NCBI RefSeq assembly: GCF_900172265.1
Contig: NZ_FWFK01000003.1
Coordinates: 434,001 to 498,000, forward strand
Origin: Roseivivax jejudonensis
GTDB taxonomy: Bacteria; Pseudomonadota; Alphaproteobacteria; Rhodobacterales; Rhodobacteraceae
Length of the DNA stretch: 64,000 bases
Reading direction: 5' to 3'
Shown here: piece after piece, positions 1-64,000 of the stretch
How positions within the stretch are numbered: position 1 is the stretch's first letter
Layout of the letters: each line of letters begins with the position of its first letter
Program-made: the position numbers and the translations under genes
Notes under the pieces: model-generated
What the model was told of the DNA's origin: nothing
Database searches by the model: none
What the model saw: the letters and a program-made list of their open reading frames with translations, nothing else

Positions 1-104
1 GGAAGCGACGCCGCGCGCGCCGCGACAGCGCCGGCCGGACGGCCGAGCACACAGGCGAGCAGCGGGATGTGCCGCAACGTCCCGAACACGAAGAGGTCTG
101 TCAC
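1..104 (-). CDS. trgB: TrgB, N-terminal fragment (gamma-glutamylcyclotransferase-like/NUDIX tellurite resistance protein), cut by the window edge
   Basis: Only the first 34 residues are present, read from a GTG at 104 to the window edge. They begin MTDLFVFGTLRHIPLLACVL, the glycine-rich opening of gamma-glutamylcyclotransferase-fold proteins (FxxGTLR). A GGAG overlaps the end of trgA, 11 bases before the GTG, so the two genes are probably translationally coupled. In Rhodobacter sphaeroides trgA and trgB are neighbours that together contribute to tellurite resistance, and TrgB carries a NUDIX domain after this N-terminal part. The identity rests on the motif and on trgA next door; the NUDIX half lies outside the window. 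Confidence 0.65.
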   Translation of the reverse strand, partial: MTDLFVFGTLRHIPLLACVLGRPAGAVAARAASL

Positions 105-111
105 GGAGCCG

Positions 112-552
112 CTATCTCCAGTTGCGGGCGGTAAGTTCCGTCAGATAGCCGACCACGATCGCCCCCGCCACCAGCGTCAGAGCAAAGTTCAGATCCACCA
201 GCACGGCGGCGAACTCGACCATCAGCTCGAACACCGATGCCGCCGCCTCGATCATCGAGTCGTAGCGCCGGTCAAAGGCCCGCTCGACCATCTCGTCGAT
301 AGAATGGACGGCAAGACAGCAGAACAGGCCGCTCACGACCCCGGTGACGCCGTTGGAGATCGCCGCGCTCATGCCGTGCCCGGCCCGCGCCCCCACGCTC
401 AGCCATCCCGTCAGCGCCCCGATCCCGGCGTTGACGAGACTGAACGGACCGAACCGGTCACGGTCGGTCATCAGCTCCTTCACGAGTTCGGATGCATAAT
501 ACGCCAACGCCGCAAGCAGGACGGCTGCGACGAATTTGGCGGCGGTGGGCAT
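112..552 (-). CDS. trgA: TrgA family tellurite-resistance membrane protein
   Basis: A 146-residue hydrophobic protein starting MPTAAKFVAAVLLAALAYYA, with about four membrane segments separated by short loops (near residues 5-20, 40-60, 65-85 and 115-140). The segment GIGALTGWLSVGARAGHG and the C-terminal TELTARNWR resemble the TrgA family known from Rhodobacteraceae. The frame extends further upstream to 651, but the extra residues are arginine-rich and overlap the next gene, so I place the start at 552. It is expected in the inner membrane. Its biochemical role in tellurite resistance is not established, and nothing in the sequence reveals it. Confidence 0.8.
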   Translation of the reverse strand: MPTAAKFVAAVLLAALAYYASELVKELMTDRDRFGPFSLVNAGIGALTGWLSVGARAGHGMSAAISNGVTGVVSGLFCCLAVHSIDEMVERAFDRRYDSMIEAAASVFELMVEFAAVLVDLNFALTLVAGAIVVGYLTELTARNWR

Positions 553-563
553 GCGTGCGGGCT

Positions 564-1772
564 CTAGCTCGGTCGGGTCACGGTGATCTGCGTGACATCG
601 CAATTGCCGCTCGCGAAGGTCGCGGCACAGGACGTCAGGTAGAAGTTCCACATCCTGCGGAAGCGCTCGTCAAAGCCCAGTTGCGCCACCTCGTCCCATT
701 TCTCGTTGAATGTGTCGTGCCAGCGACGCAGCGTCTGGCTGTAGCTCTCGCCGAACTCGATCGATCCGGCGACGTCCAGACCGGCCCGCTCGATCTCCTC
801 GCGCAGCACGACCGGCGAGGGCAGCATGCCGCCCGGGAAGATGTATTTCTGGATGAAGTCGACGCTGCGGCGGTAGATCTCCCACCGCTTGTGCTGGACG
901 GTGATGACCTGCAGCGTCGCGTTCGCCCCCGGCTTGAGACGCTCTCGGACGGTCCGGAAATAGGTCGGCCAGTAGCGCTCTCCGACTGCCTCGAACATCT
1001 CGATGGACGCGATCCCGTCGTAGGTCCCGCGCTCGTCACGGTAATCCTGCAGCTTGAACGCGACCCGGTCCGACAGGCCGGCCCGCGCGATCCGCGCCTG
1101 CGCGTAGTCGTATTGCTCGCGGCTGATCGTCAGCCCGGTGACCTGCAGCCCGCGCTCCTTCGCCGCGTATTCCGCGAAGCCGCCCCAGCCGCAACCGATT
1201 TCGAGCACGTGGTCGCCGGGGCGCGCGCCCATCTGATCGACCATCGAGGCGTACTTGCTCATCTGCGCCCGCTCCAGGCTCTCCTGCCCGGTCTCGAAGA
1301 GCGCCGAGGAATAGGTCATCGTCTCGTCCAGCCAGAGCCCGTAGAAGGCGTTTCCGAGATCGTAATGGTGGGCGATGTTGCGCCGCGCCTGCCGCCTCGA
1401 ATTCGACTGCAGCCAGAAGCGCACCCGCTCGAAGGCGCGCACCAGCCCGATGCCGGAGAAATCGTCGTAGAGATCGTCGTTGTCGGCGTGGATCAGGTCC
1501 ATGAAGGCCATCAGGTCCGGGGTGGACCACCAGCCATCAAGATAGGCCTCGGAGAACCCCAGGTCGCCCTCGCGGATCAGCCGGGCGAAGAGATCGTCGT
1601 TGTGGATTTGCACCTCGGCGATCGGGCCCGGGTTGCGCCCCTCGGCACGGAAGGTCCGGCCGTCATCCAGCACGAAATCGACGCGCCCCCGGTTCATGCC
1701 CTGCGTCGCCGCGAAGACCTGCGGAAAGTATCGCGGCAGGTCCGCCTGGCCCGCGGTTTCGGTCAGGATCAT
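564..1772 (-). CDS. cyclopropane-fatty-acyl-phospholipid synthase family, SAM-dependent methyltransferase
   Basis: A 402-residue class I methyltransferase. The SAM-binding motif VLEIGCGWGGFAEYAA lies mid-protein. It is preceded by RRNIAHHYDLGNAFYGLWLD, which is typical of cyclopropane fatty acid synthases that add a methylene from SAM across double bonds of membrane phospholipids. The ATG at 1772 has GGAG 11 bases upstream; a GTG 10 codons further up has no clear ribosome binding site. The neighbouring photolyase is suggestive, because in Rhodobacter sphaeroides cfa and photolyase genes both belong to the singlet-oxygen (sigma-E) response. Family members lacking true CFA synthase activity exist, so the substrate is not certain. 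Confidence 0.85.
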   Translation of the reverse strand: MILTETAGQADLPRYFPQVFAATQGMNRGRVDFVLDDGRTFRAEGRNPGPIAEVQIHNDDLFARLIREGDLGFSEAYLDGWWSTPDLMAFMDLIHADNDDLYDDFSGIGLVRAFERVRFWLQSNSRRQARRNIAHHYDLGNAFYGLWLDETMTYSSALFETGQESLERAQMSKYASMVDQMGARPGDHVLEIGCGWGGFAEYAAKERGLQVTGLTISREQYDYAQARIARAGLSDRVAFKLQDYRDERGTYDGIASIEMFEAVGERYWPTYFRTVRERLKPGANATLQVITVQHKRWEIYRRSVDFIQKYIFPGGMLPSPVVLREEIERAGLDVAGSIEFGESYSQTLRRWHDTFNEKWDEVAQLGFDERFRRMWNFYLTSCAATFASGNCDVTQITVTRPS

Positions 1773-1841
1773 CGTCCGGTCGTCTCCCTGTCGTCGGTCC
1801 ACGCATCCACGTCGCGGCGCGGCGCGCGGTTTCGAAACGAC

Positions 1842-1869
1842 GCTATAGAGGGATCGCGCCGCGGGGCAA
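1842..1869 (-). promoter_or_regulatory. possible sigma-70 promoter of the cfa-like gene
   Basis: On the minus strand TTGCCC (1869-1864) and TATAGC (1847-1842) are separated by 16 bases. They lie about 70 bases upstream of the cfa-like start, in the 266-base gap after the photolyase gene. I see no clear TGATCC-type sigma-E element. The rest of the gap holds nothing I recognise. Confidence 0.35.
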
Positions 1870-2038
1870 GCGCACGGCCCGCCGCCCGGGCCCGCCTGCG
1901 CGCACGCGTCACGCCTCGGTCCCGAACAACGGGCTTGCGGCGGCCCGCATGCCGCGGACGCGGGCTTCGACCTTCGCGGCGCGCCGGCCGCTGCGGCCGG
2001 GCCGCCGCGGGGTCCCAGCCGCCCTGCTCCGCGCGCGC

Positions 2039-3457
2039 CTAGAAATCACGGTTCTCATAGGCGTCGAGCGCCCGCTTGCGCCCCTCGGAGGCGTCCACGA
2101 TCGGCTCGGGATAGTCATCGTCCGACGCGATCGCCCAGCGCCGCGGGATCGCGTCGAAATAGGCGCGCGCGGTGTCGGGCGGATCGGCCTGCCCTTCCGC
2201 GATCCATGTCCTCACGTAGGTCCGGTCCTTGTCGAAACGGTCGAGCTGCGTGTCGGGATTGAAGACCCGGAAATAGGGCGTGGCATCGGGGCCCGACCCG
2301 GCGGACCATTGCCAGCCCATCGCGTTCGACGCCGGGTCCCAGTCGATCAGGCAGTCCTCGAACCATTCCATGCCGATCCGCCAGTGGCACAGCAGGTGTT
2401 TGCACAGGTAGGAAGCGACGATCATCCGCCCGCGGTTGTGCATCCGCCCGGTCACGTACATCTCGCGCAGCGCCGCATCGACGAAGGGCACGCCGGTGCG
2501 CGCACGCTTCCACGCGATGACCTCGCGGCGACGCTCGTCCTCGTTCCACGGAAACGCGTCCCAGTCCGACTTCCAGTTGTCGCTGAGAAGCCGCGGCGTG
2601 TGCCACATCAGGTGATAGGCGAACTCGCGCCAGACCAGCTCCTGCAGGAAGCTCTCGGCCCCGTCCTTGCCCTCGTGCAGCGCGCGCATGCCGGCGTGCC
2701 AGCACTGCCGCGGCGTGATCTCGCCCAGGCTGAGGTTCTCCGACAGGCACGATGTCCCGTCGACGCCCGGCAGGTCGCGGGTCTTCGGGTAGGTCTCCAC
2801 TTTCTCGGCCATGAAGGCACCGAGCCGCGCCTGCGCGGCCTCCTCGCCGAGCCGGACCCAGGGCCGAACCACCTCGGCGCCGCGGTCCATCCCCGCGCCG
2901 AGCGCCCAGTCCCCGAGCGTCTCGCTCTCGGGCCAGGCATCCGGCGGCGCGAGGTCCGACGGCGTGGCGCAGGGTTCGGCCACCTCCCGGTTCTTCACCG
3001 CGCGCCAGAACGGCGTGTAGACCTTGTAAAAGCCCCCGGTCTTGGTCTCGACGCTCCAGGGCTCGAACATCAGGTGTCCCGGAAAGCTCTTCGCCTCGAC
3101 GTCCCGCGCACGAAGCGCCGACTTCGCTTCGGTGTCGCGCGCGACGCTTGTCGGATCGTAGGCCCGCATCCAGTAGACCGCCCCGGCGCCCGTTTCCTCG
3201 ACCAGCTCGAGAAGCGTGCGCGCGGCCGGACCCGAGCGCAGGATCAGCCGCGATCCCCTGTCCTCGAGCCGCGCGCCCAGGTGCGCCACCCCGAGGCCCA
3301 GCCGCCAGGCCGGCGCGGTGCGCAGCATCTCCACGCCCTCGTCGTTGAGGAAGACCGGGATGACCGGCCCCCCGCGGGCGAGCGCGGCCATGAGCGCGGG
3401 ATGATCCGACAGCCGCAGGTCGCGGCGGAACCACAGGATCGTCGGCGTCTCGGGCAT
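2039..3457 (-). CDS. phrB: deoxyribodipyrimidine photo-lyase (cryptochrome/photolyase family)
   Basis: A 472-residue flavoprotein that splits UV-induced pyrimidine dimers using blue light. The N-terminal antenna domain opens PTILWFRRDLRLSDHPALMA. The C-terminal FAD-binding domain carries the hallmarks MHNRGRMIVASYL, LIDWDPASNAMGWQWSAGSG and YFRVFNPDTQ, which fit the bacterial CPD photolyase class. The start at 3457 has GAGGAG about 8 bases upstream; an upstream in-frame extension is arginine- and proline-rich leader. It is probably co-directional with the cfa-like and trgAB genes, with a 266-base gap in between. A cryptochrome-like signalling role cannot be excluded from sequence alone. Confidence 0.92.
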   Translation of the reverse strand: MPETPTILWFRRDLRLSDHPALMAALARGGPVIPVFLNDEGVEMLRTAPAWRLGLGVAHLGARLEDRGSRLILRSGPAARTLLELVEETGAGAVYWMRAYDPTSVARDTEAKSALRARDVEAKSFPGHLMFEPWSVETKTGGFYKVYTPFWRAVKNREVAEPCATPSDLAPPDAWPESETLGDWALGAGMDRGAEVVRPWVRLGEEAAQARLGAFMAEKVETYPKTRDLPGVDGTSCLSENLSLGEITPRQCWHAGMRALHEGKDGAESFLQELVWREFAYHLMWHTPRLLSDNWKSDWDAFPWNEDERRREVIAWKRARTGVPFVDAALREMYVTGRMHNRGRMIVASYLCKHLLCHWRIGMEWFEDCLIDWDPASNAMGWQWSAGSGPDATPYFRVFNPDTQLDRFDKDRTYVRTWIAEGQADPPDTARAYFDAIPRRWAIASDDDYPEPIVDASEGRKRALDAYENRDF

Positions 3458-3543
3458 CGGGCATCTCCTCGGTCGCGTGCTGGCGGGCAACCTAGCGCCG
3501 CGCCGCACCGGGCAAGCCGCCCCTCGAGGCGCGCCGCCCGATC

Positions 3544-3591
3544 CTTCATCTTGCCGGCAAACCCCGGGGGTGCGGGGGCAGCGCCCCCGCG
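3544..3591. repeat. intergenic palindromic repeat, copy A (divergent member)
   Basis: The lead-in CTTCATCTTGCCGGCAAACC is followed by a GC-rich hairpin (GCGGGGGC at 3572-3579, loop AGC, GCCCCCGC at 3583-3590). The lead-in closely matches the repeat at 24395, but the hairpin arms differ. It lies in the gap between the PLP enzyme and the photolyase gene. Confidence 0.6.
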
Positions 3592-3604
3592 TGGACGAGT
3601 CGGC

Positions 3605-4804
3605 TCAGAGCACCGCGTCGAGCGCCTCGATCGCGCGCGCCACCTCGGCCTCGGACGTGTAGTGCACGAAGCTCAACCGCAGCACGCCGCGGCCGGGATC
3701 GATGCCGAGCGCGCCGAGCGCGCGGCCCGCGTAGAAATCCGATGCGCCCGCGATGACGCCGCGCGCTGCCAGTGCCGCCGCCGCCTCGGCCGGACGCGGG
3801 ACCGACAGCGCCACCGTCGGCGCCCGAGACGCGGCGTCCGCGGGCCCGAGGAGCCGCACGTCGTTGCGCCCGCCGACGGCGTCGAGGAGCGGCTGCAACA
3901 GGCGGATCTCGTGGGCGCGCATCAGGTCGTGCGCCGCGGCCGGCGCGACGCCGTGATGCGCCGCCATGTCCTCGAAATAGTCGGCCATGCCGGCCGAGGC
4001 GGCGACCTGCGCGTGGTCGGGCCCGGCCGGCGTGAAACGCTTGTAGAGCGGGCGGTCGTTGAAGTGATGCGCCTGGTTCGGCAGGAGCGCACCGAGACCG
4101 GGCCGCATCACCATGATGCCCTGGTGCGGGCCGTAGGTCTTGTAGGCCGAGAACAGATAGATATCGGCGCCGGTCGCGCTCACGTCCGGCAGCCCGTGCG
4201 GCGCGTAGCTCACCCCGTCGACGCAGGCGAACGCGCCCGCGGAATGCGCGAGCGCGGTGATCTCCGCCACCGGGTTGATCTCGCCCACGACGTTCGAGCA
4301 ATGCGGGAAGCACACCAGCCGGACCTTGTCGTCGAGCAGCCGCTCGAGCGCCGCGGGATCCAGATGCCCGGTCGCGGGATCCATCCGCCATTCGCGGATC
4401 TCGATCCCGGCATCCGCGAGCCGCCGCCACGGGCCCGAATTGGCCTCGTGGTCCTGGTCTGTGACCACGATCGCCTCGCCGGGCGCCATCATGTCGCGAA
4501 ACGCCTGCGCGAGCACGTAGGCATTCTGCGTGGTCGACGGACCGAAACTCACCTGTTCGGTCTCGACACCCAGGAGCGCGGCCAGCCGGCGCCGCGCCTC
4601 GTCCATCTCCGCACCGCCCAGTCGCGATGGCTCGGAAGGGCCGTAGGGCTGCATCTTGCGCTCGGTGTAGAACCGCAGAAGACGTTCGATCACCGGCCGG
4701 CAGGTATACGACCCGCCGGCATTCTCGAAGAACGCCTGGTCCTTCAGCGCGTCCGTGGCGAAGGCCGGGAACTGCGCCCGCACCCAGTCGATATCGAGAT
4801 CCAT
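3605..4804 (-). CDS. class V aminotransferase-fold PLP enzyme (cysteine desulfurase-like family)
   Basis: A 397-residue fold-type I PLP enzyme. The internal-aldimine lysine is visible as SAYKTYGPHQG (Lys222), with DHEAN (His119) and FACVDGVSYAPH (Asp196) as the cofactor-contacting motifs of class V aminotransferases. It resembles the branch often annotated cysteine desulfurase-like or isopenicillin-epimerase-like, which is distinct from housekeeping IscS/SufS, so I do not assign a substrate. The start at 4804 has GGGAGG about 10 bases upstream; 13 codons of upstream frame are ignored. No suf or isc genes lie beside it. It is divergent from lexA, with the lexA operator 121 bases from its start. 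Confidence 0.8.
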   Translation of the reverse strand: MDLDIDWVRAQFPAFATDALKDQAFFENAGGSYTCRPVIERLLRFYTERKMQPYGPSEPSRLGGAEMDEARRRLAALLGVETEQVSFGPSTTQNAYVLAQAFRDMMAPGEAIVVTDQDHEANSGPWRRLADAGIEIREWRMDPATGHLDPAALERLLDDKVRLVCFPHCSNVVGEINPVAEITALAHSAGAFACVDGVSYAPHGLPDVSATGADIYLFSAYKTYGPHQGIMVMRPGLGALLPNQAHHFNDRPLYKRFTPAGPDHAQVAASAGMADYFEDMAAHHGVAPAAAHDLMRAHEIRLLQPLLDAVGGRNDVRLLGPADAASRAPTVALSVPRPAEAAAALAARGVIAGASDFYAGRALGALGIDPGRGVLRLSFVHYTSEAEVARAIEALDAVL

Positions 4805-4910
4805 GCCGGTCGTCCTCCCCTCGCGCGGTCCGCGCAGACACAACCGCGCCTGCGCCGGGTCCGCAAGCCCCCAGGGTCCGATGAGCCGGCACGGAGTTAT
4901 CCACAGCCGG

Positions 4911-4939
4911 TTGACACAAACCGTGAACGTCAGTAGAAC
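4911..4939 (+). promoter_or_regulatory. lexA promoter with overlapping LexA (SOS) operator
   Basis: TTGACA (4911-4916) and TAGAAC (4934-4939) are separated by exactly 17 bases. The alphaproteobacterial LexA box GAAC-N7-GAAC occupies 4925-4939, covering the spacer and the -10 element. The box ends 32 bases before the lexA ATG. This is the expected autorepression arrangement. Confidence 0.9.
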
Positions 4940-4971
4940 ATGACGGACGAATGTTCCCGAAAGGCCGGCCC

Positions 4972-5667
4972 ATGCTGACCAAGAAACAACTCGACCTTCT
5001 CGACTTCATCAATCGTCGCGTGGCCCGCGACGGTGTGCCGCCCTCCTTCGACGAAATGAAGGAGGCACTCGATCTGCGGTCGAAGTCCGGGATCCACCGG
5101 CTGATCACCGCGCTCGAGGAGCGGGGCTTCATCCGGCGGCTGGCGCATCGCGCCCGGGCGATCGAGATCGTGAAACTGCCCGAGAGCCTCGGTGGCGAAC
5201 CGGCGGGCTTCACCCCGCGCGTGGTCGAGGGCGGGCGCGCCGACAGCCGTCCCGCCGGGGCGCAGCCGGTCGAGGCGCAGCACGCGACCGAACTTCCGGT
5301 GCTCGGACGGATCGCCGCCGGCCAGCCGATCGAAGCGATCAACGACGCGCCGCCGGGCATTTCCGTGCCGGGGCAGATGCTGTCGGGCCGCGGGCGTCAC
5401 TACGCGCTCGAGGTCAAGGGCGACTCGATGATCGAGGCGGGCATCAACGACGGCGACGTCGTTGTCATCCGCGAGACGAACGAGGCCGGTGACGGCGACA
5501 TCGTCGTCGCCCAGGTCGAAGGCTACGAGGCGACGCTGAAACGCTTCCGCCGGCGTGGCGACACGATCGTCCTCGAGGCCGCCAACCCCGCCTACGAACC
5601 GCGCGTGCTTCCGCTCGGCGCGGTGAAGGTTCAGGGTCGGCTCGTCGGGCTCATCCGAACCTACTGA
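4972..5667 (+). CDS. lexA: LexA, SOS-response transcriptional repressor and autoprotease
   Basis: A 231-residue repressor with an N-terminal winged helix ([20 protein letters not shown]) and a C-terminal S24 peptidase domain. The RecA-stimulated self-cleavage bond is Ala116-Gly117 (RIAAGQP). The catalytic dyad is Ser152 (GDSMIEAG) and Lys190 (ATLKRF). The start at 4972 gives the standard N-terminus; an in-frame ATG seven codons earlier is disfavoured. An SOS box overlaps its promoter, and the same box type recurs at 44358 in front of a microprotein gene. In Rhodobacter capsulatus LexA also affects gene transfer agent production, and GTA lysis genes lie 9-10 kb away here. Confidence 0.97.
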
Positions 5668-5703
5668 CAGCGGCGCCCCGGCATGCACCACATGCCGGGA
5701 GCC

Positions 5704-7794
5704 TCAGCGCAGGCCGGCGACACGGCCCGTGTCTCCGGCCCTCTCGACTTCGGCCTCCCGTCTGCTGGCCCCGTTCCACAATCGCACACCGCTCCGGTCG
5801 CGGACGCTGACCACGCTCAGGCCGGCTCCGTCCCGAAAAAAGGCCAAGGCCCCGGTTTCGGCGATACTGCGCGGATCGTGCATCTCGCACGTCCATTCCG
5901 CGTCTGACGGGCCGTCCGAGATCACCACATCGTCCGGCCCACATCCGGCAAAGGACCGCGCCGCGCGCCGTCCTGACAGGTGAACCACGCGTCGCCCCGC
6001 GACCTCGATCTCTCTTTGACCGCCTGCCGCGACCGGCCACCGCCCCGCCGCGCGGGCCTGGTCCGCCGGATCGCCATCGTTTTCGAGCCAGATCCCGGCC
6101 ACGAACCCCTCGCCACGCTCCCGGCTGAGGGCCCGACCCTCTGACGTCATCGCGCCGACCAGCCGGCCTGTGTCGGACACGAGGAGCACGGGCCGCTCCA
6201 CCCCCGCCCAAAGCCAGAGTGCGGCCGACGCGGGAACCAGACCCGCAAGCCTTCCCCAGCCCTGCCAGAGCACCAATACGAGGCCGCCAGCGGCGAGAAG
6301 CGGCAGGACCGGTCCCGACGGTTGCGGTACCTGCCCCACGGCACCGGGAAGGTCGGAGACTCCGTGCGCCACCGCCAGGATCGCCGACAGGCCCCAGCCC
6401 ATCACCGTGAACGCCAAGTGGTCGAGGCCGAGCGGCATCAGCGCCAGCGCCAGCACACCCGCCGGCATGACCACGCTGCCCATGAGCGGAACCGCCAGCA
6501 GGTTGGCCAACAGTCCGAAATGGGCCACCTGGTTGAAATGCGCCATCGAAACGGGAGCGGTCGCGCCGCCGGCGACGGCCGACGACAGCGCGACCGCGAG
6601 TGCAGGCCGCAACCATCGCGGCACGGCCTGCGCGGCTGGCGTCCCGCGCATCGCCGAGAACACCGCGACAAGCGCCGTCGTTGCCGCGAATGACATCTGG
6701 AACCCCGGCCCCGTCAGCGCTTCGGGGGTCAGGATCAGAACGAGGAGCGCCGCGATCGCCACGGACCGCAACGTCAACGCGCGCCGGTCGCACAGCACGG
6801 CGCAGAGCGCCACGGCAACCATGATGAAGGCCCGCACCGTCGCGACGTTTCCCCCCGACAACGCGAGGTAGCCTGCCGCGGCGACGAGCGCGCCGCAGGC
6901 GGCGAGCTTCTTTACCGGCCAGCGCAGCGACTGCCGACGCGGCAGGAGCAGAAGCCCGATCCGCAGCCCCGAGAAGACCACGCCGGCCAGCAATCCCATG
7001 TGCAGTCCCGAGATGGCGAGCAGATGCGCGAGGTTCGAACGGCGAAGTGCCTCCTGGGTTCCGGCCCCGATCCCACTCCGGTCGCCGGCCAGGATCGCGG
7101 CGGCAACGCCGCCGACATCCTCGGGCAACGCGGCTCGCACGCGCGCCGCAAGCGCCTGTCGCGCTGCAAAGACGGGAACGCCGCCGACATCCGGTTCAAG
7201 CACCAGCGCTGGCGAGCGTGTGTATCCCACCGCGCCCAGCGTCATGAACCACGCATGGCGCCTGAAATCGAACCCGCCCGGTTCCGCCGGTCCCGAGGGT
7301 GCGGAGAGATGCCCGGTCAGGATCACCACCATGCCCGGGCGCGGGTCGATCCACCTCTGGTCGCCATGCAATGACACACGCACGCGGCGCGGGGTGCGCG
7401 CCGGCGGCACGTCCTCGAGGCGAACCCTGTCGAGCGTTAGACGGACCGCGTCCGACGCGGAGCGGTCGATCCCGACGATGCGTCCCTCGACCGGACCGTA
7501 GTAGCGGAATTCGAGGACCGGACCCGCGACCAGATGGGCGCGCAGGCCCGCGCCGGCGAGCCCGGCCAGCACCAGCGCCCCGGCGACCAGCGCAGCGCGC
7601 AGCCAAGTGCGGCGACGCCGGCCCCCCCACAGCATCAGCGCGGCCGCCACTCCCGCCGCGGCAAGCGTGACTGGCGCCGGCTCGACCCTCAGCGCGAAGT
7701 AGAGCCCGACGCCCGCACCGAAGAAGACGGGCGCCCAGGGGAACAGGTGACCCTCCTGCCGTTCGAGGCCCAGCGCCCGCGCGAAGCCGCCCAT
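5704..7794 (-). CDS. comEC: ComEC/Rec2 family DNA uptake channel
   Basis: A 696-residue inner-membrane protein. It has an N-terminal DUF4131-type region with membrane segments and an OB-like soluble part, then the Competence domain (DRSGIGAGTQEALRRSNLAH, then LLAISGLHMGLLAG, residues about 230-260) with many further membrane helices to about residue 520. A soluble C-terminus follows that is smaller than the metallo-beta-lactamase domain of Bacillus ComEC. It transports single-stranded DNA into the cytoplasm in natural transformation, and in Rhodobacter capsulatus it is needed to take up DNA delivered by gene transfer agent particles. Convergent with lexA, divergent from gltX. Confidence 0.93.
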   Translation of the reverse strand: MGGFARALGLERQEGHLFPWAPVFFGAGVGLYFALRVEPAPVTLAAAGVAAALMLWGGRRRRTWLRAALVAGALVLAGLAGAGLRAHLVAGPVLEFRYYGPVEGRIVGIDRSASDAVRLTLDRVRLEDVPPARTPRRVRVSLHGDQRWIDPRPGMVVILTGHLSAPSGPAEPGGFDFRRHAWFMTLGAVGYTRSPALVLEPDVGGVPVFAARQALAARVRAALPEDVGGVAAAILAGDRSGIGAGTQEALRRSNLAHLLAISGLHMGLLAGVVFSGLRIGLLLLPRRQSLRWPVKKLAACGALVAAAGYLALSGGNVATVRAFIMVAVALCAVLCDRRALTLRSVAIAALLVLILTPEALTGPGFQMSFAATTALVAVFSAMRGTPAAQAVPRWLRPALAVALSSAVAGGATAPVSMAHFNQVAHFGLLANLLAVPLMGSVVMPAGVLALALMPLGLDHLAFTVMGWGLSAILAVAHGVSDLPGAVGQVPQPSGPVLPLLAAGGLVLVLWQGWGRLAGLVPASAALWLWAGVERPVLLVSDTGRLVGAMTSEGRALSRERGEGFVAGIWLENDGDPADQARAAGRWPVAAGGQREIEVAGRRVVHLSGRRAARSFAGCGPDDVVISDGPSDAEWTCEMHDPRSIAETGALAFFRDGAGLSVVSVRDRSGVRLWNGASRREAEVERAGDTGRVAGLR

Positions 7795-7875
7795 GCTTGC
7801 CCCTTTCCTGCCCCCTCGCTAAGGGTGCCACTCAGCTTTTGAGCCCGAGGTTAGAAAAAGGTTAACCGCCGCCGC

Positions 7876-9285
7876 ATGACCCAGGACGTCGTTACTCGTT
7901 TCGCCCCCTCGCCCACGGGCTTTCTCCATATCGGTGGCGCGCGCACGGCGCTCTTCAACTGGCTGTACGCGCGCGGACGCGGCGGCCGGTTCCTGCTGCG
8001 GATCGAGGATACAGACCGGGCCCGGTCGACCACCGCCGCGACCGACGCGATCCTGAAGGGTTTGGCATGGCTCGGCCTCGACCACGACGGCGAGGTCGTG
8101 TCGCAGGCCGCACGGGCCGAGCGTCACGCCGAAGTCGCGCGCGAGATGCTGGCGCGTGGACACGCCTACAAGTGCTTCTCCACGCAGGAGGAAATCGAGG
8201 CATTCCGCGAAAACGCGCGCGCCGAAGGCCGCTCGACGCTGTTTCGCTCGCCGTGGCGCGATGCCGATCCGGCGACCCACCCGGACGCGCCCTACGTCAT
8301 CCGCCTGCGCGCCCCGCAGGACGGCGAGACGGTCATCGCCGACGCGGTCCAGGGCGACGTGCGGATCGGAAACGACCAGCTCGACGACATGGTGCTTCTG
8401 CGCTCGGACGGCACGCCGGTCTACATGCTCGCCGTGGTGGTCGACGACCACGACATGGGCGTCACGCACGTGATCCGTGGCGACGATCACCTCAACAACG
8501 CGGCGCGCCAGATGCAGATCTACCGCGCGATGGACTGGCCGGTTCCGGTCTACGCGCACATTCCGCTGATCCACGGGCCAGACGGCAAGAAGCTCTCCAA
8601 GCGGCACGGCGCCGTCGGGCTCGAGGAATACCAGGTGATGGGCTATCCCGCCGCGGGCATGCGCAACTACCTCGCGCGTCTTGGTTGGAGCCATGGCGAC
8701 GACGAGGTCTTCTCCGACGAACAGGCGCAGGACTGGTTCGATCTCGACGGAATCGGGCGCAGCCCGGCGCGGCTCGACTTCAAGAAGCTCGACAACATCT
8801 CCGGCCAGCACATTGCGATCATGCCGGATGCTGCGCTGCTGCATGAGATCGAGGCGTTTCTCGATGCCGCTGGCCGCGCGCCTCTCTCGGACGCGCAGCG
8901 CGACGCGCTCGCGCGCGCGCTCTTCTGCCTCAAGGATCGCGCGAAGACGATCCCTGAACTCCTTGAAAAAGCGCATTTTGCGCTTGCGACCGGGCCGGTC
9001 GAACCGGACGAGAAAGCGGCGAAGGCACTCGATCCGGTATCCCGTCGCATACTGTCTGAATTGACGCCGCAGTTGCAAAATGCTAGCTGGTCGCGCAACG
9101 ATCTGGAAGCGGTCGCAAACGCGGTGGCCGAGGCCAACGGGGTCAAGTTCGGTAAGCTTGCAGGGCCCATGCGCGCCGCCCTCGCCGGCCGGACGGTGAC
9201 CCCGAGCGTGTTCGATATGATGCTCGTTCTGGGCCGTGACGAAAGCGTCGCGCGTCTGGACCGGGCTGCCCGCGCCGGGACGTGA
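7876..9285 (+). CDS. gltX: glutamyl-tRNA synthetase
   Basis: A 469-residue class I aminoacyl-tRNA synthetase charging tRNA-Glu (in many alphaproteobacteria also tRNA-Gln, as the substrate for GatCAB). The HIGH-type motif is [15 protein letters not shown] (residues about 17-31), and the KMSKS-type motif is KKLSKRHG at about 240. The length and the C-terminal anticodon-binding part are normal. It starts at the ATG at 7876. Upstream is a short gap with GGTTAACC at 7860-7867. A separate glutamyl-Q tRNA synthetase (gluQ) occurs at 42250, so this is the full-length enzyme. Many Rhodobacterales carry two gltX copies; only one is in this window. Confidence 0.96.
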
Positions 9286-9389
9286 TCCGCCTTTCGATCA
9301 CCTCCGCTTAACGGCCGGGCGAAATGACAGGATGGACGGCGTGGAGCGCGCTCCCTGCCGCCTTACCAACGACGAAAGGGACCACGACC

Positions 9390-10691
9390 ATGGCCGATTC
9401 CTCCAACGCGAAGACTGCCACGCTGAGCATCGACGGTCAGAGCTACGACCTGCCGATGTATTCACCCACCGCGGGCCCGGACGTCATCGACATCCGCAAG
9501 CTCTACTCGCAGGCGGGCGTTTTCACCTACGATCCGGGCTACACTTCCACGGCATCGTGCGACTCCACGATCACCTTCATCGACGGCGACAAGGGTGAGC
9601 TGCTGCACCGCGGCTACCCGATCGATCAACTCGCCTCGAAGTCGCACTACCTCGAAGTCTGCTACCTCCTGCTGCATGGCGAGTTGCCGTCGGCGGCACA
9701 GCTCGAGGACTTCGAGAACACGATCACCCGCCACACCATGATCCACGAGCAGATGCACAATTTCTTCCGGGGCTTCCGGCGGGATGCGCATCCGATGGCG
9801 ACGATGGTGGGTGTCGTCGGCGCGATGTCAGCGTTCTATCACGACTCGACCGACATCCATAATCCGCGCGAGCGCGAGATCGCGTCGCACCGGCTGATCG
9901 CCAAGATGCCGACGATCGCGGCGATGGCCTACAAGTATTCGATCGGCCAGCCGTTCGTCTATCCGCGCAACGACCTCTCCTACGCGGCGAACTTCCTGCA
10001 CATGTGCTTTGCCGTGCCGGCCGAGGAATACGTCGTCGACCCGATCCTTGCCCGCGCGATGGACCGGATCTTCACCCTGCACGCCGATCACGAGCAGAAC
10101 GCCTCGACCTCCACGGTCCGGTTGGCCTCGTCCTCGGGAGCGAACCCGTTCGCCTGCATCGCGGCGGGCATCGCATGTCTCTGGGGGCCGGCGCATGGCG
10201 GCGCGAACCAGGCCTGCCTTCAGATGCTGCGCGAGATCGGCACGCCGGACCGGATCCCCGAATTCCTGGCCAGGGCCAAGGACAAGGACGATCCGTTCCG
10301 GCTCATGGGCTTCGGCCATCGCGTCTACAAGAACTTCGACCCCCGCGCGAAGGTGATGAAGCAATCGGCGGACGAGGTGCTCGACCTTCTCGGGATCGAG
10401 GACAACCCGACGCTGCAGGTCGCGAAGGAACTGGAAAAGCAGGCGCTGGACGACAGCTACTTCGTCGATCGCAAGCTGTTCCCGAACGTCGATTTCTACT
10501 CGGGCATCATCCTCGAGGCGATGCAGTTCCCGATGGCGATGTTCACGCCGATCTTCGCGGTCGGCCGCACGGTGGGCTGGATCTCGCAGTGGAAGGAAAT
10601 GCTCGGCGATCCGCAGAACAAGATCGGGCGTCCGCGTCAGCTCTACCTCGGCAACACGCAGCGCGACTACGTCGATATCGAGAAGCGCTGA
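9390..10691 (+). CDS. gltA: citrate synthase (type II)
   Basis: A 433-residue enzyme condensing acetyl-CoA and oxaloacetate to citrate in the TCA cycle. The catalytic histidine regions are [14 protein letters not shown] and [16 protein letters not shown]. The N-terminal [20 protein letters not shown] is the extra domain of the hexameric, NADH-sensitive bacterial type. The ATG at 9390 follows AAAGGG by about 10 bases; the 22 upstream in-frame codons are rejected. A strong hairpin terminator follows at 10715. Its neighbours gltX, comEC and lexA form a block I associate with Rhodobacterales. Confidence 0.97.
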
Positions 10692-10714
10692 ACGATCCGT
10701 ACGTCACAACACCG

Positions 10715-10743
10715 AAAAGGCCCGCCGAACCGGCGGGCCTTTT
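10715..10743. terminator. bidirectional intrinsic terminator between gltA and the enoyl-CoA hydratase gene
   Basis: A perfect 13-base inverted repeat (AAAAGGCCCGCCG, loop AAC, CGGCGGGCCTTTT) lies between two convergent genes. It has a T run on the plus strand and an A run on the other side, so it can stop both transcripts. Confidence 0.93.
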
Positions 10744-10773
10744 TCATTCTCGGCACGCGTCTGCGGGCCTGGA

Positions 10774-11550
10774 TCAGCGACCCTCGTAGCGCGCCGGGCG
10801 CTTTTCGAGGAACGCCAGCACACCCTCGCGGAAGTCACGGGTCTGACCGCATTGGCCCTGAAGCCGCGCCTCGACCGCCAGCTGCTCTTCGAGCGTGTTG
10901 CCCGACGAGACATGCATCGCCTCTTTGATCCGCGCGTAGGTCGCGGTCGGTCCATGGGCCAGTTGCGCGGCACGTGCTCGCCAGCCGGCATCGAACTCCG
11001 CGTCGGGCAGCGCCTCCCAGATCATGCCCCAGCGTTCCGCCTTCTCGGCCGTCACCTTTTCCGCAAAGAGCGCCGCCCCCATCGCCTTAGCCAGTCCGAC
11101 CTGCCGCGGCAGGAGCCACGTTCCGCCCGCGTCCGGGATCAGGCCGATGCGCGCGAAGGCTTGCGTGAAGACTGCACTCTCGGTGGCGATCACCACGTCT
11201 GCGCAGAGCGCGAGGTTGGCCCCTGCGCCGGCGGCCGCACCATTGACGGCGGCGATCGTCGGAACCGGGCAGTCGGCAATCGCCATGAGCATGGGCACGT
11301 ATTCGTCGCGCAGGGTCCGTTCGAGATCGAGGCTCGCCGCGTTGCCGCCGTCACCCAGGTCCTGCCCCGAGCAGAAAGCGCGCCCCTCCCCGGTCAATAC
11401 GACGACCCGCGCTTCGCTCGCGCCGCGCTTGACGGCGTCCGTGATCTCGGCCCGCATCTGCGTGTTTAGGGCGTTCATCACGTCCGGCCGGTTGAGCGTG
11501 ACGATCGCGGCGTTGTCAGCCACCTCGTAGCGGATCGTGTCGTATTGCAT
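10774..11550 (-). CDS. enoyl-CoA hydratase/isomerase family protein (PaaG-like)
   Basis: A 258-residue crotonase-fold enzyme. The oxyanion-hole segments are GRAFCSGQDLGD and NGAAAGAGANLALCADVV. FARIGLIPDAGGTWLLPRQV resembles the PaaG/PaaB branch (2-(1,2-epoxy-1,2-dihydrophenyl)acetyl-CoA isomerase) of phenylacetate degradation, with Asp in place of the hydratase catalytic Glu in this loop. No other paa genes are in the window, so a general fatty acyl-CoA role is possible. GGAG lies just before the ATG at 11550. It is downstream of ccmH with a 71-base gap and may be the last gene of that transcript. Confidence 0.85.
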   Translation of the reverse strand: MQYDTIRYEVADNAAIVTLNRPDVMNALNTQMRAEITDAVKRGASEARVVVLTGEGRAFCSGQDLGDGGNAASLDLERTLRDEYVPMLMAIADCPVPTIAAVNGAAAGAGANLALCADVVIATESAVFTQAFARIGLIPDAGGTWLLPRQVGLAKAMGAALFAEKVTAEKAERWGMIWEALPDAEFDAGWRARAAQLAHGPTATYARIKEAMHVSSGNTLEEQLAVEARLQGQCGQTRDFREGVLAFLEKRPARYEGR

Positions 11551-11621
11551 GGGGCTCCTCCCGGTCGGGTTCGGCCCGCATCAAACACGCCGCGCGACGC
11601 GCCGCCAAGCGATACGCGGCG

Positions 11622-12095
11622 TCAGCGCTCTTTCAGGATCTCGCTGAGCCGCGCCTGTTCCTCCGGCGACAGGTCCGCCGCTTCATCGCGGGCCGTGGAC
11701 CGGCCGCGCAGGTAACCCGCGCCGACCCCGCCGGCGATCACCAGCATCAGTGGCCCCGCCGCCCAGAGCAGCCAGTTCCAGCCTCCGGTCGTGGGCCGCA
11801 GCAGGACGAATTCGCCGTAGCGATCGACGATGAAGTCGACCACCTCGTCGTCGCTGTCACCGGCGACCAGCCGCTCGCGCACGAGCAGGCGCAAATCGCT
11901 GGCAAGCGACGCGTTCGACTCGTCGATGGATTCGTTCTGGCACACGAGGCACCGCAGTCCCTCGCTGATTTCGCGCGCCCGGGACTCCAGGGCCGGATCG
12001 TCGAGAACCTCGTCGGGCTGGACGGCCCCTGCCGACGCCGCCAGGCAGAGCGCGAGGACGCCCGACAGTGCGAAGGAGCGAACCGCGGCGATCAT
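11622..12095 (-). CDS. ccmH: CcmH, cytochrome c biogenesis thiol-reducing subunit
   Basis: A 157-residue protein with a signal peptide (to about residue 24, SAGAVQPDE) and the redox motif LRCLVCQN (Cys49 and Cys52). A C-terminal membrane anchor (NWLLWAAGPLMLVIAGGV) and a short charged tail follow. It keeps apocytochrome c haem-binding cysteines reduced and hands them to CcmF on the periplasmic side of the inner membrane. Its ATG overlaps the stop of ccmF (ATGA), so the pair is translationally coupled. This is the short form, without the CcmI-like extension of the E. coli protein. ccmE lies apart at 29295. Confidence 0.95.
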   Translation of the reverse strand: MIAAVRSFALSGVLALCLAASAGAVQPDEVLDDPALESRAREISEGLRCLVCQNESIDESNASLASDLRLLVRERLVAGDSDDEVVDFIVDRYGEFVLLRPTTGGWNWLLWAAGPLMLVIAGGVGAGYLRGRSTARDEAADLSPEEQARLSEILKER

Positions 12096-14056
12096 TCCGC
12101 CGGTACCGCGTCAGGCGTTGCGCGCTTCGCCCCTGCCGCCACGCGGAAGCGGCGGTCCGAAAGCGACAGGCCGCCCCCCAGTGCCATCAGCAGGCAGCCC
12201 GCCCAGATCCAGTTCGCCAGCGGCTTGATGTAGGTCCGCACGACCCATCCGCCGCCCTCCTGCGCATCGCCGATCACGACGTAAAGGTCGCGCAGCGCGC
12301 GATAGTCGATCGCGGCCTCCGTCGTCGGCATCTGGGCCACCGGATAATTCCGTTTCTCCGGGTACAGGGTCACGATTTCCTCACCGTCCTGCCGGACGAC
12401 GACCTCTGCCATCGTCGACAGGTAGTTCGGTCCTTCCACCCGCGATACGTCTGCGAGTTCGAGTTCGAACGCGCCGACCTCGAACCGCTCGCCGATCTGC
12501 GCGACACGGATGTCCTCGCTCTCCCATGCGGTCAGTCCGGCCACGCCCAGCATCGTGATGCCGAGCCCGCCATGGGCGATCGCCTTGCCCCAGTCGGCGC
12601 GCGGCAGGCGCACGAGCCGCCGCACCGAACCGCCGCGGCCGGTCTTCGACCACAGATCGGTCGCCGCCCCGGCCACGAGCCAGGCCCCGAGAAAGACGCC
12701 GATCGGCCCCATCATCGAGCGCCCGGTCTGCATCGCCCAGACGAGCCCGGCGAGCGCCAGAGCCAGCACGAAAGCCGGTGCGAGAGTGCGGGCGGTCTTG
12801 GCGACGCGCCCGCGTTTCCAAGCGAGCATGGAGCCGAGCGGCAGGATCAGGCCCAACACCAGCATGAACGGCGTGAAGGCCAGGTTGAAGAAAGGCGGAC
12901 CGACCGACAGCTTCCGGTCGAGGAACATCTCGGCCAGAAGCGGCCACATCGTGCCCACGAAAACCACGAAGGACGACACCGCGAGAAGGATGTTGTTGGC
13001 AACGAGCGCGCTTTCGCGGCTGACCACGCCGAAGACGCCCTTGGCCTGCATCGCGCCGGCGCGCGCCGCGAAGAGCGTGAGCGCGCCGCCGGTGAAGACG
13101 ACGAGAATCGCGAGGATGAAAACCCCGCGTTCGGGATCATTGGCGAAGGCGTGCACGCTGGTCAGAAGGCCCGAGCGGACGATGAAGGTGCCGATGAGCG
13201 AGAACCCGAAGGCAAGGATGGCGAGCAGGATCGTCCACGCCTTCAGCGCCTCGCGCTTCTCCACGACGATCGCCGAGTGCAGCAGCGCGGCGGCGAAGAG
13301 CCAAGGCATGAACGACGCGTTCTCGACCGGATCCCAGAACCAGAAACCGCCCCAGCCGAGCTCGTAATACGCCCACCAGGACCCGAGACCGATACCGATC
13401 GTCAAAAACGCCCACGAGGCCAGCGTCCACGGCCGCACCCAGCGCCCCCAGGCGGCGTCGACTCGGCCCTCGATGAGCGCGGCGACCGCGAAGGAAAAGC
13501 AGATCGAGAGCCCGACATACCCTAGGTAGAGAAACGGCGGATGGAAGGCGAGGCCCGGATCCTGAAGGAGCGGGTTCAGATCCTGACCGTCGAATGGGGG
13601 CACGGCGAGGCGCGAAAACGGGTTCGACGTAAAGAGGATGAAGGCGAAAAACGCCACGGACACCGCCGACTGCACGGCCAGCACGCGCGCCCTGAGGCTG
13701 GGCGGCAGCCCGCCGCCGAACCACGCCGCCATCGCCCCGAACAGCGTCAGGATCAGGACCCACAGCAGCATCGAGCCCTCGTGGTTGCCCCACGTCCCGG
13801 TGATCTTGTAGAGCAGCGGTTTTGCCGAATGCGAGTTCTGCGTCACCACCGACAGCGAGAAGTCCGAGGTCACGAAGGCATGGACGAGCGCGGCGAAGGA
13901 TCCGGCAGTCAGCAGAAACTGCGTTGTCGCCGCCGGTTCGGCGACCGCCATCCAGCCCGGCCATCGCTTGTGCGCGCCGACGAGCGGCACGATCATCTGC
14001 ACGATCGCCACGAGAAAGGCGAGGATAAGGGCGAAGTGGCCGAGCTCTGTGATCAT
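12092..14056 (-). CDS. ccmF: CcmF, haem lyase subunit of cytochrome c maturation system I
   Basis: A 654-residue polytopic membrane protein starting MITELGHFALILAFLVAIVQ. The periplasmic tryptophan-rich WWD motif is WGGFWFWDPVENASFMPWL; haem-handling histidines lie in neighbouring loops. Many membrane helices and a large periplasmic domain near the C-terminus (residues about 500-600) are normal for the family. CcmF ligates haem from holo-CcmE to apocytochrome c together with CcmH. The start at 14056 lacks a strong ribosome binding site, but upstream frame is non-coding in character. The gene just upstream is a GTA-type holin rather than ccmE, which is unusual (see findings). Confidence 0.96.
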   Translation of the reverse strand: MITELGHFALILAFLVAIVQMIVPLVGAHKRWPGWMAVAEPAATTQFLLTAGSFAALVHAFVTSDFSLSVVTQNSHSAKPLLYKITGTWGNHEGSMLLWVLILTLFGAMAAWFGGGLPPSLRARVLAVQSAVSVAFFAFILFTSNPFSRLAVPPFDGQDLNPLLQDPGLAFHPPFLYLGYVGLSICFSFAVAALIEGRVDAAWGRWVRPWTLASWAFLTIGIGLGSWWAYYELGWGGFWFWDPVENASFMPWLFAAALLHSAIVVEKREALKAWTILLAILAFGFSLIGTFIVRSGLLTSVHAFANDPERGVFILAILVVFTGGALTLFAARAGAMQAKGVFGVVSRESALVANNILLAVSSFVVFVGTMWPLLAEMFLDRKLSVGPPFFNLAFTPFMLVLGLILPLGSMLAWKRGRVAKTARTLAPAFVLALALAGLVWAMQTGRSMMGPIGVFLGAWLVAGAATDLWSKTGRGGSVRRLVRLPRADWGKAIAHGGLGITMLGVAGLTAWESEDIRVAQIGERFEVGAFELELADVSRVEGPNYLSTMAEVVVRQDGEEIVTLYPEKRNYPVAQMPTTEAAIDYRALRDLYVVIGDAQEGGGWVVRTYIKPLANWIWAGCLLMALGGGLSLSDRRFRVAAGAKRATPDAVPAE

Positions 14057-14132
14057 GCGGCGAATATAGGCCCGCGCGCAGGGCCTTGTCCAACGCGCGG
14101 GCTGTGACAATTTCGTTGATCTTCGACACGCG

Positions 14133-14738
14133 TCAGGAGGCGTGGCGTGCTGCGGCGCTCTGCCGTCGCCATGCGGCAAGCGCGGCGTTTTCCTCCCCCG
14201 TTTCGGGCGCGCCGGTCGATGGAGGCGGCAACGGCAAAGATACAGCATCGGACACCGCTGCCCGGTCTGCCTCAGCGGTCCTCCCGCCCCCCGGCTGATG
14301 CCCGACGAAGTGCGGTGCCGCGGCGAGCCTCGCGGCGATGTCGCGCTGGAACTCCTGCCCCTTGGCCTGGTGGCGCGCGCCGAAATAGAAGCTCACGATC
14401 GCGCCGAGGAGCCACCACAACGGGTCGGGGACGAGCGCGAGACCGGCCATCCGCCCGGCGAACCAGGCGGGATCGACCATCGCGGCGACGAACAGCGCCA
14501 GCGTGCCCAGCGCCATCGCCGGCCGAGGTACCCGGTTCAGGCCGTCGATCAGGCGGTCGAACGGGGATCGTCGGCGTTGGGCGAACTCCTGGGCGAATTG
14601 CGCCAGCGCCGCACGCTGCCGTGCGGCATCGCGCGCGGCGTCGGCTTCGGCGTTGACGCGGAACACCTCTGCGGTCTCGGCGATGGCGTTGCGGCCGCCA
14701 CCGAACACCGCGCTCATCACGCGCTCGATCAATCCCAT
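14133..14738 (-). CDS. holin of the gene transfer agent lysis pair (3TM holin family)
   Basis: A 201-residue protein. It has a charged N-terminal region (residues 1-65), membrane helices around MALGTLALFVAAMVDPAWF and DPLWWLLGAIVSFYFGARH, then a hydrophilic proline-rich C-terminus. The helices and the motif FGARHQAKGQ fit the holin family used for gene transfer agent release in Rhodobacterales. It would permeabilise the inner membrane so that the adjacent endolysin reaches peptidoglycan. Its start overlaps the end of the endolysin gene by 10 bases. The C-terminal 60 residues look poorly conserved. No capsid or tail genes are nearby, which fits the known placement of GTA lysis genes away from the main cluster. 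Confidence 0.85.
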   Translation of the reverse strand: MGLIERVMSAVFGGGRNAIAETAEVFRVNAEADAARDAARQRAALAQFAQEFAQRRRSPFDRLIDGLNRVPRPAMALGTLALFVAAMVDPAWFAGRMAGLALVPDPLWWLLGAIVSFYFGARHQAKGQEFQRDIAARLAAAPHFVGHQPGGGRTAEADRAAVSDAVSLPLPPPSTGAPETGEENAALAAWRRQSAAARHAS

Positions 14739-15352
14739 GCCGCCACCCGGGCGCGGAACGCCGCATCGCTCAGGTGATATCGCGGCGCGATGAACGTCTC
14801 TGCGCGCCGGATCCAGCCGCCCTTTCCGCCCGCACGGCTGCGTGCATACTTGCGCGACGCCGGCCGCCGATCTGCGAGCGCGAAATAGTAGTTGCGCCGC
14901 GCGATCCCGTAGGCGTCGCCCAGGTGATCCGGCGCCGCCGCCTGCGCCGCCGCGGCGGCACGGCGCGTCTCGGGACCGATCACGCCATCCACGGCCACCT
15001 GCCAGCCCATCTGCCCCAACAGCCGTTGAAGGATGGTCACGGCGTTGGCGCCCGCGTTGACGTACATGTCGAACACCGAGGCCTGCAGCGCGTGCGGCAG
15101 CGTGCCGATGCCGGGTCGCTCGAAGTAGTGGGTCAGGAAGATCGTTACCGCCTGCGCGCGGGTCAGGCGCTTCACGTCCGAAGGCGTGACTTGTCCGTCG
15201 CCATCGAGATCGAGCCCGAGGCGGGCCATCGTCCCGATGGTGACGCCGAAATTGGTCGCCCCGCCGGGATCGTCGGGGTCGTTGACATAGCCGCCCTCGC
15301 GGGAAACGATCTCCTCGGCGATGCGGCGCACCTCCGGTCCGGTTTCACTCAT
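14729..15352 (-). CDS. GH108-family endolysin (N-acetylmuramidase) of the gene transfer agent lysis pair
   Basis: A 207-residue muramidase of the ZliS type. The family signature EGGYVNDPDDPGGATNFGVT contains the catalytic glutamate (Glu19). A C-terminal peptidoglycan-binding-3-like part follows (GWQVAVDGVIGPETRRAAAA, residues about 118-137). No signal peptide is visible, so release depends on the holin encoded next. GGAGG lies 7 bases before the ATG. The order endolysin-holin matches the R. capsulatus GTA lysis genes. TTGACC in the divergent gap (about 15400) is a possible -35 without a convincing -10. A prophage endolysin is the alternative, but no other phage genes are present. Confidence 0.9.
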   Translation of the reverse strand: MSETGPEVRRIAEEIVSREGGYVNDPDDPGGATNFGVTIGTMARLGLDLDGDGQVTPSDVKRLTRAQAVTIFLTHYFERPGIGTLPHALQASVFDMYVNAGANAVTILQRLLGQMGWQVAVDGVIGPETRRAAAAAQAAAPDHLGDAYGIARRNYYFALADRRPASRKYARSRAGGKGGWIRRAETFIAPRYHLSDAAFRARVAAWD

Positions 15353-15469
15353 GTCCTGCGCCTCCAGCCAAACGTCGCCGTCTTTCTGGCCGCATCGCGG
15401 TCAACATTTCCCGAGCGCTGCGTGCGCCGCGTTGACGGCGCCGGCGCTCCCAGGCCCGAAGGATCGCCC

Positions 15470-15895
15470 ATGACCGCAGAGGAGATCATTGCCCGGCTCG
15501 GGCTCGTGCCGCACCCCGAGGGCGGACATTACAGGCAGACCTGGGTGGCGGACGCGCCCGAAGATGCGCGGCCCGCGGGCACCTGCATCTATTTTCTGCT
15601 CGCCGCCGGCGAACGCAGCCACTGGCACCGTGTGGATGCCACGGAGATCTGGCACGTCTACGCCGGTGCGCCGCTCCTTCTGTCCGTCTCCGCGTCCGAG
15701 GCCGGGCCGCGCCGGGATCATCTCGTGGGCCCCGACCTCGAGGCCGGCGCCGCGCCGCAATGCATCGTGCCGACGCGTCACTGGCAATCGGCGCGCAGCA
15801 CCGGCGACTGGACGCTCGCCGGGTGCACCGTATCGCCGGGCTTCAGGTTCGAAGGGTTCGAACTCGCGCCGGCCGGCTTCGATATCCCCGGCTGA
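15470..15895 (+). CDS. cupin domain protein, DUF985 family
   Basis: A 141-residue protein starting MTAEEIIARLGLVPHPEGGH. The motif ERSHWHRVDATEIWHVYAGAPL is the metal-binding cupin signature, with histidines and Glu in the usual spacing, followed by GCTVSPGFRFEGFEL near the end. DUF985 cupins are small cytosolic proteins of unknown substrate. I place the start at 15470 because the long upstream frame is antisense to the endolysin gene and not coding. It is divergent from the GTA lysis genes and ends 10 bases from the convergent lysozyme-like gene. Confidence 0.9.
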   Translation: MTAEEIIARLGLVPHPEGGHYRQTWVADAPEDARPAGTCIYFLLAAGERSHWHRVDATEIWHVYAGAPLLLSVSASEAGPRRDHLVGPDLEAGAAPQCIVPTRHWQSARSTGDWTLAGCTVSPGFRFEGFELAPAGFDIPG

Positions 15896-15904
15896 GGCCG
15901 CGCC

Positions 15905-16672
15905 TCACCCCGGCATGATCCGGGCCATGGCGCTGTCGAAGGCGGTCCAACTCATGGTCGCGGCGTTGCCGGCATAGCCGTGGTAGTAGGATCGGCCCGA
16001 CGGCAGCGGCAGGCCGGCCCAGATCCGGGCGAGGTTGCGCATGAAGGTCCGGCGCGAGATTTGCCCGGCCAAAGCGTCCGCCAACCCCGCCTCGGCAAGG
16101 AGCCGGTCCGCCAGCCGGTCCTGCAGCGCCGGCGAGAATCGCGCGTCGCCATCGATGTCGAGCGCGCGGATCAGACGGCGCAAGGTCGCGGGGATGAACT
16201 GGTAGCGTCCGATCGCGTGCGGCTGGCCCGGTGTCTGATCGATCCAATGATAGATGTCCGACACGCGCATCTGTGTGGGCGCGCGCGGTGGCTTGATCCG
16301 CGCGCCGTGCTGGACTGCGTCGTAGCCCATCCGCCCGGCCTCGGCGCGCCCGATCAGGTCGCGGATCCGCGCCGCGGTCGGCGCCCCGGGGCCAAGCGGC
16401 ACGGCCGTGCGCGCACCGGCGCCCCGACCCGTTCCGACCGGCGCAAAGAGCCCCGCGGCCGCGCGGCCCGAAAACAGGCTCCCTGCCCCGGGCGCCGGCG
16501 CCGCGAGCGCGACATTCGTTGCCGACTCCGCGTCGGACTGCGGCACAAGCGCCGATCCCGCCCGCAGCAGCGGACCCCCGGCGGGGGAGAAGAGCCCCTC
16601 CGCCCGGCCCTGTGCTGCGCCCAGCAGGATCGCGAGGAGTACCGGCAGAACCGGAAGGCTGGAACGGAACAT
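15905..16672 (-). CDS. secreted lysozyme-like (muramidase-fold) protein
   Basis: A 255-residue protein with a signal peptide (residues 1-24, LLAILLGAAQGRAEG). A low-complexity linker follows with three related patches, GLFSPAG (26-32), SLFSGRA (65-71) and GLFAPVG (74-80). The C-terminal domain (about 100-255) contains LIGRAEAGRMGYDAV (Glu111 in the catalytic-Glu position), PGQPHAIGRYQFIPATL and SYYHGYAGNAATMSW, which resemble lysozyme-superfamily muramidases of phage type. It is expected in the periplasm. It lies 0.55 kb from the GTA endolysin, in the same orientation but beyond the cupin gene. Whether it acts in GTA release or cell-wall turnover is unknown. Confidence 0.7.
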   Translation of the reverse strand: MFRSSLPVLPVLLAILLGAAQGRAEGLFSPAGGPLLRAGSALVPQSDAESATNVALAAPAPGAGSLFSGRAAAGLFAPVGTGRGAGARTAVPLGPGAPTAARIRDLIGRAEAGRMGYDAVQHGARIKPPRAPTQMRVSDIYHWIDQTPGQPHAIGRYQFIPATLRRLIRALDIDGDARFSPALQDRLADRLLAEAGLADALAGQISRRTFMRNLARIWAGLPLPSGRSYYHGYAGNAATMSWTAFDSAMARIMPG

Positions 16673-16743
16673 GAAGCGGCCCGGGGTCGGTTGGCGTCGC
16701 GCGAAGCCCTACCCCGGAGAGGTTCACAATCCGTTGCCGTGAC

Positions 16744-18327
16744 TCAGTCGCGGAAGCGGCGCACGAACTCGACCAATTGCCGGGTCGATCCGTCCTTCTC
16801 GTCGGTGCCGGCCTCGCCCGTCACCATCGGCTCGAGCGCCTTGGCCAACTCCTTGCCGAGCTCGACGCCCCATTGATCGAAGGAATTGATATCGAGGATC
16901 GCGCCCTCCACGAACACGCGGTGTTCGTAGAGCGCGACGATCTTGCCCAGCACTTCGGGCGTGAGCTGCGGGTAGACCAGGGTCGTCGAAGGTCGGTCGC
17001 CCGGAAACACCCGGTGCCGCGCCTGCCGTTCGAGTTCGTCTCTTTCGAACCCCTGCCGCGCGCAGATCTCGCGCGCCTCCTCCAATGTCCGCCCCCGCAT
17101 CAGCGCTTCGGACTGTGCGAGGCAATTGGCGATCAGAAGATCGTGGTGATGCGCCAGATCCGGCTCGTGCCCCTCGGCCGCCACCATGAACTCGCACGGC
17201 ACGACGCGCGTGCCCTGGTGAATGAGCTGGTAGAACGCGTGCTGACCGTTGGTGCCGGGCTCGCCCCATACGATCGGCCCCGAATCCACCTGGAGCGGGC
17301 TGCCGTCCATCGCAACGCTCTTGCCGTTCGATTCCATCTCCAGCTGCTGCAGATAGGCCGGCAGCCGCGCGAGGCGGTTGTCGTAGGGCAGCACCGCACG
17401 CGTGGCGTGTCCGAGCACCTGATTGTTCCAGATCCCGACGAGCGCGAGCAGCACCGGCATGTTCTGATGCAACGGCGCGGCGGTGAAGTGGCGGTCCATC
17501 TCCTGGCCGCCGCGCAGGAAGGCGCGGAACGCCTCGGGTCCGATGGCGACCATCAGCGACAGCCCGATCGGACCCCACATCGAATAGCGCCCGCCGACCC
17601 AGTCGGCAAAGCCGAAGACGCGGTTCTCCGGGATACCCCACTCGGCCGCCTTCTCCTTGTTCGACGACAGCGCGACGAACCGGCCCTCGTGGCTCACGCG
17701 GCGATCGTCGAGCCATGCGCGCGCGGTGCGGGCATTGGTCATCGTCTCGATCGTCGTGAAGGTCTTCGAGGCAACGATGAACAGCGTCGTCTTCGGATCG
17801 AGCCCGCGCAGCGTGTCGGCGATATCCGCCCCGTCGACGTTCGACACGAAATGACAGCGCGGCCCGTCGGCGTAGGGCTTCAGTGCGAGATAAGCCATCG
17901 CCGGGCCGAGGTCCGAGCCGCCGATGCCGATGTTCACGACGTCCGTCACCTCGCCACGGCGAATCTCGCGGGCGAGATCCTCCATCCGCTCGAGGGTCTC
18001 GTGGACCTCGGGCATGACGTCCGCGTCGCCGACGACGACCGGCCCGCCATCGAGATTGCGCAGCGCCGTATGCAGCACGGCGCGCTCCTCGGTCGCGTTG
18101 ATCGGCTTGCCGGTGAACATGGCGTCGCGATGGGTCTCGACGCCCGCGTCCTTGGCCAGCTGGACCAGAGCCGCGCGGCTCTGCTCGTCGAGCGCGGTCT
18201 TGGAATAGTCGAAGAGCATGCCCGCAGCGTTCAGGCTGAATTCCGCGGCGCGGTTGTCGTTGTCGAAGCGCTCGGCGATTGTCGTTCCGGCGCCGCTCGC
18301 AGCCAGCCGCTTCAACTCATCCCACAT
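16744..18327 (-). CDS. pgi: glucose-6-phosphate isomerase
   Basis: A 527-residue enzyme interconverting glucose-6-phosphate and fructose-6-phosphate. Family motifs are [18 protein letters not shown], the mid-protein [19 protein letters not shown] and, near the C-terminus, [21 protein letters not shown] precedes the ATG at 18327 by 7 bases. It is the last gene of zwf-pgl-pgi (minus strand), 80 bases after pgl. In bacteria using the Entner-Doudoroff route this enzyme returns fructose-6-phosphate to glucose-6-phosphate, which explains its place with zwf and pgl. Confidence 0.97.
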
Positions 18328-18407
18328 GGTCTTTCCTCCGATCCCCGTCTGCGCCGCCCCGGCGGCGATCCGCGCGCGCCCGGTGCTCGTTCCATCCGTT
18401 CCGCGGC

Positions 18408-19085
18408 TCAGGCCGCCCAGTGCACCTGCGCGCCGTCCAGTATCGCGTTGATCGGCGCGTCCTCGGCGGACTTGCCCCGCGCGCCCTCGAGCGCCGCCCG
18501 TTTCTCCTCGCCGAAGATAAGGACATGCTTCGACAGCGCGCCGCCAAGGACCGGCGCTGTCAGCGTCACCCGCGGCTCGTCGGCCCCGGGCGCCCGCACC
18601 GGCATGAGGATCGGCGCGTTTCGCGACAGCGCATCGCGCAGCGTATCGGCGCCGGGAAAGAGCGAGGCCGTATGCATGTCCGTGCCCATGCCCAGCAGAA
18701 CGATCGACAGCGGGAGATTGGGCCGGATCGTCTCGGCAAGCTCTTCGAGCCGTTCCTCGGGTTCGCGGCAGGGCAGATACATCGGCAGCAGGCGCGCCGC
18801 CGCGGCCTTGCCGACAAGCAGGCGGTCCCGCAGCAGGCGCGTGTTCGATCGGTCGTGATCCTCCGGCACCCAGCGTTCGTCCGTCAGCATCACGTCCACG
18901 CGGTGCCAGTCGAGTTCCACGTCGCAGAGATCGTCGAAGACCGGGCCCGGCGACGTGCCCCCAGGCACCGCCATAGTCACCCGCTCGGCGCGCGCAAGCG
19001 CGCCGCGCAATTCGCCGGCGATGCGGTCGGCCAGCGCAATCACGAGCATCTCGCGGTCCGGGTAGCTGTTGAACTCGTAGGACAT
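18408..19085 (-). CDS. pgl: 6-phosphogluconolactonase
   Basis: A 225-residue DevB-type lactonase hydrolysing 6-phosphogluconolactone to 6-phosphogluconate. Family segments are [36 protein letters not shown] and [24 protein letters not shown] precedes the ATG. It begins 10 bases after the zwf stop and so is co-transcribed with it, supplying the second step of the oxidative pentose phosphate/Entner-Doudoroff entry. Length and motifs are normal. Confidence 0.95.
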
Positions 19086-19095
19086 CGCGATCTCC

Positions 19096-20550
19096 TCAGG
19101 CCTTGATGTCGCGCCAGCGGCGCCCGTCGCGATGCATCAGCATCAGCGCGTCCTCCGGCCCGGACGATCCCGGGTCGTAGGGCTTCGGCACATCGCCGCG
19201 CGCCTCCCAGCTGTCGATCAACGGATCGGTCCACGCCCATGCGGCCTCGACCTCGTCGCCGCGCATGAACAATGTCTGGTTGCCGCGGATTACGTCCATC
19301 ACCAAACGTTCGTAGGCGTCCGGCACCTCGCCGCCGTCCGGACCGAGCGCGTCCGCGAAACTCATGTCCAGCGGGACATCGAGAAGCCGCATCCCGCCCG
19401 GTCCCGGCTCCTTGATCGTGACGTCGAGCGTCATGCCTTCGTTCGGCTGCAGCCGGATCGCCAGCACGTTGCGATGGCGCCCCGCCTCGGCGCCGAAAAT
19501 CGAGTGTGGCGCGTCCTTGAACACAACCGCGATCTCCGAGGCGCGCGCCCGCAACATCTTGCCCGTGCGCAGGTAGAACGGCGTCCCGGCCCACCGCCAG
19601 TTCGAGATATGCGCCTTGAGCGCGACGAAGCTTTCGGTGCGCGACCGCTCGTTTTCCACGTGCGCCCGGTAGCCCGGCTGCTTCTCGTCCGCACCATACT
19701 GGCCCCGCACGATGTGGTGCGGCTCAACCGGATCGAGCGCGCGGATCACCTTGAGCTTCTCGTCGCGCACCGCGTCCGGTTCGAACTGCGCCGGTGGCTC
19801 CATCGCGATCAGGCACAGAAGCTGCATCAGGTGGTTCTGCACCATGTCCCGCATCGCGCCGGAATGGTCGTAGTAACCGCCGCGCCCGCCGACGCCAACC
19901 GTTTCGGCCACGGTGATCTGGATGTGATCGACGAACTGAGCGTTCCAGAGCGGCTCGAACAGGACGTTGCCGAAGCGCACGGCCATCAGGTTCTGGACCG
20001 TCTCCTTCCCGAGATAGTGGTCGATCCGGTAGATCTGCGTCTCGTCGAAGTACTGGGCGAGCTCGCGATTGAGCGCGCGGGCGCTCTCGAGATCGTTGCC
20101 GAAGGGTTTTTCCACCACGATCCGGCTCGTCTCCGTGGCGAGCCCGAACGTGCGCAGCCGCTCTGCGAGATCGCCGAAAAGCGACGGCCCGACAGAGAAG
20201 TAGAACGCGCGCACGCAATCGTCGCGCAGCTTGTCCTCCAGCTCCGACCAGCCGGCTTCGCCCTTGGCGTCGACGGACTGGTAGGCGACGCGCTCTAGAA
20301 ACGCATCGAGATCGCCGGGATCGGGCGTGCCGTTGCCCCCGAACTCGACGATCGCCTCGCGCACCATCTCGCGGAACGCGGCGTCGTCCATGTCGGACCG
20401 GGCCGCCCCGATGACCTGAGCGTCGGCAGGCATCTGGCCCGCCCGGAACCGGCGGAAAAGGCCCGGCAGGATCTTGCGCCGCGCCAGATCGCCGGTGCCG
20501 CCGAAGATCACGAGGTCGAAGCTGTCGACCGGGATGACACGCGATACCAT
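19096..20550 (-). CDS. zwf: glucose-6-phosphate 1-dehydrogenase
   Basis: A 484-residue NADP-linked dehydrogenase. The N-terminal Rossmann motif is DLVIFGGTGDLARRKI, and the active-site signature is RIDHYLGKETVQN. The start at 20550 has GGAGG 7 bases upstream; 88 in-frame codons further up are rejected as non-coding. It heads the zwf-pgl-pgi operon. A palindrome of LacI-family type (20620-20633) lies 70 bases upstream and may control the operon. No edd or eda genes are in the window, so the choice between the Entner-Doudoroff and pentose phosphate pathways cannot be read here. Confidence 0.97.
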   Translation of the reverse strand: MVSRVIPVDSFDLVIFGGTGDLARRKILPGLFRRFRAGQMPADAQVIGAARSDMDDAAFREMVREAIVEFGGNGTPDPGDLDAFLERVAYQSVDAKGEAGWSELEDKLRDDCVRAFYFSVGPSLFGDLAERLRTFGLATETSRIVVEKPFGNDLESARALNRELAQYFDETQIYRIDHYLGKETVQNLMAVRFGNVLFEPLWNAQFVDHIQITVAETVGVGGRGGYYDHSGAMRDMVQNHLMQLLCLIAMEPPAQFEPDAVRDEKLKVIRALDPVEPHHIVRGQYGADEKQPGYRAHVENERSRTESFVALKAHISNWRWAGTPFYLRTGKMLRARASEIAVVFKDAPHSIFGAEAGRHRNVLAIRLQPNEGMTLDVTIKEPGPGGMRLLDVPLDMSFADALGPDGGEVPDAYERLVMDVIRGNQTLFMRGDEVEAAWAWTDPLIDSWEARGDVPKPYDPGSSGPEDALMLMHRDGRRWRDIKA

Positions 20551-20619
20551 GAGAGCCTCCGGATCCTGTTCCGCACTGTGCTTTCGCGAGGGTCCAAAAC
20601 CACCGGATCTGACCGGCGC

Positions 20620-20633
20620 TGTTATCGCTAACG
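20620..20633 (-). promoter_or_regulatory. putative LacI-family operator upstream of zwf
   Basis: TGTTATCGCTAACG matches the LacI-family pattern TGTTA-nCGn-TAACA with one mismatch and is centred on CG. It lies 70 bases upstream of zwf in the 275-base divergent gap. No LacI-family gene is in the window, so the regulator is unknown. Nothing else in the gap is recognisable. Confidence 0.45.
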
Positions 20634-20825
20634 GCACCCTCGCCGCGGCGAATACCGCGGCTCCGCGCGAAAGTCTAACATTCGTCGCCGTGCCGGCAAT
20701 GGCGCGACCCGATTGCAACGCCGTCCGCGCCTGTCGCCTCGGCAGCGGCCCGCATGCACCGCAAACGGCGCTTGCCGTCGCGCCTGCCCCGTGCGAGGCC
20801 ACTTGTCGACCCATCGGAGCCTTCC

Positions 20826-21788
20826 ATGCCCCCGCGCAAGATCATCATCGACACCGATCCCGGTCAGGACGACGCGGTCGCTATCCTGCTCGCTCTCGCC
20901 TCCCCGGCCGAGATCGAGGTGCTCGGCATCACGGCGGTGGCCGGCAACGTCCCGCTCGAACTGACTGCGCGCAACGCCCGCATCGTCTGCGAACTCGCCG
21001 GGCGCCCGGACATCCCGGTCCATGCCGGCTGCGACCGGCCGCTCGCCCGGCCCCTCGTCACGGCCGAGCATGTTCACGGACGATCCGGGCTCGACGGTCC
21101 GGACCTGCCCGATCCGACGATGCCGCTGCAGGACACGCACGCCGTCGATTTCATCATCGACACGCTCCGCGCCGAACCCGAGGGCAGCGTCACCCTCTGC
21201 CCGCTCGGCCCGCTCACCAACGTGGCCACCGCGCTCGCCCGCGCGCCGGACATCGCCCCCCGCATCGCCGAAATCGTGCTGATGGGCGGCGCGTATTTCG
21301 AGGTGGGCAACATCACCCCCACGGCGGAGTTCAACATCTACGTCGATCCCGAGGCGGCAGCGCAGGTCTTCGCCGCCGGCGTGCCGATCACGGTCATGCC
21401 GCTCGACGTCACCCACAAGGCATTGGTCACCCGTCCGCGGAACGACGCCTTCCGGACGCTCGGCACGGCGGTCGGTCACGCCGTCGCCGAGATGACCGAT
21501 TTCTTCGAGCGCTTCGACCGCGAGAAATACGGATCGCTGGGCGCCCCGCTCCACGATCCCTGCGTCACCGCCTACCTGGTCGCGCCCGACATCTTCACCG
21601 GGCGCCACATCAACGTCGAGATCGAGACGATGTCCGACCTGACGCTCGGCATGACCGTCGCGGACTGGTGGCGCGTGACCGAGCGCGCGCCGAACGCGAC
21701 CTTCATGGGCGATCTCGACGCGGACCGGTTCTTCGCGCTTCTGACCGAACGGCTCGGCCGCCTGCCGCTGACGGAGAGCGTCGCATGA
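20826..21788 (+). CDS. inosine-uridine preferring nucleoside hydrolase family protein
   Basis: A 320-residue hydrolase that cleaves the N-glycosidic bond of ribonucleosides. The calcium-binding signature DTDPGQDDAVAI is at the N-terminus. EVGNITPTAEFNIYVDPEAA mid-protein and LHDPCVTAYLVAPDIF near residue 265 are the other family motifs. GGAG precedes the ATG at 20826. The stop overlaps the start of the following GNAT gene (ATGA), so the two are coupled. Purine or pyrimidine preference cannot be decided from sequence. It probably serves nucleoside salvage in the cytoplasm. Confidence 0.92.
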   Translation: MPPRKIIIDTDPGQDDAVAILLALASPAEIEVLGITAVAGNVPLELTARNARIVCELAGRPDIPVHAGCDRPLARPLVTAEHVHGRSGLDGPDLPDPTMPLQDTHAVDFIIDTLRAEPEGSVTLCPLGPLTNVATALARAPDIAPRIAEIVLMGGAYFEVGNITPTAEFNIYVDPEAAAQVFAAGVPITVMPLDVTHKALVTRPRNDAFRTLGTAVGHAVAEMTDFFERFDREKYGSLGAPLHDPCVTAYLVAPDIFTGRHINVEIETMSDLTLGMTVADWWRVTERAPNATFMGDLDADRFFALLTERLGRLPLTESVA

Positions 21789-22234
21789 AATCCCTTCACC
21801 TCGCCGGCCCCGACGACGCGCCGAAGCTCCTGCCTCTTGTGGCCGCCTTCCACGACGAGCAGGGCTACGGCACCGACGCCGCGCACCAGGAGGCGGCGGT
21901 CGCCCCGCTGCTCGAGGGATCGCCGCACGGCGCGGTCTGGCTCGTCGGCCCCCGCAAGGCGCCGGTCGGCTACATCGTCATCACCTTCGGCTGGTCGGTC
22001 GAATTCGGCGGTCTCGATGCGATCGTCGACGAGATCTACATCCGGGCGGCCGTGCGCGGCCGCGGCATGGGCTCGGACGCGCTCGAGGGGATCGCAAAGG
22101 CGCTGCGCGACGCGGGCGTGCGCGCCCTGCACCTGGAGGCGAGCCGGGAGGATTCGCGGCTCGCCGCGTTCTACGAGCGGGCGCGCTTCCGCCCGCGCGC
22201 CGGCTACATGTTCATGTCGCGCGTGCTCGGCTGA
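21785..22234 (+). CDS. GNAT family N-acetyltransferase
   Basis: A 149-residue acetyl-CoA-dependent acyltransferase beginning [20 protein letters not shown]. The acetyl-CoA-binding loop is [19 protein letters not shown] (Q/RxxGxG type), followed by [21 protein letters not shown], the usual motif B region. Its ATG overlaps the nucleoside hydrolase stop, so it is translated from the same message. The substrate is unknown; coupling to nucleoside salvage is only positional. Confidence 0.9.
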
Positions 22235-22268
22235 CGGGACCAAGTGCGGCGCTCCCGATCCGCGCGCC

Positions 22269-22808
22269 TCACGACATCGAGGCGACGACGATCACCATGA
22301 TCACCGAATAGAGCATGATGCCGCCGCCGATCATCCAGATCGGATAGCTGCGCCCGATGCTCGCCTTGGCGAGTTCCCGCGCCTGGTAGATCAGGTCCGG
22401 CCACGTGTAGCTGACGAAGTCGCCCTGCGTGAACACGACCTGGATCCTGCCCTCGGCATCCACCACCGGCAGGCGGCGGAAGCGCTCGTTCGACATGATC
22501 CGCAGCCAGTCGACCACGTCGTCGGTCTCGCGCGCGACGCGCGGCTCGCGCGTCATCACCTCGCCGAGCGTCACCTCGCCTGCGCTGCGCCCGGGGCCGA
22601 CAATCTTGCGCATCACGTCGCGCTCGGTGACCACGCCGATCACCTTCTCGCTCTCGTCGACCACGATGACCGAGCCGTAATTCTTCTCGTTCATCGCGGT
22701 GACGGCCTCGTGCACCGTCGCGCTTTCGCGAAAGGTCAGCGGGCGCGGCTTCGACTTGTACTCGGGGCGGTCCTTCAGCGCCATGCCGATGCGGTCCGTG
22801 GCTGTCAT
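22269..22808 (-). CDS. tandem CBS-domain protein with C-terminal membrane anchor
   Basis: A 179-residue protein with two CBS domains (residues about 22-75 and 85-140; motifs [20 protein letters not shown] and [19 protein letters not shown]). A single hydrophobic helix follows at the end ([20 protein letters not shown]). CBS pairs bind adenine nucleotides and act as energy or redox sensors; the anchor suggests a membrane partner, not identifiable here. GGAG precedes the ATG at 22808. Convergent with the GNAT gene and divergent from selO. Confidence 0.87.
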
Positions 22809-22919
22809 GCGGGGATCTCCTGCGTCGTGGGGCCTTCCCGTCATGTTAGCGCGATCCCGGCGGAGGCAATGGCGCCCCTGCGGGTGGCGGGGCGGCGCGG
22901 CGATGCCTATCTTCCGGCC

Positions 22920-24338
22920 ATGACGCTCTCGATCCCGTTCGACAACAGCTACGCCGCCCTGCCCGACGCGCTCTATTCCCGGCTCGACCCGACGCCGGTC
23001 GCGCGCCCCGAACTCATGGCCTGGAACGCGCCCCTCGGCGACGCGCTCGGCATCGCGCGCGCCGACGACGCGACCCTGGCGCGCGTCTTCTCGGGCAGCG
23101 AGGTGCCGCGCGGCGCGGCGCCCCTGGCCCAGATCTACGCCGGCCACCAGTTCGGCCAGTTCAATCCGCAACTCGGCGACGGCCGCGCGCTTCTATTGGG
23201 CGAGGTGATCGACCGGACCGGCCGGCGCCGCGACATCCAGCTCAAGGGCTCCGGCCCGACGCCCTACTCGCGCATGGGTGACGGCCGCGCGTGGCTCGGG
23301 CCCGTCCTGCGCGAATACCTGGTGTCCGAAGCAATGCACGCCATGGGCGTGCCCACGACGCGCGCTCTGGCCGCGGTCCGCACCGGCGAGACCGTGCTGC
23401 GCGAGGCGCCGCTGCCCGGCGCGGTCCTGACACGCGTCGCATCGAGCCATATCCGCGTCGGGACCTTCCAGATCTTCGCCGCCCGCCGTGACGCCACCGC
23501 CCTCGAGGCGCTCTACGCCCACACCGTGGAGCGCCACTATCCCGACGCCACGGATCCCGGCGACCTGCTCGACCGCGTCATCGCACGGCAGGCCGCACTC
23601 GTCGCGCAATGGATGAGCGTCGGCTTCATCCACGGCGTGATGAACACCGACAACACCACGCTCTCGGGCGAGACGATCGATTACGGGCCCTGTGCCTTCC
23701 TCGACGCCTACCACCCCGACACGGTGTTCTCCTCGATCGACCGCTTCGGACGCTACGGCTACGCCAACCAGGCCGACGTGATCGTGTGGAACATGGCGCA
23801 ACTCGCCACGGCCCTGCTGCCGCTGATGCCCGATCCCGAGGCCGCGGTGGAGCCCTTCACCCGCCAGGTCCACGCGATGCCCGACCGCATCCGCGCCGAA
23901 TGGGAGCGGCGCTTCGCCGCCAAGATCGGCATCGCCGAGCCGCTAGCGGGCGACGCCGCGCTGGTGACCGACCTGCTGACGCGCATGCAGGCGAACCAGG
24001 CCGACTTCACCACCACCTTCCGCGGCCTGCTGACCGGAACCGCGCGCGACGCCTTCACCGACCGGTCGGCCTTCGACGACTGGGCGACAGGGTGGCGCGC
24101 CCGCCTCGCCGACGAGGACGCGCCCGAGGACCTGATGGCGCGGTCTAACCCCGCGTTCATCCCGCGCAACCATCGCATCGAGGAGGCGATCACGGCCGCC
24201 GTCGCCGGCGACGACGCGCCGTTCCACCGCCTGCGCGAAGTGCTCGCGCGCCCGTATGAGGATCAGCCCGAGGCCGCCGATCTCGCCCGCACGCCGCTCC
24301 CGGAGGAGCGCGTGGCCGCCACCTTCTGCGGCACGTGA
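22920..24338 (+). CDS. selO: SelO, protein adenylyltransferase (AMPylase) pseudokinase
   Basis: A 472-residue SelO/YdiU protein, which transfers AMP to protein hydroxyl groups and is linked to redox homeostasis. Family motifs are [40 protein letters not shown] (nucleotide-binding lysine), [20 protein letters not shown] and [13 protein letters not shown] (metal-binding Asp). The protein ends ATFCGT, so the C-terminal redox position is Cys rather than selenocysteine. The ATG at 22920 gives the family N-terminus. The gene stands alone in orientation between the CBS gene and zntB. Confidence 0.95.
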
Positions 24339-24394
24339 GCGTCCTGCCCCACCCGGGGCCGCGCGTCGTGCCACCGGTGCGCGCCCGCCCCGCC

Positions 24395-24446
24395 CTTCAT
24401 CTTGCCGCAAACCCCGGGGAGCGCGAGGGGCTGGCCCCTCGCTCCG
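24395..24446. repeat. intergenic palindromic repeat, copy B
   Basis: The lead-in CTTCATCTTGCCGCAAACCC runs into GGGGAGC and a hairpin GCGAGGGGC (24423-24431), loop TG, GCCCCTCGC (24434-24442). The hairpin arms match those of the repeats at 31490 and 39262. It occupies the 175-base gap between selO and zntB. There is no T run, so terminator function is unclear. Confidence 0.75.
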
Positions 24447-24513
24447 GCCGCGCCGCGACCGCGCCGCCGGGACAATCGACCGCACCGACCCGCACCAGCC
24501 CGAGCGCGCGCCC

Positions 24514-25464
24514 ATGACCCCGATCTTCGCCTACGACATCGACGCCGACGGCGGTCCCACGCGTGTCGACGACCTCTCGGCGCCGGTCTCCGGCGCCTAT
24601 CGCTGGATCCACGCCGATTTCACCCATGCCGGCACCGGGGAGTGGCTCTTCGCCCACCTGCCGGAGCGCGCGGCCGAGATCCTGTCGCAACCCGAGACGC
24701 GGCCCCGGGCGCTGGCGCATGCCGGCGGGCTGATCGTGATCCTGCGCGGGCTCAATCTCGATCCCGCCGCCGACGATCCCGAGGACATGGTCGCGCTGCG
24801 GCTCTGGGTGGCGCCGGGACTGGTGGTCAGCGTGCGCCGGCGCCTGGTGCGCGCGGCGCAGGATCTCGGCGATGCGGCGGCGGCGGGCCGCGCGCCGGCG
24901 AGCCCGCAGATGCTGCTGGTCGCGCTCGCCACGCATTTCACCGACCGCATCGAGCGCCACGGCGTCGCGCTTGAAGACCGCGTGGACGATCTCGAGGACA
25001 CGCTCTTCGCGGACGACCGGCACCCCGACCGCAAGGCGCTGCCGGAATCCCGCACCGCGTCGATTCGCCTGCACCGCTTCCTCTCGCCGCAGGCGGCGGC
25101 GCTCGGCGCGTTGACCGATCCCCGCCTTCCGGTGATCGACGACGAGGCGCGCGAGGATCTGTCCGAACTGGCCGATCGCGCCCAGCGCGCCGTCGAGGAG
25201 GTGAGCGCGGTCCGCGACCGGCTCGGCGCGCTGACCGAGCACGTGGACATGCGCCAGACCGCGCGGCTGTCGCGCAACTCCTACGCGCTTTCGATCGTCG
25301 CCGCGATCTTTCTGCCGATGAGCTTCCTGACCGGGCTTTTCGGGGTGAACGTGGCCGGCATGCCGGGCACCGGTACGCCCGCGGCGTTCGCGCTCCTGAC
25401 GCTGGCGAGCCTCGGGCTCGGGGCGCTGGTCTACCTCGTCTTGCGCGCGATGCGGCTGTTCTGA
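24514..25464 (+). CDS. zntB: ZntB/CorA family divalent metal (zinc) transporter
   Basis: A 316-residue CorA-superfamily protein: a large cytoplasmic N-terminal domain, a long helix (residues about 200-255) and two C-terminal membrane helices joined by the signature GVN (LTGLFGVNVAGMPG). The loop after GVN (AGMPGTGTPAA) resembles ZntB rather than the MPEL loop of CorA, pointing to zinc rather than magnesium. The ATG at 24514 gives the normal N-terminus; earlier frame is repeat sequence. Direction of transport (import or efflux) is debated for the family. It is followed by a TerB-like gene. Confidence 0.85.
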   Translation: MTPIFAYDIDADGGPTRVDDLSAPVSGAYRWIHADFTHAGTGEWLFAHLPERAAEILSQPETRPRALAHAGGLIVILRGLNLDPAADDPEDMVALRLWVAPGLVVSVRRRLVRAAQDLGDAAAAGRAPASPQMLLVALATHFTDRIERHGVALEDRVDDLEDTLFADDRHPDRKALPESRTASIRLHRFLSPQAAALGALTDPRLPVIDDEAREDLSELADRAQRAVEEVSAVRDRLGALTEHVDMRQTARLSRNSYALSIVAAIFLPMSFLTGLFGVNVAGMPGTGTPAAFALLTLASLGLGALVYLVLRAMRLF

Positions 25465-25560
25465 GGCTCGCGCGTCCGCGCACGATGTGCAAGTCTGGCG
25501 CCGGGCCAGACCTCAACCGCGGTCCGGGACCGGACCCGATCACCCAGGAGGACGACACCA

Positions 25561-26358
25561 ATGGGCATGATGAAGACCCTCGCCAAGGTCGCGATCGGAT
25601 ACGCCGCGGCGCGCGGCGTCGACCGGATGAGCCGCGGTCAGGGGCTCGCCGGGCTGTTCGGCGGCGGCGCGCAGGTCAAGGGTGACCACCCGATGACCAA
25701 GGCCGGCAGCCAGATGAGCGCGGCGATGCAGGGCGGCGCCACCCAGGCGACGCAACCGATGCAGGCGATGCTCGACAAGATGCGCGCCTCGGGCTTCGAT
25801 CTCTCGGCGATGATGGGGGGCGGCGCGGCGGCGGCCGGCGCGGGCCAGCCCAGGCCCGGCAGCGGGCTGCTCTCCTCGATGCCCGCGGGCGGAACCGGCG
25901 TTTCGGGCATGCTCGCGGCCGCCGGCGGCGCCGCGGCGATGGGCGGCCAGGGCGTCGGCGCGCTTCTCGACCAATTCAACACCGAGACGACCGCGCCCGA
26001 GCTTGAAAAGAGCGCCGGTCTCATGCTCCGCGCGATGATTCAGGCGGCCAAGGCCGACGGCGAGATCGACGCAGACGAGAAAGCCAAGATTCTCGAACTG
26101 GTCGGCGACGATGCGACACCCGAGGACATCGCGTTCGTGAAGGCCGAACTGGCCGCGCCGATCGACGTGGAGGGCCTCGCCGCCGAGGTGCCGCCGGCAC
26201 AGCGCATGCCGATCTATTCCGCCTCGCTGATGACGATCCGCGTCGATACCGATGCCGAAGCCCAGTATCTCGACCGGCTCGCGAAGGCGCTCGACCTCGA
26301 CGAGCCGACGGTCAACGCGCTCCACGTCCAGCAGGGCCTGCAGCCGCTCTATGCCTGA
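25561..26358 (+). CDS. TerB-like/DUF533 family protein
   Basis: A 265-residue protein in two parts. Residues 1-140 are rich in Gly, Ala and Met with little predicted structure. Residues 150-265 form an all-helical TerB/DUF533 domain (LMLRAMIQAAKADGEIDADE, the acidic loop typical of TerB-like metal-binding folds). A strong AGGAGG precedes the ATG. TerB-fold proteins occur in tellurite-resistance and membrane-stress contexts, but DUF533 members have no settled function. It follows zntB by 96 bases and may share its transcript. Expected in the cytoplasm or membrane-associated. Confidence 0.8.
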   Translation: MGMMKTLAKVAIGYAAARGVDRMSRGQGLAGLFGGGAQVKGDHPMTKAGSQMSAAMQGGATQATQPMQAMLDKMRASGFDLSAMMGGGAAAAGAGQPRPGSGLLSSMPAGGTGVSGMLAAAGGAAAMGGQGVGALLDQFNTETTAPELEKSAGLMLRAMIQAAKADGEIDADEKAKILELVGDDATPEDIAFVKAELAAPIDVEGLAAEVPPAQRMPIYSASLMTIRVDTDAEAQYLDRLAKALDLDEPTVNALHVQQGLQPLYA

Positions 26359-26451
26359 CGCGACCCGGCGGCGGTCCGGCGCCCTTGTGGCCCGGCCCGC
26401 CGCCCCCGGCGCCGCGCGGTCGCCGACCGCCTCCCGGAGACCGCCCAGCCA

Positions 26452-29182
<2,731 letters not shown>

Positions 29183-29294
29183 CCGCGCGGCGCGATCGAG
29201 CAACGGCAGGGGCGGCGCGCGGTGCGGCGCGGCGTCCCTTTCGCCGCGCGTCTGCCTCGACTATCTTTGGGTAACAGTCGAAGGAACGGGCCCG

Positions 29295-29750
29295 ATGGCG
29301 CTCAGCACGCTCAAGAAGAAACGCCGAATTCAGGTGATCGCGCTCGCAGCCGTCGCGCTCGTAATCTCGACCGCACTCATCGGCTACGCGATGCGCGACG
29401 GCATCAACTTCTTCCGCTCACCGAGCCAGGTCGCGGAAGAACCACCCTCCCCCGACGAAGTCTTCCGCATCGGCGGGCTCGTGGAAGAAGGCTCGCTGAT
29501 CCGGGGATCGGGCGAGACGATCGCCTTCCGCGTCACCGATGGCGGCGCCTCCGTCGACGTCGTCTACACTGGCGTGCTGCCCGATCTCTTCGAAGAGAAC
29601 CAGGGCATGGTGGGCACCGGCCGCTTCATCGACGGCCGCTTCGAGGCGACCGAGATTCTTGCCAAGCATGACGAGACCTACATGCCGAAAGAGGTCGTCG
29701 ACGCGCTCAAGGAGCAGGGCGTCTACCAGGAGTCGGCGCCGGGAAGCTGA
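29295..29750 (+). CDS. ccmE: CcmE, periplasmic haem chaperone of cytochrome c maturation
   Basis: A 151-residue membrane-anchored haem chaperone. It has a basic N-terminus (LKKKRRIQ), one membrane helix (residues about 12-33), then an OB-fold periplasmic domain. The covalent haem-binding site HDETY (His125, Tyr129) is intact. GAAGGA precedes the ATG. It receives haem from CcmC and passes it to CcmF/H. Here it is 15.2 kb away from ccmF and on the opposite strand, whereas these genes are often adjacent (see findings). It converges on the DUF7002-like gene. Confidence 0.95.
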   Translation: MALSTLKKKRRIQVIALAAVALVISTALIGYAMRDGINFFRSPSQVAEEPPSPDEVFRIGGLVEEGSLIRGSGETIAFRVTDGGASVDVVYTGVLPDLFEENQGMVGTGRFIDGRFEATEILAKHDETYMPKEVVDALKEQGVYQESAPGS

Positions 29751-29769
29751 CCCTACGCGGGATTGCCCG

Positions 29770-30396
29770 TCACTCGATCCGGGCGGCAGCGACGGCCTCC
29801 GGCGCCAATGCACCGCACAGCGAGACCTCGCGCACCGCGTCGCGGCCCCGCCCCGCGCCGTGCCGCTGCCGGTTCACGCGAAACGCGTCCAGCCCCGAAA
29901 CGACCGGCACGAACAGCCACGCGCCGCGCCGCGCGTGCGCGCCGCCCTGCCGGAAGTTGCCGGAGTTGATCGGGCTCAGCGCGAAGCGGTCCGGCGCCGC
30001 GGCCAGAAGCCGCGCCGTGTCGAACCAGAGAACCAAGGCATCGAGATCGCGCGCGAGGCTGCGCCCGAAGGCCCGCATCGCGCGTTCCGGCCAGAAGAAC
30101 ACGCGGGCGTCCAGCAGCTCGGCCCAGCTGGCGGCGTCGTGCCCGTCGACGATCCTGTCGGCCGCCGCGCGGCCATGCAGGATCGGCAGTTGATGGTTCA
30201 GGGTCGCCGCGTGCGCGGGGCCACGGAGCGCGCGACGCTCCGAACGCAGGATGATATCGCGCGGATCGACGCCGCAGGCCCGGGCCAGCGTCGCCGCGGG
30301 CAGCAGCCCGTGGCGCACGATGCCCGGCACGTTGGCCTGCGCGGTCACGTGCGCGAGCCGCGGCCCCAAATGACGCAGAAGCGCCGGCTCGATCAC
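29770..30396 (-). CDS. uncharacterised DUF7002-like protein, possibly of ADP-ribosyltransferase fold
   Basis: A 208-residue soluble protein, probably starting at a GTG four bases after the argC stop, so translationally coupled to argC. The N-terminus AHVTAQANVPGIVRHGLLPA resembles the first strand-helix of ADP-ribosyltransferase-like folds (H-T...I...GL). ARVFFWPERAMRAFGR, LVLWFDTARLL and SPINSGNFRQGGA follow. I do not recognise a complete catalytic triad, so activity is uncertain. No signal peptide or membrane segment. The family assignment is from memory of Rhodobacterales proteins beside argC; the fold is inference. Confidence 0.6.
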   Translation of the reverse strand: MIEPALLRHLGPRLAHVTAQANVPGIVRHGLLPAATLARACGVDPRDIILRSERRALRGPAHAATLNHQLPILHGRAAADRIVDGHDAASWAELLDARVFFWPERAMRAFGRSLARDLDALVLWFDTARLLAAAPDRFALSPINSGNFRQGGAHARRGAWLFVPVVSGLDAFRVNRQRHGAGRGRDAVREVSLCGALAPEAVAAARIE

Positions 30397-30400
30397 GCCG

Positions 30401-31429
30401 TCAGGGATAGCACGGCGCCAGCATCAGGCCGGCGGTCTCGTCCTCGCCCAGCATCAGGTTGGCGTTCTGCACCGCCTGCCCCGACGAGCCTTTCGTCAGG
30501 TTGTCGAGCGCGGCGGTGACGATGGCGCGATTGCCGACACGATCGCCACTCACGCCGATATGACAGAAGTTCGAACCGCGCACGTGATGCGTGGAGGGCG
30601 ACTCGCCCATCGGCAGCACGGTCAGGAACGGCTCCTCGGCATAGGCCTCGGACAGCGTGTGGTGCACCGCCTCGGGATCGCCGGACACGTAGACGGTGGC
30701 GAGGATCCCGCGGTTCATCGGCATGAGATGCGGCGTGAACTGCACCCGCACGTCGCGGCCCGCGAGCTTCGAGAATTCCTGGTCGAACTCGCCCAGGTGC
30801 CGGTGCGTGCCGCCCAGCGCGTAGGCATGCGTGCCCTCCGAAAGCTCGGCGTGCAGCAGGTTCTCCTTGAGCGCGCGTCCGGCACCGGAGACGCCGCACT
30901 TGAGGTCGAGCACGATATCGTCGAGCCCGATCACGCCGCCGGCGATCAGCGGACGCAGCGCGAATTGCCCGGTGGCAGCGTTGCAGCCCGTCCCGGCGAC
31001 GAGCCGCGCCGCGGCGATCTCGGCCCGGTAGAACTCCGTCAGTCCGTAGACGGCCTCGTCCTGCAGATCGGGCGCCGCGTGGTCGTTGCCATACCAGCGG
31101 GCATAGGCCGCGGGATCTTCCAGCCGGAAGTCGGCGGAGAGATCGACGATCCGCAGGTGCTGCGGCAGGCGCGCGATCACCTGCTGGCTGGTCTTGTGCG
31201 GCAGCGCGCAGAAGCACAGGTCGATGTCGTCGAAAGCGATGTCCTCCCACGTCACGAGATCGGGCAGATCGAGGTGACGCAGGTGCGGGAAGACCGACGC
31301 CATCGCCTGCCCCGCCTTCGAATTGGCCGCCAGCGCGGCGACCTCGAACCCCGGATGCGTGGCGATCAGGCGGATCAGTTCCGCGCCGGTGTAGCCCGAC
31401 GCGCCGATGATGGCGATGCGGTGTGTCAT
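30401..31429 (-). CDS. argC: N-acetyl-gamma-glutamyl-phosphate reductase
   Basis: A 342-residue enzyme of arginine biosynthesis reducing N-acetylglutamyl phosphate to the semialdehyde with NADPH. The Rossmann motif [14 protein letters not shown] is at the N-terminus, and the catalytic Cys149 lies in [12 protein letters not shown]. The C-terminal [20 protein letters not shown] fits the family. GGAG precedes the ATG at 31429. Downstream is the coupled DUF7002-like gene. No other arg genes are in the window, as is usual for scattered alphaproteobacterial arg genes. Confidence 0.97.
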
Positions 31430-31489
31430 GTCGCGGGTCTCCTTGACGCGTGCGTGGCGCAGATCGGCCCCCTGCGCAAGACCCCGGCC

Positions 31490-31545
31490 GCCGGAGCGAG
31501 GGGCCGGCCCCTCGCGCTCCCCGGAGTATTTCGGCCAAGAAGAAG
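31490..31545. repeat. intergenic palindromic repeat, copy C
   Basis: Inverted relative to copy D at 39262. CCGGAGCGAGGGGCCGGCCC, then CTCGCGCTCCCCGGAGTATT, then TCGGCCAAGAAGAAG. The near-identity of about 55 bases to the complement of copy D is visible by eye. It lies between murI and argC. Confidence 0.85.
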
Positions 31546-31573
31546 GGGCGGGTGAAAGACGGGGGCGCGGCGG

Positions 31574-32383
31574 TCAGGCGGGCTCGAACCGGATCTCGCG
31601 GCGCAGGAACCGCGTGGCCTGGCTCGAGACCTTGCGCGGATCGCCCGTGGTGAGAAAGCGCGCCGCGCCTCCGCCGGCGCGGCCGGGGTGCCGCGAGAGG
31701 TAGTCGGCGAGACTTTCGGCGACGATCTGGGCCTGGCTGAAGACCGTGACATCGGGACCGAGCGCGTCCTGGAAGACCTCCTCGAGCAGCGGGTAATGGG
31801 TGCAGCCCAGCATCGCCGCCTGCGGATGCGGCATCTTGCGGGTGAGCGCGTCCACGTGGCTGCGCACCAGCGCCTCGGCGAGGATCATGTCGCCCTCCTC
31901 GATCGCGTCGACAAGGCCGCCGCAGGCCTGCGCCTCGACGTCGACGCCGACGGCGCGGAAGCTCAGTTCGCGCTGAAAGGCGCGCGAGCGTACCGTCGCG
32001 GGGGTCGCGAAAAGCGCGACGCAGTTGACCGCGACCTCGCGCGGCGGGGAATTGTCGCCCCAGCGACGCTCGGTCAGCGCCTCGATCAGCGGCACGAAGA
32101 CACCGAGCACGCGCTTGTCGGCGGGGATCCACGTTTCCTGCATCCGGCGCAGGGCCGCGGCGCTGGCGGTGTTGCAGGCCAGGATCACGAGATTGCAGCC
32201 CTCCTGCCAGAGGCGCGACACGCCGGCCGTGGTCAGCGCGTAGATGTCATCGGCCTCGCGCACGCCATAGGGCGCGTGCGCGTTGTCGCCGAGATAGACG
32301 AAGGGGACGTCCGGCAGACGCCGAGTCACCGCGTCGAGGACCGTGAGTCCGCCCAGCCCCGAATCGAAGATGCCTACCGCCAT
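31574..32383 (-). CDS. murI: glutamate racemase
   Basis: A 269-residue cofactor-independent racemase making D-glutamate for peptidoglycan. The two catalytic cysteines are Cys70 ([12 protein letters not shown]) and Cys194 ([10 protein letters not shown]). The N-terminal [15 protein letters not shown] and [11 protein letters not shown] are family signatures. The start at 32383 has GGGAG about 10 bases upstream. Length is normal. Next gene upstream on the same strand is an acyltransferase, 36 bases away, so the two may be co-transcribed. Confidence 0.96.
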
Positions 32384-32419
32384 TGTTCCCGTCTCCCGCG
32401 CGCCGGACCGACGCGGCGC

Positions 32420-33313
32420 CTAGTCCTTGATGGTCGCCGCGCGCTTCTTGACCTCGAACTCGAACCCGGTGTCGAGCGATGCGAGCGGCGTTGGCGACAA
32501 GCCGTAGGTCGAGACGCGGAGAAACTCCATCAATTCCCGCGCGTCGCGGGCGCGCGGGCCGATCTCCTCGGGCGGGATCGGCCGGCCGATGACGAGGCGC
32601 ACCGGTTTGTCCACCCGGCGGCCGAACTCGCGGATGAGCAAGCCCATGCGGAGCGTGTAATGCAGATGGCTGGCGAGCTGGAACAGGCGCGAATTGTGGC
32701 CGTCGAAGTAGATCGGCACCACCGTCGCGCCGGATTTCGCGATCATGCGCGCGGTGAAGCTGCGCCAGCCGGGATCCATCGGGCGGCGGAAGGGCCGGGC
32801 CGCGGTCGAGACAGTGCCGCCGGGAAAGATGCCGATCGCGCCCCCCGCCCCGAGATAGCGCAGCGCCTCCTTGCGGGTCTCGAGATTCTGCTCGATCGCC
32901 TCGCGGGTCTCGTCGAAGTTGATCGGCAGGATGACCTTGTCGAGATCCTCGGCCTTGCGGAAGACGCGATGCGCGAGGATGCGGAAATCGCCGCGCGTCA
33001 CCGACAGCAGGTGCCCCAGAATCAGCCCGTCGAGGATGCCGTAGGGATGGTTGGCGACGACGACGAGTGGCCCCTCTGCCGGGATGTCGGTCAGCGCACC
33101 GGCGACCACGTCGAGCCGCAGACCGTAGCGTTCGACCATGACCTCCCAGAAATCGCGGCCCTGCGCGACCTCGCGCTCGTAGCCGCGCGCGCGGCGGATG
33201 AGCCCCATGCGTCCGGTGGCGTTCTCCATCAGCCGAATGATGGCGCGGCCGCCCCGCGTCTGGGCGGAGTAGGAATACGAGATGTCCCGGGCGACCTGAC
33301 GGGTGTCGGTCAT
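32420..33313 (-). CDS. lysophospholipid acyltransferase family protein
   Basis: A 297-residue PlsC-like acyltransferase. The acyl-transfer motif is VVANHPYGILDGLILGH (an NH-x-D motif with one more residue than the usual H-x4-D), and FPGGTVSTAARPF corresponds to the FPEGTRS glycerol-phosphate binding motif. IYFDGHNSRLFQ is conserved in the branch related to ornithine-lipid and phospholipid acyltransferases. It is expected at the inner membrane face. GGGAGG precedes the ATG at 33313. Substrate unassigned. Part of a minus-strand run with murI. Confidence 0.85.
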   Translation of the reverse strand: MTDTRQVARDISYSYSAQTRGGRAIIRLMENATGRMGLIRRARGYEREVAQGRDFWEVMVERYGLRLDVVAGALTDIPAEGPLVVVANHPYGILDGLILGHLLSVTRGDFRILAHRVFRKAEDLDKVILPINFDETREAIEQNLETRKEALRYLGAGGAIGIFPGGTVSTAARPFRRPMDPGWRSFTARMIAKSGATVVPIYFDGHNSRLFQLASHLHYTLRMGLLIREFGRRVDKPVRLVIGRPIPPEEIGPRARDARELMEFLRVSTYGLSPTPLASLDTGFEFEVKKRAATIKD

Positions 33314-33489
33314 CGGGGCGGGCCTCCCTCTGGCGCGTCGCGGTTCCGCCTGAATGCAACAGGGGTGTGACGGTTGAGTAAACACGGCCGCGCGCTGCGC
33401 GCAGCTGGAGATCCGTCCATACAGAGGATCGGCCGGAGCGGTCCAGTCGCCCCCGCGGGCCTCGTGACGATGTGATCGATGCGCCACGG

Positions 33490-33514
33490 CCGCGGCGCAC
33501 AGGGTGCGCCGCGG
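33490..33514. other. perfect hairpin after the indolepyruvate oxidoreductase gene
   Basis: CCGCGGCGCAC (33490-33500), loop AGG, GTGCGCCGCGG (33504-33514) lies 8 bases past the stop of the oxidoreductase gene. It has no T run on either strand, so it may stabilise the 3' end or pause RNA polymerase rather than act as a classical terminator. Confidence 0.6.
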
Positions 33515-33521
33515 TCCGGGA

Positions 33522-36500
33522 TCACTCGGCCGCGCGGGCCAGCTCGCCGCCGCCGGTGCGCAGGCTGGCGAGGATCTCCTCGCGGCGCTTCTCGGCCGTC
33601 GCGGCGTTCGCGGCCTTTACCGGGCCGAAGCCGCGGATCGAAAGCGGCAGTTCGGCCAAGGCCACGAGCGCCTCGCGCGTGCCGGGTCCGTCCTGCGGCA
33701 GCCAAGCGTCCATGTCGGCCTCGTACTGCCTGATGAGCGCCCGCTCCATCCGGCGCTCCTCACTCCGCCCGAATGGATCGAGGGGCGTGCCCCGGAGCCA
33801 TTTCAGCCGCGCGAGAAGACCGAAGCCGCGCAGGATCCCCTCGCCGAAGCGGCGTTTCTTCGGGCGTCCGTCGGGATCCGTGCCCGACAGGACCGGCGGC
33901 GCGAGGTGGAATGTCATCCGCGGGCTGCCGTCGAAGGTTTCCGCGACCTTGCGCCGGGTCTCCAGATGCAGCCGCGCGACCTCGTATTCGTCCTTGTAGG
34001 TCAGGAGCTTGTGGTAGCCCAGCGCCACCGCTTCGCGCAGCCGCTCGTCTTCGATGCGCTCGAGCCGGGCGCGGTAGCGCCGGGCCAGCCGGCGCCCCTG
34101 GTACTGGGTGAGATGAGCCGCGCGCGCCTCGATCCGCTCTGCGAGCGTCTTCGGCTTATCGACCACGTTCGGCGTCATGAGGCGCGCGGCCTCGTCGGGA
34201 TGCAGCACCGCCCAGCGACCGATGGCGAAGGCCCGCGCGTTGCGCTCGACCGCCGCGCCGTTCAGCGCGATCGCCTGCATCAGCGCGTCGTGCGGCAGCG
34301 GCACGAGGCCGCGCTGCCATGCCGCGCCCAGCAGCATGATGTTGGAGAAGATCGAATCGCCCATCGTCACGCGCGCCAGTGCCGAGGCATCGAAGAGGTC
34401 GAGACGATCGCGCATCCGACGCTCCAGCGCCAGCCGCAGCCGGTCGCCCGGCAGGGCGAACTCGGGGTCGCGGGTGAAGGCGCCGGTCGGCGTTTCGTGG
34501 CTGTTGACCACCGCGCCGGTGCGCCCGGTGGCGCAGAGACCCAGCGTCTTCGCACCGGCGCTGACCACGAGGTCGCCGCCGATCAGCGCATCGGCCTCGC
34601 CGGTGGCGACACGCACCGCGCTGATGTCGTCCGGCGCCTGCGCCAGCCGCAGATGGATATGCACGGCGCCGCCCTTCTGCGCGAGGCCGGCCATCTCCAT
34701 CATGCCAGCGCCCATGCCGGCGATCTGTGCCGCCTGCGCCATCACCGCACCCACGGTGACCACGCCGGTGCCACCAACGCCGGTGACGATCACGTTCCAG
34801 GTCTTGTCGATGGCCGGGATCTCGGGGGCCGGCAGGTCCGGCAGGTCCAAGTCCGTCGTCGCGCCCGACTTGGGCTGCGCCCCCTCGAGGGTCACGAACG
34901 AGGGGCAGAACCCGTTGAGGCAGGAAAAATCCTTGTTGCAGGCGGACTGGTCGATCTCGCGCTTGCGGCCGAACTCGGTCTCCTTCGGCGCGATCGCGAC
35001 GCAGTTCGACTGCACGCCGCAATCCCCGCAGCCCTCGCAGACATCGCTGTTGATGAAGACCCGCGTATCCGGATCGGGAAACGCACCGCGCTTGCGCCGC
35101 CGGCGCTTCTCGGCCGCGCAGGTCTGGACGTAGATGATCGCGGTCACGCCCGAGACCTCGCGCAGCGTCTTCTGGACGGCGTCCATCTCGGCGCGGGGGT
35201 GCCAGCCGACGGATTTCGGGAAGTCCGCGCGCTCGGGCTCCTCCTTCTCGTCGTACACGACCTCGATGCGGGCCACGCCCATCGCCTCGAGCTCGCGCGC
35301 GATCTGGTCGGGTGTCAGCCCGCCCTCGTTCTTTTGCCCGCCGGTCATGGCGACGGCGTCGTTGTAGAGGATCTTGTACGTGATGTTCGTGCCGGCCGCG
35401 AGAGCCGCGCGGATCGCCTGCACGCCCGAATGGTTGTATGTTCCGTCGCCGAGGTTCTGGAACACGTGCGGCGTGGTGGAGAACGGCGCCTCGCCGATCC
35501 AGTTCGCGCCCTCGCCGCCCATGTGCGTGAAGCCGGTGGTGTTCCGGTCCATCCACTGCACCATGTAGTGGCAGCCGATCCCGGCATAGGCGCGCGAGCC
35601 TTCTGGCACCTTGGTGGAGGTGTTGTGCGGGCAGCCCGCGCAGTAATAGGGCAGCCGCGCGGCGATCTCTTCCGCGTTGTCGGAGCGGCGCGCCTCGGCC
35701 AGAGTGGTGAGGCCGGCCTTGATCGCGTCGGTGCCGCGACCCTCCTCGATCAGGATGTCGCCGAGCTTCTCGGCGATCCAGACCGGATCGAGCGCGCCGC
35801 GCGTCGGAAACAGTTCCTCGCGGTGCATGCCGCCCGCGCCGCCCTTGTACCAGCCGTAGACGCGGCGGCCGCGGCGGTCGTCGAACAGCGCCTCCTTGAC
35901 CTGGACCTCGATCAACTTGCGTTTTTCCTCGACGATGACGATCAGGTCGAGCCCTTCGGCCCAGTCGTGAAACCCCTGCATGTCGAGCGGGAAGGTCTGT
36001 CCAACCTTGTAGGTGGTCAGGCCGAGCCGAACCGCCTCATCCTCGTCGATCCCGAGAAGCGACAGCGCGTGCGTCAGGTCGAGCCAGTTCTTGCCCGCGG
36101 CAACGAAGCCGATCTGCGCGCCCGGCCGGCCCCACACCCGACGATCCATGCCGTTGGCGTGGCTGAATGCCTCGGCCGCGTAGCGCTTGTAGTCGATCAT
36201 GCGCGCTTCCTGCGCGTGCGGCGTGTCTCCGAGCCGGATGTTGAGCCCGCCGTCGGGCATGTCGAAGTGCGACGGATCCCCGAGGTGCATGCGGTCGGGG
36301 CGGCCATCGACCACGGCGGTCGCCTCGACGGTGTCCTTCATCGTCTTCAGCCCGACCCAGAGCCCCGAGTAGCGCGACAGCGCATAGCCGTAGATACCGT
36401 AGTCGAGAATCTCCTGCACACCGGCCGGGCTGACGATCGGCATGTACGCATCGACCAGCGCCCATTCGGACTGGTGCAGCACGGTCGACGACTCGCCGGT

Positions 36501-36944
36501 ATGATCGTCGCCCATCGCCATCAGCACGCCGCCGTGGCGCGAGGTTCCCGCCATGTTGGCGTGCCGGATGACGTCGCCCGAGCGATCGACGCCCGGCCCC
36601 TTGCCGTACCAGAGCCCGAACACGCCATCGTGGCGCCCCTCGCCGCGCAATTCGGCCTGCTGCGAGCCCCAGAGCTGTGTCGCCGCCAGATCCTCGTTCA
36701 ATCCGCCGTGGAACAGGACGTTCGCGGCCTCGAGCCATTTTGCCGCACGCGCCATCTGAAGGTCGACCGCCCCGAGCGGAGAGCCGCGGTAGCCGGTCAC
36801 GTATCCGGCTGTGTCGAGCCCGGCCGCGGCGTCTCGCGCGCGCTGCATGAGCATCAGCCGCACCAGCGCCTGCGTGCCGTTCAGCAGGACATGGTCCTTG
36901 CCGATATCGAACCGATCGTTCAGGGAAATCGTCTGCGTGGTCAT
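33522..36944 (-). CDS. indolepyruvate ferredoxin oxidoreductase family protein (fused alpha-gamma)
   Basis: A 1,140-residue fused 2-oxoacid:acceptor oxidoreductase. The N-terminal half holds the pyrimidine-binding and TPP-binding domains (GYRGSPLGAVD at about 50, CAGCPHNTSTKVPEGSRAYA at about 440). The middle carries iron-sulfur cysteines (VCEGCGDCGVQSNC and CNKDFSCLNGFCPSF). The C-terminal gamma domain begins GVGGTGVVTVGAVMAQAAQ. It decarboxylates indolepyruvate and related aryl-pyruvates to acyl-CoA. This aerobic fused form is common in Rhodobacterales and beta/gammaproteobacteria. GGGAGG precedes the ATG at 36944. A LysR gene is divergent and probably regulates it. Confidence 0.94.
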   Translation of the reverse strand: MTTQTISLNDRFDIGKDHVLLNGTQALVRLMLMQRARDAAAGLDTAGYVTGYRGSPLGAVDLQMARAAKWLEAANVLFHGGLNEDLAATQLWGSQQAELRGEGRHDGVFGLWYGKGPGVDRSGDVIRHANMAGTSRHGGVLMAMGDDHTGESSTVLHQSEWALVDAYMPIVSPAGVQEILDYGIYGYALSRYSGLWVGLKTMKDTVEATAVVDGRPDRMHLGDPSHFDMPDGGLNIRLGDTPHAQEARMIDYKRYAAEAFSHANGMDRRVWGRPGAQIGFVAAGKNWLDLTHALSLLGIDEDEAVRLGLTTYKVGQTFPLDMQGFHDWAEGLDLIVIVEEKRKLIEVQVKEALFDDRRGRRVYGWYKGGAGGMHREELFPTRGALDPVWIAEKLGDILIEEGRGTDAIKAGLTTLAEARRSDNAEEIAARLPYYCAGCPHNTSTKVPEGSRAYAGIGCHYMVQWMDRNTTGFTHMGGEGANWIGEAPFSTTPHVFQNLGDGTYNHSGVQAIRAALAAGTNITYKILYNDAVAMTGGQKNEGGLTPDQIARELEAMGVARIEVVYDEKEEPERADFPKSVGWHPRAEMDAVQKTLREVSGVTAIIYVQTCAAEKRRRRKRGAFPDPDTRVFINSDVCEGCGDCGVQSNCVAIAPKETEFGRKREIDQSACNKDFSCLNGFCPSFVTLEGAQPKSGATTDLDLPDLPAPEIPAIDKTWNVIVTGVGGTGVVTVGAVMAQAAQIAGMGAGMMEMAGLAQKGGAVHIHLRLAQAPDDISAVRVATGEADALIGGDLVVSAGAKTLGLCATGRTGAVVNSHETPTGAFTRDPEFALPGDRLRLALERRMRDRLDLFDASALARVTMGDSIFSNIMLLGAAWQRGLVPLPHDALMQAIALNGAAVERNARAFAIGRWAVLHPDEAARLMTPNVVDKPKTLAERIEARAAHLTQYQGRRLARRYRARLERIEDERLREAVALGYHKLLTYKDEYEVARLHLETRRKVAETFDGSPRMTFHLAPPVLSGTDPDGRPKKRRFGEGILRGFGLLARLKWLRGTPLDPFGRSEERRMERALIRQYEADMDAWLPQDGPGTREALVALAELPLSIRGFGPVKAANAATAEKRREEILASLRTGGGELARAAE

Positions 36945-37109
36945 CTCGCGCCTCCCGTCGCTCAATGATCGTGCTATGCCCCGAATCTAGGTCAAAATAG
37001 CTGACCCTGACAGGAATTTTTGCTGGTCTCGCTGCGCTGCGGCATAGATCTTTTCCAAAGTGTTCATAATTTCGGGTAGTGCTGCTCGGAATGATCGAAA
37101 GTTGATCCG
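36945..37109. promoter_or_regulatory. divergent control region between the oxidoreductase and lysR genes
   Basis: A 165-base AT-richer gap with two divergent gene starts. It contains several T-N11-A half-palindromes of the LysR type and TTGACC on the minus strand near 37000, but I find no unambiguous promoter pair. A LysR-regulated divergent promoter is inferred from layout only. Confidence 0.4.
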
Positions 37110-38015
37110 ATGGATTGGGACAAGCTCAGAATCTTTCATGCTGTGGCCGATGCCGGCTCGCTCACCCATGCCGGCGATGCACTCCACCTGTCGCAATCGG
37201 CGGTCTCCCGCCAGATCCGCGCCCTCGAGGAGAGCCTGAACACCACCCTGTTCCACCGCCATGCCCGCGGACTGATTCTCACCGAACAGGGTGAGCTGCT
37301 GTTCGATGCGACCTCGGCGATGGTGAAACGCATCGACGCGGCCACCGCGCGCATCCACGACAGCGAGGAGGAGGTCTTCGGCGAGTTGCGCGTGACGACC
37401 ACGACCGGGTTCGGTTCGCTCTGGCTGGCCCCCCGCCTGCAGAAGCTCTACGACAAGCATCCCGAGCTCAACATCGACCTGATGCTGGAGGAGCGCGTCC
37501 TCGATCTGCCAATGCGCGAAGCCGACGTGGCGATCCGTATGAAGGAGCCGAGCCAGGCCGATCTCATCCGCAAGCGCCTGATGTCGGTGCGCATGCGCCT
37601 CTACGCGGCGCCGGGCTACCTCGACCGGTTCGGAACGCCGCACACCCTCGATGAACTGGCCACGCACCGGCTGATCTGCCAGAACCCGCGCTCGGCACAG
37701 GTCACCGCGGGCCTGCAGCTGGTGCAGACGCTGCTCACCCACGACATCCACGGCACGCTGACGGTCAACAACTACTTCGGCGTGTTGCAGGCGGTGATCT
37801 CGAATCTCGGGATCGGCGTACTACCCGACTACATCATCGAGGATTTCCCGTCGGTCGTGCGGGTCCTGCCCGAGATCGAGAGCAACGAGGTCCCGGTCTT
37901 CCTCGCCTACCCGGAAGAGTTGCGCCAGTCCAAGCGCATCGCCGCGTTCCGCGACTTCGTCCAGGAAGAGATCGTGGCCCACCGCACCAGCCGAAAGCTC
38001 ATGGGCGCGGAGTGA
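37110..38015 (+). CDS. LysR family transcriptional regulator
   Basis: A 301-residue regulator. The N-terminal winged helix is MDWDKLRIFHAVADAGSLTH followed by LSQSAVSRQIRALEESL. The C-terminal effector domain (residues about 90-295) includes LRVTTTTGFGSLWLAPRLQK and VNNYFGVLQAVISNLGIGVL. It is divergent from the indolepyruvate oxidoreductase gene, so that gene is the likeliest target, perhaps with an aromatic keto acid as effector. The ribosome binding site is weak (GAAAG). A 34-base hairpin follows the stop by 7 bases. Confidence 0.93.
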   Translation: MDWDKLRIFHAVADAGSLTHAGDALHLSQSAVSRQIRALEESLNTTLFHRHARGLILTEQGELLFDATSAMVKRIDAATARIHDSEEEVFGELRVTTTTGFGSLWLAPRLQKLYDKHPELNIDLMLEERVLDLPMREADVAIRMKEPSQADLIRKRLMSVRMRLYAAPGYLDRFGTPHTLDELATHRLICQNPRSAQVTAGLQLVQTLLTHDIHGTLTVNNYFGVLQAVISNLGIGVLPDYIIEDFPSVVRVLPEIESNEVPVFLAYPEELRQSKRIAAFRDFVQEEIVAHRTSRKLMGAE

Positions 38016-38022
38016 TCCGGGT

Positions 38023-38056
38023 GTGACTTGCACGATACGCATATCGGCAATGTCAC
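38023..38056 (+). other. interrupted dyad just after lysR
   Basis: The arms pair as GTGAC-TTGC with GCAA-T-GTCAC, and an inner CGATA pairs with TATCG around a CGCA loop. There is no T run after it. It may end the lysR message, or serve as an operator for the small-RNA promoter that starts 15 bases later. Confidence 0.55.
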
Positions 38057-38070
38057 CACGCCGCGGCGCT

Positions 38071-38104
38071 TTGACTTGCTCGACTCGGAAGCGATGCCTA
38101 ATTG
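38071..38104 (+). promoter_or_regulatory. putative sigma-70 promoter of the small RNA
   Basis: Two overlapping readings are possible: TTGACT (38071-38076) with TGCCTA (38095-38100) at 18 bases, or TTGCTC (38076-38081) with TAATTG (38099-38104) at 17 bases. Either would start RNA near 38105-38112. The local AT-richness stands out from the surroundings. Confidence 0.45.
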
Positions 38105-38106
38105 TG

Positions 38107-38193
38107 CTCTTGAACGATGGGGCGCTCATCGGCGCGTCATCTTCATACCTCCCTGTTGGACTACGGCCGAGCTTTGTGCTCGGCCTTTTTTTT
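38107..38193 (+). ncRNA. candidate trans-acting small RNA (about 87 nt)
   Basis: No gene is coded between the putative promoter at 38071-38104 and a very strong terminator ending at 38193. The predicted RNA has a short 5' stem (GCGC, loop TCATCG, GCGC). An unpaired stretch follows containing ATACCTCCCTGTTGG, whose CCTCC can pair with Shine-Dalgarno GGAGG. The terminator hairpin closes it with eight U, the usual Hfq-binding tail. CCTCC-bearing small RNAs are known in Rhodobacter (CcsR type), but I do not claim membership. The alternative is that this is only the lysR 3' end. Confidence 0.5.
38165..38193 (+). terminator. strong intrinsic terminator
   Basis: GGCCGAGC (38165-38172), loop TTTGT, GCTCGGCC (38178-38185), then eight T (38186-38193). 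It lies 33 bases before the next gene on the same strand. Confidence 0.95.
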
Positions 38194-38225
38194 GGCGCCG
38201 CTGGCGCCGCGTCCCGGGCCACGCC

Positions 38226-39140
38226 ATGAGGCGGGTGCGCCGGCTCCTCGCACTCTGTCTCGCGGTGCCGGCGCTTGTCGCCTGTGCGTTGCATATAGCC
38301 CATTCCGGCGATCCCGGTCTGCCGCCCGCGCAAGATGGCGCGATCCGCGTCGCCACCCACAACGTCCACTACATCTGGGGGCGCCGGGCCACCGGACGGT
38401 GGTCGGTCGGCGACTGGGAGGCGCGCGCGCCCGCACTCGACGCCGCGCTGAAGGCGACCGGCGCGGATCTCGTCGCCTTTCAGGAGATGGAAACCTTCGA
38501 GGGCGGCAACAGCGATGCGCGCAACCTCGCGCGCAGCCACCTGCTGGACGCCAATCCCGGCTACGCCGCCGCTGCCATCGGCCCGTGGCGGCGCTTTCCC
38601 TCGACCCAGCCGATCTTCTACCGCCCCGACCGTCTCGAGCTGCGCGACCAGGGCTGGTTCTTCTTCTCCGACATGCCCGACACGATCTACTCGCGCACCT
38701 TCGACGGCTCCTACCCGGCCTTCGCCTCGTGGGCCGAGTTCGTCGATCCCGCCGGCCGCGCCTTTCGCGTCGTCAACGTGCATTTCGACGCCGGCAGCGG
38801 AGAGAACCGCCTGAAATCCGCGAGACTGGTGGCCCGACGCATCGCTCCCTGGATCGACGACGGACAGCCCGTGCTGCTGATGGGCGACCTGAACGCGCGC
38901 GCCGGGGCGCCGACGCTCGACATCCTTGCCGAGGCCGGGCTCGACTTCGCCCCGATCGACGGCGCCACCTTTCACTTCGATCTCGGGATCAATCTCTTCG
39001 GCGCGATCGACCATATCGCCGCCAGCGACCGCTTCGAAAGGGTCACCGATCCCGTCGTCCTGCGCCGCCGCTTCGCCGGCGACTGGCCCTCCGACCACTA
39101 TCCCGTGGTCGCCGACTACCGCCTGCGCGCCACCCCCTGA
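38226..39140 (+). CDS. endonuclease/exonuclease/phosphatase family lipoprotein
   Basis: A 304-residue protein of the EEP superfamily (DNase I/inositol phosphatase/sphingomyelinase fold). Catalytic motifs are VATHNVHYIW, LVAFQEMETFEGG, VLLMGDLNARAGAP and WPSDHYPVVADYR. The N-terminus is a signal sequence ending in a lipobox, PALVACALH (Cys20), so it is predicted to be a lipoprotein in the periplasm or outer membrane. The substrate (nucleic acid, phospholipid or inositol phosphate) cannot be told from the motifs. The start at 38226 has no strong ribosome binding site. The strong terminator just upstream means it needs its own promoter. Confidence 0.85.
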   Translation: MRRVRRLLALCLAVPALVACALHIAHSGDPGLPPAQDGAIRVATHNVHYIWGRRATGRWSVGDWEARAPALDAALKATGADLVAFQEMETFEGGNSDARNLARSHLLDANPGYAAAAIGPWRRFPSTQPIFYRPDRLELRDQGWFFFSDMPDTIYSRTFDGSYPAFASWAEFVDPAGRAFRVVNVHFDAGSGENRLKSARLVARRIAPWIDDGQPVLLMGDLNARAGAPTLDILAEAGLDFAPIDGATFHFDLGINLFGAIDHIAASDRFERVTDPVVLRRRFAGDWPSDHYPVVADYRLRATP

Positions 39141-39261
39141 CGCACCAGGCCCGCCCGGTGTCCGGCCGCATCGCGCAGCGGGACCGACCGGCGCGACGCC
39201 CAGAGCCCCGTCGCCGCCCTCGGCGCGCCACGCCTCCAGGCCCCGCGCATCCCGACCCCAC

Positions 39262-39322
39262 AGCTTCTTCTTGGCCGAAATACTCCGGGGAGCGCGAGGG
39301 GCTGGCCCCTCGCTCCGGGCCA
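39262..39322. repeat. intergenic palindromic repeat, copy D (best copy)
   Basis: AGCTTCTTCTTGGCCGAAAT, then ACTCCGGGGAGCGCGAGGGG, then CTGGCCCCTCGCTCCGGGCC. The core hairpin pairs GCGAGGGGC with GCCCCTCGC. It lies in the 207-base gap between two convergent genes, the EEP lipoprotein and the thioesterase. The rest of the gap holds nothing recognised. Confidence 0.85.
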
Positions 39323-39347
39323 TCCCGCCGCGCGCCGTCGCGCCGTA

Positions 39348-39770
39348 TCAGCGCGCCGGCGGCAACGAATAGGTCAGCGAGGCGCGCGCGACGGGCGCGT
39401 CCATGCCTTCGGAAAACAACAGCGCGTCGCAGACCGACAGCGCCCGCCCGAGCTTCAGCACGCGGCACTCGCAGAGCACGTCGGCCCCGGCGATCGGCTT
39501 GCGCATGAAGTCGATCGAACAATTCGTCGTCACCGCGAGCGCCTCGCGCCCGATCCGCGCCATCGTCGCCACGTAGGCCGACACGTCGGCGAGCCCGAAC
39601 ATCGCAGGGCCTGACACCGTGCCACCCGGGCGCAGGTGGCGCTCGTCCGCGAACAGCCGCATGACAAGCAGGTCGGCGTCGAGCCGGTCGAGCCCGAACA
39701 TGCCCTTCACCTGCGGAAAGACCTCCTCCAGAAACGGCATCATCTCCGCCGCGCCGATCTTGATCTCCAT
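39348..39770 (-). CDS. PaaI family (hotdog fold) thioesterase
   Basis: A 140-residue hotdog-fold acyl-CoA thioesterase. The central HLRPGGTVSGPAMFGLADV (N/H-x-G-x-H/V-S-G pattern with the catalytic-helix region) and TNCSIDFMRKPIAGADVLCE are typical of the PaaI/4HBT group. It starts at the ATG at 39770. It is divergent from an enoyl-CoA hydratase gene only 58 bases away, which suggests shared acyl-CoA metabolism. Substrate unknown. Confidence 0.9.
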   Translation of the reverse strand: MEIKIGAAEMMPFLEEVFPQVKGMFGLDRLDADLLVMRLFADERHLRPGGTVSGPAMFGLADVSAYVATMARIGREALAVTTNCSIDFMRKPIAGADVLCECRVLKLGRALSVCDALLFSEGMDAPVARASLTYSLPPAR

Positions 39771-39828
39771 GCCGCTTGCCTCCCTTTGCGCGCCCGCTAC
39801 GCTGCCGCGAGAGACGAGGGAGGACAAG

Positions 39829-40614
39829 ATGAGCCTGGTGTTACGCCACGATACGGGCGCGGTACGGAGCCTGACGCTGAATGACCCCGACCGCCTGAAC
39901 GCGCTCTCCGACGACATGCTGGCCGCGCTTCTGGCCGAATGCGACGCGCTGGAGACCGCCAGGGAGATCCGCGTCGTCACGCTCGGCGGCGCGGGGCGGG
40001 CGTTCTGTGCCGGGCACGATCTGCGCGAGATGCAGGCGGCGCGACAGGCGCCCGATGACGGCCGCGCCGCCTTTGCCGACCTTTTCGACCGCTGCGCCAC
40101 CGTGATGCAGCGGCTGCGCGCCCTGCCCCAGCCGGTGATCGCGCGGGTTCACGGCGTCGCCGCGGCGGCGGGTTGCCAACTCGTCGCGACCTGCGACCTC
40201 GCCGTCGCCGCCGAGGAGGCGCGGTTCGGCGTGAACGGCGTGAATATCGGACTTTTCTGCTCGACGCCGATGGTGGCGCTCTCGCGGAACGTGCCGGCCA
40301 AGCACGCCTTCGAGATGCTGGTGACCGGCGGCTTCGCCGACGCGACGCGCGCGAGAGAGATTGGCCTCGTCAATCGCGTCGTGCCCGCCGCCGAGCTCGA
40401 GTCCGCGTCCGCGGAACTGGCCGACACCGTCGCCGGCAAGCTCGGCAGCGCGGTACGGATCGGCAAGAGCGCGTTCTACCGCCAGGGCGAGATGTCGCTG
40501 GCCGACGCCTACGATTACACGCGCGAGGTCATGGTCGAGAACATGATGAACGACGGCACCAACGAGGGCATCGCGGCATTTCTCGAGAAGCGCGATCCGA
40601 AATGGTCGCAATGA
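39829..40614 (+). CDS. enoyl-CoA hydratase family protein (ECHDC3-like)
   Basis: A 261-residue crotonase-fold protein. GRAFCAGHDLREMQAARQ and VHGVAAAAGCQLVATCDLAV form the oxyanion hole. FGVNGVNIGLFCSTPMVALS replaces the usual catalytic-glutamate loop (no E-x-G-L-x-P), so hydratase activity is doubtful, as in human ECHDC3. GGGAGG precedes the ATG at 39829. It is divergent from a PaaI thioesterase. A different crotonase lies at 10774 and is not a close copy. Confidence 0.87.
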   Translation: MSLVLRHDTGAVRSLTLNDPDRLNALSDDMLAALLAECDALETAREIRVVTLGGAGRAFCAGHDLREMQAARQAPDDGRAAFADLFDRCATVMQRLRALPQPVIARVHGVAAAAGCQLVATCDLAVAAEEARFGVNGVNIGLFCSTPMVALSRNVPAKHAFEMLVTGGFADATRAREIGLVNRVVPAAELESASAELADTVAGKLGSAVRIGKSAFYRQGEMSLADAYDYTREVMVENMMNDGTNEGIAAFLEKRDPKWSQ

Positions 40615-40665
40615 TCGGTCACGCCGGCGGATGACAAGCGCGCCCCGAACCCCTATCTCGGCGCC

Positions 40666-42030
40666 ATGACAGAAGAGCTTCACATCGTCGGCGGCGGCAT
40701 GGCCGGGTCCGAGGCCGCGTGGCAGGCCGCACGCCATGGCGTGTCCGTCGTGCTGCACGAGATGCGTCCGCAGCGCGGGACCTTTGCGCACAAGACCGGC
40801 AATCTCGGCGAGATGGTCTGTTCCAACTCGTTCCGCTCGGACGATGACGAGCAGAACGCCGTCGGGCTCCTACACTGGGAGATGCGCGCGGCGGACGGTC
40901 TCGTCATGACGACTGCCGATCGGCACCGCCTGCCCGCCGGCGGTGCGCTTGCCGTCGATCGCGAGCCCTTCGCCGAGGACATCACGGGGGCCCTGCGCGC
41001 GCATCCCAATGTGCGGGTGAGCCATGAGGAAGTCACCGAGTTACCTGACGAGGGCCAGTGGATCTTCGCCACCGGCCCGCTGACCTCAGAGGCCCTGGGC
41101 GCGGCCATCGCGCGCGAGACGGGCAGCGAGGCGCTCGCATTCTTCGACGCGATCGCCCCCATCGTCTACGCCGAATCGATCGACATGTCGCAGGCCTGGA
41201 TGCAGTCGCGCTACGACAAGGGAGAGACCGAGGACGAGCGTCGCGCCTACCTCAACTGCCCGATGGACCGCGCGACCTACGAGGCCTTCGTCGATGCGCT
41301 TCTCGCCGCCGACAAGACCGAGTTCCACGAGGGCGAGACCGCAGGCTATTTCGACGGCTGCCTGCCGGTCGAGGTGATGGCCGAGCGCGGGCGCGAAACG
41401 CTCCGCCACGGCCCGATGAAGCCGGTCGGCCTGACCAATCCGCACAAGCCGGAGGAAAAGCCGTACGCCGTCGTGCAGCTCCGCCGCGACAATGCGCTCG
41501 GCACATTGTTCAACATCGTGGGCTTCCAGACCAAGATGAAATACGGCGCCCAGACCGAGGTCCTGCGCATGATCCCCGGGCTCGAGAACGCGCGGTTCGC
41601 GCGCCTCGGCGGCATCCATCGCAACACGTTCCTCAATGCGCCGACGCTGCTCGACGACCGGATGCGGTTGCGGTCGAGGCCCAACATTCGCTTCGCCGGC
41701 CAGATCACGGGCGTGGAAGGCTACGTCGAGTCCGCCGCCATGGGCCTGCTCGCCGGGCGCCTCGCGGCGGCCGAGATGGGCGGCGGCTCGCTCGCTCCGG
41801 TGCCGCAGGACAGCGCGCACGGGGCGCTCGTCCACCACATCACCGGCGGCGCGGAGGCCAAGACCTTCCAGCCGATGAATGTCAATTTCGGGCTGTTCCG
41901 GCCGCTCGAGGGCCTGCGCGGCGGCCGCAAGGGCCGGCGCGAGCGCTACAAGGCCTATACCGACCGCGCCAAGGCCGCGTGGACGGATTGGCTGGCGACA
42001 CAGGCGCCGGCCGCAGCCGCCGCGGAGTGA
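40666..42030 (+). CDS. trmFO: TrmFO, folate/FAD-dependent tRNA uracil-54 methyltransferase
   Basis: A 454-residue flavoprotein making ribothymidine at position 54 of tRNA with methylenetetrahydrofolate. The FAD-binding motif is [15 protein letters not shown]. The two functional cysteines lie in [12 protein letters not shown] and [27 protein letters not shown] and the C-terminal [10 protein letters not shown] are conserved. The start at 40666 gives the normal N-terminus. It is followed within 5 bases by a small membrane-protein gene, then gluQ. mnmA, another tRNA modification gene, is 9 kb away. Confidence 0.96.
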
Positions 42031-42034
42031 TCCA

Positions 42035-42241
42035 ATGAACTATGTCCTCGCCCTTTTCTTGCCGCCGCTGTCCATCCTGCTGGCCGGTCGCATCCTGACC
42101 TCGATCGTCACGTTCGTGATCTGGGTCCCGGCGATCATCTTTTCCGGCGGTCTGACGCACCCGATGTTCATCATTCTCGCCTGGATCCTGATCTACCAGT
42201 CCGGCGAGGAACGCCGGGTGCGACGTCTGCGCGACGACTGA
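42035..42241 (+). CDS. small two-helix membrane protein (Pmp3/YqaE-like)
   Basis: A 68-residue protein beginning MNYVLALFLPPLSILLAGRI. Two hydrophobic helices (residues about 3-18 and 22-58, interrupted) are followed by a charged tail GEERRVRRLRDD. The ALFLPPLSILLAG stretch resembles the Pmp3/YqaE family of small membrane proteins linked to membrane potential and stress. It begins 5 bases after the trmFO stop and ends 8 bases before gluQ, so it is probably co-transcribed with both. The family assignment is moderate. Confidence 0.7.
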   Translation: MNYVLALFLPPLSILLAGRILTSIVTFVIWVPAIIFSGGLTHPMFIILAWILIYQSGEERRVRRLRDD

Positions 42242-42249
42242 CCGGCGCC

Positions 42250-43119
42250 GTGCGGACGCGCTTCGCGCCCTCGCCCACGGGGCCGCTCCACCTCGGCCAC
42301 GCCTATTCGGCCATTCTCGCGTACGATCTCGCCCGCGCGGCGGAGGGCACCTTCGTCCTGCGGATCGAGGATATCGATCAGGGCCGCGCGCGGGCGGAGT
42401 GGGAGACCGCGATCCACGATGATCTGGCGTGGCTCGGACTGTCGTGGGACCGTCCGGTCTGGCGACAGTCCGAACGGCTCCCGCAGTATCGCGCGGCCCT
42501 TCGGAAGCTCTGGTCGCTGGGTCTTCTCTACCCGTGCACATGCCGACGGCGCGACATTCTCCACGCGCTGGATGCGCCTCAGGAAGGTACGCCGCCTGTC
42601 GGCCCCGACGGCCTGATCTATCCGGGCACCTGCCGCGACAGCGCGTCGCGGGACGGCCCGCTGCCAAGCACGACCGCGCTGCGCCTCGACATGAGGCGGG
42701 CGCTCGATTGCATTGAGACCGATGAACTTTTCTTCGCGGACCATTATCGCGGCCGGTGCGTGGTCGGACCGGACCACATGATGAATGCGGTCGGCGACGT
42801 GGTGTTGTCGCGGCGCGAGATGGGCACGTCGTATCATCTCTCGGTCGTGGTCGATGACGCGGCGCAGGACATCACAGATGTCGTGCGCGGCGAGGATCTC
42901 TTGGAGGCCACGCCGATCCACGTCGTGCTGCAGCGGCTGCTCGACCTGCCCACCCCGCGGTATCACCATCACCGGCTGATCCGCGACGCGGACGGAAAGC
43001 GGCTGGCCAAGCGCGACGACGCGCGTGCGATTGCGCGCTATCGCAACGACGGCGCGACGCCGGACGACATCAGGCGGATGGTCGATCTTCCCATTGCAAA
43101 TCAGGGGCCTGCGGCTTGA
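42250..43119 (+). CDS. gluQ: glutamyl-Q tRNA(Asp) synthetase
   Basis: A 289-residue truncated GltX paralogue that attaches glutamate to queuosine in the anticodon of tRNA-Asp. The HIGH-like motif is PLHLGHAYSAILAYD, and KRLAKRDDARA replaces KMSKS. Zinc-binding cysteines are CTCRRRDI and YPGTC. The anticodon-binding domain of GltX is missing, as expected. The start is GTG at 42250. It ends 3 bases from the convergent hisI, with no terminator between. Confidence 0.94.
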   Translation: MRTRFAPSPTGPLHLGHAYSAILAYDLARAAEGTFVLRIEDIDQGRARAEWETAIHDDLAWLGLSWDRPVWRQSERLPQYRAALRKLWSLGLLYPCTCRRRDILHALDAPQEGTPPVGPDGLIYPGTCRDSASRDGPLPSTTALRLDMRRALDCIETDELFFADHYRGRCVVGPDHMMNAVGDVVLSRREMGTSYHLSVVVDDAAQDITDVVRGEDLLEATPIHVVLQRLLDLPTPRYHHHRLIRDADGKRLAKRDDARAIARYRNDGATPDDIRRMVDLPIANQGPAA

Positions 43120-43122
43120 GGC

Positions 43123-43485
43123 TTAGGTGCCTTCGGGCGTGATGATCTCGACCGCGACGCCGTCGCGCACCGCGGTGTAGAAACAACTGCGCCGGTTGGT
43201 GTGGCAGGCCGGGCCGGTCTGCCGGACGAGCACCAGCAGGCAGTCGCTGTCGCAATCGACGCGCATCTCGACCAGCTCCTGCACATGTCCCGACGTCTCG
43301 CCCTTGACCCAGAACGCCTGCCGCGAGCGCGACCAGTAGGTCACACGACCGGTGTCGAGCGTGCGGCGCACGGCCTCCGCGGTCATCCAGGCCAGCATCA
43401 GGACGGTGCCGTCCTCGGCATCCTGCGCGATGACCGGCACCAGTCCCCGGTCGTCGTAGCAAAGCGCGTCGGGATCGAAACTCAC
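43123..43485 (-). CDS. hisI: phosphoribosyl-AMP cyclohydrolase
   Basis: A 120-residue enzyme of histidine biosynthesis opening the purine ring of phosphoribosyl-AMP. Family motifs are [35 protein letters not shown], the metal site [12 protein letters not shown] and [10 protein letters not shown]. The start is GTG at 43485 with AGGA 9 bases upstream; the longer frame to 43578 adds non-family residues. It is a stand-alone HisI rather than the HisIE fusion. Convergent with gluQ and divergent from the iron-sulfur scaffold gene. Confidence 0.95.
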
Positions 43486-43552
43486 GGCAGTTTTCCTTTT
43501 GCTTGGCGAACGGCCGTGCCTATCTAGAGGCAACACTGCGAAAGAGGAAGCC

Positions 43553-44005
43553 ATGGCCGGCGACAGCGAACTCATCAAGCTCTACTCGCAGCGCATCCTC
43601 GCGCTGGCGGCCGACATTCCCCATACCGCGCGGCTCGACGCGCCTGACGCGACGGTCAAGAAGCGCTCGCCACTCTGCGGATCGACCGTAACGGTCGACC
43701 TGCGGCTTGCCGACGGGCGGGTCAGCGCGTACGGGCAAGATGTGAAGGCCTGCGCACTCGGCCAGGCGGCCGCCGCCGTTGTCGGCCATAACATTGTCGG
43801 ACGCACGCCCGACGAGATCGCCGCGGCCCGCGATGCGCTGCGCGGGATGCTGAAATCCGACGGCCCCACCCCTCCGGCCCCCTTCGACGACCTGGAGGTT
43901 CTTCGTCCGGCGCAGGAGTACAAGAACCGCCATGCCTCGATCCTGCTCGCGCTCGACGCCGCGACCGAGGCGGCGTCCGAGGCCGAGGCACGGCAGAGCG
44001 CCTGA
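43553..44005 (+). CDS. IscU/NifU N-terminal-like iron-sulfur scaffold family protein
   Basis: A 150-residue protein with the NifU-N fold. Two of the three cluster-ligand cysteines are present ([10 protein letters not shown] and [13 protein letters not shown]). The third is absent: the expected position reads [13 protein letters not shown]. This two-cysteine form is common in Rhodobacterales and may not hold a cluster as IscU does. AGAGGAAG precedes the ATG at 43553. No iscS or suf genes are adjacent. It is divergent from hisI. Confidence 0.85.
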
Positions 44006-44020
44006 CGCGCGGGTACCCCG

Positions 44021-44061
44021 CAAAAAAACCGCCGCGCTTCGCGGGACACGAAGGCGGCGGT
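44021..44061 (-). terminator. intrinsic terminator of the SOS microprotein transcript
   Basis: On the minus strand ACCGCCGC pairs with GCGGCGGT, with an inner CTTCG/CGAAG stem, then seven T (44028-44022). It lies about 130 bases past the stop of the 36-residue gene and 16 bases past the convergent scaffold gene. It defines the 3' end of a roughly 0.3-kb transcript. Confidence 0.85.
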
Positions 44062-44189
44062 CAGGAGCGTCTCGAGGCAGTTCCGGCAGCAGGGTCCAGC
44101 GGGGGACAATCCGAAGAGACCGAGCCGGGCGCGATAGGGCACGCGCGGCAATTACCGGGCACAAGCGACGCAGGCAGAAACGAAGAACG

Positions 44190-44300
44190 TCAGACGTGAA
44201 GCGCGGCGACAAGCATGACGCCAAGCGCCGCAGCGCCGAGCGCATCCTGCGCGACCATGGCGTCGGGGTGGCGCAGTGCGATCTTGATCCGGTCGAACAT
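44190..44300 (-). CDS. 36-residue hydrophobic microprotein with its own SOS box
   Basis: A very short gene with an excellent ribosome binding site: GGAGG ends 5 bases before the ATG at 44300. The protein has an amphipathic, positively charged front (MFDRIKIALRHPDAMVAQDA) and a hydrophobic tail LGAAALGVMLVAALHV, consistent with insertion in or on the inner membrane. A perfect LexA box lies 58 bases upstream and a strong terminator downstream, so it forms its own SOS-inducible unit. I recall similar short proteins in Rhodobacteraceae but no described function. By analogy with Caulobacter SidA (29 residues, LexA-controlled, inhibits division) it may be a division inhibitor; this is inference. 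Confidence 0.75.
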   Translation of the reverse strand: MFDRIKIALRHPDAMVAQDALGAAALGVMLVAALHV

Positions 44301-44357
44301 GGGAACCTCCACCATCTGGGTTGCCACTTTGTTCTCACATCGAGGCGAGTCGGTAAA

Positions 44358-44372
44358 GAACTTTTTAAGAAC
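44358..44372 (-). promoter_or_regulatory. LexA (SOS) box upstream of the microprotein gene
   Basis: GAAC-N7-GAAC (44358-44361 and 44369-44372), identical in form to the lexA operator. Two further GAAC words follow at 44379 and 44389 with 10-base spacing, giving four in register. It lies 58 bases upstream of the 36-residue gene and 39 bases past the recG stop. Promoter elements overlapping it are weak. Confidence 0.85.
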
Positions 44373-44410
44373 ATTCGCGAACACTGCGGAACAGCGCGCG
44401 CCGAGCGGCT

Positions 44411-48822
<4,412 letters not shown>

Positions 48823-49542
48823 TCAGGCGCGGATCGCCACCGGATCGTCACCGGAAGAGGCATCCCCCTCGGGATCGCGCAGAACGTAGCCGCGCCCCCA
48901 GACGGTCTCGATATAGCTGGGTTCGCCGGTCGCCTCGGACAGCTTCTTGCGAAGCTTGCAGATGAAGACGTCGATTATCTTCAGCTCCGGTTCGTCCATG
49001 CCGCCGTAGAGATGGTTCAGGAACATCTCCTTGGTCAGGGTCGTGCCCTTCCGAAGGCTCAGAAGCTCCAGCATCTGGTATTCCTTGCCGGTCAGGTGCA
49101 CCGGCTTGCCGCCGACATCAACGGTTTTGGCGTCGAGATTGACGTTGATCTTGCCGGTGCGGATGACCGATTGGGCATGCCCCTTGGAGCGGCGGATGAT
49201 GGCATGGATGCGCGCCACGAGTTCGTCGGCGTGAAACGGCTTCGTCAGGTAGTCGTCGGCGCCGAAGCCGAAGCTCTTGAGCTTGCTTTCGGTGTCGTCG
49301 TTGCCAGACAGGATCAGGATCGGCGTCGAGATGCGCGACGTGCGCAGTTGCCGCAGCACCTCGTGCCCCGTGATGTCCGGCAGCGTGATGTCCAGGAGGA
49401 TCAGATCGTAATCGTAGAGCTTGGCGAGATCGACCCCTTCCTCTCCCATGTCCGTGGCGTAGACGTTGAGGTTCGAACGGGTCAGCATCAATTCGATGCT
49501 GCGGGAGGTCGTCGGGTCATCTTCAATCAAGAGGACGCGCAT
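48823..49542 (-). CDS. ctrA: CtrA, cell-cycle response regulator
   Basis: A 239-residue OmpR-type response regulator: receiver domain (residues 1-118) with phosphoacceptor Asp51 ([13 protein letters not shown]) and Lys of KPFHADEL, and a C-terminal winged helix (about 125-230, [20 protein letters not shown] and [12 protein letters not shown]). In Rhodobacterales CtrA is generally non-essential and controls motility and gene transfer agent expression. The start at 49542 gives the exact family N-terminus [10 protein letters not shown] near-CtrA box lies upstream and sciP, its inhibitor, is the next gene upstream. Confidence 0.97.
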
Positions 49543-49593
49543 TGTCCAACTCCACTTACAACCATGATCGTTACTCACATACAGATAGAAAGG

Positions 49594-49608
49594 TTAACTT
49601 CGGATTAC
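49594..49608 (-). promoter_or_regulatory. putative CtrA binding site upstream of ctrA
   Basis: TTAA-N7-TTAC (49594-49597 and 49605-49608) differs by one base from the full CtrA site TTAA-N7-TTAA. It lies 52 bases upstream of the ctrA ATG, in the 112-base gap after sciP, and could give autoregulation. Confidence 0.5.
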
Positions 49609-49654
49609 CCGGCGCAGGGGAACCTACCGAACCCGGCATTCTCATGTAAACACT

Positions 49655-49933
49655 TCATGGTTGTTCATTGCGTCGCAGCGCGGTCGCCTTGAGCCCGTGT
49701 TCGCCGTGTTTCGCCATCGCCCGGATCCAGCACTGGAGTTCCTCGTCGCTGAGCTGGTAGCGGTCTACCGCCTGCGCCTGCGTCAGCAGGCCATGAACCA
49801 CAGCGCGCACCACGGCGGCCTTGCGCGAGGCGACCCATCTCTTGGTCGCCGGCGGCGGCAGGTCCGCGCGCGTCATCACCGTCCCGTCCGGGAGCGTCAC
49901 CGCGCGTGGCCCATCGATTTTCTTGAGGTACAT
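49655..49933 (-). CDS. sciP: SciP, DUF1153 small CtrA-inhibitory protein
   Basis: A 92-residue helix-turn-helix protein beginning MYLKKIDGPRAVTLPDGTVM. The conserved RWVASRKAAVVRAVVHGLLT and YQLSDEELQCWIRAMAKHG are the DUF1153/SciP signature. In Caulobacter SciP binds CtrA and blocks its recruitment of RNA polymerase. It lies 112 bases upstream of ctrA on the same strand, an adjacency seen in Rhodobacterales. The start is the ATG at 49933; the ribosome binding site is weak. It is divergent from mnmA. Confidence 0.93.
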   Translation of the reverse strand: MYLKKIDGPRAVTLPDGTVMTRADLPPPATKRWVASRKAAVVRAVVHGLLTQAQAVDRYQLSDEELQCWIRAMAKHGEHGLKATALRRNEQP

Positions 49934-49999
49934 CGCTTCATACCCTTGGCTGCCCGCCGAAGCTGGCGCCGAGCGCTTAATTCGCGATGAAGCGCGCTC

Positions 50000-50027
50000 T
50001 TGAGAGTGCCTCGCATTTTCTTATATT
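50000..50027 (+). promoter_or_regulatory. sigma-70 promoter of mnmA
   Basis: TTGAGA (50000-50005) and TATATT (50022-50027) are separated by 16 bases. They lie 25 bases before the mnmA ATG, giving a short leader that includes the AAGGAG ribosome binding site. Confidence 0.6.
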
Positions 50028-50052
50028 GCGCGCGCATTCCAAGGAGAGCGCG

Positions 50053-51195
50053 ATGCCCCTCGATCAAGGTCAGCTCAACTCGCTGGGCCTGCCGAAAGCC
50101 CCGTCCGACACGCGCGTCGTGGTCGCCATGTCCGGCGGCGTCGACAGCTCGGTCGTGGCCGCGAGCCTCGCCGAAGAGGGCTACGACGTCGTCGGCGTCA
50201 CGCTGCAGCTCTACGACCATGGCGCCGCGCTGGCCAAGAAGGGCGCCTGCTGCGCCGGGCTCGACATCCACGATGCGCGCCGCGTGGCCGAGACGATGGG
50301 CTTTCCGCATTACGTGCTCGACTACGAGAACGTGTTCCGCGACGCGGTGATCGACGAGTTCGCCGACAGCTATCTCGCAGGCGCGACGCCGGTGCCTTGT
50401 ATCCGGTGCAACGAGCGCGTGAAATTCAAGGATCTGTTGGAGACCGCAAAGGATCTCGACGCCGATTGCATGGCGACCGGCCACTACATCCAGCGCAAGA
50501 TGGGCCCGACGGGCGCCGAGCTGCATTGCGCGGCCGATGGTGCGCGCGATCAGTCCTATTTCCTGTTCTCGACCACGCAAGCGCAGCTCGACTACCTGCG
50601 GTTTCCGCTCGGTCACCTGACTTCGAAGGCAGAGACCCGCGCGCTCGCCGCGCGCTACAACCTGCCCGTCGCGGACAAGCCCGACAGCCAGGACATCTGT
50701 TTCGTGCCGAACGGCGACTACGCCAGCGTGATCGAGAAGCTGCGCCCGGGCGCGGCCGATTCCGGCGACATCGTGCATGCCGACGGCCGCGCGCTCGGCC
50801 GCCATGACGGTGTCATTCACTACACGATCGGCCAGCGTCGGGGGCTGGGCATCGGCGGGCTGTCCGAGCCGCTCTACGTCGTAAAGCTCGACGTGGAGAA
50901 CAGCCGGGTGATCGTCGGCCCCAAGGACATGCTGGCGACACGGCGCGTGCCGGTGCGCGAGATCAACTGGCTCGGCGACGCGCCACTGACCTCGCGTGAC
51001 GAATGGCACGTCGCGGTCAAGGTGCGCTCCACCCGTCCGCCGCGCGACGCGGTGATCCGCCCGATCTCGGACACCGAGGCCGAAGTCGAACTGGTGACGC
51101 CCGAAGAAGGCGTGTCGCCCGGCCAGGCCTGCGTGTTCTACGACCCCGAGGGCACACGGATCTTCGGCGGCGGCTGGATCTGGCGCGGCTACTGA
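50053..51195 (+). CDS. mnmA: MnmA, tRNA-specific 2-thiouridylase
   Basis: A 380-residue enzyme that thiolates the wobble uridine U34 of Lys, Glu and Gln tRNAs. The PP-loop is [18 protein letters not shown]. Catalytic cysteines are in [12 protein letters not shown] (Cys116, Cys119) and [26 protein letters not shown] is typical of the alphaproteobacterial form. AAGGAGAG precedes the ATG at 50053; an upstream frame of 22 codons is rejected. It has a clear promoter and is followed by two glycosyltransferase-like genes that may be read through. Confidence 0.97.
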
Positions 51196-51261
51196 GGTGC
51201 GCCGCACGGCCGCCGCGCGGCGTCCTTGTTTCCGCCCCTGCGCTCGCGCACTCTGCCGTCC

Positions 51262-52968
51262 ATGACGGACGATGCGCGCGAGCCGATTTATCCCGGCGGC
51301 ATTCCCGGGATCCTGTCTCAGGTCGAGGGACGGCGGGCCGCGCTGTCGTTCGCCGAGGGCGAAGCGTTTCCGCCGCTCGATCTCGACCTCGCGCCGCTTG
51401 CCGCGCAACGTGTCGCACATCCCGACAGCGACCCGGCCGAGGCGCCGCCCTTCCGATCGAGCTATCACCGCAAACGCCATGACCTGCGGTGCGAATTCGA
51501 GGGCGAGAGCGAGCTGGCATTCCTCAACGCTCTGTTGATCGCGAACCTGCGCAAACGCGGGTACCCGGCGCACGTGCCCGCGCTGTTCCAGCGGCTCTGG
51601 TCGGAATGCGGTACCGAATTGACGGAGATGCTCAGCCCGCGCTGGCTTGTGTCGTCGCTCGTCACCTTCGGCGATCACGGCGCCACTGAAACGCAGCGCG
51701 CGCTCGGCCTCGGGCTCTTCACGCTGACAGGCGCGATGAAGCTCTACGAATTCGAGCGTCTGCACTCGGGCACGCGACCGGTGGAGGCGTTTCCGATCGA
51801 CGGGAAGCTGCCCGATCCGCTGCCGCTCGACATGCAGGGATTTTCGCTGCGCAGCGGCGGGCTCGACCTCGCCCTGATCGGCCGGCTCTGGCAGGAATCC
51901 GAACGCGACGCAGTGATCGGACCGCCGGCGCAGCGGCTTCTGACGATGCTGGTACACGATCCCGGCACGGTTTTTCGCCGGCTGCAGGACATGCGCCAGA
52001 GCCGCGCGACCCAGACCGAGGTCCCGCTTGCGGCCGCGCCCGTTCCGGCGCGCGCGGGCGGGCCGCGCTGGGGCGTCGCGACCGTGGCGGAGGGGGATAC
52101 GCAGAAGCTGTGCCACTTCATCGCGCATCACCTCGACCTCGGCGCGCAGGAGGTCCACGTAGGCCTGCCCGCTGCCCGCGGATCGGACCTGCCGGTTGCG
52201 TTTCGCGACGATCCGCGGGTTCGGCTGACCCCGATCGACGCCGATCCGAACGGCACCACCGAAACCCGGCGCGCCCGCTTCGCCACCGATATCCTGCAGT
52301 CCGCCGACGTCGAACTGGACTGGCTCGCGACTCTGGCCCAACACGAACGGCTTCTGGCCGAGCGTCCGGTTGCCGACGCTCTCGCCGGTCAGGCGGGCAC
52401 CACCGCCTCCGTGCGCCTTCGCCCGGCCGAGGCGCTCTCCACCGAGGCGCCCGGACCGGTCCGCCACTTCAAGCTCAGCCATGCCGGGGCCGGCCAGCCG
52501 CGCGGCGTGATCGAGGACATCTATCCTACCTTCGGACTGCATCTGGACGGCGGGCTGCTGGGCGGTCCGCACGGCCGGATCTTTGCCCGCACGGGCCTGC
52601 CGCGCGATGTCGCCTTCGGCCCGCACGCGCTGCGTCGAGGGGGCGACCGCATCGCCCCGTCCGCGCGGCTCGATGGCGTCACGGTCGGGCGCCTGATCGC
52701 GACGGACTGGGACAGCCTGTGCGCGCTCGCCGCGGACGGGTCGGAAAAGGCCGAGGGCGGCGCCGACCAGATGGCGCTCTCGCCGCGCGCCTTTCTCGGT
52801 CTCGTGCGCGACAGCGAAGGCGAGGCCGGTCTGCGCGCCTTCTTTGCAGAGGTGTGCCACGACAGTCCGGACCTGCGGGCCCGGCTCGCCGCGCGCGGGA
52901 TGCTTCTGGCGCACGACCTCGACCCCGAGGCCGTGATCGCGCGGGTCTTCGGCCCGGTCGACGCATGA
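51262..52968 (+). CDS. glycosyltransferase-like protein with degenerate active site
   Basis: A 568-residue protein in two parts. Residues 1-260 form a helical domain I do not recognise (YHRKRHDLRCEFEGESELAF, GLGLFTLTGAMKLYEFERLH). Residues about 270-568 are paralogous to the next protein, a family 2-type glycosyltransferase: VATVAEGDTQKLCHFIAHHL, LDWLATLAQHERLL, GGLLGGPHGRIFARTGL. The metal-binding DxD of the neighbour (HIDTDE) is replaced by AQHE (residues 359-362), so transferase activity is doubtful. Its stop overlaps the neighbour's start (ATGA). It may be a regulatory or targeting partner. Confidence 0.7.
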   Translation: MTDDAREPIYPGGIPGILSQVEGRRAALSFAEGEAFPPLDLDLAPLAAQRVAHPDSDPAEAPPFRSSYHRKRHDLRCEFEGESELAFLNALLIANLRKRGYPAHVPALFQRLWSECGTELTEMLSPRWLVSSLVTFGDHGATETQRALGLGLFTLTGAMKLYEFERLHSGTRPVEAFPIDGKLPDPLPLDMQGFSLRSGGLDLALIGRLWQESERDAVIGPPAQRLLTMLVHDPGTVFRRLQDMRQSRATQTEVPLAAAPVPARAGGPRWGVATVAEGDTQKLCHFIAHHLDLGAQEVHVGLPAARGSDLPVAFRDDPRVRLTPIDADPNGTTETRRARFATDILQSADVELDWLATLAQHERLLAERPVADALAGQAGTTASVRLRPAEALSTEAPGPVRHFKLSHAGAGQPRGVIEDIYPTFGLHLDGGLLGGPHGRIFARTGLPRDVAFGPHALRRGGDRIAPSARLDGVTVGRLIATDWDSLCALAADGSEKAEGGADQMALSPRAFLGLVRDSEGEAGLRAFFAEVCHDSPDLRARLAARGMLLAHDLDPEAVIARVFGPVDA

Positions 52969-53918
52969 CGCGCTGGGGCCTCGTCTGCACCACCAACGCG
53001 GCGCCCGAAGCGGTGCTCGACTTCGCCGCCTGGCACCTGGAGGCCGGCGCGACGCGCCTTCACCTTTATCGCGACCTGCCCGCGCCCGAACTGCCCGCCG
53101 CGCTGCGCGACCATACCCGCATCCGGGTCACGGACACCGACGGCGCGTTCTGGGACAGGCGCGGCGGCCGTCCGGTGGCGCACCAGGTGCGCCAGTGTCG
53201 CAACGCACGCCACGCCTACAACTGCTCCGGCGATCTCGACTGGCTGGGACATATCGACACCGACGAGTTCCTCCTGCCCGAAGGATGTGTCGCAGAACAC
53301 CTGTCCGCCCTGCCCGACACGGCCTTTTGCGCCCGGCTGCGCCCGGTCGAGGCGCTGGCCCCGGGCGATGGCGACCGTCCGGGGCTCCGCGCGTTCAAGT
53401 CCTATCACATTGCCCAGGATGCCCGCGCCACGGCGGCGCGCCGTGTCTTCGGCGACTGGGCGGAGCATCTTTCCGGCGGGTTCCTCAGCCACGTCGCCGG
53501 CAAGCTCTTCGTCCGGACGGGTGCGTCCGGCGTGCATTTCCGCATCCACAACGTGATGCGCGCCGGCGCCCAGAACCCCGGTCAGACGGAACTGCCGCAG
53601 ATCGCGCTCGCCCATCTCCACGCCGACAGCTGGCCGCGCTTTCGCGATGCGTACCGCTTCCGCCTCGATCACGGCTCCTATCGGGCGGAGCTGAAGCCGC
53701 AAGCGCGCGGGCCGCGCGCGCTCTCGCTTCACGATCTCTTCGCTCGGATTGAGGCGACGGGCGGAGAGGCCGCGCTGGCGGAGTTCTTCGACGATGTCGC
53801 CACCGCGACTCCGCGACTATGCGCCGCTCTCGACCACGAGGGGCTGCTCCTGCGCCGCGCATTCGACCCGGAATCGTTGCGCCTGAAGCACTTTCCCGGT
53901 GTATCCTGCACCGCGTGA
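52965..53918 (+). CDS. glycosyltransferase family 2-like protein
   Basis: A 317-residue glycosyltransferase of the Glyco_tranf_2_4 type. The N-terminal WGLVCTTNAAPEAVLDFAAW, the metal-binding DTDEF (Asp98, Asp100) within LDWLGHIDTDEFLLPEG, and the C-terminal VAGKLFVRTGASGVHFRIHN with the histidine motif IALAHLHADSWPRF support it. No membrane segment, so it is likely cytoplasmic, modifying a surface polysaccharide or lipid. It is coupled to the degenerate paralogue upstream by a 4-base overlap. Donor and acceptor are unknown. Confidence 0.85.
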   Translation: MTRWGLVCTTNAAPEAVLDFAAWHLEAGATRLHLYRDLPAPELPAALRDHTRIRVTDTDGAFWDRRGGRPVAHQVRQCRNARHAYNCSGDLDWLGHIDTDEFLLPEGCVAEHLSALPDTAFCARLRPVEALAPGDGDRPGLRAFKSYHIAQDARATAARRVFGDWAEHLSGGFLSHVAGKLFVRTGASGVHFRIHNVMRAGAQNPGQTELPQIALAHLHADSWPRFRDAYRFRLDHGSYRAELKPQARGPRALSLHDLFARIEATGGEAALAEFFDDVATATPRLCAALDHEGLLLRRAFDPESLRLKHFPGVSCTA

Positions 53919-53940
53919 GGGCGCGGAATGCCACGCCACG

Positions 53941-53969
53941 TTGACCCGGCGCCCCGGTTTCTGTAGGAC
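53941..53969 (+). promoter_or_regulatory. putative promoter of the DEAD-box helicase gene
   Basis: TTGACC (53941-53946), 17 bases, TAGGAC (53964-53969). It lies 223 bases upstream of the helicase ATG, which would give an unusually long leader, a trait of cold-induced DEAD-box messages. The gap between 53970 and 54192 is GC-rich with several possible hairpins and no gene. Confidence 0.4.
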
Positions 53970-54192
53970 ACCGCGCGAGCGGCGTGACATGCCGCCACCG
54001 GGCGGCGTCCCGGTGATTCGGGCGGCCATCCGGGCCGGCCCTTCCCGGGATCCCGATGATCCCGCACCCACAGGGCGCCCGGCGCCCGCACCGGACCGCT
54101 CGGGTCCGGGATTCCGATCGGGCCGACCGGGCCCGACGGCGATGATGTCAGACGAGCGGGCCAGTGACTGTGTCCGCATAGAGCGGATACAC

Positions 54193-55641
<1,449 letters not shown>

Positions 55642-55668
55642 CTCGCGCGGCACTCCAACGACGTCAGG

Positions 55669-55697
55669 ACGCCGCGCGGCCGCCGCGCGGCGTTTTT
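55669..55697 (+). terminator. intrinsic terminator of the helicase gene
   Basis: ACGCCGCGCGG (55669-55679), loop CCG, CCGCGCGGCGT (55683-55693), then five T ending at 55697. It lies 28 bases past the helicase stop. Confidence 0.95.
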
Positions 55698-55759
55698 CTT
55701 TGCCCCCTCCCCCGTGGCGCGGCGATGCTGCGGCAGCAGCCACACGGGAGGGAAGGACC

Positions 55760-55990
55760 ATGCCGGCAATCGACATCCAGGTCATGGACGGCGTCTTCAC
55801 CGCCGAGGAAAAGGCCGAGATCATCGTCGCGGTGACCCGCGCCTTCGGCGGCGTCGCCGGAGATCGCCTCGCCGCCAACACCTCGGTGCGCATCCACGAG
55901 ATCCCCAGCGGCGCATGGGGCTATGGCGGCACCGTCCTCACCACGGAGGACGCGAAGGCGATCCGCTTCGGGTCCGCGAGCGCCGATTGA
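55760..55990 (+). CDS. tautomerase family protein (4-oxalocrotonate tautomerase-like)
   Basis: A 76-residue protein beginning MPAIDIQVMDGVFTAEEKAE. Pro2, which becomes the N-terminal catalytic proline after Met removal, is present. VRIHEIPSGAWGYGGTVL holds the usual substrate-binding arginine and tryptophan. GGGAGGGAAGG precedes the ATG. Such small tautomerases act on keto-enol substrates in aromatic degradation, but many have unknown physiological substrates. It stands alone between the helicase terminator and the convergent rnj. Confidence 0.85.
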   Translation: MPAIDIQVMDGVFTAEEKAEIIVAVTRAFGGVAGDRLAANTSVRIHEIPSGAWGYGGTVLTTEDAKAIRFGSASAD

Positions 55991-56108
55991 CGCCGACCGC
56001 GCGCGCTCTATCGGGCGGGTGGACCGTAGCCCACCCTCCGATTTGCCGCGGCCGACCTTCCGACGGCGGCAGCGCTCGGCCGCCGCTTCATCGGACGGTC
56101 CGACGGCC

Positions 56109-57776
56109 TCACGACAGGCGGCTGACCACCACGGTGACCTCGGGCTTGCGTCCGATCTCGTCCTGCGCGCCGTTTCGGATCGCCCGGCGCAGCTCTTCCT
56201 CGAGCCGGTCGTCGTCCTTCAGCACCTTGCGGCCGGCCCGCGCAACCACGGCCGCGAGTTCGGATTCGAGAACCTCCACCAGCGGCTGGCGCGATCGCCC
56301 GGTTTCCGGCAAGCCCGTCAGATCCACCCAGGGATCCCCCAGTGCCTCGTCGTCCTCATCGAGCACGAGCGTCACCGTGGCGTGGCCGTTCAGCGCCATC
56401 CGGATCCGGTCGCGAACCACGCCGTCGAGCGCGCCGACCTGCACGGTGCCATCCAGGTAGGTTCTCCCGGTCTCGACATAGTCGACCACCTTGGGTTCGT
56501 TGCCGGACAGCTCCACCATAGTGCCGTTGACCGCGACCACGCCCTGGCGGCCGCGCGTTTCGGCCACTTTGGCGTGCTCGCGCAGATGACGGTGCTCGCC
56601 GTGCATCGGCACCACGATCTGCGGATTGACGAGATCCTGCATCGCCTCGAGATCCGGACGGTTGGCATGGCCCGACACGTGGTAGCGGCCGGAGCTGTCG
56701 TCGACGACGTCGACTCCCTTCTCGGACAGCTGGTTGATGATCCGGATCACGCCCTTCTCGTTGCCGGGAATGGTCTTGGACGAGAACAGGAACAGGTCCC
56801 CTTCCTTCAGCTCCATGCCGTGATGCTTCCCGCGCGCCAGCTGCGCCGAGGCCGCACGCCGCTCGCCCTGGCTGCCGGTGACGATCAGCATCAGGTTCTC
56901 GCGCGGGATCGCGCCCGCCTCCTCGACCGGCACCGTGGTCGGGAAATCGCGCAGTACGCCGGTCTCGACCGCTGCCTCGATCATCCGGCGCATCGCCCGT
57001 CCCAACAGGACGATCGACCGTCCGGCATTGCGCCCGGCCTCGGCCAGAGTCTTCAGGCGCGCCACGTTCGACGCGAAGGTGGTCGCGACCACCATGCCCT
57101 TCGCCTCCGACAACAGCCGCTCGATCTCGGGGCCCACGGTCGCCTCGGAGCGTCCCTCATGGGTCGAGAACACGTTGGTCGAATCGCAGATCAGCGCCTT
57201 CACGCCGGATTTCGCGACCTCCTCCCACTGCGCGCGATCGAAGGGCTCGCCGACCACCGGCGTCAGGTCGATCTTGAAGTCGCCGGTATGGATCAGCCGG
57301 CCGCCCGGCGTGTCGATGACCAGCGCCGAGCTCTCCGGGATCGAATGCGAGATCGGAAGGAAGCCGACCTCGAACGCGCCGGCGCGTGTCGTCTCCGGCC
57401 ACGGCGAGGCCGTCTGCACCGTCTCGGGCTTCAGCCCGTGTTCGTCGAACTTGCGACGCGCGATATTGGCCGTGAAGGCGCGCGCGTAGACCGGCGCGCC
57501 AAGCCGTTCCCACATGTGCGCGACGGCGCCCACGTGGTCCTCGTGCGCGTGGGTGACGAACACCGCGCGCAGGCGGTCGCGCCGCTCCGCGAGCCAGGCG
57601 ATGTCCGGAAATATGAGATCGACGCCGGGCGTCGTTTCCATGTCGGGAAAGGTGACGCCGAGGTCGACGAGGATCAGGTCCTCCTCGCCCGGGCGGCCGT
57701 AGCCGTAGACATAGGCGTTCATGCCGATCTCGCCCGCCCCGCCGAGAGGCAGGTAGATGATGCGTTCTCCGCTCAT
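56109..57776 (-). CDS. rnj: ribonuclease J
   Basis: A 555-residue metallo-beta-lactamase/beta-CASP RNase. The zinc motif VFVTHAHEDHVGAVAH is near residue 75, SGHANRPDLEAMQDLVNPQI and PMHGEHRHL are beta-CASP signatures, and a C-terminal domain completes it. In alphaproteobacteria it matures rRNA ends and degrades RNA 5' to 3'. It lies at the end of nuoL-nuoM-nuoN-birA-coaX-rnj, 12 bases after coaX, so it is likely co-transcribed. Length is normal. Confidence 0.95.
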   Translation of the reverse strand: MSGERIIYLPLGGAGEIGMNAYVYGYGRPGEEDLILVDLGVTFPDMETTPGVDLIFPDIAWLAERRDRLRAVFVTHAHEDHVGAVAHMWERLGAPVYARAFTANIARRKFDEHGLKPETVQTASPWPETTRAGAFEVGFLPISHSIPESSALVIDTPGGRLIHTGDFKIDLTPVVGEPFDRAQWEEVAKSGVKALICDSTNVFSTHEGRSEATVGPEIERLLSEAKGMVVATTFASNVARLKTLAEAGRNAGRSIVLLGRAMRRMIEAAVETGVLRDFPTTVPVEEAGAIPRENLMLIVTGSQGERRAASAQLARGKHHGMELKEGDLFLFSSKTIPGNEKGVIRIINQLSEKGVDVVDDSSGRYHVSGHANRPDLEAMQDLVNPQIVVPMHGEHRHLREHAKVAETRGRQGVVAVNGTMVELSGNEPKVVDYVETGRTYLDGTVQVGALDGVVRDRIRMALNGHATVTLVLDEDDEALGDPWVDLTGLPETGRSRQPLVEVLESELAAVVARAGRKVLKDDDRLEEELRRAIRNGAQDEIGRKPEVTVVVSRLS

Positions 57777-57788
57777 GTGGTTGTGTCC

Positions 57789-58556
57789 TTACGTCGTGTT
57801 GTGTCGGTGGATGACGGTCAGCCCGTGCATCGTCAGATCGTCCTTGAACTCGTCGAAGAGCTCTTCGGATTGCTGGAACAGCGGCGCCAGCCCGCCGGTC
57901 GAGATGATTTTCATCGGCCGTTCCCGTTCGGCCCGTATGCGTGCGCAGATCTCGCGGACGAGACCCACATATCCCCAGAAGATGCCCGACTGCATGCAGG
58001 CCACGGTGTTCGTTCCCACGACCGCCTGCGGCCTCGAAATGTCCACGTGCGGCAGGGCCGCGGCGGCCTCGTGCAGCGCCTGGAGCGACAGGTTCACCCC
58101 GGGCGCGATCACGCCGCCGACATAGGCCCCGTCGCTGTCCACCACGTCGAAGGTGGTGGCGGTGCCGAAGTCGACGATGATCAGGTCGCCGCCGTACAAG
58201 TTGTAGCCCGCCACGGTGTTTACAAGCCGGTCCGGACCGACCTGCGTGCCGGCATCCACGCGGACGGCCACCGGAAGGGCGCAGTCCGGCTTGCCGACGA
58301 CCAGGGGGCGCGTGCCGAAATAGCGATCGGCGAGGACGCGCAGGTTGAACACCACACGCGGCACCGTCGACGAGATGATCACATCGGTGATCTCCGCCTC
58401 GATCCGCTGCAGGTTCATCAGTGTCGACAGCCAGACATAGTACTGGTCCGCCGTGCGCTGGTGCTCGGTCGAGGTGCGCCACGTCGCGACGAAGCGGCTC
58501 CCGTCCCAGATCGAGAACACGGTGTTGGTGTTGCCGCAATCGATGGCGAGAAGCAT
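57789..58556 (-). CDS. coaX: type III pantothenate kinase
   Basis: A 255-residue CoaX kinase, the first step of coenzyme A synthesis. The N-terminal ATP-binding motif MLLAIDCGNTNTVFSIWDG and IIVDFGTATTFDVVDSDGAY are signatures of the ASKHA-fold CoaX family. YVGGVIAPGVNLSLQAL is the substrate region. It starts 12 bases after birA ends and is followed 12 bases later by rnj, so the three are one unit. Confidence 0.96.
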   Translation of the reverse strand: MLLAIDCGNTNTVFSIWDGSRFVATWRTSTEHQRTADQYYVWLSTLMNLQRIEAEITDVIISSTVPRVVFNLRVLADRYFGTRPLVVGKPDCALPVAVRVDAGTQVGPDRLVNTVAGYNLYGGDLIIVDFGTATTFDVVDSDGAYVGGVIAPGVNLSLQALHEAAAALPHVDISRPQAVVGTNTVACMQSGIFWGYVGLVREICARIRAERERPMKIISTGGLAPLFQQSEELFDEFKDDLTMHGLTVIHRHNTT

Positions 58557-58568
58557 GCGCGCCTCCGG

Positions 58569-59303
58569 TCAGAAATGGACGTCGGCCGCGGCGATCGCCA
58601 CGCGGCCGGACGCGGTCTGCAGCACGAGGTTTCCCGCGGGATCGACGGTCTCGAACACGCCCTCGGTCTCGTGGGTTCCGGTGCGGGCCCGCACCCGCTC
58701 GCCGAGCCGCGCCGCGTTGGCGAGCCACGCCGCGCGCGTCGGGCCGAAGCCGTGCACGGCAAAGCTCTCTTCGCGCCGCGCATAGGCCGCCGCCAGCAGT
58801 TCGAGCAGTGCCTCGGCCGACACCGCCGCCCCGGTTTCCGACAGGAGCGATACCGGCCGCACCGCACCGGGCTCGACAGCCGTCGGCTCCGGCGCCGAAA
58901 TCAGGTTCACGCCGATCCCGATCGCCAGCCGCGCAGGCCCCAGCGTCTCCAGGAGGATGCCCGCGACCTTACCGCCGTTCAGCAGCACGTCGTTCGGCCA
59001 CTTGAGCGCAAAGGCCTCGGCCCGCCCGGTCGCCGCGATCAGCGCGTCCTGCAACGCGAGCGCCGCCACGAAGGACCGCAAGGCCACCTGACCCGGCGCG
59101 CCGGCCACCGGCAGGACCAGCGTCGCGCCGAAATTGCCGTCGGGCGTCACCCAGGCACGCCCGCGCCGGCCGCGCGCGGCGCGCTGGCGCCCCGCGCAGA
59201 TCCATTCCGGTCCGGCCAGCTGCGGCGCCCGCCGCGCCGCCTCCGCCATCGTGCTGTCGACCTCGTCCAGCACGACCCGACCGTAGCCCGCCGGCCACGT
59301 CAC
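58569..59303 (-). CDS. birA: biotin--[acetyl-CoA-carboxylase] ligase (class I BirA)
   Basis: A 244-residue biotin protein ligase with no N-terminal DNA-binding domain, so it ligates biotin but does not repress. The nucleotide/biotin loop is GRQRAARGRRGRAWVTPDGN. FALKWPNDVLLNGGKVAGIL is the conserved catalytic segment. The start is GTG at 59303. It follows nuoN after a 97-base gap that contains a repeat remnant. Co-transcribed with coaX and rnj downstream. Confidence 0.94.
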   Translation of the reverse strand: MTWPAGYGRVVLDEVDSTMAEAARRAPQLAGPEWICAGRQRAARGRRGRAWVTPDGNFGATLVLPVAGAPGQVALRSFVAALALQDALIAATGRAEAFALKWPNDVLLNGGKVAGILLETLGPARLAIGIGVNLISAPEPTAVEPGAVRPVSLLSETGAAVSAEALLELLAAAYARREESFAVHGFGPTRAAWLANAARLGERVRARTGTHETEGVFETVDPAGNLVLQTASGRVAIAAADVHF

Positions 59304-59319
59304 CGGTGTGCTCCCGGGC

Positions 59320-59346
59320 GTCTTCTTGGCGAAAATACTCTCGCCG
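59320..59346. repeat. repeat remnant, copy E (lead-in only)
   Basis: GTCTTCTTGGCGAAAATACT resembles the lead-in of the repeat at 39262 (CTTCTTGGCCGAAATACT) but without its hairpin. It lies in the gap between nuoN and birA. Confidence 0.5.
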
Positions 59347-59400
59347 AAGGCACGCGCGCCGCGCGCGCGTCCCGCGGCCCCCGGATGCGCGGCGTCGGGC

Positions 59401-60843
59401 TCAGTCGACCAGCGCCGCCGCCGCCGCGGCTGCCGCGCCCTCGATGCCGAAGAGGTTGATCACGCCGGCGACCATCGCGAAGGCCGACAGCGCCATGATG
59501 CCCCAGAGCAGCCCCGATCGATTGCCGTCGATCCGGTCGTCGCGCTCGGCCCCGAAATACATCAGGTAGACGATGCGCAGGTAGTAGAACGCGCCGATCA
59601 CCGACGCGATGCCCCCGAGGACCGCGAGCCAGAAGAGATCCGCATCGACCGCGGCACGGAAAACGCCGAACTTGCCGAAGAAGCCAAGCAGCGGCGGCAC
59701 GCCGGCGAGCGAGAACAGCAGCACCAGCATCACCAGCGCCCGGCCGGGGTCGGTCTTCGACAGAAGGTTGAGCGACGCGATCTCCGTGACTGGCTGGCCG
59801 TCGCGTTCCATCGACAGGATGAAGGCGAAGCTGCCCACGTTCATCGTCACGTAGATCGCCATGTAGATCAGCATCGCCTCGACGCCGAGCGCGGTGCCCG
59901 CGGCGAGTCCCATGAGGGCGAAGCCCATATGCGCGATCGAGGAATAGGCCATCAGCCGCTTGATGTTGGTCTGGCCGATCGCCGCGATACCGCCAAGGAA
60001 CATCGACAGCACCGACAGGAAGGCGATGATCTGCTGCCAGTCGCCGACGACGCCGCCGAACGCGTCGTGCAGAAGCCGCGCGAACAGACCCATCGCCGCC
60101 ATCTTCGGCGCTGTCGCGAAGAAAGCCGTGATCGGCGTCGGTGCACCCTCGTAGACGTCCGGCGTCCACATGTGGAACGGCACCGCCGAGATCTTGAAGG
60201 CGAGGCCCGCGGCCAGGAACACCAGGCCGAACAACAGCCCGAGCGACACCGAGCCCTCGCCGGCGGCCTCGATGATGCCCGAGAACAGCGTCGTGCCGGC
60301 ATAGCCGTAGGTGAGCGACGCGCCGTAAAGCAGCAGGCCCGAGGACAGCGCACCGAGCACGAAGTACTTCAGGCCCGCCTCGGTCGAGCGCACGCTTTCG
60401 CGGCGCAGCGACGCGACGACGTAGAGCGACAGCGACTGCAGTTCGAGCCCCATGTAGAGCGCGATCAGGTCTCCGGCCGAAACCATCATCATCATGCCGA
60501 CCGCGGCCAGCGCGACGAGACAGGGATACTCGAACCGCAGCAATCCGCGCCGCGCCATGTAGTCTTGGCTCATCGCCAGCACGGCGGCAGCGGACACGAG
60601 GATCGTCACCTTGGCGAAGCGCGCGAAGGTGTCGGCGATGAACATGCCGTCGAACGCGGTGCGCGCGCCCGGCCCGCGTGTCGCGATCCAGACCGCCAGC
60701 GCGAGCATCACCGCAGAGGTGACCCAGACCAGCGGCCGCGCCAGCGCGTCCTTGCCGGAATAGACCGCGCCGATGAGCGCCACCATCGCGAAGAGCGACA
60801 GCAGGATCTCGGGCAGGATGAGAGCGAGGTCGGCGGAGAGCAT
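59401..60843 (-). CDS. nuoN: NADH-quinone oxidoreductase subunit N
   Basis: A 480-residue antiporter-like membrane subunit of respiratory complex I with about 14 helices. Family motifs are [20 protein letters not shown] and [20 protein letters not shown] (proton-path lysine/histidine region), and [18 protein letters not shown]. The start at 60843 gives the normal N-terminus [20 protein letters not shown]; an upstream 27-codon extension is rejected. It follows nuoM by 13 bases. Confidence 0.97.
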
Positions 60844-60856
60844 GGGCGTCACGTCC

Positions 60857-62413
60857 TCAGTTCGTGTCTTCGGCGGCCGCCACGCGCTGGCCGTCAAGCT
60901 CGGCCGCGGCGACGCGGTCGTCATAGGTCTCGACCAGCGCCTCGACCGAGGGGCCGATGCGGTCGAGGATCGGCGCCGGGTAGACGCCCATCCAGATCGT
61001 CATGACCACGAGCGGGGCGAAGATCGCGCGCTCGCGCCGGCTCATGTCCGAGATCGATCGCAGCGCTTCCTTCACCAGGTCGCCCATCACCACCCGGCGA
61101 TAGAGCCAGAGCGCGTAGGCCGCCGACAGGATCACGCCGGTGGTGGCGACAACGGCGATCCAGGTGTTCACCTGGAACACGCCCATCAGCGTCAGGAATT
61201 CGCCGATGAATCCGCTCGTCCCCGGCAGGCCCACGTTCGCCATCGTGAACAGCAGGAATATCGTCGCGTAGGCCGGCATCCGGTTCACCAGCCCGCCGTA
61301 GGCGTCGATCTCGCGGGTGTGCATCCGGTCATAGATCACACCGACGCAGAGGAAGAGCGCCCCGGAAATGAAACCGTGGCTCAGCATCTGGAAGATCGCT
61401 CCGTCGATGCCCTGCTGGTTCGCCGCGAAGATACCCATGGTGACGTAGCCCATGTGGGCGACCGACGAATAGGCGATGAGCTTCTTCATGTCCTCCTGCA
61501 CCAGCGCAACGAGGCTCGTGTAGACGATCGCGATCGCCGACATCCACAGGATCACGGGCCCGACCACCTCAGAGCCGACCGGGAACATCGGCAGGTTGAA
61601 CCGCAGGAAACCGTAGCCGCCGAGCTTGAGCAGGATCGAGGCCAGAACAACGGATCCGGCGGTCGGAGCCTGCACGTGCGCATCCGGAAGCCAGGTGTGC
61701 ACCGGCCACATCGGCATCTTCACCGCGAAGGAGGCGAAGAACGCGAGGAACAGGAGCGTCTGCAGCCCGCCGACGACGTGGATGCCGAGCACCGTCACGT
61801 CCCCGTGGCCGAACTCGTGCGCCAGAAGCTGCGGGATGTCCGTGGTGCCGGCATCGGCGTACATCGCCACCATCGCCACCAGCATCAGGATCGAGCCGAG
61901 GAAGGTGTAGAGGAAGAACTTGAACGCCGCGTAGATGCGGTTCTTGCCGCCCCAGATGCCGATGATCAGGAACATCGGGATCAGGCCGCCTTCGAAGAAC
62001 AGGTAGAACAGCACGAGGTCGAGCGCCATGAACACGCCGAGCATCAGCGTCTCGAGCACGAGGAACGCGATCATGTATTCCTTGACGCGCTCCTTCACCT
62101 CCCACGACGCTGCGATGACCAGCGGCATGATGAAGGTGGTCAGCAGCACGAACAGCACCGAGATGCCGTCGACGCCCATCTTGTAGCGGAGACCGAGCAG
62201 CCACTCGCCCTCTTCCACCATCTGGAAGCCGGTATTCGCCGGGTCGAACTGCGCGAGGATGAACAACGAGATCAGGAAGGTCGCCCCCGTCGCGATCAGC
62301 GCGAGCCACTTCGCGTTCCGATCCGCCGCCGCGTCACCGCCCTTGAGGAACACGCCGAGGATCAGCGCCGCCAGCGCGGGCAGGAAGGTCGTGATGGAAA
62401 GCAGGTTGTCCAT
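60857..62413 (-). CDS. nuoM: NADH-quinone oxidoreductase subunit M
   Basis: A 518-residue antiporter-like subunit of complex [14 protein letters not shown]-type periplasmic loops, [20 protein letters not shown] (essential Glu region), [20 protein letters not shown] and [19 protein letters not shown] are family signatures. Its ATG overlaps the stop of nuoL by one base (TAATG). It pumps protons as part of the membrane arm. Confidence 0.97.
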
Positions 62414-64000
62414 TACTCCGCCCCTCCGAAGAGCGTCATCCAGGTGATCAGGACGGCGATGCCGATCACCATCGCGAAGGCATAGGTGAAGATGTATCCG
62501 GACTGCGCCCGCCCCGCGAGGCGGGTGAAGAACGGCACGATGCCCAAGGCGATTCCGTTGATCGTTCCGTCGATAACGTTGCCGTCACCGCGGCGCCAGA
62601 ACACGCGGCCCACCGATTTCGCCGGCTGCACGAACAGGAAGTCGTAGATCTCGTCGAAATACCACTTGTTCAGCAGGAACAGGTAGAGTGGCCGCTGGCT
62701 CTGCGCGAGCTGTCGCGGCAGAGCCGGGTTCACGATGTAGAACAGGTACGCTGTGCCCAGACCGATCAGCATGGCGATGAAGGGCGACAGCTTGACCCAG
62801 ACCGGCACGTAATGCGCCTCGTGCAGGATCGTGTTCTCGGGGCGGATGTAGATGGCCGCCTCGCCCGGCGCCGAGCCCATGACGTAATGCAGTTCGGACG
62901 CTTTCGGGCTGCGCTCGGCGACCGCCTCGACAAGTTCTTCGGACGGTTCGGTGTATTCGCCGCCGAAGAAGCGCACGACCTCGTTGGTGTGCCCGAAGAA
63001 GCTGCTGTACCAGATCGCCCCGGCGAACACCGCCCCGACCGCCAATGCGCCGAGCGGAATGAGCATCACGGTCGGGCTCTCATGCGCGTGGTCGTGCGTA
63101 TGCTTGTCGCCCCGCGCCTCGCCGAAGAAGGTCATGAAGATCAGGCGCCAGGAATAGAAGCTGGTGAAGAGCGCCGCGATCACCAGCATCCAGAAGGCAT
63201 AGCCCCCCGCGGAGGCTGCATACGCGCTCTCGATCACCGCATCCTTGGAGGCAAAGCCGGCAAAGCCGATCCATCCTGTAAGCGGGATGCCGACGCCCGT
63301 GATCGCCAGCGTGCCGATCATCATCGCCCAGAAGGTGTAAGGCATCTTGTGCCGCAGACCGCCGTAGTTCCGCATGTCCTGCTCGTGGTGCATCCCGTGG
63401 ATGACCGAGCCGGCGCCGAGGAAAAGCATCGCCTTGAAGAAGGCGTGCGTGAACAGGTGGAACATCGCGACCGAGTAGACGCCCACGCCGGCGGCCACGA
63501 ACATGTAGCCAAGCTGCGAGCAGGTCGAATACGCGATCACGCGCTTGATGTCGTTCTGCACGAGACCGACCGTGGCGGCGAAGAACGCCGTCGAGGCCCC
63601 GAGGACCGTCACGAAGGTCAGCGCACCCGGCGCGAACTCCATCAGCGGCGACATGCGGCAGACGAGGAACACACCCGCCGTCACCATCGTCGCGGCGTGG
63701 ATCAGCGCCGACACCGGCGTCGGGCCCTCCATCGCGTCCGGCAGCCAGGTGTGCAGGAAAAGCTGGGCCGACTTGCCCATCGCGCCGATGAACAGCAGCA
63801 CCGCGATGAGCTCGGCCGCGTTCACCTGTGCGAACAGGAACGACACCTGCGTCTCGGCCAGTTGCGGCGCGGCGGCAAATACGTCGTCAAAGCGAACCGA
63901 GTCGACCAGGAAGAAGATGGCGAAGATGCCGAGCGCGAGGCCGAAGTCGCCCACGCGGTTGACGATGAAAGCCTTCATCGCCGCGGCATTGGCCGACGGC
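62413..64000 (-). CDS. nuoL: NADH-quinone oxidoreductase subunit L, 5' part beyond the window
   Basis: The C-terminal 528 codons of the distal antiporter-like subunit of complex I; the frame stays open through the window edge (reading PSANAAA just before [20 protein letters not shown]), so the true start lies outside. [30 protein letters not shown] and [20 protein letters not shown] are the proton-channel signatures. The C-terminal lateral helix region is present. The residual N-terminus of about 150-180 residues is missing here. Confidence 0.97.

Follow-up and report, generated by a model that had tools for sequence, protein, structure and literature searches.

A candidate LexA-controlled membrane microprotein gene with an attached structured RNA behind recG in the Rhodobacteraceae

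Small SOS proteins and C-rich-loop RNAs in other bacteria

The SOS division inhibitor SulA is a soluble protein that inhibits FtsZ, and TisB, a LexA-controlled peptide of 29 residues, composes together with IstR-1 a type I toxin-antitoxin system of E. coli. SgrS/SgrT, a dual-function RNA, joins on a short transcript the reading frame of a small protein to a conserved RNA part. Division is inhibited after DNA damage by small membrane proteins such as YneA of Bacillus, SosA of Staphylococcus and DidA of Caulobacter, all three of which are compared here by description; YneA is paired with FtsW in the title of one publication (PMC13396833), and DidA is described as SOS-independent (PMC4211646). 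Closest to the locus presented below is SidA of Caulobacter crescentus, described as a LexA-controlled, 29-residue protein of the inner membrane that acts on FtsW (PMC4211646), and as the cause of filamentation in a Caulobacter lexA mutant (PMC12700426). Among small RNAs, sX13 and alpha-r7 are described as carrying three stem-loops with C-rich loops; repression by sX13 of mRNAs that carry G-rich motifs close to the start depends on these loops, and alpha-r7 is reported to resemble it (PMC3771888).

The locus considered here was encountered in a stretch of 64,000 nucleotides from Roseivivax jejudonensis, hereafter the window, and consists of a microprotein gene behind recG with a LexA-type box in front of it and a structured RNA domain after it. 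With SidA, the microprotein shares its very small size, its alphaproteobacterial origin and LexA control (judged at the level of sequence, from the exact box that 67 of 68 relatives carry), as well as a single membrane helix, which is predicted here from a hydrophobic stretch and from an AlphaFold2 model with helices at residues 2-10 and 12-35 and low confidence over the first ten residues. It differs from SidA, as the latter is described, in its length of 36-42 residues and in the conserved structured RNA on its putative transcript. SulA resembles the microprotein in the role proposed for the latter, that of an SOS division inhibitor, but is soluble, whereas the microprotein is predicted to be of a membrane type, and DidA differs in being SOS-independent, whereas the microprotein gene has a LexA-type box. 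The RNA domain recalls sX13 and alpha-r7 in its hairpins, usually three, with C-rich loops; it differs from them in that its hairpins are enclosed by a long closing helix and that a protein frame and a LexA-type box are attached. The combination of frame and conserved RNA on a short transcript is likewise that of SgrS/SgrT, from which the locus differs in its SOS-type control, its membrane-type protein and a function of the RNA that is so far putative.

How division is arrested after DNA damage in the Rhodobacteraceae looks open. The SulA family (Pfam PF03846) was found in none of 41 relatives (25 family genomes and 16 from the class), with a positive E. coli control, and the open-access literature searched yielded no division-arrest gene for the Rhodobacteraceae. 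Within the same open-access literature, no description of the locus was found: a Dinoroseobacter shibae LexA-site study (PMC6473078) holds no mention of recG, and a word search of a Ruegeria pomeroyi proteogenomics paper returned neither recG nor LexA. The locus, found in most genera of the Rhodobacteraceae, is put forward as a candidate for damage-induced division arrest.

The frame behind recG and its control region

The initial annotation of this DNA had proposed a 36-residue frame, charged in front and hydrophobic behind, that is preceded by a GGAGG ribosome binding site and a LexA box and followed by a seven-T terminator. Each of these elements is present in the window (Table 1), where the frame translates as MFDRIKIALRHPDAMVAQDALGAAALGVMLVAALHV, a short basic helix followed, by prediction, by a hydrophobic one. 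The exact box stands 57 bases upstream of the ATG, and the terminator, rather than adjoining the stop codon, starts approximately 130 nt past it. The length of 36 residues is also a local property: counted from the ATG of the frame, the protein measures 36-38 residues in nine genomes of the window's genus and 39-42 residues in the remaining 29 of the 30 sequences from which a protein profile, A1, was built, most of these ending in LHLPGL(I).

Table 1. Positions of the microprotein gene and neighboring elements within the window.
Feature	Positions	Strand	Remarks
Microprotein gene, 36 residues	44190..44300	-	frame 44300..44190, stop included; short basic helix, then single hydrophobic helix (predicted)
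LexA-type box GTTCTTAAAAAGTTC	44358..44372	-	GTTC-N7-GTTC read on the gene's strand
Additional GTTC half-site	44379..44382	-	10 nt 5' of the box; present in many, not all, relatives
TTTACC, -35-like placement	44352..44357	-	abuts the box; putative promoter element
TGAGAAC, about -10 position	44331..44337	-	conserved; putative role
Ribosome binding site GGAGG	44306..44310	-	ATG 5 nt further on
Structured RNA domain, divergent copy	44067..44177	-	3' of the stop codon; closing helix and two hairpins
Intrinsic terminator	44022..44062	-	GC hairpin and seven T
recG	44411..46498	-	same-strand upstream neighbor; RecG and helicase Pfam domains; end fixed, start approximate

That the frame is translated is suggested by the pattern of substitution. 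Among 419 pairs of relatives with 65-97% DNA identity, differences at first, second and third codon positions amount to 0.268, 0.171 and 0.476, respectively, and the greatest variability thus falls on third positions, as expected of a translated frame. The window protein has no match in Pfam or NCBIfam. When the 30 A1 members were searched, the best values obtained were E 0.092 in Pfam (one member), E 0.0063 in NCBIfam (YgaH, three members) and E 0.0089 in PHROGs (one member), all of which were taken as chance matches among short hydrophobic sequences.

The frame is widely distributed within the window's family. A search with the single sequence at a loose threshold (E 1) returned matches in 195 of 295 Rhodobacteraceae genomes, one per genus, and profile A1 matched 258 of the same 295 at E 0.1, leaving 37 without a match. 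At the level of the order, where the sampled genomes all belong to the window's family, 142 of 149 matched. At the level of the class, 17 of 289 genomes did so; the four strong matches are four family genomes, and the other 13, weak and partial (E 0.006 or worse, all under 25 bits on rescoring), were excluded. Removal of these 13 and of 20 duplicates from 101 loci left the set of 68 distinct loci used throughout. In the window's genus, box, frame and T run are kept in all nine genomes, the weakest frame match having an E of 0.07. By these counts, the gene is far more general than the window shows, and the conservation of frame and box that the initial annotation had named as its check is found in relatives. 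Gene finders easily miss such short frames, so existing descriptions of the SOS regulon in this major marine family may lack a gene that is among the most constant in it.

Comparison of the 68 loci also brings out the architecture around the frame. The exact GTTC-N7-GTTC box, lacking in L065 only, begins 71-120 nt before the start of the profile match. TTTAC abuts it in 60 of the 67 boxed relatives (TTGACG takes this place in G001), and the motif T(G/A)(A/G)GAACA follows 10-45 nt further downstream in 66 of the 67. A T run of at least five behind a GC-rich stretch is present in 67 of 68 relatives, and recG lies immediately upstream in 30 of 30. A scan of positions 43600-44900 on both strands, which covered the sigma-70 consensus only, returned no sigma-70 promoter. 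Taken together, sequence comparison supports the existence of a gene with a LexA-type control site that encodes a small membrane-type protein. The element at the -10 position, TGAGAAC, possibly contains a further LexA half-site (GAAC); with the additional GTTC upstream of the box, it may form an extended operator of several LexA half-sites.

Two further scans used sequence patterns. Firstly, 20 of the 37 profile-negative genomes and six known positives were scanned with the pattern GTTCNNNNAAAGTTCTT, which was found in five of the six positives and in four of the 20. Two of these four, G001 and G058 (loci L105 and L108), hold behind recG a very divergent frame that keeps box, terminator and the same architecture, so that 258 of 295 is a lower bound; the matches in G014 and G017 were judged to be chance. 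In the other 33 profile-negative genomes the gene is either absent or further diverged, two states that look alike in these data. Secondly, a promoter-only scan with the pattern GTTCTNANAAAGTTCTTTAC across 84,980 genomes, each from a different species, returned at least 118 loci; as the pattern was derived from known members, the result speaks to the specificity of the promoter to the locus, not to the frequency of the gene. Among the 118 matches listed, the frame scores above 5 bits in 114 and above 25 bits in 108, and 113 have the end of recG directly upstream in the same orientation. Two loci with neither frame nor recG (L132, Muribaculaceae; L138, Butyrivibrio) were taken as chance, and in two others, which belong to the window's family (L196, L230), recG is present and the frame missing, the available DNA reaching no further than 77 and 22 nt into the region of the box. 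Three of the 114 frame-bearing loci show no recG, two of them (L148, L184) with DNA that starts too late and the third (L189) unexplained.

Several minor features of the locus may be recorded here. Unusually long spacings occur in L116 (Frigidibacter albus) and L055, with recG-to-box 545 nt and stop-to-T-run 358 nt. A divergent branch, with box and recG in place, is represented by L160 (Paracoccus saliphilus) and by L170 and L228 (Rhodobacter), whose forms of the protein score weakly, at 13.9, 24.1 and 26.8 bits. In the window, a convergent neighboring frame of 150 residues at 43553-44005, without a Pfam match at E 0.001, faces the gene; behind many relatives it stands beside hisI.

The RNA between stop codon and terminator

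The initial annotation was incomplete in one respect, for it made no mention of the conserved structured RNA that follows the frame. As the stems of this RNA vary in sequence and length, plain alignment folding was unusable, and single folds and covariance models were employed instead. Single folds of the region from stop codon to terminator in 67 of the 68 loci (L013, with no run of five T, was left out) gave a closing helix with three hairpins in 51, two in 14 and four in two. The folding energy by itself departs only moderately from expectation: once the terminator is left out, the z-scores average -2.2, with 33 of 67 loci below -2. More distinctive are the loops, in which CUGUCCC and CUGCCU persist while the stem sequences differ, with compensatory change. 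At the level of DNA, CTGCCT is present in 66, CTGTCCC in 52 and TGCCTC in 27 of the 67 RNA regions, against rates of 0.084, 0.03 and 0.075 in shuffled sequences. Folds and loop motifs together therefore present the features of a C-rich-loop sRNA, namely several hairpins exposing conserved C-rich loops.

Covariance models support the fold across relatives. A first model, R1, built from 13 sequences, recovers, at E 1, 62 of the 68, its own sources included, and misses L001, L017, L018, L055, L066 and L079. In the 62 matched loci, 84.0% of cells are paired, compared with 35.8-42.0% when the alignment is slid, and the covariation score, at 0.432 against at most 0.093 in the control, was reached by none of 500 shuffles. 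A second model, R2, built from these 62 loci, matched at E 0.1 57 of 80 promoter-scan loci tried, all on the correct strand and 183-310 nt behind the box, and all eight of the other loci of the window's genus. The 65 loci so obtained show 84.9% of cells paired versus 34.5-41.3% slid and a score of 0.466 versus at most 0.097. Alignments to R1 and R2 are fitted to the model and lean towards it, as single folds do not, and the test sets of the two models share some genomes.

Genome-wide searches place the RNA at the same locus. Under strict filters, R2 gave 13 matches in 41 family genomes, a number indicating that it misses many true copies; 12 lie directly behind the frame and one, in G026, lies away from it and was taken as chance. 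Across 289 class genomes R1 gave three matches, two in the four family members and one in G673 (E 0.0025), the last of which falls in coding-looking DNA with no box and was also taken as chance. The RNA of the window itself is matched by neither R1 nor R2. It nevertheless forms a helix with two hairpins, holds the motifs CUGCCUGCG, UUGUCCCC and CUGCCUC, and folds with a z-score of -0.8 without and -3.55 with the terminator; it is a divergent member of the RNA fold.

No Rfam family reached its gathering score in nine loci searched. Lax scans gave sub-threshold scores only, among them those of alpha-r7 (ar7; 16 of 60 bits, E 0.7) and sX13 (20.2 of 50 bits, E 0.11), which fell far under their gathering scores. 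The RNA half would represent a structured RNA family that is new, and the joining of such an RNA to an SOS membrane protein would likewise be a new arrangement. Pairing of the RNA to the start region of its own frame was not favored in 67 loci, the mean duplex energy being -28.3 kcal/mol for cognate and -28.9 kcal/mol for non-cognate pairs (mean rank 0.55). Similarly, GGGACAGGCAG, which is complementary to loop 3, was counted 52 times across 21 genomes versus 88 times for the reversed control and is thus not enriched, and no target is named; in G679, G680 and G683, one match each just behind the frame lies in the RNA itself. The positions of box and terminator suggest that frame and RNA would be carried by one transcript, and on comparative grounds the locus would then be a dual-function RNA, with a translated frame and a conserved RNA structure on a single transcript.

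Protein conservation and possible roles

Conservation of the protein falls on particular residues. No substitution of D19 or G22 occurs in any of 144 rows, L26 is found in 140 and L34 in 143 of the 144, and P37 in 141 of 142; the rows comprise 146 less two removed for length or an X, and come from two partly overlapping collections with duplicates between them kept. Across residues 16-38, the periodicity of conservation peaks at 100 degrees (permutation p 0.012), with 120 degrees nearly equal, and 100 degrees is the period of an alpha helix conserved on one face. The predicted transmembrane stretch, residues 20-34, is free of charged residues, and the basic residues that precede it suggest a topology with the N-terminus inside and the C-terminus outside.

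The reading that we favor, tentatively and at somewhat short of an even chance, is that a unit repressed by LexA yields both a checkpoint protein of the membrane, acting like SidA, and a C-rich-loop RNA. According to this model, the locus would be a single transcription unit of approximately 0.3 kb behind recG, repressed by LexA, from which DNA damage would, through LexA cleavage, release one RNA that begins at a promoter directly 3' of the box and ends at the terminator. The front of this RNA would be translated into an inner-membrane protein of 36-42 residues, with a short basic helix inside, a single transmembrane helix and the C-terminus outside, whose conserved helix face (D19, G22, A/S25, L26, L30, L34, P37) would pack against a membrane partner. 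That partner would most likely belong to the late division machinery, such that division waits for repair in the manner of SidA, and the exposed C-rich loops in the back half of the RNA would most likely either base-pair with G-rich sites in mRNAs or determine how long the transcript lasts. A partner in the divisome is the best guess because SidA, itself LexA-controlled, of 29 residues and in the inner membrane, acts on FtsW, because a Caulobacter lexA mutant filaments through SidA, and because SulA was found in none of 41 relatives; by analogy, a division role would be a good guess. A bolder version, in which one LexA-controlled transcript would serve the whole family as an SOS dual-function RNA, yielding both a membrane protein to arrest the divisome and, within the same molecule, a C-rich-loop sRNA for silencing G-rich mRNAs, appears rather doubtful; if true, the DNA-damage checkpoint of the Rhodobacteraceae would act at two levels at once.

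The specificity of the conserved helix face would also suit a different partner. It is conceivable, if rather doubtful, that the microprotein binds and adjusts, during the SOS response, some other inner-membrane protein, such as a transporter, protease or sensor kinase, rather than the divisome. LexA of R. capsulatus is described as acting on the CckA kinase and the gene transfer agent (cited within PMC6473078), and targets of LexA other than repair genes therefore exist in the Rhodobacteraceae; no conserved membrane-protein gene was, however, identified next to the microprotein gene.

Unlikely, in our estimation, is a locus whose main product is the RNA, an SOS-induced sRNA with C-rich loops to which the small frame would be secondary. 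The strong compensatory change and the constancy of the loops agree with such an assignment, as do the frequencies of CTGCCT and CTGTCCC set against their shuffled rates and the three C-rich stem-loops described for sX13 and alpha-r7 (PMC3771888). Yet the frame is itself under selection and is more widely recognizable than the RNA, the search with the loop-3 complement in 21 genomes gave no targets, and in the window it is the RNA that has diverged and not the protein.

About as unlikely is a product that, as an SOS-induced hydrophobic peptide like TisB, would depolarize the inner membrane and slow growth, while the folded 3' RNA would govern how much of it is made or how long it persists. The two agree in size class, in LexA-type control and in having a hydrophobic helix, and a folded RNA would fit the structured mRNA of a toxin. 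However, the transmembrane stretch is uncharged, and conservation follows one helix face on which D19 and G22 never change, a pattern that points to a specific partner; no antisense promoter for an antitoxin was seen in the scan of both strands for the sigma-70 consensus only (43600-44900); and the fixed place behind recG is unlike that of mobile toxin-antitoxin units.

A chance box beside an open frame with no function, which would be compatible with the number of boxes in the window, is exceedingly improbable, contradicted as it is by relatives in which frame, box, RNA fold and place are all conserved. Taken alone, the box is at chance level in the window: two exact boxes were observed versus 1.56 expected, and two or more arose in 53 of 100 shuffles. 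Nor is the exact box rare in the whole genome, where GTTC-N7-GTTC occurs 112 times versus 34 times for the reversed control, and the microprotein locus stands above chance because box and frame are conserved in relatives. The second box of the window, at 4925-4939, stands upstream of a gene whose Pfam domains are those of LexA DNA binding and of an S24 peptidase. The initial annotation had given the microprotein gene's box the same form as the lexA operator, which holds for the motif but not for its direction, since the box reads GAAC-N7-GAAC on the coding strand of the LexA gene and, in the opposite orientation, GTTC-N7-GTTC on that of the microprotein gene.
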